Positions 1 through 64,000 of a stretch of 64,000 bases of DNA are shown in pieces. Every line of letters starts with the position of its first letter. The stretch's first letter is position 1. The stretch comes from Roseiflexus sp. (lineage in GTDB: Bacteria; Chloroflexota; Chloroflexia; Chloroflexales; Roseiflexaceae), in contig JANXAL010000027.1 in the NCBI GenBank assembly GCA_025062325.1, forward strand, positions 1 to 64,000, in the 5' to 3' direction. A program made the translations under genes and the position numbers. A model generated the notes under the pieces. That model was given only the letters and a program-made list of their open reading frames with translations, had not been told where the DNA came from and did not search any database.

Positions 1-1
1 G

Positions 2-982
2 GGGGTCAGCGGGATTGTCGTGGCGCTCTACGACTCGACCGGCACGCTGCTGATCACGACCACGACCGACCTGAACGGCAACTACCTGTTCGACGGGCTG
101 CCCGCAGGGACGTACAGCGTGGGAGTTGGCGCAACACCGGGGCGCAGTATCAGTCCGCGCGGATCAGGGAGTGACCCGGCGCTTGACTCGGATGTTGACC
201 GCACCACGCGGCGCAGCAACCCGATCACCCTGAGCTCCGGCGAAGCGCGCCGCGACATCGACATCGGTCTGTACCAGCTCGCGGCAGTCGGCAGCCTGGT
301 GTGGCTCGACCGCGACCTGGACGGCATCCGCGAGGCGGATGAACCGGGATTTGGCGGCGTCGAGGTGCGGCTACTGCGCAGCGACGGAACGCTCGTCGCT
401 ACACGGACTACCGATGCGAACGGGTACTACATGTTCACCGACGTCGAGCCAGGCAACTATCGGATCGAATTCGTCATCCCGTCCGGCTACTACGTCAGCC
501 CGCCGCGCCAGGGGAGCGATCCGGGCAACGACAGCGACGCCGATCCGGTGACCGGTCGAACGCCGATCTTCACCCTGACGCCAGGGCAGATCGACCCGAC
601 ATGGTACATGGGGCTGTCGCCAATCTCGCCGACCGCCATCCAGTTGACGCGCTTCAGCGCCGAGCGCGGCGCGAACGGCGTCGTCATTCGCTGGGAGACG
701 GCGGCGGAGTATGGGACGCGCGGCTTCTATATTGAGCGCAGCGCCAGCGGCAGCCGCAGCGATGCAGTGCGCATCACTGATCGCCTCATTCCAGCGAAGG
801 GCAGCGCCAGCAGCGGCGCGGCATATGTCTGGAACGATACGACGGCGGCGCCTGGCGTGCGTTACACGTACTGGCTGGTCGAAGAGACTGTCGACGGTTC
901 AATGCACATCTACGGACCGGCGACGTCGGAAGCAACGACCGGCGGGATGTACAGGGTTGTTCTGCCGCTCGTCATAAGGTGA
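2..982 (+). CDS. Secreted SdrD/Cna-B-type repeat protein, C-terminal part (5' end outside the window)
   Basis: The frame is open from the left edge, so the gene begins outside the window. Two SdrD B-like beta-sandwich repeats are visible. Each has a LDRDLDGIREADEPG-type start, then NGxYxFxxLxPGxY and a GSDPxxDSDxD calcium-type acidic stretch. They are followed by an Ig/fibronectin-like domain (RWETAAEYGTRGFYIERS). Such repeats form extracellular stalks or adhesins. The last residues are YRVVLPLVIR; no LPXTG motif with a membrane anchor is present, so classical sortase anchoring of this protein is not supported. The family assignment is firm, the function is only 'cell-surface protein'. Confidence 0.85.
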   Translation, partial: GVSGIVVALYDSTGTLLITTTTDLNGNYLFDGLPAGTYSVGVGATPGRSISPRGSGSDPALDSDVDRTTRRSNPITLSSGEARRDIDIGLYQLAAVGSLVWLDRDLDGIREADEPGFGGVEVRLLRSDGTLVATRTTDANGYYMFTDVEPGNYRIEFVIPSGYYVSPPRQGSDPGNDSDADPVTGRTPIFTLTPGQIDPTWYMGLSPISPTAIQLTRFSAERGANGVVIRWETAAEYGTRGFYIERSASGSRSDAVRITDRLIPAKGSASSGAAYVWNDTTAAPGVRYTYWLVEETVDGSMHIYGPATSEATTGGMYRVVLPLVIR

Positions 983-1074
983 CGGTCACATTGGATGAGC
1001 AGGACGGCAGAGCGCCGCCAGCGACTCTGGCGGCGCTCGGGTTATTGGTGAGCGGATCAGTGTGACTGTCACCG

Positions 1075-1812
1075 TCACGGGATGTCCGCATCCGGGTCGA
1101 TACCCATTGCGCGCAGGCGCGCCGCAAGGCGCTCGGCGCGCTGGCGTTCCGCCTCGGCGCGCTGGCGTTCCGCCTCGGCGCGCTGGCGTTCCGCCTCGGC
1201 GCGCTGCCGTTCCGCCTCGGCGCGCCGCCGCTCGCGCTCCAGTTGCTCCTGCACTTCCACAAAACTCAGGAACGGCCGCCCGTCCGGCAGGTACATCCGC
1301 ACCTCGTTCCCCTCGCGTCGGAAGGTGATCCCCAGACGCGGGCTGACCCACCCGTCGATTGCCTCGATCACCCGCAACCGTCCCCCCTCGCGCCGCCACC
1401 CGCTCAGGTCGCCGCGCTCCGGGTCGTACAGGTAGTACTCCTCCACGCCGTACAGGTCGTAGAACTCGAACTTCGCCGCGATCTCGGTCAGCGTGTTCCC
1501 CGGCGACAGCGCCTCGAACACCACCTGCGGCGCGATGCCGTCCTCCTCCCACTGGCGATATGAGCCGCGGTCCCCTTTCGGGCGCCCGAAGACCACCATT
1601 GCGTCCGGCGCGCGGCGGATGTCGGGGCGCCCTTCGACCGGGTACCAGAGCAGGTCGCCGGCCACGAACACATCGGCGCGGTCGCGGAAGAGCGCCTCGA
1701 GGTTGCCCTGGATGGTCACGATGGCACGAAACTGTTTAGTGTTGTCCGCCATTGGCATCCCGTCGCTGTCGGGGTAGACAATCGGCGCTGCTGCGACCGT
1801 CGTGCTGCTCAT
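1075..1812 (-). CDS. Uma2 family (DUF820) endonuclease-like protein with coiled-coil tail
   Basis: The PD-(D/E)XK-type Uma2 core is recognisable from the RPDIRRAPDAMVVFG block and the following PQVVFEALSPGNT block, which carry the acidic catalytic positions, and from the later YYLYDPE and WVSPRLGI blocks. The last ~60 residues are a highly charged helix built from repeats of RQRAEAE, encoded by a 21-bp tandem repeat. I start at the ATG at 1812, preceded by GAGGTGGGCA; an upstream GTG in the same frame would add 27 unlikely residues. The gene stands alone between non-coding stretches. Uma2 proteins are abundant in Chloroflexota and cyanobacteria; their role is unproven. Confidence 0.85.
   Translation of the reverse strand: MSSTTVAAAPIVYPDSDGMPMADNTKQFRAIVTIQGNLEALFRDRADVFVAGDLLWYPVEGRPDIRRAPDAMVVFGRPKGDRGSYRQWEEDGIAPQVVFEALSPGNTLTEIAAKFEFYDLYGVEEYYLYDPERGDLSGWRREGGRLRVIEAIDGWVSPRLGITFRREGNEVRMYLPDGRPFLSFVEVQEQLERERRRAEAERQRAEAERQRAEAERQRAEAERQRAERLAARLRAMGIDPDADIP
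1132..1215. repeat. 21-bp tandem repeat inside the Uma2 gene
   Basis: Four copies of a 21-bp unit (plus strand CTCGGCGCGCTGGCGTTCCGC) run head to tail, the fourth with one substitution, followed by a decayed fifth. The unit is exactly seven codons, so copy-number changes alter coiled-coil length without breaking the frame. Confidence 0.9.
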
Positions 1813-2164
1813 TGCCCACCTCGCTTCTTTGAATTGACTGGGGGTATGATACCACGCGCCTGTTGAGTCCGCGACACTGGCACGGTGTGTCACGGAACAC
1901 GGATTCGCACGGATTGGGACGGATCCAGACGGATTGGCTGATCATGGAACGCCAGCGATCTGATAGGGCGATCAACCTGAACCTGGACAAATAAAGCCTA
2001 TGGAGCGGTTGGCGTTGGCTTCGACAGGCTCAGCCAACGCTAACCGCAAGACGGTCGCCATTGGCGAGATTATGCCACATCTGATTGATCGCTCTATGAG
2101 TGCATCCGTCCCGATCGTCGACGATCCGTGTGCGATTATTTGCCTCGAGTTCAGGATTGCAAAA
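1813..2164. other. Non-coding gap with ATCCGT-type repeats
   Basis: No gene is supported here. About 1890-1940 holds several ACGGATT/ACGGATC words spaced like the repeats at 39139-39390 and 40790-40930. At 2019-2036 lies the word GGCTTCGACAGGCTCAGCC, an imperfect palindrome. Short open frames lack ribosome sites and family features. Confidence 0.6.
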
Positions 2165-2198
2165 CCAGAAAGCCCCGGTAGCAACCGGAGCCTTCTGG
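2165..2198 (-). terminator. Rho-independent terminator of the FtsX/MacB permease gene
   Basis: A 14-bp stem (12 Watson-Crick pairs plus wobble) with a 6-nt loop, CCAGAAAGCCCCGG / CCGGAGCCTTCTGG. On the minus strand it is followed by TTTTGC. It lies about 135 nt past the stop codon at 2335, the right place for the end of that transcript. Confidence 0.7.
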
Positions 2199-2334
2199 CG
2201 AAGGAGGGGAAGAAAGGGTTGTCTCAAGTATATGATATTCGCTGGAGTTATGCTATCTCACTTTGGTCCTGTTCCGGCATAGGGCGTATGGCGGTTCTGG
2301 AGCGAACCAAAAGACATGATGATTTTCCGCTCTG

Positions 2335-4719
2335 TCACTCATACGCCAGCACTTCGCGCACGGTGAGGCGCATCGCGTTATATGCTGGGAGCAAACTGGC
2401 GACGGCGGCGATGATCGTCACAAGGACAAGCCAGATGAGCGCGCCGCCGACCGAGAACGAGAAGCTGAGCGGCGTCTGGAAGAACGCCATGCCGACGCCG
2501 TCGGAAATCATCTTTGCAAGCGGCACGGCGACGATCATTGCCAGCGCCCAGCTCAGCGCCCCAATGATAACGCCTTCGGTGATGATGATGCCCAGCAATG
2601 CGCTGTTTGACGCGCCAATTGCCCGGAGGACGCCAATCTCGCGGGTGCGTTCGAGCACATTAATGCTCATCGTGCCCATCAACCCAAGCCCGCCGACAGT
2701 TGCCAGCAGCAGCGCCATGAAGAGCAGGAATGCGACCAGGATATTGAACAAGAGTTCATTCTGCTGTCGGAGGATTGCAAGAGTCAGCGTTGCGCCCATG
2801 CGTATGCCAACCGATTTATAGTGCGCTTCCAGTTCCCTCGCCACCCGCTCCTGGTTCGCAACATCGGGCGGGTCGATCTGTACAGTCACAGCAGCGGCGC
2901 GCCCGGTGAATCCGCGCATGCGAGCATAGTACGGGTAATGCGTGTACAGGATCGCCTGCCCGCCAATGCCGCGCACAATGCCAACCACCTTCCACTTGGT
3001 TTCGCGTCGGTCAATCTTCAGCGTTACCGTATCGCCAACCTTGATATCGGGTTCGAGACCAAGCACATTCGAGTTGATCACCAGCGCATTTTCGTCTTCG
3101 GGAAGCAACCAGCGACCTTCGAGGACGGTTGGGATGATCATGCGCGTTTCAGCGGGCACAGCATACATGGTGATCGCGTCGCTCTCGGTGTCGTTGGGGC
3201 GCACCCGGCGCACCGTATCGAATCCCCAGCTTTCAGCAGCAATCACGCCGGGGACCGCCAGCGCCTCGCGTTCGATCTGCTCCGTGCGGTAGAAGCCGTT
3301 GAAGACGCCCAGGATATGGAAATTGAAATACTTCAAGGCGTCATCCAGCGTCAGCAGCAGCGAGTTGCGCACACTGAACACCGAGATGAAGATGATCCCA
3401 GAGAGGGTAAGCGTTACCAGGGTCAACGCCAGCCGTCCTTTGCGCCGGAAGGTGTTGCGGAGCGACAGCATCAACGGACGCGAGAGGCCGTGAATGCGTT
3501 GGAGCAGATGATCGATGCGACCGCGCCCAAAGCGCCCTTTGCCCAGACCATAGCCGCTGAGCGCTTCGTGTACCGTCACGCGCGCGCCGCCGAGAACCGG
3601 GAAGGCGCCCGCCAGCAGCGGCGCCATAAGACCGACAGCAATCATGAGCAACCAGACCTCCAGCGGCATTGCCAGGCTGGTCACGTCAGTGTTCATCATT
3701 CCCGAAATGAGAATCGTGAGACCGGCAGCGACCAGATATGCCAGCGGCATCGCCAGCAGCAGCGCCAGCACGCCGAGCAGCAGCACGCTCGCCAGATACA
3801 TCACGACAACATCGCGTGTGCGTGCACCGATGGCTTTCATCACGCCGATCTGCCGCACCTGCTGGGTCAGTAGCGCCGAAATCGTGTTGATGACCAGAAA
3901 ACAACTGGCGAACAGCGAGAGCGCCCCAAGAAAACCGAGCAGCAGAAATAGCGGTTGCAGCACCTGATGCGCCGGATGGCGTCCCGGTTCCGGGAGATAG
4001 GTGAAGTAGACGGTGCGACCGCTGCTCTCGATTTTGTTCCGCACCAGCGTCGCAACCTCTGCGATATGCTCCTTGTTGAAGCGATCACCGGTCACGGTAA
4101 TGTTCAACTCATCGTAGAACTCCGGTTGACCAAGCCATTCAAGGGTCCCGAATGTCGCAAACGCATACGTCTGGTTGGTCAACGCTGCTGGCACAAGATT
4201 AGGGGTGGCGACCGTTCCGGCGATCCGCATCTGGCGCAGGGTTTCATCGGGCAGCCGGATGGTGATGGTATCGCCGATGTTTGCACCGGTCAGCGGCAGC
4301 GACGCGCGTTCGACGAGCAGGGTGCGGGGTGGCGGGGGCCAGGCGCCCTCGACTGGGAATACCTTGTTGATCCGCATCTCCTCAAAGTCGCGCACGATAT
4401 AGATTGTCATATCGCGCCACTGGTCCGGTCCGGTCTGGAGGCGCACACCGACGGCGCGCCTGCCGACGGCGTCTGCCACGCCGGGGATTCGCCGCACGGT
4501 GCGCACTAGTTCATCATCGAATACGTCGGGATAGATTGCGATGTCGGCAGGGTTGACTGCCAGGTATGCCGCGGTCATTTCGCGGGTTAGCAGCGCATTG
4601 GCGCCAGCAATCGCACCAATCGCAAACACGCCGACAGCAATCGACAGCACCACGAGAATTGTGCGAGTCTTATTGCTCCAGACATCGGCGAACACCTTGC
4701 GCCAGCGGGGTCTCAGCAT
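2335..4719 (-). CDS. ABC transporter permease, FtsX/MacB type, duplicated
   Basis: This inner-membrane protein of 794 residues has the arrangement of LolC/MacB-like permeases duplicated in one chain. An N-terminal membrane anchor (WSNKTRTILVVLSIAVGVFAIG) precedes a periplasmic MacB-PCD-like domain and three membrane helices around 265-400 (FtsX domain). The same layout then repeats, with a second anchor after RNTFRRKGRLALTL and a final FtsX domain ending LLPAYNAMRLTVREVLAYE. Such proteins work with a separate ATPase to extract lipoproteins or export substrates; no ATPase gene adjoins it here, so the partner must be encoded elsewhere. The substrate cannot be inferred. Confidence 0.9.
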   Translation of the reverse strand: MLRPRWRKVFADVWSNKTRTILVVLSIAVGVFAIGAIAGANALLTREMTAAYLAVNPADIAIYPDVFDDELVRTVRRIPGVADAVGRRAVGVRLQTGPDQWRDMTIYIVRDFEEMRINKVFPVEGAWPPPPRTLLVERASLPLTGANIGDTITIRLPDETLRQMRIAGTVATPNLVPAALTNQTYAFATFGTLEWLGQPEFYDELNITVTGDRFNKEHIAEVATLVRNKIESSGRTVYFTYLPEPGRHPAHQVLQPLFLLLGFLGALSLFASCFLVINTISALLTQQVRQIGVMKAIGARTRDVVVMYLASVLLLGVLALLLAMPLAYLVAAGLTILISGMMNTDVTSLAMPLEVWLLMIAVGLMAPLLAGAFPVLGGARVTVHEALSGYGLGKGRFGRGRIDHLLQRIHGLSRPLMLSLRNTFRRKGRLALTLVTLTLSGIIFISVFSVRNSLLLTLDDALKYFNFHILGVFNGFYRTEQIEREALAVPGVIAAESWGFDTVRRVRPNDTESDAITMYAVPAETRMIIPTVLEGRWLLPEDENALVINSNVLGLEPDIKVGDTVTLKIDRRETKWKVVGIVRGIGGQAILYTHYPYYARMRGFTGRAAAVTVQIDPPDVANQERVARELEAHYKSVGIRMGATLTLAILRQQNELLFNILVAFLLFMALLLATVGGLGLMGTMSINVLERTREIGVLRAIGASNSALLGIIITEGVIIGALSWALAMIVAVPLAKMISDGVGMAFFQTPLSFSFSVGGALIWLVLVTIIAAVASLLPAYNAMRLTVREVLAYE

Positions 4720-4798
4720 ATCGGACGCTCCTCAACACACATCTGCTGGTGAGACGAGAGGAGAGTGCTCAAGGTTGCGCTGGGTTGGGGGTTAGGGA

Positions 4799-6811
4799 TT
4801 AGTTGTAAATCCCCATCCACGCCAGCGCCGCCGCGCATCCGATGGCGCAGAGCGCCAGCAGGGCGTAGTAGACGCGCCCGATGCCCGACCACCAGCCGCG
4901 CGCCCAGGAGAGCGCAGCACAGACCACAATTGCCAGCGCCAGCATCGGCATGCCCCAGATGAGTGCGACCAGCGTTGCAGAACGCGGCAGACCGTAGAAG
5001 ATCATTGCGTCGTTGGCGGCTGCCATTTGCACGATGTTTGCCAATGTGATGCCGACGAATGCCGCTCCTGTCGCGCCTGCCAGGACGACCAGCCAGCGTG
5101 CGATCGTGGCGCCGACGGATGGCGGCGGCGCCTGTCCGCCGGTGATCAGGCGGAACAGCCAGGCAAGGGGCCAGATAATCCACGCCGAGAGCAGCAGAAG
5201 CAACGCCCCGACGAACGCGCCGAGCGGCGCCAGGCCAGCGGCGTCGAGCGTTGCCAGCGCAAACGTTATCGGTGTGAATATAACCGTTTCGGGCGAGATA
5301 AAGCGCGGTCCCGCACTTTCGGCGACGCAGGAAGGGTCCGGCGGTTGCAGCGGATTATCGAGAAACGCCTTCAACATCGTATCGGCGCATTCGCTCGCGC
5401 CAACTGCAGCGTGTCCTGTATTGGGAAAGGTATAGACATACGCCCGGCTTAGCGTGCGCGCAACCACATCACCGAACTCCGGCGGCGTAATCGGATCGAA
5501 CCTGCCGGACAAAACGAGTGTTGGGATGTCGCTAGACACTGGCTCATCGACCACCGGTTCAAGTTGATCGACTTGCCAGACGTTGCAACGTTCCAGATAC
5601 CCTTCAAGACTGCGCTGTCCGTCGAGAGCGACAAATGGACGCAGTCCCTTCAGCGGCGCGTCTTGGGGCGAAAAGTCGGCATCTTCGGCGCAGATCACCG
5701 CGTAGTGCATTCCCAGGCTGAAAGAGCGGTCGAAGACAATGATCGGCAGCACCCGCCCTAGCACGCGGAAATCGTTGCGGGTTGCATCATCGATGATCCG
5801 CGGGATCGCTGGGATGAAACTCGCCGAATACATGATCTGGAAAATCACGCTGGCGAAACTGTCGCCATCAAGCACGGCATTGTACGTCCTACCCGTTTTC
5901 TCGTCGGTGATCGGCACGCGCACCGGTTCGCGGTTGAGCCGCTCGATCGTCGTGATCAGCGATTGTTCCAGGTTGGGATAGGCCGCACGACACCCGGCAT
6001 CAGCAGCACAGGCATTGAATAGTTCCGTAAATGCACGATCCTTTGCCCGCGGCGCTTCAATCAGATAGTTGACGCTAGTCGGCACGACTGCATCGAGCAC
6101 CACGCTGCGCAGAATCTCGGGATGGTCGCGCATAACGTGTTGCGCCAGCAACGTGCCGTAAGAGACGCCGTAGAGGTTGATCTTTTCGTACCCCAATGCG
6201 CGCGCCAGTGCAGCAACATCGGCAGCATTCTCGATGCTGTTGAACGCCGAGAGATCAATCCCTTCGGCCGCCAGCCGCCGACGACAGGCAGTTGCCGCTT
6301 CGAGCGACAACCGATCTGCCTCTTCGTAGGTCAATTGCTGCTCGATGGTGCGTTCGACCAATTCCCACTGCTCTTGGCAGACGAGCGATGGCTCGGAGTA
6401 GAGCGTACCACGCTGATCGAACAGCACAATGTCGCGGTCGAGCATGTCGCGCAAGCGACTGCCAGAGCCAAAGAGGATTTTGGTGTAGGCATCAATCGTA
6501 GAACCGCCCGGACCACCCTGCAGCATCACGAGCGGATCGGGTTTGCGGTCGCTGGCGCGCGATCGGACAATGGCCACCGCCAGGCGAATGGCAGGTCCCT
6601 CCGGCTGGGCATGGCGTTCCGGCACGCGCAGCCAGCCGCACTCCAGATCGCGCCCCTCGACAGCGCCAGCGGGGAGTTCGAACATGCACGCATCAGGCTG
6701 AAACACGCCAGTCGCCGTGGCGGCGCGAGCGGGCGGTCCGATGGATGCCGCCATCGACGCCAGAATGAAAATAATCAAGAGTATTGCCGGATGGGGTCTT
6801 GTGGTATTCAA
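4799..6811 (-). CDS. Secreted alpha/beta hydrolase (TAP-like / prolyl aminopeptidase type) with C-terminal membrane helices
   Basis: The start chosen is TTG at 6811: AAGGAG lies 6 nt upstream and a good signal peptide (AILLIIFILASMAASI, then PPARA) follows at once. Longer ATG/GTG starts read through low-complexity DNA. The hydrolase core has the oxyanion region MLQGGPGGS, the nucleophile elbow GVSYG, the acid in SGRFDPITPPE and the base in FPNTGHAAVG, followed by a TAP-like C-terminal segment with cysteines. Unlike ordinary family members it continues for about 180 residues with four or five hydrophobic segments. It probably hydrolyses peptides or esters outside the membrane; the substrate is unknown. 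Confidence 0.85.
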   Translation of the reverse strand: MNTTRPHPAILLIIFILASMAASIGPPARAATATGVFQPDACMFELPAGAVEGRDLECGWLRVPERHAQPEGPAIRLAVAIVRSRASDRKPDPLVMLQGGPGGSTIDAYTKILFGSGSRLRDMLDRDIVLFDQRGTLYSEPSLVCQEQWELVERTIEQQLTYEEADRLSLEAATACRRRLAAEGIDLSAFNSIENAADVAALARALGYEKINLYGVSYGTLLAQHVMRDHPEILRSVVLDAVVPTSVNYLIEAPRAKDRAFTELFNACAADAGCRAAYPNLEQSLITTIERLNREPVRVPITDEKTGRTYNAVLDGDSFASVIFQIMYSASFIPAIPRIIDDATRNDFRVLGRVLPIIVFDRSFSLGMHYAVICAEDADFSPQDAPLKGLRPFVALDGQRSLEGYLERCNVWQVDQLEPVVDEPVSSDIPTLVLSGRFDPITPPEFGDVVARTLSRAYVYTFPNTGHAAVGASECADTMLKAFLDNPLQPPDPSCVAESAGPRFISPETVIFTPITFALATLDAAGLAPLGAFVGALLLLLSAWIIWPLAWLFRLITGGQAPPPSVGATIARWLVVLAGATGAAFVGITLANIVQMAAANDAMIFYGLPRSATLVALIWGMPMLALAIVVCAALSWARGWWSGIGRVYYALLALCAIGCAAALAWMGIYN

Positions 6812-6855
6812 GTAGCGCTCCTTGTTAGGGGTTAGGGACCTTCGCACCCGCACCC

Positions 6856-7117
6856 TGTAACCCTCACACCTCTTGCCTCGCGCCTTATGCCTCTTGCCTC
6901 GCGCCTTGCAACGGTCAACGAATGGGGAAACGAATACACGAATGGAAGCGCAGAACGAATGCGCACATTGCCTCACCTCTTGCCTCACACCTCTTGCCTC
7001 GTGCCTCGCGCCTTGCGCCTCGCGCCTCTTGCCCCATGCCTCTTGCCTCGCCCCTCACACCTCGCGCCTCTTACCTCACACCTCTTGCCTCTTGCCTCAC
7101 GCCTCGCGCCTCTTGCC
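6856..7117. repeat. Degenerate minisatellite of CCTCTTGCCTCGCGCC-type words
   Basis: The whole gap between two minus-strand genes is made of shuffled CCTCTTGCCTC, GCGCCTC and CTCACACCTC words, with one unique island at 6912-6965. The same words, inverted, recur at 52421-52462. Open frames through it are artefacts of the repeat, rich in Arg, Leu, Pro and Ser. Confidence 0.75.
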
Positions 7118-8221
7118 TCACAGCGGCGTCACTCCATGCCCGGCATCAATCGATCTCAGATCGATCATGCCGCCGCGGTAGATCATCCCACCCTCGAAGG
7201 GATTCTCTGCCAGGAACAGAGGCGTATCTAGGTCCACAAAAGTAAATCCGCCCTGACCAGCGGCGAAACAGGCAGAAACGGTCATTGCCAGGATCGACTC
7301 CACCATGCCGCCGATCATCAGGCGCAGACCAGCAACGCGCGCGACGGCGGCAATATCGAGCGCTTCGACGATACCGCACTTCATCAACTTGATATTGATC
7401 ACGTCAACTGCGCCGGTTTGCGCCAATCGTGCAACGTCGGCAGCGCTTGCGGCGCTTTCATCAGCGGCGATAGGCACGCGATGCGCGGCGGTCAGGCGAC
7501 GCAGCCCGGTTTCGTCGTCCTTCGCAACTGGTTGCTCGAACAACACTGGAACAATGCCGTGAGCGTTCAGCATGTCGAGCAAGCTGAGCGCATCATCAGC
7601 GGTATAACTGCAATTGCCATCGAGAATAAGGCGCGCGTCCGGCGCCGCATCTCTGACTGCGATGATCCGCGCCAAATCGTGTTCCATGGTACGAATCGTA
7701 GTTGTCTCTGGATTGCCAGCGCCGATCTTGATTTTGATGGTCGTGACGCCGCGCGCGACAATCTCGCGTGCGGCGCGCGCCGCTGCCGCAATGCTGCCAG
7801 TGGTGACGGTCACATCAGTTTCCAGGGCAGTTGCCGTGCCGCCGAAGAACGACCAGAGCGGCAGGCGCGCGCGGCGCGTCAACGCATCGATCAGCGCAGT
7901 TTCGATGGCACAGCGCGCCGCACCGGTCATGCCGGGGATGGCAGGGAGTGCCAGCGCGATCCGACGCCATTCACGCACGTCGGCGCCTTCGACCACGGAT
8001 TGCGCCGCCAGGATCGCTGTGCGCGTCGTTTCCTGCGTTTCGCCGTTGAATGCCGGGAATGGCGCCGCTTCACCATAGCCGCGCGTCCCGTCCGCCAGTT
8101 CGACAGTGATCAGGAGATTGCACGCCACATCCTGCGCGCCGCCAGCAATGCCAAATGGTTCGCGGAGCGGGATGTTGAGGGACGTCACATGGAGGGAGCG
8201 GATGGTTGTAGGTATAGTCAT
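7118..8221 (-). CDS. Dipeptide epimerase (L-Ala-D/L-Glu epimerase), enolase superfamily
   Basis: A complete muconate-lactonizing subgroup enolase protein. The N-terminal capping domain starts REPFGIAGG. The barrel carries the KIKIG lysine pair near residue 157, the metal-binding acids in LILDGNCSY, FEQPV and ADESA, and the second catalytic lysine in INIKLMKCGI. This KxK plus distal lysine pattern is that of dipeptide epimerases, which interconvert L-Ala-L-Glu and L-Ala-D-Glu during peptidoglycan recycling. I start at ATG 8221; GTG at 8239 is possible. It is divergent from the MurF-Alr gene across about 120 bp, which fits a shared cell-wall role. Exact dipeptide specificity cannot be read. Confidence 0.82.
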   Translation of the reverse strand: MTIPTTIRSLHVTSLNIPLREPFGIAGGAQDVACNLLITVELADGTRGYGEAAPFPAFNGETQETTRTAILAAQSVVEGADVREWRRIALALPAIPGMTGAARCAIETALIDALTRRARLPLWSFFGGTATALETDVTVTTGSIAAAARAAREIVARGVTTIKIKIGAGNPETTTIRTMEHDLARIIAVRDAAPDARLILDGNCSYTADDALSLLDMLNAHGIVPVLFEQPVAKDDETGLRRLTAAHRVPIAADESAASAADVARLAQTGAVDVINIKLMKCGIVEALDIAAVARVAGLRLMIGGMVESILAMTVSACFAAGQGGFTFVDLDTPLFLAENPFEGGMIYRGGMIDLRSIDAGHGVTPL

Positions 8222-8342
8222 GGGTGTGCTTTGCCTCACTGGTCATCGTACATATGCAGAGATCCTAAGTATACTCGATTAGTAGGGGCTAGGCATTCGA
8301 CATGCGGTACCTTACCGCAGTATTTGCACGCAGGCAGGTGGT

Positions 8343-10877
8343 ATGATCGACCTCGACGACCTTCTGGCAATTGGCGGGCGACTAGCAGCGCCCCCTGTCG
8401 CTCGTCGGTTCACCGGTTTTTCGTATGACTCACGCCTGACGAATGCAGGGGAACTGTTCCTTGCATTGCGCACGCCGCGTGGCGATGGTCATGCGTATAT
8501 TGCTGATGCGCTGGCGTCCGGCGCAACCGGCGTCGTTTGTGAGACGCTGCCGGTAGAGAGCGCCAATGCTACCATCATCATCGCCGACGACCCGGCGCTG
8601 CTTGCGGCACGCTGGGCGTCCGCGCGGTTGCGTCAGGTGGCGCCGCTGGTCGTCGGCGTGACCGGCAGCGTCGGCAAAACATCGACAACTCGCGCGATCG
8701 CTGCAGTTCTGTCAGCGATGGCGCCGACCTTCCGCAGCCGCCGCAGCTTCAATTCGTTGATCGGGCTGCCAGTATCACTCGCGCATCTCAAGGATGACCA
8801 CCGCTTCGCGGTGCTGGAATACGGGACGGCGTATCCCGGCGAACTCCGTCGCCTGGTAACGCTGTTTCCGCCACACGTGGCAGTCGTGACGTCTGCTAGT
8901 CCGATGCGCCTGTCGGCATTCGGCTCGGTGGCCGGTTTGGCGCGCGAGTTTGGCGTGCTGGTCGCTGCGCTGCCTGCCGACGGTTGGGCAGTGCTCAATG
9001 GTGATGATCCGGCGGTAGCGACGCTGCGCACGATGACCCGCGCACGGGTGCTGACCTTTGGAACCGGCGCAGGGTGCGATCTGCGCGCGGAGGTGTGTCG
9101 GTATAGCCTTGATGGCACAGAAATGCGTCTGGTCTATGGCGATGCATCGGTTGATGCTGTCATTCCGCTGATCGGCGAACCGGCGGTTGGCGCAGCGCTT
9201 GCCGCAATCGGCGTGGGGCTGGCGTGCGGCATGAGCCTGGAACGCGCCGCTGCGCGGCTGGCGTATGTCGAGCCGCCTGCCGGTCGTCTGCGGCCGCATC
9301 CAGCGCGAAATGGCGCAGTGCTACTCGACGACACCGTGGGCGCGGAGCCATCGGCGATGTTGGCAGCGCTGCGCACCCTGGCGACGCTCCCGGCGCGACG
9401 GCGGATCGCGGTGCTGGGAGATCTTCCCGCCGACAGTTCTGATCCTAGCGAGCGGAACGATGTGTACGCGATGATCGGAACCCTTGCAGCCCAGGTCGCC
9501 GATGTCCTGATCTGGAAAGGGGATGCAGGAACGCCAGTGATCCGCGTAGCGCAGCGGATACGCCCCGATCTGCCGGTGACGGTCGTTTACACGATCGCAG
9601 CAGCGCTCGAATCCATCCCTTCCGACCTCGGCGCAGGCGATCTGATCCTGGTTTGCGGCGGCGCAGCCGCACGGATGGAGCGCCTGGTCGCTGCGCTGGT
9701 CGCTCCATCGGTGAACGTTTCACAGGCGCTGGTGCGCCAGGACGCCGGGTGGCGCGCTACGCGCATTGCCGATCCTGACCGCCCGACATGGGTGCGGGTC
9801 GACCTGGACGCAATCCGCGACAATGTGCGCACGCTGCGCGCAATTGCTGGCGTGCCGCTCATGGCAGTGCTCAAGGCGGATGCCTACGGTCATGGCGCAG
9901 TACGCGCCGCACGCGCGGCGCTGGCTGGCGGCGCGTCGGCGCTCGCGGTGGCGACGCTCGGCGAGGCGCGGACGCTGCGAGAAGCCGGGATTGGCGCACC
10001 CATTCTGGCGCTCGGCTACACCCCGCCGTGGCAAGTAGTGCATGCGGCGCGGCTGGGGGTCGCTATTACCGTTTTCGACTCTGACACGGCACGCGCATGT
10101 GCGGCAGCGGCTGAGACTGGATTGAACATCACCGTCCACGTCGAGGTAGATACCGGTATGGCGCGCACAGGGCTGAGCATCGCAGAGTTGGGTCCGTTTT
10201 TGCGGACGCTTGCTGACATGCCGGGTGTACGCATCGAGGGATTGTATACCCATTTCGCCGACGCCGATGCGCCCGACCTGAGTGCTGCAGAAGCGCAACT
10301 CCGCCGCTTCTGCACGGTAGTGGAAGCGATCACGGCGGCTGGCATGCGACCGCCGATTGTCCATGCCGCCAACAGCGCTGCACTGTTGCGTCTTCCGGGG
10401 GCGCGGTTCGATATGGTGCGCCCTGGTATTGCGTGCTATGGGCTGTCGCCTTCACCCTGGACGCCGCTGCCGCCGACGCTGCGACCGGCGCTTTCGTTCC
10501 ACGCCGAGGTGGCGCAGGTGCGGGATCTTCCACCTGAAACGCCAGTCTCGTATGGCGGCGCGTTCATTACCCGGCGTACCTCCCGCATTGCAACAATCCC
10601 CGTGGGATACGCAGATGGTCTGCGCCGGTCGCCAGCGTGGCGCGAGGTGCTGGTGCGCGGTCAGCGTGCGCCGATCGTCGGGCGGATCTGCATGGACTAC
10701 GCGATGATCGATGTCACCGACATTCCTGGCGTGCGACGCGGCGACCTGGTGACCCTGATCGGCGCGCAGGGCGACGCACGGCTCACGGCAGACGAGGTCG
10801 CCGAATGGTTGGGGACGATCAGTTATGACGTGGTGGCGACCATTCTGCCGCGGGTGCCGCGGGAAATCGGCGAGTGA
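8343..10877 (+). CDS. Bifunctional MurF (UDP-MurNAc-tripeptide:D-Ala-D-Ala ligase) - alanine racemase fusion
   Basis: The product has 844 residues in two complete enzymes. Residues 1-450 are MurF-like: an N-terminal substrate domain, the ATP loop GVTGSVGKTST near 103-113, a central ligase domain and a C-terminal domain. From about 481 the sequence is an alanine racemase: VRVDLDAIRDNV, the PLP lysine in MAVLKADAYGHG, THFADAD, RPGIACYG, and the region of the second catalytic tyrosine ahead of GRICMDYAMID. Together the halves could make D-Ala and add D-Ala-D-Ala to the muropeptide. GGTGGT precedes the ATG. Such fusions are known in some other phyla. Confidence 0.9.
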   Translation: MIDLDDLLAIGGRLAAPPVARRFTGFSYDSRLTNAGELFLALRTPRGDGHAYIADALASGATGVVCETLPVESANATIIIADDPALLAARWASARLRQVAPLVVGVTGSVGKTSTTRAIAAVLSAMAPTFRSRRSFNSLIGLPVSLAHLKDDHRFAVLEYGTAYPGELRRLVTLFPPHVAVVTSASPMRLSAFGSVAGLAREFGVLVAALPADGWAVLNGDDPAVATLRTMTRARVLTFGTGAGCDLRAEVCRYSLDGTEMRLVYGDASVDAVIPLIGEPAVGAALAAIGVGLACGMSLERAAARLAYVEPPAGRLRPHPARNGAVLLDDTVGAEPSAMLAALRTLATLPARRRIAVLGDLPADSSDPSERNDVYAMIGTLAAQVADVLIWKGDAGTPVIRVAQRIRPDLPVTVVYTIAAALESIPSDLGAGDLILVCGGAAARMERLVAALVAPSVNVSQALVRQDAGWRATRIADPDRPTWVRVDLDAIRDNVRTLRAIAGVPLMAVLKADAYGHGAVRAARAALAGGASALAVATLGEARTLREAGIGAPILALGYTPPWQVVHAARLGVAITVFDSDTARACAAAAETGLNITVHVEVDTGMARTGLSIAELGPFLRTLADMPGVRIEGLYTHFADADAPDLSAAEAQLRRFCTVVEAITAAGMRPPIVHAANSAALLRLPGARFDMVRPGIACYGLSPSPWTPLPPTLRPALSFHAEVAQVRDLPPETPVSYGGAFITRRTSRIATIPVGYADGLRRSPAWREVLVRGQRAPIVGRICMDYAMIDVTDIPGVRRGDLVTLIGAQGDARLTADEVAEWLGTISYDVVATILPRVPREIGE

Positions 10878-10948
10878 AACTTGCCCGGCGCATCAGTGTG
10901 ACATGCTCATGGCGAGGCTTTGTGTCGAGAGAAAGGCGGTCGGGCGCC

Positions 10949-11662
10949 TCATCCGACGCCGAGATAGGCGTGCTGAACGAGTTTATTCTCACGCAACGCC
11001 TGGGCAGTGTCCGCCAGAACAATCTCTCCGGTTTGGAGCACGTAGCCGCGATGAGCAATCGCTAGCGCCATGAGCGCGTTTTGCTCAACGAGGAGGATGG
11101 TCGTTCCTTGGGCATTGATGTCGCTGATGATGCCGAAGATCTGCTCAACTAGCACTGGCGCGAGACCCATGGACGGCTCATCAAGGAGAAGCACGCGCGG
11201 ACGGCCCATCAATGCCCGCCCGATCGCCAGCATCTGCTGCTCGCCGCCGGAGAGCGTGCCGCCGCGCTGGTTGAGGCGCTCGTACAGGCGGGGGAAAAGA
11301 TGGAACACACGCTCCATATCTCTGGCGATCTCGGCTTTGTCCTTGCGTAGAAACGCGCCAATCTCCAAGTTCTCGCGCACGGTCAGGCGCGGAAAGATGC
11401 GCCGCCCTTCCGGCACCTGGATGACCCCCAATTCGACGATCTTGTGCGGTGGCAGGTGATCGATCCGCTCACCCTTGAACAGAATCTCGCCATACCTGGG
11501 TCGTAGCAGTCCTGAAATGGTGCGTAATGTCGTGCTCTTGCCGGCGCCGTTCGAGCCGATCAGCGTCACGATCTCACCTTCTTCGACCGAGAGCGAGATG
11601 CCTTTCAGGGCATGGATGTTGCCGTAGTAGGTATGGACGTTTTTGAGTTCGAGCAGTGGCAT
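10949..11662 (-). CDS. livF: Branched-chain amino-acid ABC transporter ATPase
   Basis: A 237-residue ABC ATPase of the LivF type: Walker A GSNGAGKST, Q-loop region, signature LSGGEQQML, Walker B VLLLDEPSMGL, switch histidine replaced in the family pattern by the LLVEQN segment. Together with LivG it powers high-affinity uptake of Leu/Ile/Val or related amides and amino acids. It is the last gene of the livKHMGF run on the minus strand, 40 bp after livG. Confidence 0.92.
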   Translation of the reverse strand: MPLLELKNVHTYYGNIHALKGISLSVEEGEIVTLIGSNGAGKSTTLRTISGLLRPRYGEILFKGERIDHLPPHKIVELGVIQVPEGRRIFPRLTVRENLEIGAFLRKDKAEIARDMERVFHLFPRLYERLNQRGGTLSGGEQQMLAIGRALMGRPRVLLLDEPSMGLAPVLVEQIFGIISDINAQGTTILLVEQNALMALAIAHRGYVLQTGEIVLADTAQALRENKLVQHAYLGVG

Positions 11663-11702
11663 ACAGAACCAAGAACCAGTGGGTTAGAGGTCAGAGCGCT
11701 TT

Positions 11703-12497
11703 CTAACCTTCAACCCGCTCCACGCCGTGAGCGGCGGCGCCTTTGCCCAGGTAGGCTTCAATCACGCGCGGGTTGGAGCGGATCTCCTCAGGAAGACCTT
11801 CTGCGATCTTAGTGCCGTAATCGAGCACGGTAATCCGTTCCGAGATCGTCATCACCACGCGCATATCGTGTTCAATCAGCACGACCGTAATGCCCAGTTC
11901 ATCGCGCAGACGCCGGATCAGATTCGTCGCCTCGGCGGTTTCCTGCGGATTCATGCCTGCCGTCGGCTCATCGAGCAGAATCAGTTTCGGCGACGATGCC
12001 AGCGCCCGCGCGATTTCCAGGCGGCGCTGGTCGCCATAGGGAAGATTGCGCGCCAGTTGATTCCGTTGATGATCGAGGTTCACGAATCTGAGCAGCTCGC
12101 GTGCACGTTCGAGCGATGCTCGCTCCTCGGCGCGAACGGAAGGAGTGCCAAACAGAATCTGCCACAAACCGGCATGCAGGCGCGTATGCATGCCAACCAG
12201 CACATTTTCGAGCACCGTCATCGCATTGAACAGGCGAATGTTCTGAAACGTGCGGCAGATGCCCAGCGCTGTGATCTGATCGGGACGAAGCCCTGTGATG
12301 TCTTTGCCATCGAAGATGATCGTCCCTTTTGTTGGCTTGTATATGCCGGTCAATACGTTGAAGAACGTAGTTTTTCCCGCCCCATTGGGCCCAATCACGC
12401 TGACGATGCTGCCCGCCTCAACGGTGAGCGACACATCATTCACCGCCGTGAGGCCGCCAAACTGTTTGGTAATATGCTTTGCTTCCAGGAGCGCCAC
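11703..12497 (-). CDS. livG: Branched-chain amino-acid ABC transporter ATPase
   Basis: A 264-residue LivG-type ATPase: Walker A GPNGAGKTT, a long insert typical of LivG between GICRTFQN and RNLPYGDQRR (the signature region), Walker B LILLDEPTAGM, and IEHDMRVVM with the switch histidine. It pairs with LivF on the membrane dimer LivH-LivM. The gap of about 100 bp to livM contains a small GC-rich hairpin (GAGCAGGC ... GCCTGCTC) near 12570-12591 that could separate expression of the two halves of the operon. Confidence 0.92.
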   Translation of the reverse strand: MALLEAKHITKQFGGLTAVNDVSLTVEAGSIVSVIGPNGAGKTTFFNVLTGIYKPTKGTIIFDGKDITGLRPDQITALGICRTFQNIRLFNAMTVLENVLVGMHTRLHAGLWQILFGTPSVRAEERASLERARELLRFVNLDHQRNQLARNLPYGDQRRLEIARALASSPKLILLDEPTAGMNPQETAEATNLIRRLRDELGITVVLIEHDMRVVMTISERITVLDYGTKIAEGLPEEIRSNPRVIEAYLGKGAAAHGVERVEG

Positions 12498-12603
12498 AAT
12501 GAACCCTCTTACCCTTCAGCGCATGTTAGGGCCAGGCGCAGGGGCCTGCCCTTCCACCTCTCACCCTTCGGGGAGCAGGCGCGGGGGCCTGCTCCTTTAT
12601 CTC

Positions 12604-13968
12604 TCATCCTTCAGCGCTTTGTGCAGATTCCGCAGCAGGCTTCACCGTCTTCGAGACAGGCGCCGGTTCAGGCTCATCGTGGTGCAACTCTTGACGGCGA
12701 CGATCCTCCGGCAGCAACCCTTCCGGACGGAAAATCATCATGATAATCAGCAGCAACCCGAAGAGCAGGCGCTGATACTGCGCCGGATCGAACCACGCTG
12801 GGATCGGCACGCCGCGGCGCTGGAGCGCCGCCAGCTCGCTAGCGATGCGCGGCAGCAACTGCAGGTCGAGCAGGGTAACAATCACGGCGCCGAGTATCGT
12901 GCCAGGGATACTGCCCATCCCGCCAAGAATGACCATGGACAAAATACCAATTGACCGCAAGAGATCAAATGTCGGCGGATTGATGAACGTTTGCAGCGCG
13001 CTGAAGATCACCCCCATCGTACCGGCGAACGAGGCGCCGACGGCGAACGCCAGCAGCTTCATCCGTACCAGCGGAATACCCATCGCAATTGCGGCAGTCT
13101 CATCTTCGCGGATTGCCGTCCACGCCCGCCCGATGCGAGAGTTGTTCAGACGATGGACGACGAACACTGTCAGCGCAAGCACGAGCAGCACTAGAAAGTA
13201 GAAATAGAGTCGATATTCCTGCACCTGCGAGATCGTGATCCCAAACGCCTGGAAGACCGGCTCAATGAACAGCGGCGGTCGTCCGATATCCTTAATGCCT
13301 TGCGCGCCGTTCGTAATGTTAATCGGTCGGTCGAGGTTCGTCGCTAGAACGCGGATCACTTCACCCAGACCAAGCGTGACGATCGCCAGGTAATCGCCGC
13401 GCAGCCGCAGCACCGGCAGGCCGAGGAGCACGCCGAAGAAGGCGCCAACCGCTAACCCTATTGCCAGGAATAGCCAGAACCACGATCCGTGGAGCGGTTC
13501 CATTCCCGACACGATGTTGGAAATCTGCGGCGTGCTGAAGATGCCCCACAGATAGGCGCCAACGGCGAAGAATGCCACATACCCCAGGTCAAGCAGACCC
13601 GCAAATCCGACCACTACGTTCAAGCCAAGCGCCAGCGCTGCGAACATGCCCGCCTTGGTCACGACATCGATGTAGAACGGGTTGAGCACCCCAAAGACCG
13701 GCATCACCACCGCCAGCAGGATCGTGCCAAGCGTCAACTTGAACGCCAATATGGTCGGAGCGCGATAGATCACGAACATCAACAGCAGGAAGAGCACGAC
13801 GACCATATCGGTGCCAAGGCCAGTCGTCGGGTTGACAAGCAGCAATGCCGACACAATGGCGGCATACGCCAGGATCAGCACATACGGCGCGGGACCGCGC
13901 CCTGCCATTGTGCGCAGTTGTGTCCAGAGCGACGCAGGCTGGTCGACCTGCCGATTATCCGTTGCCAT
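12604..13968 (-). CDS. livM: Branched-chain amino-acid ABC transporter permease
   Basis: An integral membrane protein of 454 residues with about ten hydrophobic segments and the LivM signatures YVAFFAVGAYLWG, LPVLRLRGDYLAIVTLGLGE and the coupling region RAWTAIREDE. The C-terminus has a hydrophilic tail of about 40 residues (rich in Glu, Pro, Ala) beyond the usual end at FRPEGLL. It starts 4 bp after the livH stop, so the two permeases are very likely translated from one message. Confidence 0.92.
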   Translation of the reverse strand: MATDNRQVDQPASLWTQLRTMAGRGPAPYVLILAYAAIVSALLLVNPTTGLGTDMVVVLFLLLMFVIYRAPTILAFKLTLGTILLAVVMPVFGVLNPFYIDVVTKAGMFAALALGLNVVVGFAGLLDLGYVAFFAVGAYLWGIFSTPQISNIVSGMEPLHGSWFWLFLAIGLAVGAFFGVLLGLPVLRLRGDYLAIVTLGLGEVIRVLATNLDRPINITNGAQGIKDIGRPPLFIEPVFQAFGITISQVQEYRLYFYFLVLLVLALTVFVVHRLNNSRIGRAWTAIREDETAAIAMGIPLVRMKLLAFAVGASFAGTMGVIFSALQTFINPPTFDLLRSIGILSMVILGGMGSIPGTILGAVIVTLLDLQLLPRIASELAALQRRGVPIPAWFDPAQYQRLLFGLLLIIMMIFRPEGLLPEDRRRQELHHDEPEPAPVSKTVKPAAESAQSAEG

Positions 13969-13972
13969 ACCC

Positions 13973-15154
13973 TCACACCTTTTGCGCCACCACTTCGCCC
14001 AGCAAGCCGGATGGCCGGAAGATCAGGATCAGGATGAGAATGCTAAACGCCACAATGTCGGCATAACTTGCACCCGAGAACTGCCCGCGGGTGAAGAGCG
14101 AGAGGTACGAGGCGACAAACGCCTCCAGGAAGCCAAGCACAATTCCGCCGACCATGGCGCCGGTAATATTGCCGATGCCGCCGAGTACAGCGGCGGTAAA
14201 GGCTTTGAGTCCCGGCAGAAACCCGACATATGGGTTAATCGTGCCGACACGCATGCCGAACAGAATGCCGGCCGCGCCGCCAAGCGCGCCGCCGATCAGA
14301 AACGTGATGGCGATAACGCGATTCACGTCAATGCCCATCAGACTGGCTGTCGGTCGGTCCTGTGCCACTGCGCGGATTGCCGTACCGAGTTTGGTGATGT
14401 TGACCAGATAGTTTAGCCCAATCAACATCAGAATTGCCACCACGATGAAGATCAGCGAGCGACTGTCGACGCTGACCGGTATTGTACGCTCGTCTGCAAT
14501 TGGCATGTGCGCCAGAACCAGCGGTTGACCGAGGTCTGGCGTGCGGAACTGCGCATTGAAGCCTAGACCAGTATTGACCGCAATCATGCGCATGACGTCT
14601 TGCAGCACGAGCGAGACGCCGATCGCCGAGATGAGCGGCACCAGGCGCGGCGCATTGCGCAGCGGGCGATAGGCGATACGTTCAACCGACATCGCCAGAA
14701 GCCCTGAGACTGCCATGCCGAGCAAGACGGCAGCGATGACAAACAGAATCGGATTGATGGTCGTAAGCATGCCCGATGACGCCAGCGCTGCGCCAAAAAA
14801 GGCGCCAACGAAGGCGCCGACCATAAAAATCTCGCCATGCGCGAAATTGATGAACTCCAGGACGCCATACACCATCGTGTAGCCAAGCGCAATCGTGGCA
14901 TAGAGAAAGCCGCGCACCAAACCATCGACGATCACCTGGGGCAGGATGGTAATAGTGCCCTGGAGCAGGTCAATATCCTCGCGCGTACCACGCAGCACGA
15001 CAGCCAGCAAGATAACAACGCCGCCCAGCGCGACGGCGCTGCCGACAACGAACAGAAACACCTGAAGGAGGGGACCGAAGACTTCGCTCATGAACGAGCG
15101 AAAGGAGCGACGTGTAAGGATCAGCTCCGCACCTGTCGTTGCTTCAACTGCCAT
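13973..15154 (-). CDS. livH: Branched-chain amino-acid ABC transporter permease
   Basis: A LivH-type permease of 393 residues. About 85 N-terminal residues, including one additional hydrophobic segment, precede the usual family start (VDGLVRGFLYATIALGYTMVYG). The core shows INFAHGEIFMVGAF, the ERIAYRPLRNAPRL block and the coupling helix AIRAVAQDRPTASLMGI. It forms the channel dimer with LivM. A perfect 14-bp hairpin separates it from livK. Confidence 0.92.
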   Translation of the reverse strand: MAVEATTGAELILTRRSFRSFMSEVFGPLLQVFLFVVGSAVALGGVVILLAVVLRGTREDIDLLQGTITILPQVIVDGLVRGFLYATIALGYTMVYGVLEFINFAHGEIFMVGAFVGAFFGAALASSGMLTTINPILFVIAAVLLGMAVSGLLAMSVERIAYRPLRNAPRLVPLISAIGVSLVLQDVMRMIAVNTGLGFNAQFRTPDLGQPLVLAHMPIADERTIPVSVDSRSLIFIVVAILMLIGLNYLVNITKLGTAIRAVAQDRPTASLMGIDVNRVIAITFLIGGALGGAAGILFGMRVGTINPYVGFLPGLKAFTAAVLGGIGNITGAMVGGIVLGFLEAFVASYLSLFTRGQFSGASYADIVAFSILILILIFRPSGLLGEVVAQKV

Positions 15155-15186
15155 GATGGAGTAACTCTTCCCCTACATTTTGATAA

Positions 15187-15220
15187 GACCCGAAGTGTTT
15201 GTCAGAAAACACTTCGGGTC
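15187..15220 (-). terminator. Perfect intercistronic hairpin between livK and livH
   Basis: GACCCGAAGTGTTT and its exact complement flank a 6-nt loop: 14 paired bases with no mismatch. On the minus strand it is followed by TTATCAAAATG, a weak U-tract. The position, 45 nt past the livK stop and 33 nt before livH, suits an attenuator or an RNA-stabilising end that leaves more binding-protein message than permease message. Confidence 0.65.
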
Positions 15221-15264
15221 AATCCGGTCATCTCGGCGACTTGAACTCAGAACTCAATCGACGT

Positions 15265-16575
15265 TCACGGCGCTGCGATTTCGAGGCGCTTGACGACCTT
15301 GTTCTTGTTCCACACCTCGGCTGGATCACCCGCTTCGCTGCTGACCTGGAGCACGAAGTAGGCGCTCTTCACCGGGTCGCCCTTTGCGTTGAACTCGTAC
15401 GTGCCGGTGATGCCCTTATAGGGACCCAGCTTCTTCATCGCTTCGAGCACCTGCGCGCGAGTTGGCTTGCCGTTGGCCGCCTTGGCAGCGTTGGCGATCG
15501 CCTGGATGCAAACGCCCATCGCATCATACGCCTGCGCTGAGAACGGCGGCGCAGCTTCCTTATACTTCGCCTGGTAATCCTCAGCGAACTTCGCCGCGTC
15601 GGGGAACTGGCTAACCGGCGCAGCCACCGAGGTGTAGTACATACCCTTCACCGCATCGCCAGCGACCTTCAGCAATTCCGGCGAGTCGAGACCGTCCGGC
15701 CCGAGGAATGCCGCCTTGATGCCGCGGTCGCGCGCCTGCTTGAACAGCGGCGCTGCCTGGCTGTAGATGCCGCCGAAGTAGATCAGATCTGGATTCGCGG
15801 CCTGGATCGGCGTCAGGATGGAGTCGAAGACCGACTGTTCCTCAGTGCCCTCGAAGCCCAGCACCTTGATGTTGTTCTTCTCCGCGTTCTGGCGGAAGAA
15901 TTCCGCAACGCCCTGGCCGTAATCGGTCTTGTCGTGGATGATATAGACGCTCTTGATCTTCAGCTCGGTGCGTGCGAACTCTTCGCCAACCGCGCCCTGC
16001 ACATCGTCCCGTCCCACGATACGGAAGGCGTTGGCATATCCGCTTTCGGTGATCTTCGGGTTGGTATTGGCAGGGGAAACCATCACCAGGCTGGCAGCCT
16101 GATAGTCAGGCAGCGAGGCGAGCGCCACGCCCGAGTTCAGGTGCCCGACCAGACACAGGATGTCGTTGTCGGAAACGATGTTCTTTGCGTTCGCAGAACC
16201 GACCTCCGGCTTCGCCTGGTCGTCGAACGGCGCAAGTTCAACCGTGAAGCCCATGTCGGTCAAGGTCTTGCCAAGTTGTTCAAGCCCAAGTTCGGCGCCA
16301 TTGCGAATGCCGACGCCGAGTGCTGCCTGCGGACCGGAAAGCGGACTCTGAGTAGCGATCTTAATCACGCCAGTCATGCCGCCTGTTGGTGTCGCTGGCG
16401 CTGGCGTCGCCGCTGGCGTCGCTGGCGCTGGCGTCGCCGCTGGCGTCGCTGGCGCTGGCGTCGCTGGCGCTGGCGTCGGTGCAACCGTAGGAGTAGGCGT
16501 CGGTGGCGCAGCGCATGCCGCTACCAGCGCCCCCAGCAGAGCAAAGATGAGAAACGCACTGACACGTTTCACCAT
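15265..16575 (-). CDS. livK: Branched-chain amino-acid ABC transporter substrate-binding lipoprotein
   Basis: A lipoprotein signal peptide (lipobox LVAAC, Cys 21) is followed by about 45 residues of Pro/Ala/Thr linker built from APATPAAT repeats, whose DNA is a tandem repeat at about 16390-16490. A type I periplasmic binding fold follows from IKIATQSPLSGPQAALG to the end, with VGHLNSGVALA and VSPANTNPKIT typical of LivK/LivJ. It delivers the ligand to LivHMGF. AAGGAG lies 8 nt upstream of the ATG. It is the first gene of the operon. Ligand specificity (Leu/Ile/Val, amides or urea) cannot be decided by eye. Confidence 0.92.
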   Translation of the reverse strand: MVKRVSAFLIFALLGALVAACAAPPTPTPTVAPTPAPATPAPATPAATPAPATPAATPAPATPTGGMTGVIKIATQSPLSGPQAALGVGIRNGAELGLEQLGKTLTDMGFTVELAPFDDQAKPEVGSANAKNIVSDNDILCLVGHLNSGVALASLPDYQAASLVMVSPANTNPKITESGYANAFRIVGRDDVQGAVGEEFARTELKIKSVYIIHDKTDYGQGVAEFFRQNAEKNNIKVLGFEGTEEQSVFDSILTPIQAANPDLIYFGGIYSQAAPLFKQARDRGIKAAFLGPDGLDSPELLKVAGDAVKGMYYTSVAAPVSQFPDAAKFAEDYQAKYKEAAPPFSAQAYDAMGVCIQAIANAAKAANGKPTRAQVLEAMKKLGPYKGITGTYEFNAKGDPVKSAYFVLQVSSEAGDPAEVWNKNKVVKRLEIAAP

Positions 16576-16997
16576 GGTGCTTCTCCTTTGCTAGAGAATC
16601 TGTTCCACAGGGCATCTGTAATCAGGAACACGTATTATCTACGCATTCCACTTGCGGCGGCTACCCGCATCGAAACCTTCTGTGCATCCTGCATGCGTAT
16701 CCGCTAAGAGTTTTGAGCCTGCCACCTCCTTTCTGGGCTGTCGCAGCCATCGACAGATGACGCCTTTGGAGCAGTTCCGGGCGAAGAACCTCGACGGAGA
16801 GGCAGTGCTGCGTTGCACAGATGGCTGCGGGCTGCCCGAGCCAAGAGCGACACGCATCTGCAGGCGAAGGACACACCCTAGCGCCGACAGGATGCGGTCA
16901 CCGTCGGCTGCAGGGCAACACGATCAACCCTTTTATGATACTGGGAGTGTACCCACATCATCCGGATTTGTCAAGTTTCATTAAAGGCGAACACTCC
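16576..16997. other. Upstream region of livK, no gene
   Basis: Between livK (minus) and the gene at 17013 (plus) I see no supported coding region; open frames here lack ribosome sites and known motifs. On the minus strand TAGATAAT around 16633-16640 could serve as the livK -10 box, but no good -35 is visible. No T-box or riboswitch pattern was recognised. Confidence 0.5.
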
Positions 16998-17006
16998 TGG
17001 TATAGT
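16998..17006 (+). promoter_or_regulatory. Extended -10 promoter for a leaderless message
   Basis: TGGTATAGT ends 6 nt before the ATG at 17013, so transcription is expected to begin on or next to the A of ATG. No Shine-Dalgarno sequence precedes that ATG. No convincing -35 is seen, which is normal when the TG of an extended -10 is present. Confidence 0.55.
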
Positions 17007-17012
17007 AGAGAC

Positions 17013-17594
17013 ATGCACGATCAGCGCTCACCTTGGTTGATGGTCGCGCTCGGCGTAGCAATTGCGCTGACGCTCATTGCTCTCGGCGGCATGAACGATG
17101 GGTTTGGCTCGCCGGAGTTGATGCGCCGTTTTGCAGCGCAACCGCCTGCTCCAGGAGATCTGATGCTTAATCTGCCGCGGATCGAAGCGCTGCAGGCGCC
17201 CCCCGATCTCCTGCGCGCCCTGGATGATCTGCACAAACGGCTCTCCGGCGGGCAAGCGGCGCCTGCGCTGACTCCGACGGTCGCCAGTCCGCGCATCGAG
17301 GTGCGGGTGAGCAATCTGCACCGCAACGGCGAACAGCTCATTGTGCGCGGCAGCGTGCGCAATCTCGCTGATCAGGAGGTGACGATCCCGCCAGGCGCTT
17401 TCTCTTTCCGCGACAGTCGCGGCGTGCGGTACGCCGCTGCCGCGAGCGCTGCTGCCGCCCTCGCCCCCGGCGCAACGACCGATTTCGAGTTCAGCGTTCC
17501 GTTGCCGGAAGGGCGTGGATTGACGTTGATCTTCGATCTGCCGCCCGACCCGCCACTGGAGCAGACGCTGCTCCTGGAGGTGGCCGAGAGATAA
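17013..17594 (+). CDS. Membrane-anchored protein with C-terminal Ig-like (DUF4352-type) domain, function unknown
   Basis: The 193-residue product begins with a short cytoplasmic end and a single membrane segment (WLMVALGVAIALTLIALGG), followed by a linker rich in Pro and Leu. From about residue 90 a beta-sandwich-like domain follows (RVSNLHRNGEQLIVRGSVRN, then GVRYAA and LAPGATTDFEFSVPLPEG). This resembles DUF4352/FxLYD-type extracellular domains. The ATG at 17013 is chosen over longer frames because of the promoter placed immediately upstream and the membrane anchor. No partner gene is suggested by context. Confidence 0.75.
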   Translation: MHDQRSPWLMVALGVAIALTLIALGGMNDGFGSPELMRRFAAQPPAPGDLMLNLPRIEALQAPPDLLRALDDLHKRLSGGQAAPALTPTVASPRIEVRVSNLHRNGEQLIVRGSVRNLADQEVTIPPGAFSFRDSRGVRYAAAASAAAALAPGATTDFEFSVPLPEGRGLTLIFDLPPDPPLEQTLLLEVAER

Positions 17595-17680
17595 TACGAG
17601 GTTAGGGGTTAAGAGTTAACCTTACCGCTTTCAACACCAATTCCAACCTTCCCAGTTGCGACCTTTTTCATCTCCCCTCT

Positions 17681-17880
17681 CTCACAAGCGCAGAGTCTTT
17701 GAGGTGCGATGGATGTTTTCCGCGTCCTGACGCCTGTTTTCCCCTCATCCCCCTTACCTTCTCCCGCCTCCACGTTGTCCCTGCACGCGGGAGTTGGGGG
17801 AGAAGGGGGAAGTTGCGCATCGCAACGCTCAAAACGGGCGATGTAACGTAAGGGCTTGCCAAAAAATTTGCACTTGTGAG
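17681..17880. repeat. MITE-like dispersed repeat, copy 1
   Basis: The element runs from CTCACAAGCGCAGAGTCTTT to AAAAAATTTGCACTTGTGAG; the ends are imperfect inverted repeats. The interior holds a GC-rich palindrome (CCCCCTTACCTTCTCCC ... GGGAGAAGGGGG) and the module GGGCGATGTAACGTAAGGGC shared with the other copies. The rest of the gap 17595-18223 is leader sequence of the fatty-acid operon. Confidence 0.75.
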
Positions 17881-17952
17881 CTTTCTCTTGCCTCACACCT
17901 CTGAACTCAACATTTTCGCAACACTTTCACAACATGCCCATGGTACACTGCG

Positions 17953-17982
17953 TCACGAAGAATAACCATCCCCAGTTCGTGA
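17953..17982. promoter_or_regulatory. Inverted repeat upstream of the beta-oxidation operon, possible operator
   Basis: TCACGAA and TTCGTGA form perfect 7-bp arms separated by 16 bp, just downstream of an extended -10-like TGGTACACT at about 17941. The spacing of two turns between arm centres suits a dimeric repressor such as a TetR/FadR-type regulator. The site lies about 240 bp before the first gene of the operon. Confidence 0.35.
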
Positions 17983-18223
17983 TATCTGATCGCGTCAGTG
18001 TGGACAGGAATGACGCCAGCGCCGGACAGTATGAGCAGCACACCCATCTGTGACGGGCTTCGTGCGCCCTGCGTCGGTCATCCGTCCCATGGCGCACCGT
18101 CATGTTTCAAGGCTCACAAGATGCATCTCGGGTTATATCGGTCTTTCAGGTCAACAACCGTATGGTGTTGCGCATCCGCTACAGAAACAGCCATTTGAAC
18201 ATCACAGGGAGGACGCATACCCC

Positions 18224-18775
18224 ATGAGCGACATCACTCCGGCGGTGTATTTTTCACAAATTGTGCCGCAGCGATTTGCGGAAGCGGTTGCTGGCGCATC
18301 GGAAGAGATTCTGTCGCAGCCCGAATTGACGGTCACCTACACGATCGAGGGCGAAGGCGATCAGGGCGGCGTGTTCGGATACAGGATTTCCGGTTCGTCC
18401 ATTGAGTTCGTTGACGGCGGCATCGAAGACGCTGATCTGCAACTGGTGCTTTCTTACGACAACTGGCGCTCTGCCGCAGAGAGTGACGCGCCCGAGCCGT
18501 TCATCGACTATTTCATGCGGCGCAAGGTCGAGGTGGTGAAAAGTTTGCGCGGAACGGTCAAACTGGAGTTGACCCGCCCCGACGAGAGCCTGTTTGAGAG
18601 CGTCAGCATCTTCGGCGGTCAGGCTGAACCTTCCGTCACGCTGCGGATGACCACCGACGATTACCGGCAGATGCTGTCGGGCGAGTTGAACGGGCAGATG
18701 GCGTTCATGATGGGCAAGTTGCGGTTTGAAGGCAGCCTGCCGCTGCTCATGCAGATCGGCGCGCTCAGTGGTTGA
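18224..18775 (+). CDS. SCP2 sterol-binding-domain protein
   Basis: A 183-residue single-domain protein with the SCP2 pattern: an N-terminal helix (YFSQIVPQRFAEAV), a beta sheet including VTYTIEGEGDQGGVFGYRI, and a C-terminal helical part ending LPLLMQIGAL after DYRQMLSGELNGQMAFMMGKLRFEG. SCP2 domains bind lipids or acyl-CoA. As first gene of a beta-oxidation operon, 17 bp before an acyl-CoA dehydrogenase, it probably presents acyl-CoA or a lipid substrate. The start is ATG 18224 with GGGAGG about 10 nt upstream; upstream in-frame codons lack conservation features. Confidence 0.85.
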   Translation: MSDITPAVYFSQIVPQRFAEAVAGASEEILSQPELTVTYTIEGEGDQGGVFGYRISGSSIEFVDGGIEDADLQLVLSYDNWRSAAESDAPEPFIDYFMRRKVEVVKSLRGTVKLELTRPDESLFESVSIFGGQAEPSVTLRMTTDDYRQMLSGELNGQMAFMMGKLRFEGSLPLLMQIGALSG

Positions 18776-18792
18776 TATAAGGAGATGTGGCT

Positions 18793-19887
18793 ATGATCTC
18801 GTTTACTCCGTCGGAAGAACAGCAGTTGATCATCGACACCGTGCGGCGCTACGCGGTTGACCGGATGCGTCCCGCCGCCTACGAGGCCGATGAGAAGCGT
18901 ACCATCCCGCAAGACATTATTGCCCGCGGGTGGGATCTTGGCCTGCTGCCGAGCGCCATCCCGGAGCAGTACGGCGGTTTCGGCGAGGCGCATCAGGCGC
19001 TGACCGGCGTGTTGGCGGCGGAAGAATTGGGATACGGCGACCTGTCGATGGCGCTCTACCTGATGACCCCCAATCTGTTTGCCATCCCGATCCTGCACTA
19101 CGGCACTGAAGAGCAGAAGCGAAAGTGGCTTCCCCGGCTTGTAGAGGGCGGGTTTGCGCCGTACACGGCGGCGCTGGTTGAGCCGCGCTGGAGCTTTGAC
19201 CCGCATGCGCTCCATACGGTCGCCGAGCGTGAGGGCAATGTGTACGAAATCACCGGCCACAAAGCCATGGTGCCGCTTGCCGCCGACGCGCAGGCGTTCC
19301 TGGTGTACGCTCGCGAGGGCGACACGACGCAGGCGTTTATTATCGAGCGCGGCACGGAAGGGCTGGCGGTGCTGGAGCGCGAGAGCTTCATGGGCATTCG
19401 TGCACTGCCGACCTACGAATTGCGGCTGGACGACGTGTACGTCCCGGCATCGTGTCGGTTGGGCGGCGAACAGGGTATCGACATCGACCATCTGATGAAT
19501 TATTCACGGGTGGCGCTGGCAGCGCTGGCAGTTGGCGTGGCGCGCGGCGCGTTCGAGTATGCGCGCGATTATGCCAAGCAGCGCGAGGCCTTCGGCAAGC
19601 CGATCGCCCAGAACCAGGCAATTGCCTTCATGCTGGCGGAGATGGCCATTGAGATTGAGGCGACGCGCCTGATGACGTATGAGGCTGCCTGGCACCTCGA
19701 CAAGGGGCACAACGCCACGCAACAGGCGGCGCTCGCCAAGGCGTATGCCGATGAGATGGTATTGATGGTGACCGACCGCGCCGTGCAGATCCTGGGCGGT
19801 CATGGCTACATTCGCGAACACCCGGTCGAACGCTGGCTGCGCAATGGGCGCGGGTTCAGTACGTTCCTTGGTTTGGCGATGGTGTGA
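18793..19887 (+). CDS. Acyl-CoA dehydrogenase-family protein lacking the usual catalytic glutamate segment
   Basis: An FAD-dependent acyl-CoA dehydrogenase fold of 364 residues. It has the N-terminal helical domain (PEQYGGFGEAHQAL), the beta domain, and the C-terminal helices with QREAFGKPIAQNQAIAFMLAEM and VQILGGHGYIREHPVERWLRNGR. The protein then ends GFSTFLGLAMV, so the YEGT segment that carries the catalytic Glu in most family members is missing. The beta-domain sequence ALVEPRWSFDPHAL also departs from the usual TEPxxGSD. AAGGAG lies 8 nt before the ATG at 18793. It is followed after 10 bp by a second dehydrogenase that has both motifs, which suggests a heteromeric enzyme. Confidence 0.85.
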   Translation: MISFTPSEEQQLIIDTVRRYAVDRMRPAAYEADEKRTIPQDIIARGWDLGLLPSAIPEQYGGFGEAHQALTGVLAAEELGYGDLSMALYLMTPNLFAIPILHYGTEEQKRKWLPRLVEGGFAPYTAALVEPRWSFDPHALHTVAEREGNVYEITGHKAMVPLAADAQAFLVYAREGDTTQAFIIERGTEGLAVLERESFMGIRALPTYELRLDDVYVPASCRLGGEQGIDIDHLMNYSRVALAALAVGVARGAFEYARDYAKQREAFGKPIAQNQAIAFMLAEMAIEIEATRLMTYEAAWHLDKGHNATQQAALAKAYADEMVLMVTDRAVQILGGHGYIREHPVERWLRNGRGFSTFLGLAMV

Positions 19888-19897
19888 GGAGACAGCC

Positions 19898-21154
19898 ATG
19901 ATTGATTTTGAAATTCCGGCTCCAATCAAGCGTCAGGTGCAGTTCATCACCATGCTCGGCGAGCAGGTGATGCGCCCGGTTGCGCGCTATTACGATGAGC
20001 ATGAAACAGAGCGCCCATGGGACTACATCAATCTGATCTGGCCTACCATCCGCGACCGCGGCGGGCGCTCGTTCTCGATTGAAGACGGCAAGGAAAAGAC
20101 AGATAAGGACGGCAAGCCGCGTCCGCGCATCGGCTACCTGATGCTGGCGCATGTGGTCGAGGCGCTGTCGTGGGGCGACGCCGGGTTGTACCTGTGCACC
20201 CCTGGCGGCGGGCTTGGCGGCGCAGCGGTCGATGCGACCGGCACGCCGGAGCAAAAGGAGCGCTTCCTAAAGCGCTTCGGCGAGGGAGAGCCAAAATGGG
20301 CGGCGATGGCGATGACCGAACCGCACTGTGGCTCGGATACGGCGGCGATCCGCACGACGGCGCGCCTCTCCGAAGATGGCAAGGAGTGGATCCTGAACGG
20401 CGAGAAGATCTTCGTCACCGCTGGGCTGATGGCTGCCAAAGAGTCGCGCGGCTTCGTCGTCGTGTGGGCGACGGTCGATCCGTCGGCGGGACGCGCCGGT
20501 ATCAAGCCGTTTGTTGTCGAAGCCGGCACGCCGGGGATGACGGTGACGAAACTGGAGCACAAGCATGGCATCCGGGTGTCGGATACAGCGGCGATTGTGT
20601 TCAACGATTGCCGCATTCCGTATGATAATATTCTCGGCAGCCCCGAAGTCGTGAAAGGCGATACGGAAAGCAAGGGGTTCAAAGGTGCGATGAAGACGTT
20701 CGACGCCACCCGTCCGCTGGTGGCGGCATCAGCGCTCGGCGTTGCGCGCGCTGCGCTTGAGTTCACCGCATTGCATCTGAAAGAGCGCGGCGTAAAGGTG
20801 CGCTATGGCATCGCTCCGCACCTGCAAACGGCGGTCGAGCGCGACCTGATTAACATGGAGATGCAGCATCGCGCTGGCTGGCTCCTGGTGCTGAAAGCCG
20901 TCACCAAAATGGATGCAGGCGAGGAGAACGCGCTCGATGCGTCGATGGCCAAGGTCAAGGCCGGTCAGGTGGCGACCTACGTCACGCAGAAGGCGGTCGA
21001 GTTGCTCGGTCCCGAAGGGTATTCGTGCAAACTGCTGGTCGAGAAATGGATGCGCGACGCCCGTATCAACGACATCTACGAGGGTACCGGTCAGATCAAT
21101 CGCCTGATCGTCGCGCGACGCCTGCTCGGCTATACGAGCCGCGAGTTGCGCTAA
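19898..21154 (+). CDS. Acyl-CoA dehydrogenase
   Basis: A complete 418-residue acyl-CoA dehydrogenase. It contains AMTEPHCGSDTAAIRTTA at the FAD/substrate site, LNGEKIFVTAG, and LLGPEGYSCKLLVEKWMRDA followed by INDIYEGTGQINRLIVAR with the catalytic glutamate. It would introduce the trans-2 double bond, passing electrons to ETF. GAGGAGACAGCC precedes the ATG, and the previous gene ends 10 bp upstream. It is the likely catalytic partner of the preceding protein. Confidence 0.9.
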   Translation: MIDFEIPAPIKRQVQFITMLGEQVMRPVARYYDEHETERPWDYINLIWPTIRDRGGRSFSIEDGKEKTDKDGKPRPRIGYLMLAHVVEALSWGDAGLYLCTPGGGLGGAAVDATGTPEQKERFLKRFGEGEPKWAAMAMTEPHCGSDTAAIRTTARLSEDGKEWILNGEKIFVTAGLMAAKESRGFVVVWATVDPSAGRAGIKPFVVEAGTPGMTVTKLEHKHGIRVSDTAAIVFNDCRIPYDNILGSPEVVKGDTESKGFKGAMKTFDATRPLVAASALGVARAALEFTALHLKERGVKVRYGIAPHLQTAVERDLINMEMQHRAGWLLVLKAVTKMDAGEENALDASMAKVKAGQVATYVTQKAVELLGPEGYSCKLLVEKWMRDARINDIYEGTGQINRLIVARRLLGYTSRELR

Positions 21155-21239
21155 TGCGCACAGGCTGTGCGGAGGTGAAGCAGGGGGCGCTTGCTCAGGC
21201 GTCCCCGCTTCTCCGTTGCTGTATATCAAGGAGTCACCG

Positions 21240-23663
21240 ATGACCCAGATCAAGAAAGTGGCCGTCATTGGCGCCGGTACGATGGGCGGCGGGATCGCCG
21301 CACATTGCATCAATGCCGGATTGCAGGTTGTGCTGCTTGATACCATTCCTTCCAGCCTGACGCCTGATGAGGAACAACGCGGTTTGACGCTTGAGTCGAA
21401 GGAGGTGCGCAATCGCCTGGTCAAAGCCGGTCTGGAGCGGATCAAGAACGCCCGACCGGCGGCGCTGTTCGATCCTGAGACGATCACAAAGATCGTCATC
21501 GGCAATGTGGAAGACGACCTGGGATTGATTGCCGATGCTGACTGGATTGTTGAGGCGATCATTGAGCAGCTCGAACCAAAGCGCGCTCTCATGGAGAAGA
21601 TCGAACAGGTGCGCAAACCAGGCAGCATCGTGTCGTCCAACACCTCCGGCATTCCGATTGCAGCGCTCGCTGCCGGGCGCTCTGAGGACTTTCGCCGCCA
21701 TTTTCTGGGAACGCACTTCTTCAATCCGCCGCGCTACCTCTACCTCCTCGAAGTTATTCCAACCCCCGATACTGACCCGGAGGTCGTTGCGACCATCAGT
21801 CGCTTCGCCGATGTGGTCCTTGGCAAGGGGGTGGTGATCTGCAAGGATCGCCCCAATTTCATCGGCAATCGCATCTTCAGCTACGACATCGCAACGACCG
21901 TGGGGTACGCGCTGCGCAATGGCTACACGGTTGAGGAAGTCGATAGTCTGACCGGCGAATTGATCGGCAGACCCAGGACGGCGACCTTCCGCCTGCTCGA
22001 CCTGGTCGGCATCGATGTGATGCTCCACGTGCAGCGCAACCTCTACGAGGCGCTGCCCGACGATGAGGAGCGCGAGGCGCTGAAGATCGCGCCCGAAATC
22101 GAAGCGATGGCTGCGAAAGGGTGGCTCGGCAACAAGACCGGCATCGGTTTCTACAAAGAGGTGAAGAGCGAGTCCGGGCGCGAGTTCTGGCACCTCAACC
22201 TCCAGACGATGGAGCACGAAGCGCCGAAAAAGCCGCGCTTCGACCTTGTCGGCAAGGCGCGCAAGATCGAAGACCTGCGCGAACGGCTGCGCTTCCTGAT
22301 CGACAATGCCGATACTGACCGCGCAGGCGTCTTCATCCGCGAGACGATGCTGCGCACGCTGGCGTACACAGCGCGCCGCATTCCCGAGATTTCCGACAGC
22401 ATCGTGGATATTGACCGCGCCATGCGCTGGGGGTTTGGCCACCAACTCGGTCCATTCGAGGTGTGGGACGTCCTTGGCGTGCGCAAAACCGTCGAGCGCA
22501 TGCGCGAACGCGACATTGCCATTGCGCCATGGGTCGATGAGATGCTGGCGAAGGGCGGCGAAAGCTTCTACCAGCGCGACAACGGGCGGATCGTAAGCGT
22601 CTGGAGTCCCGTCGAATCACGTTATGTCGAGTACACGCCGCCAGAAGGGGTTCTGTCGCTCGATGACCTGCGCGCGCAGGGCAAGGAGGTTGCCCGCAAC
22701 CACAGCGCCTCGCTCATCGACCTGGGAGATGGCGTGCTCTGCTTTGAGTTCCATTCCAAGGTCAACGCAATCGACCCGCTGATCACCGAGATGGGGTGGA
22801 AAGCTCTTGAGCTGCTGCAGGACGACCGCTGGGTCGGCATGGTCATTGGCAACCAGTCGTCCGACTTCTGCGCTGGCGTGAATCTGGGTGTGGTGCTCAT
22901 GGGGGTGATGGGCGGCAAACCGGAGGAGTCGGCGAAATTTGCGAAGAGCACGCAGGACCTTTTCTTCCGCTTCCGCACCTGCCCGAAGCCGATCGTCGCT
23001 GCGCCGTATGGCCGCGTGCTCGGCGGCGGCGTGGAGGTCTGCCTGGCGGCAGCGCGGCGGGTGGCAGCCGCTGAGACGTATATGGGCCTGGTGGAGCTGG
23101 GAGTAGGGCTGATCCCGGCATGGGGCGGCTGCAAAGAGTTCGTCCGGCGTCACGTGTCGCCGCACGTCAAGACTCCTGGCGTTGATCCGCTCCCTTACCT
23201 GCAACAGGCGTTCGAGACGATTGCAATGGCAAAGGTCAGCGAACTTGGCGCCGTTCAGGCGAAGCAGCTTGGCTACCTGATGGACGACGACAAGATTGTG
23301 ATGAACCGCGAACGTCTGATCGCTGAGGCGAAGAAGGAAGTGTTGCTGATGGTCGCTGAGGGATACAAACCGGCGCCGCCGGAGGGCGAGCCGGTGTACG
23401 CTATTGGGCGGCGCGGCATTGCTGCGGTGAATGCTTTCGTCTACGGCATGCGCCAGGGCGGCTATATCAGCGACTATGACATGAAACTAGCGCGCTCACT
23501 GGCATATGTGATGTGCGGCGGCGATCTGACGCAGCCGCAGTGGGTCACCGAGCAGTACTTCCTCGATCTGGAGTTCGAGCAGGCGAGCCAGTTGATCCAG
23601 CAACCGAAGACGCAGGAGCGGATCATGGCGGTCCTGCAAACCGGCAAGCCGTTGCGGAACTAA
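21240..23663 (+). CDS. 3-hydroxyacyl-CoA dehydrogenase / enoyl-CoA hydratase fusion (FadN-like domain order)
   Basis: The 807-residue product begins with the NAD-binding Rossmann motif [16 protein letters not shown], the 3-hydroxyacyl-CoA dehydrogenase core ([42 protein letters not shown]), and its C-terminal helical domain, duplicated by about residue 470. An enoyl-CoA hydratase (crotonase) domain follows from about 490, with an oxyanion-hole loop DFCAGVNLG and the [16 protein letters not shown] block. Dehydrogenase before hydratase is the order of Bacillus FadN, the reverse of FadB. It carries out hydration and the second oxidation of beta-oxidation. AAGGAG is 8 nt upstream of the ATG. Confidence 0.92.
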
Positions 23664-23676
23664 AGGAGAGCTAACT

Positions 23677-24852
<1,176 letters not shown>

Positions 24853-24897
24853 ATCGTATCGCCCGTTTCAGGCATTGGGTCGCCCAATTGCCCCCTT

Positions 24898-25075
24898 CTC
24901 GTGAGTGTAGAGTTTTTGGGGTGCGATAGATGTTTGCCGTGTCCAGATGCCCTTTTCCCCCTCATCCCCCCTTGCCCCCTTCTTCCACAAGGGGAGAAGG
25001 GGGAAGTGGGGCGGCCTGTTGCCTGAAACGGGCGATGCAACGGAAGGGCTGGCCGGAAACATCTCCACTTGCGAG
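24898..25075. repeat. MITE-like dispersed repeat, copy 2
   Basis: The left end is CTCGTGAGTGTAGAGTTTTT and the right end CATCTCCACTTGCGAG. The interior carries the CCCCCTTCTTCC ... GGAGAAGGGGG palindrome and the shared module GGGCGATGCAACGGAAGGGC. It lies 45 bp past the thiolase stop. Confidence 0.75.
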
Positions 25076-25135
25076 GAGGCGACGACGACCACGCCAGTTT
25101 CGCACGGCCAAGCAGCGCAGCGTGCGCCGAGCGCC

Positions 25136-25482
25136 TCACGCAGCCCGTTGCAGCACATCATAGAGCTGGATTAAGACTTCTGCCAGCGCCCCCAGACCCT
25201 GGTGCAACCTGCGGATTATCTCCCGCGTCAACGCTCGTCAGCGATTGAGCACCTCCAAGACTCGCGTGCGACTGCCAATGTATGGCTCCAGATCGCGCCG
25301 GGCGAGACCGCGACTTTCGATGAGGTACTCGATCATCGCAATCGGATTGGGCGCGGCGAGTGGCATATGTTTCACCTCGTAGGCTTCAACCAGCATGGTT
25401 GGTACATCCAGCCGATCACCTTCCGGCGTGCCGGGACGCGCAGAAAACAACGATACGATTTCCGCAAGCGCCGTCTGACAAT
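25136..25482 (-). pseudogene. HigA-like HTH antitoxin, broken by a nonsense codon
   Basis: The minus strand encodes a HigA-family protein: a TALAEIVSLFSARPGTPEGD start, EAYEVKHMPLAAPNPIAMIEYL, then the helix-turn-helix RRDLEPYIGSRTRVLEVLNR. A TGA at 25238-25240 interrupts it. The same frame resumes with RALTREIIRRLHQGLGALAEVLIQ, the family's C-terminal block, and ends at TGA 25136. No in-frame ATG or GTG is found at the 5' end, so the start is also damaged. No HigB toxin gene adjoins it. Confidence 0.8.
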
Positions 25483-25509
25483 CCGCATCATTGCCAAGTT
25501 CTGCAGCGC

Positions 25510-26707
25510 CTAAAACATCTCTCCTGTCGCGTCTGCACTGCCAATCGCCGCTATCAGCAGCAGCAGCGCGCCCAGGTCGCCAGGCAGTTGCAGGCGCGGG
25601 CGGCGCGCTAGCAACGGCGACGTCTCTGCCAGGCAGCGATAGCGCAGCAGCGCGGGAAGCGCCGCGAGGTGCAGCGCCAGTGCGGTCAGCGCCGCAGCGC
25701 GGTCGTCCTCATCTTCAATCTCATCGGCAACAGCACGAGCAGCGGCGAGCGCGTCGGGCAGCAGCCCCTCCAGCAGGTGCAGCGCTAGCGACCCTCGTGC
25801 CTCGGTGTGAGACGGCTCATCGGCAACCGCACGGGCGGTGGCGAGGGCTTCAGCCAGCAGTCCCCACGGCGGCGATGCTGACCGGCACAAAGAGCAGGGG
25901 CAGGTCGAGGCGCAGCCGCGCCAGCCAGCGCGTGAGCAGCGCCGACGTGCCGCGCCCGGCAGGGGCGGTCAGCAGCAGGGACGAGGTGGTCGGGTCGTGC
26001 AGCCAGGCGTCCAGCCGCCGCAGCGCGTCATCGCGCCCGCCGAAGGGGACGGGACGCTCCGGCGTGCCGAGATAGAAGAAAGCTCCCGATGCACGCGGCG
26101 AGTCAGTCGGCAGGCGACGCACTGATGCGATGAGGCGCTGAATGACGATGGCGTGATCGCCGGTGATGACGACGCCGTTGCGCACGTCCCCGGCAATCGT
26201 CACCTGGCGTGCCGTGTCTAGTGCCGCGCAGAAATCCTCTTCCAGCAGGCGACGGATCGCGGCGACTCGCGGCGGATCTGCTCGAGCGCGCACGAGTCCC
26301 CCAGTGCCTGCAGCGCAGGCCGGTTTGCCAGTTCCGCTTCGAGCGCCGTCAGAAAATCTTTGGCAATGCAGGTGGCGCTAGCGAGATGGCAGGGAGCAGC
26401 TTCGGGTCCTAGATGATCGCATTGGCATCGCGCCACGTCTTCCGGGGCAGGGTCGCCGCGCTAGGTGAGGAGGGTCGCCAGGATTGGCACGATGGGACCT
26501 GTGAAGAAGGTCTCATCGAAGAGCGCCGCGACAGTCGGGGTGCTACTGAGCGAAGGAGGCATACGCCTTCGCCAGCGCCGTCTGCAACGCGCGTCGCTGC
26601 GGGTCCACGCGCAGCACCGCGCGCACGCGGTTGGTCAGACCGCTCTCTTGGGCCAGATGGCTGAAGACCGCTTCGGCAATCGCGGAAAGGACGGCTTCGG
26701 TGAGCAT
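25510..26707 (-). pseudogene. STAND-type NTPase gene, shredded by frameshifts, a stop and an internal deletion
   Basis: Reading the minus strand from ATG 26707: an N-terminal helical module (MLTEAVLSAIAEAVFSHL ... RRALQTALAKAYASFA), a frame change, ALFDETFFTGPIVPILATLLT, an in-frame TAG, then DFLTALEAELANRPALQAL. A second frame change follows, then RRLLEEDFCAAL, the linker to VPFGGRDDALRRLDAWL and the P-loop APAGRGTSALLTRW. Just after FVPVSI the sequence jumps to LLAEALATARAVADE helical repeats in another frame, so the rest of the NTPase domain is deleted. Intact relatives are large sensor-type ATPases of the NACHT/STAND class, many linked to defence. This copy cannot make a working protein. 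Confidence 0.75.
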
Positions 26708-26988
26708 GGGCGCATTCTTAGGCTGGCGTATTTGTGTTCCATGACGTGGATAGATTATCTCACACAAAGGCGCACAGGTGCAACGACTCTCGCTGAGTGA
26801 GGAGTTGCGTTTGGTGACTGTCACCTGCACCTGTACTCGCCGCGTGCCGCTATCCGTGCCGCCTCTGCCGTGTTTCCACTGCGCGCCACTCTCCCCACGG
26901 GTGACGGTCACCTCTGCCAGCGTTGCATCGCCCATTTCAGGCATCAGGATGCCGTGACTCCCTTCTCCCCCCACCCCCCTCACAAGTG

Positions 26989-27154
26989 TAGATTTTTCGA
27001 CAAGCTCTTACGTTGCATCGCCCGTTTTGAGCGTCAGGATACGCAAACTCCCCCTTCTCCCCTTGTGGGAGAAGGGGGCAGGGGGGATGAGGGGGAAAAG
27101 GGTGACAGGACGCGGCAAATCCGCTTCGCATCCCAAAAAGCCTACACCTGAGAG
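26989..27154. repeat. MITE-like dispersed repeat, copy 3
   Basis: Left end CTCACAAGTGTAGATTTTTC, right end AAAAAGCCTACACCTGAG. It contains GCATCGCCCGTTTTGAGCGTCAGGA and a CTCCCCCTTCTCC ... GGGAGAAGGGGG palindrome. It is in the opposite orientation to copies 1, 2 and the one at 34171. The stretch 26708-26988 upstream has no supported gene. Confidence 0.75.
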
Positions 27155-27212
27155 TCCCCACCCCCCCGCGCGGGGGACGCAGCCAGGGAGCCGCACGGAA
27201 GGTGGCGCGCCG

Positions 27213-27366
27213 TCCCCCAACCCCCCGCACGCGGGGGGCGCAGGCGGACCTCCCGACGCCAAAGGAGTCGCCATCCCCCAACCCCCCGCACGCGGGGGGC
27301 GCAGGCGGACCTCCCGACGCCAAAGGAGTCGCCATCCCCCAACCCCCCGCACGCGGGGGGCGCAGG
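27213..27366. repeat. 61-bp tandem repeat of a GC-rich palindrome
   Basis: Two complete 61-bp units start at 27213 and 27274, and a third, partial unit starts at 27335. Each opens with a CCCCCCGCACGCGGGGGG palindrome. Related single palindromes flank the array near 27158 and 27402, and another lies near 34270. The period is constant but the segments between palindromes are identical, not unique, so this is not a CRISPR array. Confidence 0.85.
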
Positions 27367-27832
27367 AATGTGGCATCGGCAGACCAATTCGCGTATTTTC
27401 CAACCCCCCGCATGCGGGGGCACAGGGGGGCGGGAGAAGGGGGCAGAGGGGATGAGGGGACAAAGGTCGTTAAGATGCGGCAAACCTGCTTCGCTCTCTA
27501 AAAGCCTGCACTTGAGAGGGGGCTTCCACGTCCTGAGCGAGTGCTTATATGGAGTTTGAGAACATAATCTGGCATCGCCGGATCTAGCCCGCGCAGGCGG
27601 GCTTCGCACCCGGAGCCCGCGACGTCAGGCGCTAGGCGGGTAGATCGCACAGTCGGGCGGCGCCTTTGGACGCAGGCGCAGTCCGCTGTTCCACACCGGG
27701 CGGAACACCAGTCCCCGACCATGATGCCGCTGGCGTCTAGCAAGACACACCCGGCGCAGCGCTGAATTGGCGTCGCAAGGGATGCCCGTGATCGCACCAG
27801 GCATTCATCGTCGATCTTGGCGCGGCGCAGGG
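27367..27832. other. Gene-free stretch with a partial MITE end
   Basis: A MITE right end (AAAAGCCTGCACTTGAG) finishes at 27516. Near 27583-27599 lies AGCCCGCGCAGGCGGGCT, a short palindrome whose relative recurs near 58338-58352. No open frame here shows codon structure or family motifs. Confidence 0.5.
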
Positions 27833-28504
27833 TTACTCCGCAAATCGATACCCCACGTGCGGTTCTGTCACGATGTATCGCGGGTGCGACGGATCAGGCT
27901 CCAGCTTCACCCGCAGCCGCCGGATCACTCCCTTCACATAGTCAGTAGCGTCGGCATACTGCGGTCCCCACACCCGCTGCACGATCTGGCGCGTCGTCAC
28001 GACGCCGTTGCGGTGCGCCACCAACTCGGCGAGCACAGCGTACTCGATTGGCGTCAGATTGACCGGCTGGCCCTGTCGCAGGACCAGCCGCCGGGTTGTG
28101 TCGATTTCCAGATCGGCGCACCGGACGGTCGCGCGATCAAGCTGTCCGCGGCGCAACACGGCGCGGATGCGCGCCAGCAGCTCGCTCAGGCGGAATGGTT
28201 TGACCAGATAATCATCAGCGCCGTGGTCGAGCGCGGTGACAATATCGGCTTCGGCGCCTTTGACGCTCACGACGATGATCGGCGTCGCACTGCGCAGGCG
28301 AATGTGCTGGCAGACAGCGATGCCATCCAGCGCTGGCATCACCAGATCGAGCAGCACCAGGTGCGGCGCCGCCTGTTCGAAGCGCTTCAGCGCCGTCTGG
28401 CCGTCGCAGGCGACTGCAACCTCATAGCCTTGCGCCTGTAATGCCGGCGTGATCGATGCGACAATGCCGGGATCATCGTCGACCACCAGAATGGATTGTT
28501 TCAT
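27833..28504 (-). CDS. OmpR/KdpE-type response regulator
   Basis: A 223-residue two-domain regulator. The receiver has the acidic pocket VVDDD, phospho-acceptor Asp 53 in LVLLDLVMP, the switch Ser 80 and Lys 102 in YLVKPF. The C-terminal winged helix (LTPIEYAVLAELVAHRNGVV ... YVKGVIRRLRVKLEPDP) is of the OmpR/PhoB class, which binds tandem direct repeats. Its ATG overlaps the kinase stop by 4 bp (ATGA), so kinase and regulator are translationally coupled. A fitting direct repeat lies upstream of the divergent amidohydrolase operon. Confidence 0.93.
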   Translation of the reverse strand: MKQSILVVDDDPGIVASITPALQAQGYEVAVACDGQTALKRFEQAAPHLVLLDLVMPALDGIAVCQHIRLRSATPIIVVSVKGAEADIVTALDHGADDYLVKPFRLSELLARIRAVLRRGQLDRATVRCADLEIDTTRRLVLRQGQPVNLTPIEYAVLAELVAHRNGVVTTRQIVQRVWGPQYADATDYVKGVIRRLRVKLEPDPSHPRYIVTEPHVGYRFAE

Positions 28505-30942
28505 ACGTGTCCGCCTTCCCCGTCCAATGCACCTGGTTCAGCAGTGTGCAGCGGCAGGGCGACCCGAAAGATGCTGCCGCCGCCTGGTCGCTCGTCGACC
28601 CAAATTCTCCCCTGATGAGCCGTGACAATCCCGTGGCAGATCGCCAGCCCGAGCCCGCTCCCGCCGCGCTGACTGCGCCGATCCCGTTCCAGCCGGTAGA
28701 AGCGGTCAAAGATGCGCTGGCGTTCAGCCAGCGGAATGCCTGGACCGCGGTCGCTGACGCTGATGATCAGATGTGTGGGGGTGGCGCATACTTCGACGGT
28801 GACCGGACCTTCCGCCGGGCCGTACTTGCAGGCGTTTTCGAGCAGATTCCACACGACCTGAGCGATGAGAGTCGGATCGAGGTACGCCAGCGGCAACGCT
28901 GATGAGATCAACATTTCCAGCGCACATCCGGCAAAGCGCTGGCGGAACGAGGCTGCCACATCATGAATGAGGGCGTCGATTTCAACCCATTCGCAATCAA
29001 GCGGCAGAGCGCCGGCCTCGATTCGGGAAAGATCCAGCAACTGATCGACGAAATGGCTCAAACGAGCGGTTTCGCGGGCAATGTTCCACAAGAGCGCACA
29101 GTGATCGCTGGCTGAGACAGCGCAATGCCGCTCGAGCAAATCGTCAACCGAGGCACGAATGGCAGTCAGTGGCGAACGGAGATCGTGTGAGACGCTGGCC
29201 AGGAAGGCACTCTTGAGACGATCCGCCTGCCGAAGCGCCTCGGTTTCGCTTGCTGCACGCCGCAGGCGAGCATTGCTCAGGGTCAGCCCCAGTTGCCGCG
29301 CCATCATCATCAGGACGTTTAGATCATCACCACTGATGGGTCGGTGTGCGCGGCTGCCGACGATCAGCGCACCAGCGCCTGGCGCGGTGAGATTCAACGG
29401 CAGTGCAACCACATCGCAATAATCGGTCCACGGCAGGAGATGCAACTCAGGAGACGCTGCGTGCTGGCGACAGAGCCAGAGCGGTCGGTCAATCGCCGTC
29501 ACAGTCTCAACCAGCGTTGCGATCTGCGCCTCGTCAATAGCCGGCGCCGCCGTGCTATGCACTGCGAGTCGATCAGCGTCTTTCAGCGCGATCAGGCCGC
29601 CATCGAGGCGAGTCAGCCTCAGAATATGGCGTACTATCGCTTCAATATGGCACATTGGATCAAGCAGCGTGCTCAGCAGCCACGCCAGTTGATTGAGCAC
29701 TTCGGTCTGCGCCGCATACGCTTGCAGATTGGCATAGAGCCGGGCGTGCCGCAACATTGCCGCCCCGTGCGCCGCCAGCGTCGCTCCTGCGTGCTGATCG
29801 CTATGAGACCACGGCATCGCTGGCAGGCGCAGAACCAGTACAACGCCGCCTCCTGTGTGCAGCGGAAAACCGGCTAATGCGCCGCCAATTGCTTGGATAG
29901 CTCCTGAATGCAGAGGAGCGAAATCAACAAACGGCTCTGGACGCCTCCCCCAGGCGAGGATCGTCGGATCGCACGCGACAGCGCGCAGTGCCGCCAGCGC
30001 TCGCTCGCCATCGCTGCCTGGCTTTGCCCAGAAGTAGGGCGCCAGCGCAGCAGCGGGGGCATCTTCGACCAGTGCCACGCCTGCAGCATCGAGCAGCCAT
30101 CCCATCTGCCCGGCGATCACCAATGGCGTCTGTGTCGGGTCGGACACAGTGCTGACCATGCGCACCGCCAGCGCCAATCGTTCAATCCGGTCGCAGCGAT
30201 GATCCACTGCGACCGCATGCGAACGTGACGGCGACCAGCCATGGACGAAGCGCGACCGCACCGGCTTCCTGACCTGTTCCAGTCGATAGCGCCGTTGCAC
30301 ATCCGCTGCTGCCGCCGCCACGATGCCGGTCAGCAATGGCGAGGCCAGCCGATAATCCCCGGTAATATCGATCACGCCGATCAACCTGCCGTCGTCAGGG
30401 TGGAACACGGGCGCAGCCGTGCATGTGACATCCTGCCAGCCAGCGCAGTAATGCTCAGCGCCAACCAGTTGCACGACCTGTTTCGTCGCCAGCGCCACGC
30501 CGATGGCATTCGTACCGGCAGAGGCTTCGCTCCAGTTGCTGCCAGGCAACAGACCCTTGCGGGCCAGACGCCGCTGACAGGCACTGTCCCCGGTCACGTC
30601 CAGCAAGGTGCCTTCCGCATCGCTCACAGCTACCACATATCCGGCGCTGCCAAGCGTCGCTTTCAACTGTACGATCACCGGACGAGCGGCGTCGAGCAGA
30701 GAGGCGTTCTGTTCGCGCAGCCAGTGCAATTGCAGGTCGTTCGGCACAGCGAAGCGCGCCAGATTCAAACTGGCATCAACCGCCAGCATCCGACAACGGC
30801 GCCACGAGTCGCGGATGATGGTCCGCAGCACCGAGAGATCGGCGTTGTGGTTGCAGAGAAAACGTTCACGCAGCACGGCGACATGCCTGACGAATGCGTC
30901 AAGATCGCCAGCGACATCGGTCTGCAACGGTGCTCTGGTCAT
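28501..30942 (-). CDS. Sensor histidine kinase with AcoR-type GAF input domain
   Basis: The 813-residue protein is soluble, without membrane segments. Residues 1-230 resemble the input half of AcoR-type sigma-54 activators: SWRRC, a GAF domain with EASAGTNAIGVALAT, GAEHYCAGWQDVTCTAAPV and IGVIDITG. A middle region of about 350 residues looks like one or two more GAF domains. The kinase core has the H-box SVSHDLRSPLTAI (His about 586), then N-box LLENACKYGP and G-boxes SDRGPGIP and GGSGLGLAI. In AcoR-like proteins this input domain senses small metabolites such as acetoin or alcohols. It is divergent from the operon at 31188. Confidence 0.9.
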   Translation of the reverse strand: MTRAPLQTDVAGDLDAFVRHVAVLRERFLCNHNADLSVLRTIIRDSWRRCRMLAVDASLNLARFAVPNDLQLHWLREQNASLLDAARPVIVQLKATLGSAGYVVAVSDAEGTLLDVTGDSACQRRLARKGLLPGSNWSEASAGTNAIGVALATKQVVQLVGAEHYCAGWQDVTCTAAPVFHPDDGRLIGVIDITGDYRLASPLLTGIVAAAAADVQRRYRLEQVRKPVRSRFVHGWSPSRSHAVAVDHRCDRIERLALAVRMVSTVSDPTQTPLVIAGQMGWLLDAAGVALVEDAPAAALAPYFWAKPGSDGERALAALRAVACDPTILAWGRRPEPFVDFAPLHSGAIQAIGGALAGFPLHTGGGVVLVLRLPAMPWSHSDQHAGATLAAHGAAMLRHARLYANLQAYAAQTEVLNQLAWLLSTLLDPMCHIEAIVRHILRLTRLDGGLIALKDADRLAVHSTAAPAIDEAQIATLVETVTAIDRPLWLCRQHAASPELHLLPWTDYCDVVALPLNLTAPGAGALIVGSRAHRPISGDDLNVLMMMARQLGLTLSNARLRRAASETEALRQADRLKSAFLASVSHDLRSPLTAIRASVDDLLERHCAVSASDHCALLWNIARETARLSHFVDQLLDLSRIEAGALPLDCEWVEIDALIHDVAASFRQRFAGCALEMLISSALPLAYLDPTLIAQVVWNLLENACKYGPAEGPVTVEVCATPTHLIISVSDRGPGIPLAERQRIFDRFYRLERDRRSQRGGSGLGLAICHGIVTAHQGRIWVDERPGGGSIFRVALPLHTAEPGALDGEGGHV

Positions 30943-31057
30943 AGCGCCTCCCTGCGCCTATGACGATGTGGGCGCAATGCCTTATCGCGGAGATTGTCTG
31001 TGGCGGATGAACCAGTTATACCACAGGCATGCATCCGTCGTCTACCAGCGCTGACTG

Positions 31058-31105
31058 TTTTTCACCGATTTTTCACCGCACCGTGTTTCCTCTCTCTGCT
31101 ACAAT
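31058..31105 (+). promoter_or_regulatory. Direct-repeat operator and extended -10 promoter of the amidohydrolase operon
   Basis: TTTTTCACCG occurs twice, at 31058-31067 and 31069-31078, an 11-bp period typical of OmpR/PhoB-class binding sites. TACAAT at 31100-31105 is preceded by TG (TGCTACAAT). The expected -35 position (31077-31082) overlaps the end of the second repeat and is a poor match, as in activator-dependent promoters. The ATG follows about 80 nt later. Confidence 0.5.
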
Positions 31106-31187
31106 GCTCTCACACCCCAGACGACGCTTCACCCTTACTCCGCCGCGCTGTTTGTCGTATGCCTGTCAGAGCAGATAGGAGGAGCGT

Positions 31188-32234
31188 ATGTACCGCACTG
31201 CCGATGGTCGGGACATCTTTGTCATCGATGCCCACACCCACCTGTGGGACGCCAGCCCGGAAAATCAACGCGGCAAGCTCGGCAAAGGCTGGATCGATTG
31301 TTTCTATGCCTACCACAAGAATCTGTCGCCGCCTGAGAAAGTCTGGACCCTCGAACACTATCAGCGTTATTCGGTGGAAGACATGGCCCGCGATCTGTTC
31401 GTCGAGGGCTACGTCGATATGTGCATCATGCAGAGCACCAATCTCTTCGATTTTTACCACACGGGTTTCAACCCGATTGAGCGCAATGCGCAGTTGAAGG
31501 AAGCCTTTCCCGAGCGGGTTATTCTTAACGGTTCCTTCGACCCGCGCCACGGTGAAGATGGTCCCCTCGGATTGAACGCGCTTCGCCGTGCGAAGGAGCA
31601 GTACGACATCAAGGGCGTCAAGCTGTACACTGCTGAGTGGCATAATGGCTCGCGCGGCTGGAAACTGAACGATCCCGCCGCCTATCCGTTTTTCGAGGAG
31701 TGTGAACGTCTCGGCATCACCAACATTCACATACATAAAGGTCCCACCATCTGGCCGCTTGATCGCGATTCGTTCGATGTCGCCGACGTGGATTATGTCG
31801 CCACCGACTTCCCTGGCTTGACCTTCATCGTCGAACATTGCGGCCTGCCGCGACTGGAAGACTTCTGCTGGATCGCCACGCAAGAGTCCAACGTGTGGGG
31901 CGGTCTGGCGGTGGCGATGCCATTCATCCACTCGCGCCCGCGCTATTTTGCCGAAATCATGGCCAATCTGCTCTACTGGCTCGGTCCCGACAAGCTGACC
32001 TTTGCCAGCGACTATGCACTCTGGACGCCGGGCTGGCTGGTTGAACGGTTCATGGCCTTCGAACTGCCCGAGGATCTGGAGGCGGAGTACGGCGTGACGT
32101 TGACCATGGAAACGAAGGAGAAGATCCTGGGACTGAACGCGGCCCGGCTCTATGGCATCGATGTTGAAGCGAAGAAAGAGCAGTTGCGGGCGATGCCGGT
32201 CGTGCTGGACGGCGCCGCGCCGACTGTTGCGTGA
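31188..32234 (+). CDS. Amidohydrolase family protein of the type found in propane monooxygenase clusters
   Basis: A 348-residue TIM-barrel metal hydrolase-like protein: the HxH motif in IDAHTHLWD, histidines in NIHIHKGPTIW and IVEHCGLPR, and the acidic metal ligand in FASDYALW, matching the amidohydrolase-2 family. GGAGGAG lies 4-5 nt before the ATG. In binuclear-iron propane/acetone monooxygenase clusters of actinobacteria, genes of this family follow the hydroxylase subunits and are thought to help assemble or support the enzyme. Here it leads a three-gene operon without those subunits. A catalytic role on an amide is equally possible. Confidence 0.88.
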   Translation: MYRTADGRDIFVIDAHTHLWDASPENQRGKLGKGWIDCFYAYHKNLSPPEKVWTLEHYQRYSVEDMARDLFVEGYVDMCIMQSTNLFDFYHTGFNPIERNAQLKEAFPERVILNGSFDPRHGEDGPLGLNALRRAKEQYDIKGVKLYTAEWHNGSRGWKLNDPAAYPFFEECERLGITNIHIHKGPTIWPLDRDSFDVADVDYVATDFPGLTFIVEHCGLPRLEDFCWIATQESNVWGGLAVAMPFIHSRPRYFAEIMANLLYWLGPDKLTFASDYALWTPGWLVERFMAFELPEDLEAEYGVTLTMETKEKILGLNAARLYGIDVEAKKEQLRAMPVVLDGAAPTVA

Positions 32235-32243
32235 GGAGGGGCG

Positions 32244-33035
32244 ATGACCGCGCCTGCCCTTGATGATATCTACCGTGCGCTTGCCGAAGTCTATGATCCG
32301 GAGCTGGACGCGCCGATCACCGAACTGGGTTTCGTCAACGAGGTGCGCCTCGATGGCGGTCATGTGACGGTGCGCTACACAGTGCCGACGTTCTGGTGCG
32401 CGCCCAACTTCGTCTTTATGATGTCGCACGACATTCGCACCGAAGTTGGGCGCGTGCCGGGCGTGACCCGGGTGACCGTGCTCGTGCAGAACAACTGTAT
32501 GGAGGACGAGGTCAACGCCGGAGTCAACGCCGGGCGCAGCTTTGCCGACACGTTCCCGAATGATGTCGATCAGAACGCTGATCTGGAGACGCTGCGACAC
32601 ACCTTTACGGTGAAAGGATTCCTTGCCCGGCAAGACGCGCTCCTGCGCCGGATGCGACAGGCTGGCTTGCCTGATGAAACCACCCTCGATCTGCGGATTG
32701 GCGACGTTCATCCGCAAGGAGAGGACGTGATAGTGCATCTCTCGACAGCGCTGGCGCCGCTGCGCGTTCCGCTGGCTGCCGCTGATCTGACCCGCTACCT
32801 GCATAAACGTCGCCGATTACACCTAGCAACCGATCCGGGCGCCCGGCTCTTCACTACCAGCGATGGTCAGCCTATCGCTGCCGTCGATCTGGCTGCGTAC
32901 CTGCGCTATTCACGCACTGCCCGGCTCAATATCGCCTTCAATACCAGCCTGTGCGAAGGCTTGTTGCGCACGCAGTTCTTCCCTGAGCGCCAGCACGATT
33001 ATTCCAGCATTGGCGACCGCCTAATGATTGGATAG
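32244..33035 (+). CDS. MIP18/DUF59-domain protein, putative metal-cluster assembly factor
   Basis: The first 100 residues have the MIP18/DUF59 pattern DPELDAPITELGFVNEVRLDG, followed by TVPTFWCAPNFVF and VLVQNNCMEDEVNAG, whose cysteines could bind metal. About 160 further residues of no recognised family follow, including repeated segments on radical-free helices such as GFLARQDALLRRM. DUF59 proteins (SufT, PaaD, MIP18) aid iron-sulfur or di-iron cofactor assembly. The gene starts 9 bp after the amidohydrolase stop with GAGGAGGGG, the order also seen in propane monooxygenase clusters. Confidence 0.85.
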   Translation: MTAPALDDIYRALAEVYDPELDAPITELGFVNEVRLDGGHVTVRYTVPTFWCAPNFVFMMSHDIRTEVGRVPGVTRVTVLVQNNCMEDEVNAGVNAGRSFADTFPNDVDQNADLETLRHTFTVKGFLARQDALLRRMRQAGLPDETTLDLRIGDVHPQGEDVIVHLSTALAPLRVPLAAADLTRYLHKRRRLHLATDPGARLFTTSDGQPIAAVDLAAYLRYSRTARLNIAFNTSLCEGLLRTQFFPERQHDYSSIGDRLMIG

Positions 33036-33048
33036 AGAGGACACGACG

Positions 33049-34092
33049 ATGCGCGCTGCCCGTCTTCACGAATATGATGAACACCTGAACGTCCAGTTGC
33101 AACTTGAAGATGTGCCGCTGCCTGTCATCACCAAACCCGGCGACGTCATCATCCGGATTGGCGCCGCCGGTCTCTGCCGCACTGACCTGCACATTATGGA
33201 GGGCGTCTGGAAGGATATTCAGGACCCGAATCGCACGCTGCTGCCCTACATCCTAGGTCACGAAAACGCTGGTTGGGTCGAAGAGGTCGGTCCAGGGGTG
33301 ACCACGGTTAAGGTCGGCGATCCGGTCATCTGCCACCCGCTGCGTTCGTGCGGCGTCTGTCTGGGCTGTCGGCGCGGCGAGGATATGTACTGCGAGAACG
33401 GCAGTTTTCCCGGTCTCAACTGCGACGGCGGCTTTGCCGAATATATGCTGACCAACGAGCGTGCGCTGATCAAGCTCAATCCGAATGTCATGCCGGTTGA
33501 TGTCGCACCGCTGGCTGACGCCGGCATCACCGCCTACCGCGTAGCGAAGAAGGCGGCGCGGCGGCTCAATCCTGGACAGTACTGCGTCATTCTTGGCGTC
33601 GGCGGTCTCGGCCACATTGCGCTGCAAGCGGTGCGCGAGCTGTGCGGTGCGCGCATTATCGCCATTGATCGCGCCGAAGGCGCCCGCGCGCTCGCCCGCG
33701 ACCTGGGCGCCCACTACGTGCTCGACGGTGGCGACAACATCGTGCAGGAGGTGAAAGAACTCACCCGCGGTGGAGCGCATGTAGTGATTGACTTCGTTGG
33801 CGAACTGGGCGCTGAACAGGTCTCATGGCAGATGCTGCGCCAGGGCGGCGTCCATTTCGTGGTCGGCTACGGCGGTACAATCCACGTGCCCACCGTGCAT
33901 ATGATTATCACTGAGATCGCCATCGAAGGCAGTCTGGTAGGCAATTACGTCGAACTGGTCGAGTTGATGGAACTGAACGCCGAGGGGCGGGTGAAGCTGC
34001 ATGGCCAGCAGTATCGGCTGGAGCAGATCAACCAGGCAATCGAGGATTTCAAAAACCATCGAATTATCGGGCGCGGCGTGATTGTGCCGTGA
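33049..34092 (+). CDS. Zinc-dependent alcohol dehydrogenase
   Basis: A 347-residue medium-chain dehydrogenase. The catalytic zinc ligands fall in GLCRTDLH and GHENAGWVEE, and the structural zinc site is the four-cysteine group CGVCLGCRRGEDMYC. The Rossmann fold ILGVGGLGHIALQAV is followed by IIAIDRA, where the aspartate favours NAD over NADP. It would oxidise a small primary or secondary alcohol. The start at 33049 has GAGAGG 8 nt upstream, 13 bp after the DUF59 gene. A zinc alcohol dehydrogenase is also a standard member of propane-oxidation clusters. Confidence 0.92.
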   Translation: MRAARLHEYDEHLNVQLQLEDVPLPVITKPGDVIIRIGAAGLCRTDLHIMEGVWKDIQDPNRTLLPYILGHENAGWVEEVGPGVTTVKVGDPVICHPLRSCGVCLGCRRGEDMYCENGSFPGLNCDGGFAEYMLTNERALIKLNPNVMPVDVAPLADAGITAYRVAKKAARRLNPGQYCVILGVGGLGHIALQAVRELCGARIIAIDRAEGARALARDLGAHYVLDGGDNIVQEVKELTRGGAHVVIDFVGELGAEQVSWQMLRQGGVHFVVGYGGTIHVPTVHMIITEIAIEGSLVGNYVELVELMELNAEGRVKLHGQQYRLEQINQAIEDFKNHRIIGRGVIVP

Positions 34093-34170
34093 TGCAGATC
34101 GTTGCGGTGCCGCGTGACGACTACTGCACGCGCACCCGATCCGAAGCACCCATCCACGTCGCTATCTTCC

Positions 34171-34371
34171 CTCTCAAGTACAGGCTTTTTGGGTGCGAAG
34201 CAGGTTTGCTACATCCTGATGCCCTTTTTTCCTCATCCCCCCGGACCCCTTCTCCCATCCCCCAATCCCCGCACGCGGGGGGTTGGGGGGAGAAGGGAGA
34301 GTTTGTGCATCCTGACGCTCAAAACGGGCGATGCAACGGAAGGGCTTGCCGGAAACATCTACCCTCGTGAG
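34171..34371. repeat. MITE-like dispersed repeat, copy 4
   Basis: Left end CTCTCAAGTACAGGCTTTTT, right end CATCTACCCTCGTGAG, with the module GGGCGATGCAACGGAAGGGC and a CCCCGCACGCGGGG palindrome inside. The stretch 34372-34416 continues with palindromic debris up to the IS element. Confidence 0.75.
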
Positions 34372-34416
34372 CTTCTCCCACCCCCTGCGCCCCCCGCGTG
34401 CGGGAAGCCTATGCAC

Positions 34417-35780
34417 TACCCACAAGTCAGAGGAAGGGTACAATACGCCAGGAAGTGACCGCATCACGAACAGAGGGAACCGTGCCGTCGTGGGCCGCGC
34501 ACGAGGTGCACACCGCCGCGTTGGGCGATCCCCGTCGCGGACGCCGCCTGGTCACCTTGGTCGAGGCGCTCGCCGCCCAACCGGCAGCAAGCTGCTGCGC
34601 GCCTATGGCTCCTGGGCAGCGATTAACGGCGTCTCCCATTTTTGGAACCATCCCCATCTCACCGCAGATGCGATCCGCGCCGCGCACATCGACGCAACCC
34701 GGCAACGCCTGCGCGCCCTGCCGTGCATCGCGCGGTGCCGGACACCACTACGCTGGACCGGTCGCATCATCCGGGCGCCACGGCGCTGGGACCGCTCACC
34801 ACGTCCGGGCGCCAGGGCATGCCCGTCCACACCACCCTGGCCGTCACCACCGACAGCGTGCCCCTAGGCCTGCTGGACCGACCGGTTGAGACGCGCGACC
34901 CAACCGCAACCGGCCGACAGCGCACCCGCCAGCAGCGTCCCACCGCCGTGCAGGAACGTCACCGCTAGCTGGACGCACGGCGCGCCATGATGCCGCTCCT
35001 CTGGAGGACCGCACCCTCGTGATAATCGTCGCCCGTGAGGCAGATCTCGACGACGTGCTCGCCCTAGAGCGGCGTCCAGGGACGGCGTGGCTCATCCGCG
35101 CCGCTCCTAACCGCAACGTGACGCCCGCGGCGCGCTCTCTGGGAGACGCCGGGCGGGCCGCTCCCGTGCAGCGCCGACGGACGCGAGCGGTGGGACGCCC
35201 GCCGCTGCGCGCGCCCCGTGCGGCGCAGTAGGCGGTGCGCTGGGGCGCACGGGAGATACTGCCGCCACGCTGCCACCTGAGGCGCACCCACCGGGATCCC
35301 GTGCCGGTCGGCGCGCTGCTCGTGACGGAAGTCAATGCACCCGCAGACGTCCCGCCGCTGGGCTGGTTGCTGCTGACGACGCGCGCGGTGGCGGACGCCG
35401 CCACCGCCTGGGCACTGGTGCACTGGTCCGGGTATCGCTGGTTGAGTGAGCGCTCCCACTCTGTCCTGAGCGGCGTGGCGGCTGCTGTGGCTGACCGACG
35501 CAGCGCGGATGCGCCCCGATCAGCCATGTACGGTGGCCTTGGATGACGACGAGTGGCAGGCGTTGGCGGTCGTGCGCACCAATAGCGCTGCGCCGCCCGC
35601 TGAGCCGCCACGCTTGCGCGCGGCTAGTCGCTGGATTGCGCAGTTGGGTGGCTTCCTGGCGCGCACCGGCGATGGGGCGCCGGGAGTGAAAACGCTGTGG
35701 CAAGGGATGCAACGTCTGCGTGACCTGACTTAATGTGGCACTTGACCCGCTTCCCCTGCCCTTCGCTTGACTTGTGGGTA
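34417..35780 (+). mobile_element. Degenerate IS4-family (Tn5-like) insertion sequence with terminal inverted repeats
   Basis: TACCCACAAGTCAGAGGAAGGG at 34417-34438 is the inverse of CCCTTCGCTTGACTTGTGGGTA at 35759-35780, matching at 19 of 22 positions. They bracket a broken transposase gene, so they are the element's ends. The flanks ATGCAC and ATGTAC might be a diverged target duplication, but this is weak. The element is 1364 bp and sits inside dispersed-repeat DNA. Confidence 0.8.
34455..35733 (+). pseudogene. Tn5-like IS4 transposase, multiply frameshifted
   Basis: The family is recognised in pieces across all three frames. HEVHTAALGDPRRGRRLV and SHFWNHPHLTADAIRAAHI form the N-terminal part. 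PDTTTLD carries the first DDE aspartate, IIVAREADLDDVL the second, and WSGYRWLSERSHSVL the glutamate region. The C-terminal WQALAVVRTNSAAPPAEPPRLRAA and GDGAPGVKTLWQGMQRL match the Tn5 end. At least four frame changes separate these blocks, so no functional transposase is made. Confidence 0.85.
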
Positions 35781-35814
35781 ATGTACAGCCTGGTAGAAGA
35801 AAGGGGCGAGGGGA

Positions 35815-36085
35815 TGAAGAGGAAAAAGGAGCGTCAGGATGCACAGTCTCCCCCTGCTCCCCTCGTGGGAGAAGGGGGTCGGGGGGATGAGGGGAACACA
35901 GGCATCAGAATGCGCAATCTCCCCCTGCTCCCCTTGTGGGAGAAGGGGGTCGGGGGGATGAGGGGGAACAAGCGCGTCGGGATGCACAAACTCCCCCTTC
36001 GCCCCTCGTGGGAAAAGGGGGTAGGGGGGATGAGAGGGAACAAGCGCGTCAGGATGCGCACCCGCCCCTTTCTCCTCCGGTAGGA
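35815..36085. repeat. Tandem array of about 73-bp palindromic repeat units
   Basis: Four units, each opening with a CGTCAGGATGC-type word and holding CTCCCCCTGCTCCC ... GGGAGAAGGGGG and GGGGGATGAGGGG, run head to tail from about 35829. They are the interior module of the MITE-like repeat without its ends. The remainder to 36396 contains a strong ribosome site (GGAGGTGAG before ATG 36204) opening a 95-residue frame that overlaps the start of the next pseudogene; it shows no family features. Confidence 0.75.
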
Positions 36086-36396
36086 GCAGTCCATCGGTCT
36101 CCCGACTACCGGCTATGCGCACGCTGTGAACCGGGAACGCAGCGGATGCCGATGAGACCAGTCCAGAACGAACGAAACGACAGGGCATCGTTAGGAGGTG
36201 AGAATGTTACAAGTGCGTATATCTACACAAACAGCTCGAACCATGCTACGATCTGCCAGAAATGCGACGCGCATTCCGGCGCACCATCCCCGCACGCCTG
36301 CCGAGTCGTTGCGCTGTTGTGCGCACTTGCGCGAACGGCATCGGAACCAGGAACCCATCCCGGCGCACACAACACCATTCCCAGAGGTGACCCGCC

Positions 36397-39138
36397 ATGA
36401 CCATCTCTTTCGCCTAGCCCGCCACCCTCGCCTGCCCGGCCTGCAGCGCCTCTTTCGACGCAGACATCTGGCTGATCGTTGCCACCGATGAGCGCCCCGA
36501 CCTCATCGAGCGCATCCGCGCTGGCACGCTGCACACAGTAGCGTGCCAGCGCTGCGGCCACGCTGGCAACCTCGACGCCCCGCTGCTGATCTTCTGCCTC
36601 GCTGCCGACCCGCCTCTGCTCTTCTCGACTGCCGAACAAACAACCCGTGAGCAGGATCAAGAGCAAGCCGCCGCTCTCGTCGGGCTGCTGCGCGAGCGGC
36701 TGGGCAGCGCCTGGCGCGAGGCGTGGCTGGCGCAGGGCGTGCCGGGGGTACGGCGCGCAATGCTGCCCCTCGCCCTCGCGGATGATCCCGCAGCGGCATT
36801 GCGCGAGCTGCGCGAACGTGATCCTAAGACCTTCGCCCGGCTCGAGACCGAAGCCAGGCAGGCGGGAGAGGCGAGCGGCGGGAGAGGCTCAGGCCCACCT
36901 GTACCCGCTATCTTCACCTCCTGGCTTGCGACTGCGCAGCAGGCGGAGTGGCAGTTTCAGCAAACTGGAGATTGGGGTGCGCTTGACACGGCAGTAGAAG
37001 CCTAGAGCCAGATCCTGGGTCATCCCGAGTTTCGTACTGCGGCACCCAATTTCCGGCTTGCAGTGTTGAATGATGCCGGCATCGCCTTCCTGCGACGCTA
37101 CTGGGTGCGTGGGCGCATTGAGGATCTCAATCGGGCACTCGATCTCTGGTCAGAGGCCGTCGCCGCCACCCTGCCCGACGCGCCCGCCCGGCCGATGTAC
37201 CTCACCAATCTGGGGGCCGGGCTGCGCGACCGGTATGCGCGCAGCGGGCGGCTGGCGAACCTCGACCAGGCGATTGGTTGCTTTCAGCAGGCCGTCGCCG
37301 CCACCCCGCCCGACGCGCCTGCCCGACCGGGGCGCCTCACCAACCTGGGGAACGGGCTGCACGACCGGTATGCGCGCAGCGGGCACCTCGCTGACCTCAA
37401 GCAGGCCCAGGTGCACTATGCGACTGCCTGTGAGCGAGGCCAATTGTTAGCGCCAGAAGAGGAACTCGCCGCCGTCTGGCAGGAGCTTCGCGCGCACGAA
37501 GGCGCAACGCGCGGCGACCAGATTGCGACCGGCGACATCAGCGGCACAGGGGTTGGCCATTGGCGCAGGCGCGCAGGCGACGGTCCATCAGCATTACCAC
37601 GAACCCCGTTACATCCGCTACACCGACATCAGTTGCCCGCGATACGCCCGGATTGCCGAGCGCATCACGCTCACTGTCGCGCTGACGATGCAGCAGCGCG
37701 AGGAAAGCGTCGTGAAGCAAGCCGTTGATGCGTTTGCCAGCAAGGTCAAGGTGCGGCTGTCGGCGCCCGGCTTCGAGCTGCTCAGTCCGGCGGAACAGAC
37801 GATCACCATCGAGCCGGATGAAGAGAGCCCGCCGGCCGTCTTTCATCTCACAGCGCGCGAGCCGGGTCGCTACGAAATCGCGGTTCAGTTCTGGCAGCGC
37901 GGCAATCTGATCGCCACTGCAACCGTCCCTATCGATATACTGGACATCCAGACGGTCTTTGCGCCAGCCATCGTCCCCTCCATACCGGTCAATGCGTGGA
38001 TGGGCAGTGTGCGCGCGCCTGACCTGACCCTCGTTGTCAACCGCGCGCCCGGCGGTCACACCGAGTTCTTCGTCGTCGGTGATAACCTCGTGCGCTTCTC
38101 GACCGAGACGATGCTCGCCTTCGAGCCGCGCGCGGTTGTCCAGCAGGTGTACAAAGAAATCGGCCTCCTCCAGCGCAGGTATGACAGCGTGAATGAGCTG
38201 TGCGCGCTTACGACCGACCAGATCGAACGCCGGATCAGGAACCTCGGCCACCTCCTTTGGGATCGCCTGATCCCGCCTGACCTCAAGGCCTTCTACAGCC
38301 GCGAGCGGGCGCGCTGGTGCGTGGTGGAGCACAGGATCGGCGTTGGAGCTTGCTGGTGCAATCGAATGAGGCCGATATTCCGTGGGAACTGGTGCGCCCG
38401 TATGGCGAGGGCGACGATCCGTGGGAAGAGGGGTTCTGGTGCGAGACGTTCTACTTCGCTCGCTGGCTCCTCAAGCGCCCCGATGCCTCCACCGGCTATG
38501 CGCCGCTGCCGCAGCTTCGCCTCAGTGCGCTGGCAGCAATCGTGCCCACCTGTTACCCGGAACTCCAGGCGGCGCCCGCCGAGCATGCGCTGCTGCGTGA
38601 TCTAATCACGCAGCACCGGCTGGCGGATCGCAGCCCCTCGCGTGCGACCGAGGCGGCGGTGGTCGGGTTGCTCGAGCAGGGCGGCTACGACTGGATGCAC
38701 GTCGTGACGCACGGCGCGTACTTTGCCGAATCGGCGCTGCACAGCAGCGCACTGGCGCTAGAAGACCGTCAGTGGTTAGCGTGCAGCGCGATCACCGGAC
38801 CGCGCATTCGCGGCAAGTTGTGCGCCGAGCGACCCGCCTTCGTCCTCAACGCCTGCCACGCCGGTCGCACGGCGCCGCTGATCAGCGGCGCGGCCAGTTG
38901 GGCGACGCAACTGATCGGCTCAGGCGCCGGGATGCTAATCGCGCCGCTCTGGTCGGTCACCGACGCGCTGGCGACGCAGTTCAGCCAGACGTTCTACGGC
39001 GCGCTGCTCCGCCCGGAAGGTCCGGCGACGCTCGCCGAAGCCGTCTGGCACGCCCGCACAGCGATCCGCCAGCCCGACGATCCCACCTGGCTGGCGTAGA
39101 GCCTGTTTGCGCACCCCAACGCGACCGTGGCGCCGTGA
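36397..39138 (+). pseudogene. CpXC-TPR-CHAT caspase-like protease gene, broken by three amber codons and two frameshifts
   Basis: From ATG 36397: TAG at codon 7, then a CpXC zinc-type module (CPACSASFDADIW ... VACQRCGHAG). An alpha-helical linker ends at TAG 37003; TPR-like repeats follow (YLTNLGAGLRDRYARSG, repeated). The GDISGTGV motif shifts frame at about 37554 (one extra base) to AIGAGAQATVHQ. An Ig-like domain leads to a second frameshift near 38340 (one base lost). Last is a CHAT protease domain with the dyad histidine in MHVVTHGAYF and cysteine in FVLNACHAG, ending at TAG 39097 just before the family's usual end; the next stop is 39136. CHAT proteases act in bacterial defence and cell-death pathways. 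Three ambers replace residues that look like Gln, Trp and Tyr. Confidence 0.8.
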
Positions 39139-39390
39139 ATGGGACAATCCGTCTCGATCCGTGGCTATCCGTGCGCTCTTGAATGGGACACGGATTGGCA
39201 CGGGTGCGACGGATCGGCGCGGATTGGCGGGGATGGCACATCCGTAGGCATCCGTCTCGAGCCGTGGCTATCCGTGTGCTCTTGAATGGGACACGGATTG
39301 GCACGGGTGCGACGGATGCGCACGGGTCGGCGGGGATGGCCCATCCGTGGCGATCCGTCTCGAGCCGTGGTCGTCCGTGTGCTCCCAACC
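39139..39390. repeat. ATCCGT-rich repeats, two ~103-bp units; part of a segmental duplication
   Basis: GCTCTTGAATGGGACACGG occurs at 39175 and again 103 bp later, each followed by ATTGGCACGGGTGCGACGG and ATCCGT words. The segment from about 38938 through these repeats is duplicated at 40588-40943, where only one unit is present. Confidence 0.8.
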
Positions 39391-39779
39391 TGCCAATCAG
39401 CGCCAAACGGCGGCGCATCATCAGCCAGTTTCTTGATGTGTATCTGTCGCTCCAGCCGACAGCGGAGCGCGCGCTCCAGCAGGAACTCGCCGGTCTGGCG
39501 CCAATGCAGCAGGAGGAGTTATCAATGACACGGGTTGTTGGTACGCTGGCACGCCTTGGGGCGGCGGAGATCATTACTGCCGCCCTCGACAAGCGATTTG
39601 GACCATTGGACGAGGCAATCAAGGATCAGATTGCGCTCTATCCATTCGAGCTATTGGAAGCCTTGATCCTGGCGCAGGTCTATTTCACGACCCTCGCCGA
39701 TCTCGAAGCGTGGCTGGCGGCCAATCCGGCGCCGCCGTGGGTCGATCCGCTTGGCGAGTGGGACGATGCGGAAGTGTAA
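39391..39779 (+). pseudogene. C-terminal fragment of an Rpn/PD-(D/E)XK nuclease-transposase gene (DUF4351 end)
   Basis: The frame opens inside a gene: PISAKRRRIISQFLDVYL is internal sequence in the copy at 41580. It continues with EELSMTRVVGTLARLG and a DUF4351-like tail (LDKRFGPLDEAI ... FTTLADLEAWLAANP), ending at 39779. The N-terminal nuclease domain is absent, removed by a deletion that joined the repeat GCTCCCAACCTGC directly to CAATCAGCGCC. Confidence 0.8.
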
Positions 39780-39919
39780 CACTCGCTCCTACCCGGCGCT
39801 GCTATGCCTGCTGCAGTTGCCCGGCGCTGCTGCGCAATCGCGCGGCGCTGTCGCCGTTGTTCTCGTATGAGCGTAACGAATTGCGTCAACTGGCCGTTTC
39901 GTCCGCTTATCATATGAGT

Positions 39920-40252
39920 TCAGGTCGTCAGGACCTGAACGAGTTTTGCGAGCACCTCCTGCATCTTCGACGGGCTGACCGTTCCAGCCCGATAGAGGAT
40001 GATGCCGCCTTCAGCAGTAAAGAGCCGATTGGGGCGAATATGGCTCGCTTGCCACAAACCGCCGCGAGTAAAGTCGCGGTCAGTGAGCGGTATTGCGTAG
40101 ATGTCGCTAACGGCCTGGCTGGTAATCTGGCAAAGGATAACATCATCGCCAGTCAGCGTCGCCACAACTAAGGCTGGTCGCTTCTTCGCAGCGCTCAGGT
40201 TGGAGAACGGAAACGGCGCAACGACTACATCGCCTCTTACAAATGCGCCCAC
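39920..40252 (-). CDS. MazF/PemK-family toxin (mRNA interferase)
   Basis: The 110-residue protein has the family's opening RGDVVVAPFPFSNLSAAKKRPALVV, the ILCQITSQ strand, and a C-terminal helix SKMQEVLAKLVQVL. MazF toxins cut RNA at short sequences. Its ATG lies inside the 3' end of the upstream antitoxin gene (16-bp overlap), the standard coupled arrangement. A 9-bp hairpin (GTTCAGGTC / GACCTGAAC, 39918-39940) covers its stop codon. The reading frame is intact, unlike the genes on both sides. Confidence 0.88.
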   Translation of the reverse strand: MGAFVRGDVVVAPFPFSNLSAAKKRPALVVATLTGDDVILCQITSQAVSDIYAIPLTDRDFTRGGLWQASHIRPNRLFTAEGGIILYRAGTVSPSKMQEVLAKLVQVLTT

Positions 40253-40461
40253 GCCTCGTCCTCCTCAGGGCGATCCCAATCGCGACGCAGCACGGCTTCC
40301 GAAGCCAGCATCGTCGCACGCGCATCTGTGTCAGCGCCAGCACGCAGGTCGGCGCTATCGCGCTCTAGCAGGTATGAAACGAAATCATACACGACTATCA
40401 GTTTTTCCGGCGGCAAGCGCTGAAGGCGCTCATTGATTTCGGCTATCGTAACCGGCGACAT
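40237..40461 (-). CDS. Antitoxin of the MazF/PemK pair (DUF2281-like)
   Basis: A 74-residue protein: a short structured N-terminus (TIAEINERLQRLPPEKLIVVYDFVSYLLERD), typical of small DUF2281-like antitoxins, and an acidic C-terminal tail (DWDRPEEDEAWAHL) able to cover the toxin. I start at ATG 40461 with GGGAGGG about 7 nt upstream; longer starts give no added motif. It overlaps the toxin gene by 16 bp, so both are one transcriptional unit. Confidence 0.78.
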   Translation of the reverse strand: MSPVTIAEINERLQRLPPEKLIVVYDFVSYLLERDSADLRAGADTDARATMLASEAVLRRDWDRPEEDEAWAHL

Positions 40462-40587
40462 AAGCCCGCCCTCCCTGGCGCCAGGCATTACGAGCGGCGC
40501 AGCACATCGAAGAGCATGATACCACACTCGGGAAGGCGCCAGGCGAATTTCGCAGAGCGTGCGCCAGGATGATGATGGTCATTGAGC

Positions 40588-40943
40588 GCCCATCGCGTCG
40601 CTCTGGTCGGTCACCGATACGCTGGCGACGCAGTTCAGCCAGACGTTCTACGGCGCGCTGCTCCGCCCGGAAGGTCCGGCGACGCTCGCCGAGGCTGTCT
40701 GGCGCGCTCGCACAGCGATCCGCCAGCCCGACGATCCCACCTGGCTGGCGTAGAGCCTGTTTGCGCACCCCAACGCGACCGTGGCGCTGTGAATGGGACA
40801 ATCCGTCTCGATCCGTGGCTATCCGTTTGCTCTTGAATGGGCCACGGATTGGCACGGGTGCGACGGATGGGCGCGGATCGGCGGGGATGGCACATCCGTG
40901 GGCGTTCGTCTCGAGCCGTGATTATCCGTATGCTCCCAACCTG
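40588..40943. repeat. Second copy of the CHAT 3' end and ATCCGT repeats
   Basis: From CGCTCTGGTCGGTCACCGA to TGCTCCCAACCTGC this segment repeats 38943-39394 nearly base for base, including the amber codon after CTGGCG, minus one 103-bp repeat unit. It encodes only the last 50 or so residues of the CHAT protein. Confidence 0.88.
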
Positions 40944-40958
40944 CACTGCCTGACACGC

Positions 40959-40987
40959 TTGCGGATTGCGAATGTTTGTTCTATAAT
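40959..40987 (+). promoter_or_regulatory. Promoter of the Rpn-type gene
   Basis: TTGCGG at 40959-40964 and TATAAT at 40982-40987 are spaced by 17 bp, about 60 bp before the coding frame at 41046. Confidence 0.6.
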
Positions 40988-41045
40988 ACGCCTGACACGC
41001 CCGCTTCCCTGGTAGAAAGGCGCTCTGCATCGGATCGACCACGAC

Positions 41046-41680
41046 GTGCTCTTCAAGCAACTCCTGGAGGAGTTCTTTGTCGAGTTTCTCGACCTCTTTG
41101 TTCCAGATGCGTTGCACTTGCTCGATACGAACACCCCAACCCTCCTCGACAAAGAGGTGTTTCGCGACCTGCTCGACCTGGATCGGCGTGAGGCGGACCT
41201 CGTCGTGCAAGCGCGCTTTCGCAACCAGCCGACGACCTTCATCGTCCACCTGGAACACCAGGCGCAGGAGGACAAAGTCCTGCACCAGCGGATGTTCCGG
41301 TACTTTGCCCGGTTCCACGACCGCTACGCTGCGCCGGTCTACCCGATTGCGCTCTGCTCATACCGCACCCCGCAGCAACCGGCGCCGGACCGGTACGCCG
41401 TCGGCTTCCCGGAGTTCGCCGTGCTCGAGTTTCGCTTCCGCGTGGTACAATTGAACCAGTTACGCTGGCGCGATGACCTGCGGCATCCCAACCCGCTGGC
41501 GACGGCGCTGCTCACCCGGATGCGGGTCGCGCCCCACGAACGGCGCGCCGTGAAGGCTGCCTGTCTGGCGCACCTTGTCGGGCTGCCGATCAGCGCCAAA
41601 CGGCGGCGCATCATCAGCCAGTTTCTTGATGTGTATCTGCCGCTCGCGCCCGCTGATGAGGCGGAGATGTACGCCGCACA
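41046..41680 (+). pseudogene. N-terminal part of an Rpn/PD-(D/E)XK nuclease-transposase gene, fused to foreign sequence
   Basis: The frame gives VLFKQLLEEFFVEFLDLFVPD, then the nuclease core with EADLVVQARF and FIVHLEHQAQED carrying the acidic and E-x-Q catalytic positions, and FPEFAVLEFRF. Codons before GTG 41046 (RIDHD) also fit the family; the original start may be the CTG nine codons earlier region after AGAAAGG, so the true initiation codon appears lost. After VYLPLAPADEAEMYA (about 41670) the sequence leaves the family although the frame stays open to 42056. The C-terminal half of such a gene sits at 39391. Confidence 0.75.
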
Positions 41681-42631
41681 TCCTGAGATTGCCCCCAGTC
41701 AACCGGAGGTTCCAGCAGACTTGAGCGCCTGCCAGGGCGTCCTGACCTGGCTCAGCGCGCACCTGAGTGTGTTGGTGCACGCGTGTAACGTATGCGACGT
41801 TGCCAGCTACCTGATCGAGTTCACCCAGGAGAACCTGAGCGCCCCGCCGCGGATCACGACCTCTGCCCGCCCGGGGTCGGTCGGCGCAGGGCTGGCGGCG
41901 CCTGCTGGCAGCGTCGGCTGTGCACAGCCGGTGCAGTACGCCGGGCGCCTGCCGATCTGCATCGGCAGTGACACCGATGCCAACCCACGCGACCTTGCGC
42001 GCGATCAGCGGCTGGTCCGACGCCTGGGTGGTGTAGGTTATCCTTGGGCTCACTGACCAGCCCCCTCATCGCCCGTATCTTTCCCCGGCGCAACCCGGCC
42101 TGCGATCTGACGGGCGAAAGCGGCAGCAGCAAGACGACCCTGGCGCAATTCGCCGTCGGCTGCTGGGGAGACCCGACCGGCAAGCTGTTCTTGGTCGAGG
42201 CGCATCGCACGACGACGGCAGGCTTTCGCCAGAGCCTGACCGACCTGAACGGCCTGCCGCTGCTGCTGATCGACGAGACGCACACGACCAGCGATCCGCA
42301 GCGGCTGGAAACGCTGGTCTATGAATGCGCCAATGGTCAGTTGTCCAGCAAGGAGACGTCGAGAGGCGCGGCGGCGGGCGGCGAGCTGCTGCGCGGGACG
42401 CTCATTCTGGCGGGGGAGGCGCTGCTTGAGCTTCGCCACACCGGGGCAGGAAAGCAAGTGCTCTGGCTGGATTGCATCCGTGGCCCGCCGCTGGGGGCAG
42501 GCACGCCTGGTCAACCCGGCAGTGACGAGCATCGACTGGGCAGGCAGCACGTACAGCCGCTCGAACACGCCTGGGAGACTGGCGCCGATCTACTCAGGCG
42601 TGCGGTCGCCGAGCGATACTGGGCAGACTGA
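41681..42631 (+). pseudogene. Remnant of a DUF927-type phage/plasmid helicase-like ATPase
   Basis: In the frame running to 42631 there is a P-loop GESGSSKTTLAQFAV, a sensor-like segment WGDPTGKLFLVEAHRTTT, Walker B LPLLLIDETH and the block RLETLVYECANGQLSSKET, the order of DUF927 proteins associated with mobile elements. The preceding 350 bp lies in another frame (SYLIEFTQENLSAPPRI) and may be its damaged N-terminal half. The C-terminal part after GTLILAGEALLELRH decays. Confidence 0.65.
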
Positions 42632-43036
42632 GCTGCCATGCTTGCTGATTACCAGAGGATCCGCGATGCGCCGAGCGCCGGGCGCTCGGCGCAGGAGCGC
42701 TGCAGGTTGCGGCAACGGTGGCCAGGCTGGCGCTGAACGCGCTGCTTCTGCGGTGGGCGCGGGTCGAAGAAGCTGCCCCTATCCTGAGCCTGAGCCGTTC
42801 GACTCCATGAAATGCCCGAAAACAGCTAAATTATGCGGGAGGAGATTGCTGTAGGCGGCAAACGCGGAGGAAACGAGGAATTTCCAAACGATCCATCCGC
42901 TGAAACGCGGCGGATACCAGCACACGGCCCCGAACGGCTGCAGACAATCCGACCTTGGCTCCGGGGTTAGCGACGTGAAGCGCTCTTGGGACAACCTCGC
43001 GGATCGGCCTGGAGGCATTCTGAGGCGTTCTGATGC
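42632..43036. other. Gene-free stretch with a 27-bp palindrome
   Basis: No gene is seen. At 42667-42693 TGCGCCGAGCGCC and its exact complement flank a single G, a very stable hairpin on either strand. The word CCTGAGCCTGAGCCGTTCGACTCC near 42784 resembles the CTTCGACAGGCTCAG word at 2021. Confidence 0.55.
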
Positions 43037-43122
43037 TGGTGCCGGAGACGGGACTCGAACCCGTACGGGGTTGCCCCCATCGGTTTTTAAGACCGAAGCG
43101 TCTGCCATTCCGCCACTCCGGC
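43037..43122 (-). tRNA. tRNA-Leu, anticodon TAA
   Basis: Acceptor arms GCCGGAG and CTCCGGC pair perfectly. A long variable arm (GATGGGGGCAACCCC) marks a class II tRNA. The anticodon loop CTTAAAA gives TAA, the T arm has GGGTTCGAGTCCC, and the CCA end is encoded (43037-43039). Confidence 0.95.
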
Positions 43123-43290
43123 GTTTCGTTCAAGATCTATCTTAACATACGCAGGCAAGGGGATTCAACTGTTTGGTTAGGGGTTAAGGGTTACCTTCCG
43201 CTTTCGCACCTTCAACCCGCCTCTTCGCGCCTTCTCTCTTCACATGTGCAATTGCAGCAACTCCACCTTCAACCTGTGACCTTCCCACGT

Positions 43291-43722
43291 TCAACGTTCA
43301 ACATTCAACGCAAACATCAACTCTCCCTCACACACCACCTGCCCGTTCACGGTCGCAACTCCCGTTCCCTTGCCGATCCCGCGCCGCACTTTGTCCAGTC
43401 GCACCTCCAGCCGCAGGATGTCGCCCGGGTAGACCGGCTTACGGAAGCGCACGCCGTCGATCCCGGCAAAGAATGCGATCTTGCCCCGGTTCTCCGGCAA
43501 GCTCAGCGCTGCCACCGCGCCGGTCTGCGCCAGCGCCTCGACGATGAGTACGCCTGGCATGATCGGATGATCGGGGAAATGCCCTTGGAAAAACGGCTCA
43601 TTAATCGTTACCAGTTTCTCGCCAACTGCGCGCTGCCCCGGCTCGAGTTCGAGAATGCGGTCGATCAGCAGGAACGGGTAACGGTGCGGAATGATCGCCA
43701 TGATCTCCTGGATGTTCAGCAT
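43291..43722 (-). CDS. fabZ: 3-hydroxyacyl-ACP dehydratase
   Basis: A 143-residue hot-dog-fold enzyme with [12 protein letters not shown], the catalytic histidine in [13 protein letters not shown] and the glutamate in [12 protein letters not shown], then [18 protein letters not shown]. It dehydrates 3-hydroxyacyl-ACP in fatty-acid synthesis. The start is ATG 43722, preceded by AAAGGGCG; the longer frame adds 33 residues with no family match. It stands alone between tRNA-Leu and a divergent glycosyltransferase. Confidence 0.93.
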
Positions 43723-43870
43723 ATGCGGCGCCCTTTCATCATGTGCAATCCTCGCAGCCAGCCGCAGTATACCAGAAGTCACGCGCTCGAAAGCAGCCTC
43801 AGGCGAAAAGGCATATCTCAAAGTATTTATTCAAGCTCCATCAGCCGCAGGGCGCAGCACGAAACTCGCC

Positions 43871-43921
43871 ACTCATCACTCATCACTCATCACTCATCAC
43901 TTGTCACTCATCACTTATAAT
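43871..43921 (+). promoter_or_regulatory. ACTCATC tandem repeat followed by a -10 box
   Basis: Four head-to-tail ACTCATC units (43871-43898) precede TTGTCACTCATCACTTATAAT. TATAAT is at 43916-43921, 42 nt before the glycosyltransferase ATG. A heptamer array at the -35 position could make expression vary with copy number. Confidence 0.45.
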
Positions 43922-43963
43922 GCGCGCCTGAAAGAATCTCTTCGCTGCGAAAAACAGGCGCCC

Positions 43964-45112
43964 ATGCACCTTGCCGTCAACGGCATGTTCTGGTCCCAAC
44001 CAACGGTTGGCAGCGGGCAGTACCTGCGCACGCTCGTGCATGCCCTGCCCGCCGTCACGCCCGATGTTCGGCTGACGCTGATCTTGCCTGCGTATCGTGT
44101 GCCAGCTGAACCGCCCCCGCAGAATGTTCAGGCGGTGTATGTGCGCACGCCATTCGACGGGCGCAGCGCGAACCTGGCGAAGGTCTGGTTCGAGCAGGTC
44201 GCTGTGCCGCGCGCGGCGGCGCGCCTGCACGCCGACTTGCTGCACATTCCGTATTTCGCGCCGCCGCTCGTTTCGCCGCTGCCAGTGGTCGTCACCGTTC
44301 TCGACATTATCCCGCTCCTACTGCCCGAGTATCGCGGCAGCGCGGCGGTTCGTCTCTATGTGCGAATGGTAGCGTGCGCCGCGCGGCGTGCAACACAGAT
44401 CATCACCATTTCACAGCACAGCGCCGATGACATCGTTCGTCACCTGGGCTGTTGCGCGGCGCGCGTGACGGTGACGCTGCTCGCGGCTGGCGCGCAGTTC
44501 CGCCCCTGCGACCGCGCGCATGCTGAACAGGAAGTCGCCGTGCGCTACGGCGTGACGCCGCCGTTCGTCTACTATGTCGGCGGGCTGGACGCGCGCAAAA
44601 ACCTGGCGACGCTCGTGCAGGCGTTTGCGCGTATGCGGTATGCTGGAGGACCTGCCGCCACTCTTGTCATCGCCGGACGCGCATCTGGCCATGATCCGCG
44701 CATGTTTCCTGACCTGGACGCGATTATTGCGTCTGCCGGAGCGTGCGCTTTTGTAGAGCGCATCGACGTGCCCTACCAGGACGCGCCGCTGCTCTATTCC
44801 GCCGCCACAGTATTCGCCTTTCCGTCGCGGTACGAAGGATTTGGTTTGCCGCCGCTCGAAGCGATGGCATGCGGCACACCAGTCATTGTTGCCGATGCAA
44901 CCAGCCTTCCCGAGGTTGTTGGCGATGCAGCGCTGCGGGTGCCGCCAGACGATGTTCCTGGCTGGACTGCAGCGCTCTGGCGGGTGCTGGCGGACGAAAC
45001 GTTGCGCACCGATCTGTCTCGCCGCGGGCTGGAACGCGCGACCCGCTTCCGACCTGAACGCCTCGCACGCGAGACGCTGGCAGTCTACAAACGAGCACTA
45101 ACATGCGTTTAG
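43964..45112 (+). CDS. Glycosyltransferase family 4 (GT-B fold)
   Basis: A 382-residue GT4 enzyme: an N-terminal acceptor domain with GSGQYLRTLVHALP, the hinge TLLAAGAQFRP, then VYYVGGLDARKNLATLVQAFA, and the nucleotide-sugar site PSRYEGFGLPPLEAMACGTPVI with the EX7E glutamates, followed by VGDAALRVPPDD. It transfers a sugar from a nucleotide donor to a cell-surface glycan; donor and acceptor are unknown. No Shine-Dalgarno sequence is obvious before ATG 43964. Confidence 0.9.
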   Translation: MHLAVNGMFWSQPTVGSGQYLRTLVHALPAVTPDVRLTLILPAYRVPAEPPPQNVQAVYVRTPFDGRSANLAKVWFEQVAVPRAAARLHADLLHIPYFAPPLVSPLPVVVTVLDIIPLLLPEYRGSAAVRLYVRMVACAARRATQIITISQHSADDIVRHLGCCAARVTVTLLAAGAQFRPCDRAHAEQEVAVRYGVTPPFVYYVGGLDARKNLATLVQAFARMRYAGGPAATLVIAGRASGHDPRMFPDLDAIIASAGACAFVERIDVPYQDAPLLYSAATVFAFPSRYEGFGLPPLEAMACGTPVIVADATSLPEVVGDAALRVPPDDVPGWTAALWRVLADETLRTDLSRRGLERATRFRPERLARETLAVYKRALTCV

Positions 45113-45149
45113 CGGGTGGATTGTTTCGTCACGTTCTACGTATCGTCCG

Positions 45150-45740
45150 TTTGAGGCGTCAGGATGTCAAAACACTCTCCTCTCCTGCACTGCGGGAGAG
45201 GGACAGGGCTCACAGGTGTCGATTTTTTCTGACAATCCCCCGTGCTGACTGTCTGTTTCAGGCATCAGGATGCCTTAACTCCTCCTTCTCCCCCCCTCAC
45301 AAGTGTAGATTTTTTCGGCAAGCCCTTCCGTTGCATCGCCCGTTTCAGGCATCAGGACGCCCTAACTCCCCCTTCTCCCACAGGGGGAGAAGGGGGTAGG
45401 GGGGATGAGGGGAAACAGGGCGGCAGGACGCAATCTCCCCCTGCTCCCCTGGTGGGAGCAGGGGGGAAGGGAGGATGAGGGGAAACAGGGCGTCAGGATG
45501 CGGCACATCCGCTTCGCACACCAAAAGGCCTACACTTGAGAAGCCCCCTTCTCCCCTGGTGGGAGAAGGGAAGATGAGGGGAAACAGGGCGGCAGGACGC
45601 AATCTCCCCCTGCTCCCCTGGTAGGAGCAGGGGGAAGGGGGGATGAGGGGCACACAAGCGTCAGGACGCGCCACCTCCCCCTTCTCCCCTGGTGGGAGAA
45701 GGGGGGAAGGGGGGATGAGGGGGAAAAGAGCGTCAGGATA
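45150..45740. repeat. MITE-like repeat copy 5 and palindromic arrays
   Basis: A complete element lies at 45296-45540 (CTCACAAGTGTAGATTTTTT to AGGCCTACACTTGAG). A second left end (CTCACAGGTGTCGATTTTTT) begins at 45209. From 45541 to 45740 the interior palindromic unit (CTCCCCCTTCTCCCCTGGTGG ... AGAAGGGGG, GGATGAGGGG) repeats. The array ends 15 bp before the next start codon. Confidence 0.8.
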
Positions 45741-45754
45741 AGGTGAGGAATGCA

Positions 45755-46858
45755 ATGCGCATTCTAATGCTCTCTAAAGCGCTAGTCAACGGCGCATATC
45801 AGAAGAAATGCGAAGAGCTAGCGGCGCTGCCGGACATCGAGCTGATCGTCGCTGTGCCGCCAGCCTGGTATGAACCGCGCGTTGGCGTCATTCCGCTTGA
45901 ACGGCGCTTCACCCGCGGCTATCGCCTGATCACGCTGCCGATCGCGCTCAACGGTCGGCACCATCTCCACTTCTACCCGACGTTCGGCAGGTTAGTGCGC
46001 CAGGTGCGTCCCGATATTCTGCACGCTGATGAGGAGTCGTTCAACCTGGCGACGTTTCTGGCGCTGCGCGCCGGAGTGCAGCAAGGCGCACGCTGCTGCT
46101 TCTACAACTACGCCAATATCGACCGCTTCTACCCTCCGCCGTTCAACCTGTTCGAGCGCTACGCCTTTCGCCATGCTTCCTATGCTTTCGCGTGCAGCGC
46201 CGAAGCAGCAGCGATTATGCGTCGCCATGGGTATGCCGGACCGCTCACCATCCTGCCGCAGTTCGGCGTCGATCCCGACCTCTACGCTCCGGCGCAGCGC
46301 GATTACCGCACGTCCACGACAGTTGTGGGGTATATCGGGCGTTTGGTACCGGAAAAGGGGGTGCTCGACCTGGTGGAAGCCGTAGCGCGATTACCCGAGA
46401 CTGTGCATCTGCGGCTGATCGGCGACGGCGCGTTACGCCCGGTTATCGAAGCGCGGATTGCGGCGCTGGGCATTGGCAGACGCGTCGAACTCCACCCTGC
46501 CGTCCCATCGACTCACGTCCCCGATGAACTGCGCCGCCTTGATGTACTTGTGTTGCCATCACGCACAACGCGCACCTGGAAAGAACAGTTCGGGCGAATC
46601 CTGGTCGAAGCCATGAGCTGTGCTGTTCCGGTGGTCGGCTCCTCATCAGCTGCCATTCCCGACGTGATCGGCAATGCCGGGGTCATCTACCCCGAAGGCG
46701 ACGTCGCGGCACTCACAGCGGCATTGCAGCGCCTGATAGATGATCCGGCGCTGCGTGAAGACCTCGGACGACGCGGACGGGAGCGGGTGCTGGCGCAGTT
46801 CACGCAGGCAGCCATCGCCCAGCGATACTATCACGCATATCGTTCGATGCTGAACTGA
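45755..46858 (+). CDS. Glycosyltransferase family 4 (GT-B fold)
   Basis: A 367-residue GT4 enzyme with RILMLSKALVNGAYQKKCEEL at the N-terminus, HADEESFNLATFLAL, the hinge ILPQFGVDPDLYAP, the domain start VVGYIGRLVPEKGVLDLVEAV, and the donor site TWKEQFGRILVEAMSCAVPVVGSSSAAIPDVIG. It probably builds exopolysaccharide or glycolipid together with the gene at 43964. AAGGTGAGG sits 6 nt before ATG 45755; a GTG at 45743 would lie inside that site and is less likely. Confidence 0.92.
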   Translation: MRILMLSKALVNGAYQKKCEELAALPDIELIVAVPPAWYEPRVGVIPLERRFTRGYRLITLPIALNGRHHLHFYPTFGRLVRQVRPDILHADEESFNLATFLALRAGVQQGARCCFYNYANIDRFYPPPFNLFERYAFRHASYAFACSAEAAAIMRRHGYAGPLTILPQFGVDPDLYAPAQRDYRTSTTVVGYIGRLVPEKGVLDLVEAVARLPETVHLRLIGDGALRPVIEARIAALGIGRRVELHPAVPSTHVPDELRRLDVLVLPSRTTRTWKEQFGRILVEAMSCAVPVVGSSSAAIPDVIGNAGVIYPEGDVAALTAALQRLIDDPALREDLGRRGRERVLAQFTQAAIAQRYYHAYRSMLN

Positions 46859-47023
46859 GATCTGCAAGCCAGTGCAGGTGCGTTATACTAAGAAACGACA
46901 GCAATGCCAGCAGCGAAGTGCGTCGCCCAATCTCACAATCCGTGTGCATCCGTATTCCATTCCAGGCTGCGATTACAGGAAAAGGCGACACTGTTCACCT
47001 TAAGCGAGCCGTTTCGCCAAAAT

Positions 47024-47902
47024 ATGAAACACATCATCCGCCACCACCGCATCAGCGCCCAGACCTTGTTGAAGACTCGGAGCTTGTCGATATTCCGGCG
47101 TCTGCCGCGACGCACCGGCCCGCCCGTCACAGCCCGCGCGAAGCTATACTGGACGCTGGGCAACTTGCTCATGCTGATTGGCGCTATTCTCCTGGCGTAT
47201 GTGGGCGGAATCTATGCACAGGCCGACTACAACCGCTACGCTGCGCGCGGCGACACCGACGTTCCTCCTCCGGCGCCCGTCGCGGCGCCGCGCGCTCCCG
47301 ACGCGGAACCGCCGCCTTTCGTCGCGCCCCGGCTCAACACCGTCGAAGGGCAACGCACGAGCGATGTGGCGAACACTAACAGATCCGCTGTCTCATCGCA
47401 AATTTCTCGGATCATCATCCCAAGCATTGGCGTCGACTCAAAAGTCGTCGAAGTCGGCTGGGAGATTCAGGAACAGAACGGGCAGCAGGTCGCAGTATGG
47501 CAGGTTGCGGAATACGCCGTCGGTCACCATCGCGGCTCCGCCAACCCTGGCGAAGGGAGCAACATCGTGCTCGCCGGTCACGTTGGCGGGTACGGCAAAG
47601 TGTTCAAAGACCTGATCAAGGTCCGGGAAGGCGATCAGATCATCCTGTTCGCTGGCGGTCAACAGTACCTGTACGTGGTGCGCGAGCAGGTGCTGGTGCA
47701 CGAAGAAGGCGTCTCGCCCGAGCAGCAGGCGATGAATGCGCTCTACATCGCCCCGACGAGTGAAGAGATGGTGACGCTCGTGACCTGCTGGCCTGATCGG
47801 GGACCAGACAAATTCAAGTACCGCGTTATCGTGCGCGCTACACCGTATGGCGCTGCAACCGATGCGCCGGTTACCAATGCCGAAGGCTGGACGGTGCGCT
47901 GA
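47024..47902 (+). CDS. Class D/E-type sortase
   Basis: A single membrane segment (LGNLLMLIGAILLAYVGGIYA) is followed by a Pro/Ala-rich linker and a sortase domain: IIIPSIGVDSKVVEVGW, the catalytic histidine in LAGHVGGYGKVF, the cysteine in VTLVTCWPD and the arginine in FKYRVIVR. Sortases cleave a C-terminal sorting motif and join the protein to an acceptor. In Chloroflexota without a classical Gram-positive wall their targets are unclear, and the window's own secreted protein (left edge) lacks LPXTG. I start at ATG 47024; the upstream in-frame part to 46904 reads like non-coding ATCCGT repeat DNA. Confidence 0.88.
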   Translation: MKHIIRHHRISAQTLLKTRSLSIFRRLPRRTGPPVTARAKLYWTLGNLLMLIGAILLAYVGGIYAQADYNRYAARGDTDVPPPAPVAAPRAPDAEPPPFVAPRLNTVEGQRTSDVANTNRSAVSSQISRIIIPSIGVDSKVVEVGWEIQEQNGQQVAVWQVAEYAVGHHRGSANPGEGSNIVLAGHVGGYGKVFKDLIKVREGDQIILFAGGQQYLYVVREQVLVHEEGVSPEQQAMNALYIAPTSEEMVTLVTCWPDRGPDKFKYRVIVRATPYGAATDAPVTNAEGWTVR

Positions 47903-47986
47903 TATGCGCTGACATGACCGTCCCCGGCACAGAATCGCTGGTAACATAAGACTTCAGGAATGGATCAGACGAACCAAATAGCCCAC

Positions 47987-48015
47987 TTGTGCGAAAAGAA
48001 CCTTCGTGCTATAAT
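47987..48015 (+). promoter_or_regulatory. recA promoter with a LexA-box-like operator
   Basis: TTGTGC and TATAAT are spaced by exactly 17 bp, with an extended TGC before the -10. Between them GAACCTTCGTGC (47998-48009) differs by one base from the GAACNNNNGTTC core of Gram-positive-type LexA boxes, in the right place to block polymerase. recA follows about 100 nt later. Confidence 0.6.
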
Positions 48016-48115
48016 GCCAATATAACGTACAGCGCCGCTTTGACAGCGCAGGCGCGATCAGGTAGAGTCGTAAGGAGCAGCACGAGTGAGCACATCACAT
48101 GGAGGAGCGCAGGTC

Positions 48116-49177
48116 ATGGCCCTCTCCCCGGAGAAAGAAAAGGCTCTGGCAGCAGCCATGAGTCAAATTGACCGCAAATACGGCAAGGGCTCGATCATGC
48201 GGATGGGCGAAGCCAGTTCAAAACTGGCGATTGAAGTCATTCCCACCGGATCGATTGCGCTCGACATCGCGCTTGGCGTCGGCGGCGTGCCGCGTGGTCG
48301 AGTCATCGAAATCTACGGTCCTGAGTCCAGCGGAAAGACGACCTTGGCGCAGCACATTATTGCCGAGGCCCAGAAGATGGGCGGCGTCGCCGCTTTCATC
48401 GACGCCGAGCATGCATTCGATCCAGTGTATGCGAAGCGTTGCGGCGTCGATGTTGATAACCTGCTCATCTCCCAGCCCGACTACGGCGAGCAGGCGCTTG
48501 AAATCTGCGAGACGCTGGTGCGCTCGAATGCGGTGGACGTTGTAGTGATCGACTCAGTCGCTGCACTCGTGCCGCGCGCTGAGATCGAGGGCGATATGGG
48601 CGACGCGCTCCCCGGATTGCAGGCGCGCCTGATGAGTCAGGCGCTGCGCAAGCTCTCCGGCGCTATCAGCAAGTCGCGCGCAGTCGTCATCTTTCTTAAC
48701 CAGTTGCGCATGAAGATCGGCGTGATGTTTGGCTCGCCGGAGACGACGACTGGCGGGCAGGCGCTGAAGTTCTACGCCTCGGTACGTATGGACATCCGTC
48801 GCGTCGAAACGATCAAGAATGGTCAGGAGACAATCGGCAGTCGCGCTCGGGTAAAGGTGGTAAAGAACAAGGTGGCGCCTCCCTTCCGCCAGGCGGAGTT
48901 CGACATTATGCACAATGAGGGGATCTCACGCGCAGGGAACATTCTCGATGTCGGCGTCGAACTCGACATTATCCGCAAGAGCGGCGCCTGGTTCTACCTC
49001 GGCGAAGACCGCCTTGGACAGGGGCGCGAGAATGCGAAGCAGTTCCTGAATGAAAACCCCGCGCTGGCAGACGAAATTGAACGCCTCATCCGCGCTCAAG
49101 CTATGACCGCACCTATCTCAATCGCAACATCCAGGGCCGACGACACCATAGAGGATGTAGGGCTGTTTGAGGAATGA
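48116..49177 (+). CDS. recA: Recombinase RecA
   Basis: A canonical 353-residue RecA: Walker A GPESSGKT at 68-75, [14 protein letters not shown], Walker [16 protein letters not shown], the L2 loop [17 protein letters not shown] and an acidic C-terminus. It forms the strand-exchange filament and triggers LexA cleavage. I start at ATG 48116 (GGAGGAG upstream); a GTG at 48086 has its own AAGGAG and would add ten residues. recX follows 6 bp after the stop. Confidence 0.98.
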
Positions 49178-49183
49178 CCCTCT

Positions 49184-49867
49184 ATGCCAGAAGGAACCAT
49201 TACCGCGCTGCGCGTCCACGAAGGCGATGCGCAGCGCGTTCATCTGTACGTCGATAACACCCCGACGATCAGCGTTAGCCTCGCAACCATTGTGCGTGAG
49301 CGCCTGTACGTCGGCATGCACCTCGACGCTGCGACCTTTGCCCGTATCGAAGCGGCGGAAAATGTTGAACGGGCAGTGAAGATCGCATTGCGTGCGATTG
49401 AGGGGCGTCCGCGCTCAGTCGCCGAAATGCGCAACTATCTGCAACGCAAAGGATGCGCGCCTGAGACGATTGATGCTGCAGTCGAACGATTACAGGCCTG
49501 CGGCTTGCTCGACGATGCCGCCTTTGCGCGCTTCTGGATCGAGAATCGGCAGACATGCCGCCCGCGCGGGCGCCATGCCCTCGCCGATGAACTGCGACGC
49601 AAGGGGGTGAGTGCCGAACTTGTCACTGATGCGCTGGACGCAGCACTGGCTAACGATGAAACGGCGCGCGCCGAAACGCTGGCGCGGGCAGCGCTGCCGC
49701 GTTACGCCGCCATTACTGATTATCAGATATTCCTTCGCAGACTCGGCGGATACCTGCAGCGCCGCGGCTTCGATGTCGAAACCGTCCTTCCGATTATCGA
49801 ACGCCTCTGGCAAGAACGCAGCGGCGATCCGGAAGTCGTCAATCGCTCGCTTCTTACGGAAGAGTAG
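49184..49867 (+). CDS. recX: Regulatory protein RecX
   Basis: A 227-residue RecX with its three-helix repeats: ALRAIEGRPRSVAEMRNYLQRKG, LQACGLLDDAAFARFWIEN, and the third block ending RLGGYLQRRGFDVETVLPIIERL. It modulates RecA filaments. The six-base gap to recA implies co-transcription. An N-terminal extension of about 60 residues before the first repeat (TALRVHEGDAQRVHLYVDN) is the form seen in Gram-positive-type RecX. Confidence 0.93.
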   Translation: MPEGTITALRVHEGDAQRVHLYVDNTPTISVSLATIVRERLYVGMHLDAATFARIEAAENVERAVKIALRAIEGRPRSVAEMRNYLQRKGCAPETIDAAVERLQACGLLDDAAFARFWIENRQTCRPRGRHALADELRRKGVSAELVTDALDAALANDETARAETLARAALPRYAAITDYQIFLRRLGGYLQRRGFDVETVLPIIERLWQERSGDPEVVNRSLLTEE

Positions 49868-49885
49868 CCCATATCAGAGCATACT

Positions 49886-50551
49886 ATGGCAGACGTTCAA
49901 TACCTCGGGCATTCGTGTTTTCGCCTGCGTGGACGCGATGGCATTGTCATCACCGACCCGTACGATCGGTCGGTCGGGCTTGACCTTGGCCGCCCAACGG
50001 CGCACATCGTGACCGTCAGTCATCACCATCCCGATCACGATAATGTCGCCGCCGTGCGCCCAGCGCGCGACCGCGTCATGGTGATCGATGGACCTGGCGA
50101 GTACGAGGTGGGAGGAGTCTTGATCACTGGCGTGCGCACGTTCCACGATAAGCAGAAGGGCGCCGAACTCGGGCGAAATACGGTCTACGTCATTCACCTC
50201 GATGATATTGTTTTCTGCCATCTCGGCGATCTGGCGCACGAACTGACTGCACAACAACTGGAAGAGATCGGTAGCGTGGACGTGCTGTTCGTGCCAGTCG
50301 GCGGCGGCGAGACGATTGGTCCGGCGGAGGCGGCATCGGTGATCAGCCAGATCGAGCCGCGCATCGTGATCCCTATGCACTACGCGATTGAAGGGCAATC
50401 TGCCATGAAGAATCTAGCGCCGCTCGACAAATTCCTGCATGAACTCGGCATCAAAGAATACACCCCGGAGGAGCGGCTGTCGCTCAATGCAGGCAATCTT
50501 CCGGGAGATGGCGAACAGACTCGCATTATCGTCATGCGACCTGCTGCTTGA
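49886..50551 (+). CDS. Metallo-beta-lactamase-fold hydrolase (UPF0173/UlaG-like)
   Basis: A 221-residue MBL protein starting with YLGHSCFRLRGRDGIVITDPY, the metal motif VSHHHPDHDN, then CHLGDLAH, a VDVLFVPVGG strand and the final IPMHYAIEG. This compact form without further domains is the UPF0173/UlaG-like branch, whose substrates are mostly unknown. It starts 18 bp after recX and may share its transcript, though no DNA-repair role is implied. Confidence 0.85.
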   Translation: MADVQYLGHSCFRLRGRDGIVITDPYDRSVGLDLGRPTAHIVTVSHHHPDHDNVAAVRPARDRVMVIDGPGEYEVGGVLITGVRTFHDKQKGAELGRNTVYVIHLDDIVFCHLGDLAHELTAQQLEEIGSVDVLFVPVGGGETIGPAEAASVISQIEPRIVIPMHYAIEGQSAMKNLAPLDKFLHELGIKEYTPEERLSLNAGNLPGDGEQTRIIVMRPAA

Positions 50552-50560
50552 CGAACATTG

Positions 50561-50569
50561 TGCTATAAT
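50561..50569 (+). promoter_or_regulatory. Extended -10 promoter of the pyrG leader
   Basis: TGCTATAAT, identical to the recA -10 region, lies 10 nt past the upstream stop codon. Transcription from here would give a leader of about 185 nt before pyrG. Confidence 0.55.
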
Positions 50570-50659
50570 GCACTGAGTATGGTCTGGATGCCGGGAATGC
50601 ACAGCCACACGCGCTGGTCTCTACGGCGTATAGGATCGCCAGTGAGGTACGAGTCTCCT

Positions 50660-50687
50660 GAGGGGAAGGCGGCATCGCCTTCCCCTC
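50660..50687 (+). terminator. Leader terminator/attenuator upstream of pyrG
   Basis: GAGGGGAAGGCG and its exact complement flank GCAT: a 12-bp perfect stem followed by GATCTATTTATTTCTTG. It falls between the promoter at 50561 and the pyrG ATG at 50761, so it must end or be bypassed during transcription into pyrG. Confidence 0.7.
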
Positions 50688-50709
50688 GATCTATTTATTT
50701 CTTGCATAA

Positions 50710-52413
<1,704 letters not shown>

Positions 52414-53111
52414 AGGTGCGCGGCAAGAGGCAAGAGGCAATGGGCACGAGGCAAGAGGCGAACAGAAGGCCGCGCGCATTCGCTGGTTCGCTGCCCTCTG
52501 CGCTGACGACAGCGAGGCAGGCAGCACAGGGCTAGCGTCACACGGCGAGTAGCGCGCGCATTCGCTCCCCTCTTTGCTGAACGGAGCGAGGCAGAATGCG
52601 CCTCTGATCCTCAGACTCGCCCTGACACTTCTGCTCGCCGTCGCTCCTGCTGCCGGTGCGCCGCCAACAGCGACACCTGCAGCGACCAGCGCGTGGCGAT
52701 CGACGAACCACCAGATCGCTCCGCGCGCAGCTGACGTGTCTTGCAGGTTACGGCAACGTTGGCGTTGCCGGAATTCAGCGACAAGGCGCTCGTCCGCTTG
52801 TGCCAGCATTCCGCAGCGGCCGTTCCTTCTGCGCACTGTCTGGTTCGTGTTCGTCGGCTAGTGGTTGAGCGCGCGGTGGCTGGCGCTTGCCTGGGGCATT
52901 GCGCGTGTTTATTATCGGCACGGTCGTCGCCTTCTGGATGTTCGGCTAGGCGTCAGCGATGATTACCCCGACGCGCCGACATTGCGCTGCTCGACACCAT
53001 AGCGCGCGACCGTCGGCGCTATGGCGAGTCTCTTTGCCGACGCAGTCGAAGCGCTCTATGCCTCGGATCCCCGGCTTCGTCCGCCCCAGACATGGCTGGT
53101 CAATCCAGACG
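52414..53111. other. Gene-poor gap with repeats and a possible coding remnant
   Basis: CAAGAGG words (52421-52462) repeat the minisatellite of 6856-7117. Two similar blocks start CGCGCATTCGCT at about 52476 and 52557. From about 52850 the plus strand reads coding-like in two frames (ARWLALAWGIARVYYRHG, then SLFADAVEALYASDPRLRPP and PDATLWRAGRPR), perhaps the end of a decayed gene; I do not recognise its family. Confidence 0.45.
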
Positions 53112-55844
53112 CTACCCTGTGGCGCGCAGGCCGGCCGCGATAGCATTGATCAGCACCAGAAGGTGGCGGAGCTGCTCTTCACCTGCTTCCGGGTCGAGAT
53201 CACGCACTGCACGCCAGGATCGCAGACGCATAATCTGTTCGTGATGCAGGGCATACAAGCCTTCGCGCCGAAGTTCGAGCTGGCGAGCGACATATGGACG
53301 TTTCTCTTCAAGCCTTCCGCCGTAAACGGCTTCGAGCATCTCACGGGTGCGCACAAATTCATCGAGAATGGTGTTAAGAATGATCGTTCGGGTGACCGGA
53401 TCCTGTACCAGTTCTGCATAGGCGCGCATGATCGCCTCATCGGCGTTCATCACGCTCGTCGCCGCGTTTCCGAGCAGATAGTGCGCTGGCGCCCACTCGC
53501 GCATTTCAGCGCAAAGCGCATCAAACAGCGCCGGTTCCTCTGCCTGTAATGCGGCTAGCCCGCTGCCGATGCCATACCACCCCGACAGATAAAAGCGCGC
53601 CTGGTTCCAACTGAACACCCATGGAATAGCGCGCAGGTCGGCTAGAGATTGCGCGCCAGTGCGCCGCGCCGGACGCGAGCCGATCCTGCTTGCCTCGATG
53701 GCGTCAATCGGCGTCGCTTCGCGAAAGAACGGAATAAAGCGCTCGTGTTCCACCAGCGCTCGATATGCGCGCTGGCTGTGTCGGGCAAGCAGGTCGAGCG
53801 CCATCGTCAGGTGCCGCGGTCGAGGCACGTAGGGACGGAGCGTCGCGCCGGTCACGCCTGCCAGCAGGAGTTCAAAATTATAGACCGCACTGATGCGATT
53901 GGCATATTTTTGGGAGATAGTTTCGCCCTGCTCGGTCATGCGCAGATCGCCTGCCAGCGCTTCGACCGGCAATGCCCTGATGAAGCGCCCTGTCGGTCCG
54001 GCGCCGCGACTCAGCGTTCCGCCGCGGCCATGGAAGAAACGGATTCGCACCCCCGCTGCCCGCCCTTCGGCGGCGAGCGCCTGCTGCGCCTTTTGCAACG
54101 CCCACAGACTTGCGCCAATACCGCCATCCTTGTTGCTGTCGCTATACCCGATCATCACCTGCTGCACCCGCTCGGCTGAGCCTCGCTGCCGCCGTTGCCA
54201 CTCCAGGCTGCGCTGCACAATCGGATGCGCCAGATAGTCGCGCAGAATCGCCGGGCTCCGCTCCAGATCATCGATTGTCTCGAAGAGCGGCACAATTGGC
54301 AGCGGGCAGACCGGACCTTCCGGCGTGCTGACGAGCAATCCGGTTTCACGGGCGAAGAGGAACACCACCAGCAGATCGGACAGATGACGAGTCATGCTGA
54401 CGATCAGCGCGCCCAAACCGTCGGCGCCGTAGTTCTGGATGTGTTCAACCAACACCCGGTAGCAACTCAACACCGCCTCGGCTTCTGGTCCGACCGGCAT
54501 TCCCATTCTGGTGAACGGACGCGGCGACTCGAGTTCCGCTTCAATCAGCGCCATGCGCCGGGCTTCATCCCACGAAGGGTAATCGCTGCCATCAATGCCG
54601 GCTGCCGTGAGCAGCTGCGCAAACGCCTGGTCATGAAAGGCGCTGTTCTGCCGGATGTCGAGCACTGCCAGATGAAAGCCAAAGGTGCGCACGCTGCGAA
54701 TGAGCGGTCGCACGTCGGATCGCGCCAACCGCGTCGCGCCTACCGCAACCAGCGACTCATCGAGCAGGCGCAGGTCGGCGATGAGTTCGGCAGCGCGCGC
54801 GTAGCGGCCAGGGGCCGGCACTCCGACCGGGTCCGGCAAGCGCGCCATCATGAGATTGACCATCTGACGCCAGGGCTCGTGCGGGTTGCGATCAAGCGCG
54901 CGCTGCCCGGCTTCGCCTAACATATCGGCATAGTGGTGCAACGCCCTGATCAAGAAGTCGGGCGGGGTCTGGAGCAAACTGGACAGGCTCAGACGGCGCA
55001 CCAGAGTGGTCAACTGCTCGCGCAGCAGATCGATCGCATGCGCACGCAGTTCGAGCAGCGCCATGCGTGTGACATCGGCGGTTACCAGCGGGTGCCCGTC
55101 GCGATCGCCGCCGACCCACGTTCCGAAGGTGATCGACGGCAGAGAGTCGGGATCGTCCAGCAATGCGGGATCATTGCCGACTGCCTCCCACATCTGGCGT
55201 AACCGTTGATCGTGGTATGCTAGCGCTTCGGGAAAGACGTTACGAAGATAGTGAATGACGTTTCGCAATTCAGAGGCGACATCGGGCCGTTCGAGGAAGA
55301 TGTCGCCGGTTCGCCAGAGACGCTCCAGAATCGCACGCACGTCGTCGGCGATGCCCTGGCGCTCAAGCGGCGTCCACATCTGATTTTCGGCTTTGACCAG
55401 TTGCAGATAAAGCTCGCGGTAGTGAGCCAGCACTGTTGCGCGTTTGGCTTCGGTGGGATGCGCCGTCAGGACGAGTTCGACTCGAATGTGCGGCAGTGCA
55501 GCGGCAATCTGTGCGTCGCTCAATCCTGCAGCGCGCAACTGGACGAGGGTTTGTCCCCAGAGGCCGCGTAGTGCAGCAGGTCCATCAATCGTCTCGGCAG
55601 CGCGACGCGTTTGCGCTTCAGCGTTTTCTTCGACCAGATTGAGCAACTGAAAAGCGATGGCATATGCCTGTGGCGCGCGTTCTGGCAATCGAACCTGGCA
55701 GGATGGATGCCCAGTCCAGGGCAATAGGGCGCGAATGTCGGCGGCGCCAGCAGCGTCCAGCACCTCGTAGAAACGGTCAAGCAACCAGCGCAAATCGCGT
55801 TCAACGCGCGCCTGCGTCGGTATGTCACCTATGCCGAAGCTCAT
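53112..55844 (-). CDS. ppc: Phosphoenolpyruvate carboxylase
   Basis: A complete 910-residue PEP carboxylase: the catalytic histidine in LVLTAHPTEAKR, GTWVGGDRDGHPLV, MIGYSDSNKDGGIGAS, FFHGRGGTLSRGAGPT and the C-terminus IAAGLRATG (family usual NTG). It carboxylates PEP to oxaloacetate, for anaplerosis or, in Roseiflexus-type phototrophs, feeding the 3-hydroxypropionate bicycle. The start is ATG 55844 with AGAGG upstream; the longer frame adds 12 weak residues. It is monocistronic. Confidence 0.97.
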   Translation of the reverse strand: MSFGIGDIPTQARVERDLRWLLDRFYEVLDAAGAADIRALLPWTGHPSCQVRLPERAPQAYAIAFQLLNLVEENAEAQTRRAAETIDGPAALRGLWGQTLVQLRAAGLSDAQIAAALPHIRVELVLTAHPTEAKRATVLAHYRELYLQLVKAENQMWTPLERQGIADDVRAILERLWRTGDIFLERPDVASELRNVIHYLRNVFPEALAYHDQRLRQMWEAVGNDPALLDDPDSLPSITFGTWVGGDRDGHPLVTADVTRMALLELRAHAIDLLREQLTTLVRRLSLSSLLQTPPDFLIRALHHYADMLGEAGQRALDRNPHEPWRQMVNLMMARLPDPVGVPAPGRYARAAELIADLRLLDESLVAVGATRLARSDVRPLIRSVRTFGFHLAVLDIRQNSAFHDQAFAQLLTAAGIDGSDYPSWDEARRMALIEAELESPRPFTRMGMPVGPEAEAVLSCYRVLVEHIQNYGADGLGALIVSMTRHLSDLLVVFLFARETGLLVSTPEGPVCPLPIVPLFETIDDLERSPAILRDYLAHPIVQRSLEWQRRQRGSAERVQQVMIGYSDSNKDGGIGASLWALQKAQQALAAEGRAAGVRIRFFHGRGGTLSRGAGPTGRFIRALPVEALAGDLRMTEQGETISQKYANRISAVYNFELLLAGVTGATLRPYVPRPRHLTMALDLLARHSQRAYRALVEHERFIPFFREATPIDAIEASRIGSRPARRTGAQSLADLRAIPWVFSWNQARFYLSGWYGIGSGLAALQAEEPALFDALCAEMREWAPAHYLLGNAATSVMNADEAIMRAYAELVQDPVTRTIILNTILDEFVRTREMLEAVYGGRLEEKRPYVARQLELRREGLYALHHEQIMRLRSWRAVRDLDPEAGEEQLRHLLVLINAIAAGLRATG

Positions 55845-55938
55845 ATGCTCAACACCTCTCGCAACGAACGAATTTCTCACCTAGGGCGATCGCGGGCAAA
55901 TCTCAGTCAGGTCGTGTCAACATTCGGCAAGACGCTAA

Positions 55939-56395
55939 TCAAACATTCCCGGCGACGATCAATCGCCAGGTCCGGTTGTGCGATTCCGGCACGCCGGGCG
56001 GGTTCATCCACACCTCGCTCCCCAGGCTGAGCGGGTCCTGAACCATGCAGATTTCCATCCAAATCGCTGCGCCGAAATCGACCCGCTTATCAGAGAGTGC
56101 CGGACAATCCGCAAGATTGTTAGGGGGTCAGACGTCCAGCAGCAATCAAATCAATCAATCCAATCGTTGGGGACTGATCAATATCGGATTGCCGGCAGAC
56201 GCCAGAGTTCCTTAGCGGGGCGAGTCAGCGTGTCCAGTTGGGCTGAGCGGTTAGGATTTGTCTGTACGTCTGCTCAGCAGCCGCCAGAAAATCGACGAAG
56301 CGATACGCTTCATCTTCCAGGTCGCCGATGCTGCATAAGCTAGGAAGCGATGTCGGATGCAGGATCAACCCGCCGTGTTGCAGAAATGTGGCCAT
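55939..56395 (-). pseudogene. 4-alpha-glucanotransferase (MalQ) gene reduced to its two ends
   Basis: From ATG 56395 the minus strand gives HGGLILHPTSLPSLCSIGDL and EAYRFVDFLAAAEQTYRQIL, the N-terminus of MalQ, then a stop at 56225. Downstream in another frame comes ICMVQDPLSLGSEVWMNPPGVPESHNRTWRL, the family's C-terminal block, ending at TGA 55939. About 400 central codons, including the catalytic acids, are missing. The usual active enzyme of about 500 residues is reduced to roughly 110 codons. Confidence 0.78.
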
Positions 56396-56575
56396 AAGAG
56401 TACGACTCGCCAGCGTAAGGATTGCCATGTTGATGCAATAGTGCAATCGTTTCCTTCTTAAGAGCATCTACACGGATTACGGTAAGCTGACGGTTTCTTA
56501 TCGCATCATGCTGATCGGCGGGAACATCGCTGCCACTCTCCTTGCAACTAATCCCCGACCCGGAAGGAGTGATCT

Positions 56576-56834
56576 ATGCTTCGACGATTCCGCCCCCGCT
56601 TACGGTTTCGCATGCCTGGATTATACACTAGCGGTGTGCGGTCACACCAGAACACAAGGCTGTCTGCGAGCATTGTGTTCATTGTTTTGATCCTGGCAAT
56701 GGCAGGCGCCTCATCGGTGCGCGCAGTGTATACCAGCCGACTGGCAGAGCAGTGACGATGCCAGATGGACGACCAGCAGGCGCTGCAACGCCATTAAGCT
56801 ACGCCATCACCGTGACCAATACGGCAGCCATCTG
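56576..56834 (+). pseudogene. Remnant of a secreted DUF11-repeat protein
   Basis: GGAAGGAG precedes ATG 56576. The 59-codon frame encodes an Arg-rich start and a signal peptide (ASIVFIVLILAMAGASSVRA), then stops at 56753. A shifted frame continues with PAGAATPLSYAITVTNTA, a DUF11-type repeat opening, and ends at 56834. It looks like the first part of a secreted repeat protein whose body was deleted; translation of the 59-residue peptide is still possible. Confidence 0.55.
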
Positions 56835-56857
56835 AGCGACGCTCAGACGGCCGCTCT

Positions 56858-56866
56858 ATGCTACTA
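56858..56866 (+). promoter_or_regulatory. Extended -10 promoter of the cysteine desulfurase-like gene
   Basis: TGCTACTAT lies 35 nt before ATG 56902. A small hairpin, CTGAGCG A CGCTCAG, sits just upstream at 56831-56845. Confidence 0.45.
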
Positions 56867-56901
56867 TAGATGGTATTCGGCTTCCTTGAAGGAGATACAG
56901 T

Positions 56902-58143
56902 ATGCACGACCTCGATCTGACCTGGATCCGCGCACAGTTTCCTGCCCTGGCGCAGGAGATGAATGGTCGTCCCGTTGTGTTTTTCGATGGTCCGGGAGGC
57001 ACGCAGGCGCCTCAGCGGGTGATTGACGCAATGGTCGCGTATTTGACCCTGCATAACGCCAATACGCACGGCGCCTTTGTCACCAGTCGCCAGACGGACG
57101 CGACCATCAATGCGGCACGCGCTGCTATGGCTGATTTCCTGGGGTGCGACGCCGATGAAGTGGTCTTCGGCCCGAATATGACCACGCTGACCTTTGCGAT
57201 CAGTCGGGCGTTCGGACGCGAGATCCGCCCTGGCGACGAGATTGTGGTCACTCGCCTAGATCACGATGCTAATGTTGCGCCCTGGCAGGCGCTCGAAGAG
57301 CGCGGCGCGATCATTCGAATGGTCGATATTCACGTGGAAGATTGCACCCTCGATATGGCGGATATGGCGCGCGCAATCAATCCTCGAACAAGGCTAGTGG
57401 CGGTCGGATATGCATCGAATGCAGTTGGCACTATCAATGATGTAGCGACCATTACGCGCATGGCGCACGATGCTGGCGCACTAGTGTATATTGATGCGGT
57501 ACACTACGCACCCCACGGCCCTATTGATGTGCGTGCGCTCGACTGTGATTTTCTGGCATGCTCGCCATACAAGTTTTTCGCTCCGCATATGGGGGCGCTG
57601 TATGGGAAGCGCGAGCATTTGGAGCGTCTGCATCCGTACAAGGTGCGTCCTGCCTCCGACCATGTTCCCGATCGTTGGGAAACCGGCACCAAAAACCACG
57701 AAGGACTGGCAGGAGTCACGGCAGCAATCGACTATCTGGCAGAACTGGGTTGGCGCGTAAAGCCAGCGGCGACGCGGCGTGCAGCGATTGTGCAGGCGAT
57801 GGAAGCCATCCAGACCTACGAGCGGAGTCTCTCGCAAAAACTGATCGCCGGTCTGCTCACTATCCCGGGATTGACATTGTACGGCATCCGCGACCCATCG
57901 CGCTTTGCTTGGCGGACACCAACCGTCGCGGTGCGAATAGCGGGACGCACCCCGCGCGAACTTGCCAAAAGGTTGGGGGAGCGCGGCATTTTCTGCTGGG
58001 ATGGCAACTACTATGCTATCAACCTGACCGAGCGCCTTGGCGTCGAAGCAGATGGCGGCATGTTGCGGATCGGGTTGGTGCACTACAATACTCCCGAGGA
58101 GATCGACCGATTATTGGAGACACTGCAGGAGGTTCAGGGTTAG
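56902..58143 (+). CDS. Cysteine desulfurase-like class V aminotransferase (VC1184 type)
   Basis: A 413-residue PLP enzyme: FFDGPGGTQAPQRVIDAM, the cofactor-contacting IDAVHYAPHGPIDV, the PLP lysine in LACSPYKFFAPHMG, and WETGTKNHEGLAGVTAAIDYL. This is the 'cysteine desulfurase-like, VC1184' branch of the SufS/NifS superfamily. The mobile loop with the active cysteine of true SufS is not obvious, so sulfur transfer is not certain. GAAGGAG lies 8 nt before the ATG. No suf genes are adjacent, and tRNA-Pro follows. Confidence 0.87.
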   Translation: MHDLDLTWIRAQFPALAQEMNGRPVVFFDGPGGTQAPQRVIDAMVAYLTLHNANTHGAFVTSRQTDATINAARAAMADFLGCDADEVVFGPNMTTLTFAISRAFGREIRPGDEIVVTRLDHDANVAPWQALEERGAIIRMVDIHVEDCTLDMADMARAINPRTRLVAVGYASNAVGTINDVATITRMAHDAGALVYIDAVHYAPHGPIDVRALDCDFLACSPYKFFAPHMGALYGKREHLERLHPYKVRPASDHVPDRWETGTKNHEGLAGVTAAIDYLAELGWRVKPAATRRAAIVQAMEAIQTYERSLSQKLIAGLLTIPGLTLYGIRDPSRFAWRTPTVAVRIAGRTPRELAKRLGERGIFCWDGNYYAINLTERLGVEADGGMLRIGLVHYNTPEEIDRLLETLQEVQG

Positions 58144-58233
58144 AGACCGGTTCTCAGTTCTCGGTTCTTAGTTCGCAGTTCTCAGGTGATTTGACAAACC
58201 TGGACTTCCTGCATATGATTCATATGGTCATCA

Positions 58234-58310
<77 letters not shown>

Positions 58311-58399
58311 GGTATTCGTTATAGCTTCCTCTCTCAAGCCCGCACAGGCGGGTCCTGTTGGTTTATCCCAAAACTGCATCCAACCCTCGTTTTCTGTCG

Positions 58400-58405
58400 T
58401 ATAAT
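58400..58405 (+). promoter_or_regulatory. Likely -10 box of the sigma factor gene
   Basis: TATAAT 267 nt before the sigma-factor ATG, without a good -35. The transcript would have a long structured leader: GAGCCTGGT (58527) can pair with ACCAGGCTC (about 58572), and a 13-bp hairpin follows at 58612. No gene lies between 58311 and 58672. Confidence 0.45.
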
Positions 58406-58611
58406 AAGGTGAACAGGAGTTTGCGCCTTAGCCCAGTGGGGCCATGCTTGCGTGTGCCTAACACTTTTGATTATTGACAAGGCAAGCGCCCTGATTGTAT
58501 GATTGTTGCGAGTTCTTGTTGTGAGGAGCCTGGTGGGCTCGTTGCACCCTTATGCACGCATGAGCGCTCAACCAGGCTCGTTGGGCGCGCCTGATCCAGG
58601 AAATGAAGAGG

Positions 58612-58659
58612 GCGCGGCTCCTCCCGGCATATTGGAGGAGCCGCGCTATGTCTCTCTAG
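58612..58659 (+). promoter_or_regulatory. Leader hairpin and three-codon ORF upstream of the sigma factor
   Basis: GCGCGGCTCCTCC and GGAGGAGCCGCGC pair over 13 bases with a 9-nt loop (58612-58646). The right arm holds GGAGGAG, a perfect ribosome site, followed after 7 nt by ATG TCT CTC TAG (58648-58659). The true ATG comes 14 nt later with only a weak GGAG of its own. Confidence 0.55.
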
Positions 58660-58672
58660 ATGGAGTTGCGCC

Positions 58673-59716
58673 ATGAGCCGAATGATTCAGGAACCATGGG
58701 ATGAACTTGATGAGCGCCGGGAGATCGTCAATGGGGATGATGCGGCGCCAGTGACAGATATTGAGGATATCACAGCCGAGACCCTGGAGGATGCGCTGGA
58801 GCCGGAATCGACCCTTGATTCGATCCAGCACTACCTGCAGGAGATTGGCCGTGTTCCGCTGCTGACGGCTGCGGAGGAGATCGAACTTGCTGAACGTATG
58901 GAGCGCGGCGCTGCCGCTGAACGTCGGCTGGCGTCAGGAGAAGATCTCAGTCCGCAACTCCGCCAGGCGCTGCTCGCCGATGTGGCCGCCGGTCAGGAAG
59001 CGCGTCGCCATTTGATCCAGGCGAATCTGCGCTTGGTGGTGAGCATCGCCAAGAAGTATGTCGGGCGCGGTCTCTCGCTGCTTGATCTGATCCAGGAAGG
59101 GAATATTGGCCTGATGCGCGCTGTTGAGAAGTTTGATTACCGGAAGGGGAATCGCTTCTCAACGTATGCGACCTGGTGGATCCGTCAGGCGGTGACTCGC
59201 GCCATTGCTGAGCAGGGTCGCACTATTCGCCTGCCCGTGCATATGAGCGAGTCGGTCGGGCAGGTCAAGCGCACTGCCGACCGCCTGGCGCAGGTGCTGG
59301 AGCGGCAGCCGACGCCGGAGGAGATTGCTACTGCGCTTGGACAGCCGACCGAGCGGATTGAGCGGGTGCTCGAAGCGTCACGTCGTCCAGTATCGCTCGA
59401 GATGCCGGTTGGCGAGGACGGTGAGCATACCCTTGGCGATTTCTTGCAGGACAGCGAACTGCCCACGCCAGTCGAAGCGGCATCGCATCAGTTGCTGCGG
59501 CGCGACCTTGCCGCCGCCCTTGATCGCTTGAACGAGCGCGAACGGCGGATTATTGATCTCCGTTATGGGCTGATAGATGGGCAGCGCCGCACGCTCGAAG
59601 AAGTCGGGCGAGTGCTAGGGATGACCCGTGAGCGCGCGCGCCAGATTGAGGCCGAAGCGTTACGTCGCCTGCGCGCGCCCGACGTGGGCCTGCACTTGCG
59701 CGATTATCTTGAGTAA
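58673..59716 (+). CDS. RNA polymerase sigma-70 factor (group 1/2, RpoD/SigA-like)
   Basis: A 347-residue sigma factor: region 1.2 ([24 protein letters not shown]), region 2 with [39 protein letters not shown] and [21 protein letters not shown], region 3, and region 4 with [13 protein letters not shown] and the recognition helix [16 protein letters not shown]. The acidic N-terminus is short, lacking a full region 1.1, so it is either the primary sigma factor of this lineage or a close group 2 paralogue. A strong terminator follows 16 bp after the stop. Confidence 0.93.
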
Positions 59717-59731
59717 GACGTAGTTCTTATT

Positions 59732-59771
59732 CGCCCCCTCTTCCGACACTCGGAAGAGGGGGCGCCTTTTT
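59732..59771 (+). terminator. Rho-independent terminator of the sigma factor gene
   Basis: CGCCCCCTCTTCCGA and its exact complement (15 pairs) flank a CAC loop; CCTTTTT follows. It is a textbook terminator. Confidence 0.95.
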
Positions 59772-59911
59772 GGCCAGCCGCCCCGCAGGCGCTGCATCGC
59801 TCCTGCGCGCCGCATACGACCAGGACGCAGATGACGATGATCCTTTTCTCATCTTGAGCGGCGCTGCTATCATCGCTTTGTTTGCCAAACGTCGTAGCAT
59901 AATAACGACAT

Positions 59912-61579
59912 ATGCGCACTGAAGAGACCGTGAAACAGCGATTGCACAGCATACCTTTCCTGCGACCGCTGATCCTCTTTGTCGTCGGCGGCGTCCTGGG
60001 AACGCTGGTCGCCTACGATCCTGAATTGAGCCTGGCGTGGCTGTTGCCGATGATGGCGGGAGCGGCATGGTACCTTGGCATAGTGACTGTGCTGCGCCAT
60101 CGATTGACGATGATCGCTGCAGTGCTGGCGCTCTGGGGCTCTGGTTACGGCGTTCTGCTGGCAACTCAGTATCGCTATCTCGGATTCAGCGAGAAACTGA
60201 GGCTAGCCGCCTGGCTTGGGCGGCTACTCAGTGCACCTTTTCCGGACATGACGCCGATGTTCATCGATGCTAATGCGGCTGCATCGTTTCTGGCGCCAAC
60301 GGCGCCGCTCGTCATTGGGCTAACGTGGACCGCTCGCGGTGTATCTCGCGCAGCGTGGAGCGTGGCTGGCGCTGTCGTCACCCTTGGTTTGATGCTCACT
60401 TCTTCGCGTGGCGCCTTCGTTGCGCTGGCAGTGGCAGGCATCCTGTGGCTCCTGGTGCGCGTGCGGGCGCATCTGCGTCAATCCGGTGCGCATATGCTGC
60501 GCTTTGACTGGCGGCGCGCCATCATTCCAAGCATCGCTGTGACCGGCGCGGTCGCTGGCAGCGCCTTGTTGATCCGGCATCCGCTGGCGCAAGACGCCCT
60601 TGCCGCGGCGATGCTGCGCGCCGCGGATCGACTGGCAGTCTACCGCAATAGCCTGTTCCTGGCGCTCGACTTTCCGTTCAGCGGCATCGGACCGGGAGCG
60701 GTGTTCGGTCAGATGTACTCGCGCTTTCAGTTGCTCATTCTTCCGACATACATCGGCTATGCGCACAATCTGTTCCTCGGCGTCTGGCTGGCGCAGGGCA
60801 TCATTGGTCTGATCGGCTTCCTCTGGTTGCTCATCGCTTCGTTGCGCCGCATTGCGCCGACGCTTCACACCCAACCGTTGATCGGGCAGAGTGCGGCAAT
60901 CGGGTGCCTTGTGATCCTGCTCCACGGACTGACCGACGCGCCGCAGTACGCTACATCCTGGGCAACCATGATCCTGGCGTTCGGTCTGTTTGGCATCACT
61001 GTCGCTATCTGCTGTCCTGCCGATGCGTCGCGGCACACTATCGGGCAGACGCCCCAACGCCGCGCTAGCCATGCTCTGGGAGTTATCGCCGCAGGAATCA
61101 TTGCACTGATGGTAAGCGCGCCGCACCTTGCGGCTGCGGGTGCGAGCAACCTTGCTGCCTGGCTTCAGGCGCGCGCTATGCTTACCGAAGGGCTGACGCG
61201 GGAGAAGCGCGCCGCATTAGTGGATGGGGCTGTTGCTTGGGTCAACCACGGGCTACGGATTGCGCCGGACTCGCCGCTCGTTCAGAAGCGATTGGGCATG
61301 CTGGCGCTCGAGTTAGGCGACTATCCGCGCGCGATCCGGGCACTCGAGCGCGCGCAGACAGTATTTGCCGCCGATCAGGCAACCCGTAAGGCGATCGGAT
61401 TGGCATATGTGTGGAACGGCAATCCCGACCGTGGCGCTGAAATCCTGGCGCAGCTCGACTATGCCGATGAGGTGCGCGAGGAACTGGGCGTCTGGGTCTC
61501 TGCCTGGCGGGACCGGGGGCGCGATGACCTCGCCGCCTACGCGCGGCGTGCAGCGCAGTTGATGGCATCGAGTCGCTAG
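59912..61579 (+). CDS. O-antigen ligase/polymerase (Wzy/WaaL)-like membrane protein with C-terminal TPR
   Basis: The 555-residue protein has about ten membrane segments, a large loop carrying YRNSLFLALDFPFSGIGPGAVFGQMYSRF and YAHNLFLGVWLAQGIIG, which is the Wzy_C/O-antigen ligase signature (with the key histidine), and LTSSRGAFVALAV before it. About 110 C-terminal residues form TPR-like helices (LGMLALELGDYPRAIRALERAQ). Such proteins ligate or polymerise lipid-linked oligosaccharides on the outer face of the membrane. Since Roseiflexus-type cells lack LPS, polymerisation of an exopolysaccharide or protein glycosylation is more likely. The ATG follows TAGCATAATAACGACAT, with no ribosome site. 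Confidence 0.85.
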   Translation: MRTEETVKQRLHSIPFLRPLILFVVGGVLGTLVAYDPELSLAWLLPMMAGAAWYLGIVTVLRHRLTMIAAVLALWGSGYGVLLATQYRYLGFSEKLRLAAWLGRLLSAPFPDMTPMFIDANAAASFLAPTAPLVIGLTWTARGVSRAAWSVAGAVVTLGLMLTSSRGAFVALAVAGILWLLVRVRAHLRQSGAHMLRFDWRRAIIPSIAVTGAVAGSALLIRHPLAQDALAAAMLRAADRLAVYRNSLFLALDFPFSGIGPGAVFGQMYSRFQLLILPTYIGYAHNLFLGVWLAQGIIGLIGFLWLLIASLRRIAPTLHTQPLIGQSAAIGCLVILLHGLTDAPQYATSWATMILAFGLFGITVAICCPADASRHTIGQTPQRRASHALGVIAAGIIALMVSAPHLAAAGASNLAAWLQARAMLTEGLTREKRAALVDGAVAWVNHGLRIAPDSPLVQKRLGMLALELGDYPRAIRALERAQTVFAADQATRKAIGLAYVWNGNPDRGAEILAQLDYADEVREELGVWVSAWRDRGRDDLAAYARRAAQLMASSR

Positions 61580-61756
61580 GAATTGACCACGTTTATGACC
61601 GGGAGAATCTTTTTGTGCAATTCGCCTAACGGCTTATGGGCTGCCGCCTGACCAATCCTTCGAGCCGAATGACGTAAGGGCGGGCCTCAGGCTTATCCTT
61701 ACGCTCCGGCGCTCTGCTGCGCCTAGCCGTACCTGTACGCTCTGTACGCCGTCGCC

Positions 61757-63748
61757 CTACAGCAGACTCTTGAGCTCCTCAGCCGCCTTGCGCGTCATCC
61801 CTGGCACGGCGGCAAGTTCATCGACCGTTGCGTTGCGGATGCCTTCGAGTGAACCGAAGCGTTTGAGCAACAACTGACGCCGTTTCGGACCAATGCCAGG
61901 GATTTCTTCCAGGCGCGACGCAGTCGCCGATTTGCTGCGCAGTTTGCGATGGTAGTCCTTTGCGAAGCGGTCCGCTTCTTCATCGATCCGCCGAATGAGA
62001 CGCAGTGCAGCGCTGTCGCGCTCAAGGACGATAAGATCGCTAGCGCCGGGCAACAGCAGGTCGAAGCGGTCACGGTTCGGACCCTTAACCACCCCGGCTA
62101 TGGGAATGTGGTCGAAGCGCAATTCGCGCAGCACCTGCAATGCGCCGTTAACCTGACCTATGCCGCCGTCGATGAGGATGAGGTCCGGCAGTTCAGCCCA
62201 GGTTTCCTGGCGCTCGAGATCGGCATGCGATCCTGGCGTATCGGCCTTTTCCATCTCCTCCTGATCCTCGGCATCGGTCTGACCGTTGACGGCGCGCTCG
62301 TTTGCCAGGTGTTCCTCCTCGCCGATGACCAGAGCGGCGCGCTGGAAGCGACGCCGCAGCACTTCCTGGATCGAGGCGACGTCGTTCGCGCCTTCGACAG
62401 TCTTGATTTTGAACTTGCGGTAGCGGCTCTTCTTCGGCTCGCCATGCTCGAAGACGACCATCGCCCCCACCGAATGGCTTCCCTGGGTGTTAGAGACATC
62501 GAAGCACTCAATGCGCGTCGGCAATGCGCTCAGGCCGAGCAGATCACGCACCTCGGTCAGCCCTGCTATAGCGCGTTGCTCGCTATTGAGCCATTGCAGG
62601 CGCAGTTCATCGAGTTTCTGGCGGGCATTCTGTTCGGCCAGCTCAATGAGGCGGCGCTTCTCGCCGCGCTGCGGTACGTGCAATGCGATTTTGCGCCCTG
62701 CTTTTTGCGCCAGCCACTGTTCGATGATTGCCGGGTCGTCGAGCGGCATAGGCAGCAGTATCGTTGCCGGAAGTTCGGCAGCCGCGTCGTAGAACTGGGT
62801 CAGGAACGAGGCGAGCAGCTCTTCGCCGCGCTCCCCCTCGGCATTTTGCAGCGGAAACGACTCGGCGCTGATCAGTTTTCCGGCGCGAATGCAAAGCACC
62901 TGGACAACCGCCATCCCCTCCTCGCGCGCTAGCCCGATCACATCCTGATCGGCGTCATCGTGGCGCAGCACCTGCTGGCGCTGGCTGATCAGTTCAATGT
63001 CGCGGATGCTATCGCGCAGCCGCGCGGCGCGCTCAAAGTCAAGCCGTTCCGCCGCTTCTTCCATCTGGCGACGCAGCGTTTTCGCCACCAGGTCGCTCTT
63101 TCCTTCAAGGAAGCGGCAGACTAGCTCGATAGTCGCGCGATATTCGTCCTGGTTGACCAGACCCGGCACGCACGGACCCAGGCAGCGCTTGATGTCGTAG
63201 TACAGGCACGGCTTGCCGAGCCGCCGATGGCGGTTGAACTTGTCGTCGGGGCAGCGCGACGGCGGACGAAAGGCAAACAGCCGGTTGAGTTGGTCAAGAG
63301 TGCGGTAGACCGCGCCAGCGCTGGAGTAGGGTCCAAAGTAACGCGCGCCTTCTTCCCAGCGCGGGTTGCGGGTCGCAAAAATGCGAGGCCACGGCTCGTT
63401 CAGCGTCACCTTGATATAAGGGTAACTCTTATCGTCCTTCAGCAACACGTTGAAGCGCGGACGGTGCTGCTTGATGAGGTTCATTTCGAGCAGCAGCGCT
63501 TCGAGCTCGGTAGATGTCACGATCACCTGGAAATCAGCGATCTGCGCAACGAGCCGCGCCGTTTTGCCGTTGTCGGTATGGGTGAAGTAGGAGCGCATGC
63601 GGTCACGCAGCCGTTTGCTCTTGCCAACGTAGAGAATCTTTCCCTGAGCGTCTTTCCAGAGATAAACGCCGGGGGCGAGCGGCACAGCGCGCAACCGCTC
63701 TTCAAAAGCGACAGGATCGGCAATCGATGTGTGCGTGAGATCGGGCAT
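61757..63748 (-). CDS. uvrC: Excinuclease ABC subunit C
   Basis: A 663-residue UvrC. It has the GIY-YIG nuclease ([21 protein letters not shown]), a cysteine group ([13 protein letters not shown]), the UVR motif for UvrB contact ([28 protein letters not shown]), the RNase H-like nuclease with [14 protein letters not shown], and tandem helix-hairpin-helix at the end ([19 protein letters not shown]). An insert of about 50 acidic residues ([19 protein letters not shown]) makes it longer than usual. The gene appears leaderless. Confidence 0.96.
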
Positions 63749-63754
63749 AGTTCT

Positions 63755-63763
63755 ATTATACCA
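63755..63763 (-). promoter_or_regulatory. Extended -10 promoter for leaderless uvrC
   Basis: On the minus strand TGGTATAAT is followed by AGAACT and then the uvrC ATG, so the expected start point is the ATG itself. The arrangement is the same as at 16998-17013. Confidence 0.6.
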
Positions 63764-63795
63764 TTTCCAAACCTGGCGAACGGCTGGAAAAAAAG

Positions 63796-63804
63796 TGGTA
63801 CAAT
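63796..63804 (+). promoter_or_regulatory. Extended -10 promoter of ilvD
   Basis: TGGTACAAT, 58 nt before the ilvD ATG and back to back with the uvrC promoter. Confidence 0.5.
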
Positions 63805-63862
63805 CGCAGATGCACCTCGAAAGTCTTTCGGGATGACTAGACGATTACGGAAGGACGGGGCT

Positions 63863-64000
63863 ATGTCCAGCGACCTTAAACGTCACAGTCGCGCGATCAC
63901 CGAGGGGCGCACCCGCGCAGGGGCGCGCGCGATGCTTAAGGCAATTGGATTCACCGACGAGGACCTGGCAAAGCCGATCATTGGCATCGCTAACACCTGG
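63863..64000 (+). CDS. ilvD: Dihydroxy-acid dehydratase, N-terminal part (3' end outside the window)
   Basis: The 46 codons present read [20 protein letters not shown], then [23 protein letters not shown], the standard opening of IlvD, an iron-sulfur enzyme of isoleucine, valine and pantothenate synthesis. GGAAGGACGGGG precedes ATG 63863. The rest lies beyond the right edge. Confidence 0.93.

Follow-up and report, generated by a model that had tools for sequence, protein, structure and literature searches.

We propose that three adjacent genes in the window (the whole 64-kb stretch of Roseiflexus DNA analysed here), which encode an amidohydrolase (AMH), a long DUF59 protein and a zinc alcohol dehydrogenase (ADH), form a self-contained inducible catabolic module of an alcohol/ketone type, in which ADH would work with a DUF59-dependent AMH, and which propane-monooxygenase (prm) clusters have recruited or share. 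We put the probability of this reading at about 0.5. On this best explanation the operon is not what remains of a propane-monooxygenase cluster.

The operon, its regulators and the missing hydroxylase

The three genes are arranged head to tail on the plus strand with gaps of 9 and 13 bases, and a Shine-Dalgarno-like sequence is present before each of them. AMH (31188–32234, 348 aa) matches PF04909 (1.2e-43) and belongs to the type with a His-Lys motif (H183-K184, HK-type in the following), the long DUF59 protein (32244–33035, 263 aa) has PF01883 in residues 7–79 (1.6e-13), and ADH (33049–34092, 347 aa) is an NAD-type medium-chain enzyme with PF08240/PF00107, for which our reading of the sequence makes the ATG at 33049 preferable to the TTG at 33028 given in the list of open reading frames. 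The profiles, coordinates and short gaps bear out the single tight operon seen in the preliminary description of this DNA, and its order is, as was stated there, that of genes downstream of prmABCD: Rhodococcus prm clusters have AMH-DUF59-ADH and then GroEL, and the published gene order agrees (PMC4428276). Their association exceeds chance, as these genes adjoin one another in dozens of genomes from two domains. A scan for promoter and terminator consensus sequences gave no signal above shuffles.

Divergent from the trio, on the minus strand, are a sensor histidine kinase identified by Pfam (28501–30942), which has an N-terminal GAF sensor region, and its partner, an OmpR-type response regulator (27833–28504, PF00072 and PF00486). 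Residues ∼1–220 of the kinase share homology with the N-terminal sensor region that sigma-54 regulators have in prm clusters and in some hydroxylase-free loci (23–37% identity, 1e-20 to 1e-29), and over its full length the kinase is 41% identical to that beside prmABCD in genome G251; the response regulator is kept beside the kinase in Chloroflexus, in Chloroflexales bacterium ZM16-3 and in G251. These similarities suggest that the kinase reads a small-molecule signal related to that of the prm regulators, via a two-component system. Other activators, too, have a GAF-containing sensor architecture of this kind.

The monooxygenase subunits and GroEL had been reported as missing from the window, and indeed tblastn gave no match there to PrmA, PrmB, PrmC, PrmD or GroEL. 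A genome-wide search for a PrmA/MimA-type enzyme, which had been proposed as a check and was run with the hydroxylase profile PF02332, gave zero matches across this 96.8%-complete Roseiflexus-genus assembly, with a profile that works in the phylum, being positive in 7 of 301 Chloroflexota genomes. No AurF-type oxygenase (PF11583) was found genome-wide, and neither was PF02406, a profile for which no control genome gave a match either. Nor did PF02332 have a match in any of the six sampled Chloroflexus genomes that carry the operon, among them the closed genome G118, a single contig of 5,258,541 bases. More broadly, any PF02332 is present in only 3 of 30 Chloroflexota genomes with a long DUF59 protein, and a close PrmA (77%) in ZM16-3 only. 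Hence the suggested dependence of a di-iron hydroxylase, encoded in another part of the genome, on the trio, which would mature or support it, is very improbable here, and for Chloroflexus the closed genome G118 largely refutes it; the trio is, moreover, conserved long-term without a hydroxylase, and most deep lineages lack one. What speaks for such a dependence is the orthology and gene order common with prm clusters, together with two genomes: ZM16-3, in which prmABCD-groEL without an AMH or DUF59 gene of its own lies ∼7–8 kb from a full unit of kinase-regulator pair and AMH-DUF59-ADH, and G251, in which prmABCD is followed by AMH and the homologous kinase/regulator pair is divergent from prmA.

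Phylogeny, distribution and origin

The orthology with prm/mim accessory genes that had been implied, with alignment named as the deciding check, holds for both proteins: window AMH is 55–63% identical to prm-cluster amidohydrolases, far above other amidohydrolases, and window DUF59 is 30–38% identical to the long DUF59 proteins of prm clusters. We built AMH trees of 117 rows and of 53 rows rooted on paralogues, and one DUF59 tree, from a sample of loci that leans toward close relatives of the window. In both AMH trees the window falls in a Chloroflexota clade with zero prm-embedded members (support 93/92 in the rooted one), and in the DUF59 tree it likewise falls in a Chloroflexota clade free of prm-embedded sequences (99/96 for a five-row set, 83/85 for an eight-row set). 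Placement of both proteins outside the prm-embedded clades, which the preliminary description had itself named as counting against its accessory reading, weakens that reading; the other option raised there, an independent job for the trio, is supported by the trees, by hydroxylase-free genomes and by conservation.

Prm-embedded AMH sequences occur in Pseudomonadota and, separately, in Rhodococcus, and this label needs at least four changes on the tree, whose deepest forks form a polytomy. As hydroxylase-free loci make up the outgroup and most deep lineages, the simpler history on these polytomous trees would be that prm clusters recruited the AMH-DUF59 pair, and prmABCD has likely also been lost in some lineages, in Acidiphilium and possibly others. 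The reverse history, in which an ancestor carried the kinase-regulator pair divergent from prmABCD-AMH-DUF59-ADH, and the Chloroflexus/Roseiflexus lineage then lost prmABCD by deletion but kept the trio for alcohols or ketones from outside, is rather unlikely. G251 has just the window arrangement plus prmABCD, the polytomy allows either ancestral state, and comparison of Acidiphilium with the locus L147 looks like a real prm loss within Alphaproteobacteria; however, the outgroup families are hydroxylase-free, as are most deep lineages within the ingroup (haloarchaea, Bacillota, Thermomicrobia, Thermoflexus and Ktedonobacteria), a prm-embedded AMH is found nowhere in the Chloroflexota clade, and the G251 AMH fragment has an identity of only 43%. 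The present function would be the same under this history as under the module that we prefer; the two differ in history alone.

AMH and a long DUF59 gene occur together, in most loci along with ADH, and with no PrmABCD in the fetched stretch, in Chloroflexus, Thermogemmatispora, Ktedonobacterales, Thermoflexus, Thermomicrobium, haloarchaea, Bacillota, Acidiphilium and a small number of other Alphaproteobacteria; the hydroxylase search was genome-wide for the Chloroflexota of the 301-genome sample and covered the fetched neighbourhood for most of the others. The comparison of neighbourhoods across Chloroflexota that had been recommended thus shows a trio that is conserved and mostly hydroxylase-free. 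The earlier view that such a trio would be new in an anoxygenic phototroph was too narrow, as hydroxylase-free trios span Chloroflexota, Thermomicrobia, Bacillota, Alphaproteobacteria and haloarchaea. In this comparison of hydroxylase-free neighbourhoods, no gene besides the trio and regulators recurs across clades. Within single clades there are local recurrences, namely an amidase in L113, L121 and L126, a molybdenum hydroxylase in Thermoflexus and L073, and an ABC-type component in Thermomicrobium/Bacillota.

The trio is clearly under purifying selection. With dS near saturation, so that the values are approximate, dN/dS was ∼0.02–0.05 for AMH and ADH and 0.05–0.11 for DUF59; between the window and Chloroflexus, dN was 0.03–0.06 for AMH and ADH, at a dS of 1.0–2.5 or saturated, and 0.15–0.19 for DUF59. 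A non-functional relic of a decayed prm cluster is ruled out by the very low dN/dS.

The operon and its regulators belong to an island (27.8–34.1 kb) with 66–79% nucleotide identity to Chloroflexus and no match in the closed same-genus genome G166, whereas positions 1–24850 of the window match G166, mostly at 76–84% nucleotide identity. Because only the island is Chloroflexus-like and positions 1–24850 are Roseiflexus-like, a misbinned Chloroflexus contig is ruled out. Intergenic repeats common to G166 flank the island on both sides, and among 26 genomes of the family this one only has the AMH orthologue; several relatives have a 37% identical AMH paralogue paired with a short DUF59 gene. The island was likely transferred between mat phototrophs, to judge from these sequence comparisons, and inheritance with many losses is less favoured.

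A proposed DUF59 partner of the amidohydrolase

The DUF59 protein appears to belong to the adjacent amidohydrolase rather than to an oxygenase. A DUF59 gene also adjoins paralogous amidohydrolases, 28–38% identical to window AMH, of Natronorubrum, Haloarcula, Natrinema, Sphingopyxis, Bradyrhizobium, Rhodococcus oxybenzonivorans, Streptomyces, Nonomuraea and Roseiflexus itself, and the stretches read around them contained no oxygenase. In Shinella and Pararhizobium a protein with a NifU-like CxxC domain fills the DUF59 slot beside the amidohydrolase, and three amidohydrolases at 24–26% identity have no DUF59 neighbour. K145, Y147, H183-K184 and H217 are invariant in the paired amidohydrolases. 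Among PF04909 proteins of Chloroflexales relatives, a DUF59 gene adjoined all 4 that have the His-Lys motif and none of the 33 that lack it; these counts include a few overlapping copies and related sequences and are thus to be read as an association, not a p-value. Window AMH has both marks of the class that we propose, the H183-K184 motif and an adjacent gene of the DUF59/NifU kind.

The likely metal-site residues of AMH are H16, H18, K145, H183, H217 and D275. Two residues of the classical metal site, H16 and D275, are kept in prm-type members and missing from the paralogues. With this first His and last Asp lost and H18, K145, H183-K184 and H217 kept, the HK-type paralogues would have a centre unlike the classical zinc site. 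The AF2 model of AMH (pLDDT 92.8) is a TIM barrel with its closest fold in 3irs (Z 27.2), followed by PF04909 decarboxylases and ACMSD; 3irs is BB4693, an uncharacterised protein. No curated NCBIfam family fits AMH. An iron-sulfur cluster in AMH itself is doubtful because invariant cysteines are few, with C172 and C227 invariant within the prm type only.

The DUF59 protein has, at its N terminus, a DUF59/MIP18 domain with invariant C52; its C-terminal domain is mostly helical and has another invariant cysteine, C237. In its AF2 model (pLDDT 94) the N-terminal domain matches 3cq2 and CIAO2B (6tbl), and the C-terminal domain, searched as part of the whole model, had no convincing Foldseek match in the PDB. 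The protein scored below the equivalog cut-offs of the SufT and PaaD families (35 versus 143.4 bits for TIGR02945, 23.1 versus 202.6 for TIGR03406 and 22.7 versus 108.15 for TIGR02159). DUF59 proteins such as SufT help many Fe-S proteins (PMC4982691), and accordingly one could regard the long DUF59 protein as a factor of general Fe-S assembly or of a different iron protein, with AMH and ADH as merely co-regulated catabolic enzymes. We find this quite unlikely, because DUF59 strictly adjoins HK-type amidohydrolases across paralogous families whose neighbours otherwise differ, and because the long form lies so far below those cut-offs and has a C-terminal domain, with invariant C237, of its own.

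Proposed function and comparison with known systems

In the module that we propose, the GAF domain of the divergent kinase would, from its homology, sense a small alcohol, ketol or ketone and signal to the response regulator. The zinc ADH, as its family suggests, would then use NAD+ to oxidise an alcohol that is probably small or secondary. HK-type AMH, of which the fold is modelled and the reaction is putative, would catalyse a hydrolysis, hydration or decarboxylation in this pathway. The DUF59 protein would load or repair a metal or iron-sulfur cofactor of AMH, a role to which its exclusive co-occurrence and its replacement by NifU in two genomes point. Substrates, cofactor and the order of these steps are all putative, and DUF59 may instead deliver plain iron, or serve a target other than AMH. 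In prm hosts, PrmABCD would supply this module with an alcohol or ketone. For AMH and DUF59 encoded inside prm clusters, a role in maturation of the hydroxylase is possible; PaaD is a precedent for a DUF59 protein serving a di-iron oxygenase. In Actinomycetospora on 2-hydroxyisobutyrate, the Mim-cluster amidohydrolase made up 3.2% of the proteome, ADH 6.1% and MimA 1.8% (PMC7176365), an abundance that fits a catalytic enzyme rather than a trace chaperone.

Tentatively, HK-type amidohydrolases may represent a new superfamily branch whose cofactor, iron or iron-sulfur, is inserted by a dedicated DUF59/NifU partner, and the pair may have been borrowed by propane-monooxygenase clusters. If so, DUF59 in prm clusters is not a hydroxylase maturation factor, and metal-cofactor delivery by DUF59/NifU proteins would be extended to an enzyme superfamily rarely tied to iron-sulfur assembly. 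Reports so far describe the AMH and DUF59 genes of prm/mim clusters as conserved neighbours to which no role has been given. Should they prove to be an older module in their own right, efforts to produce propane or acetone monooxygenases in foreign hosts should handle the pair as an enzyme together with the loader of its cofactor, instead of as folding factors for the hydroxylase. Chloroflexus carries the trio without a hydroxylase and is a natural background for measuring the activity of the module itself. The neighbours of prm genes were already known (PMC4428276); what appears to be new is the hydroxylase-free trio and the coupling of DUF59/NifU to an HK-type amidohydrolase, for neither of which we found a description in open-licence papers.

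Compared with the prm/mim clusters of group 5 SDIMO (PMC4428276, PMC7176365), the window has orthologous AMH, long DUF59 and zinc ADH genes in the Rhodococcus order, but lacks PrmA, PrmB, PrmC, PrmD and GroEL/MimG; its regulators are a kinase/response-regulator pair in place of a sigma-54 activator, with an N-terminal sensor region common to both. The loci of Thermomicrobium roseum, Thermogemmatispora, Thermoflexus and haloarchaea are like the window in the three genes and in having no adjacent hydroxylase, but they have IclR or other regulators, and in Thermomicrobium and Thermoflexus the order is DUF59-AMH-ADH. AMH shares its TIM-barrel fold (Z 20–27) with BB4693 and with PF04909 decarboxylases and hydrolases such as dihydroxybenzoate decarboxylases, 5-carboxyvanillate decarboxylase and ACMSD, whose metal-ligand positions (HxH, H, H, D) are kept in prm-type AMH; however, it is only 12–20% identical to these enzymes and has the invariant K145, Y147 and H183-K184 and the DUF59/NifU neighbour. 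Window DUF59 has the N-terminal fold and invariant cysteine (C52) of SufT, PaaD and CIAO2B, and differs from them by a helical C-terminal domain of ∼180 residues, by the invariant C237 and by an amidohydrolase as operon partner. Finally, the closest solved relative of ADH is the Aeropyrum pernix enzyme (1h2b, 6e-101, full-length), and ADH has the catalytic and structural zinc motifs common to this and other medium-chain zinc ADHs, whereas its genomic partners differ from theirs.

Flanks of the Chloroflexus-like island and its kinase

The Chloroflexus-like island (27.8-34.1 kb) is flanked by short intergenic repeats, at 24890-25080, 26977-27155 and 35811-36048, and numerous copies of these are present in G166, a closed genome of the same genus. 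The divergent GAF-containing sensor histidine kinase of the island (28501..30942, minus strand) has a counterpart in Chloroflexus, which in one metagenome bin is broken across two frames (L083, 6356-8500 region) and is therefore truncated or misassembled.

Amidohydrolase variants, paralogues and partners

The metal-site motif HTH is replaced by HTG in the amidohydrolase beside the propane-monooxygenase genes prmABCD of genome G251 (L163, 1-369), and by HVA in that of Peribacillus (L034, 8882-9904); a ligand of the metal may be missing from certain amidohydrolases of this type. The DUF59 partner also varies: a NifU-like CxxC domain protein stands in for it in Shinella and Pararhizobium (L195, 3511-3804; L191, about 3514-3840), an apparent exchange between Fe-S carriers.

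Roseiflexus genomes carry a second amidohydrolase with 37-38% identity to that of the window (L184, L185 and L186; in L185, contig C66 of genome G000, at 7016-8014), and it adjoins a gene resembling a PLP-type decarboxylase. A short DUF59 gene immediately precedes it in L186, and in genome G150 (L071) such a pair directly adjoins the long trio of amidohydrolase, 263-aa DUF59 protein and zinc alcohol dehydrogenase.

Neighbouring genes at related loci

Near the trio at loci free of the monooxygenase, Thermoflexus-type genomes and G084 contain a molybdenum hydroxylase gene of the aldehyde oxidase/xanthine dehydrogenase family (L149, L159, L166, L167 and L073). An amidase gene recurs near the amidohydrolase-DUF59 pair in two Alphaproteobacteria and one Bacillaceae genome (L113, L121 and L126), accompanied in two of the three by isochorismatase-type or cyclase genes, hinting at amide or ureide substrates at these loci.
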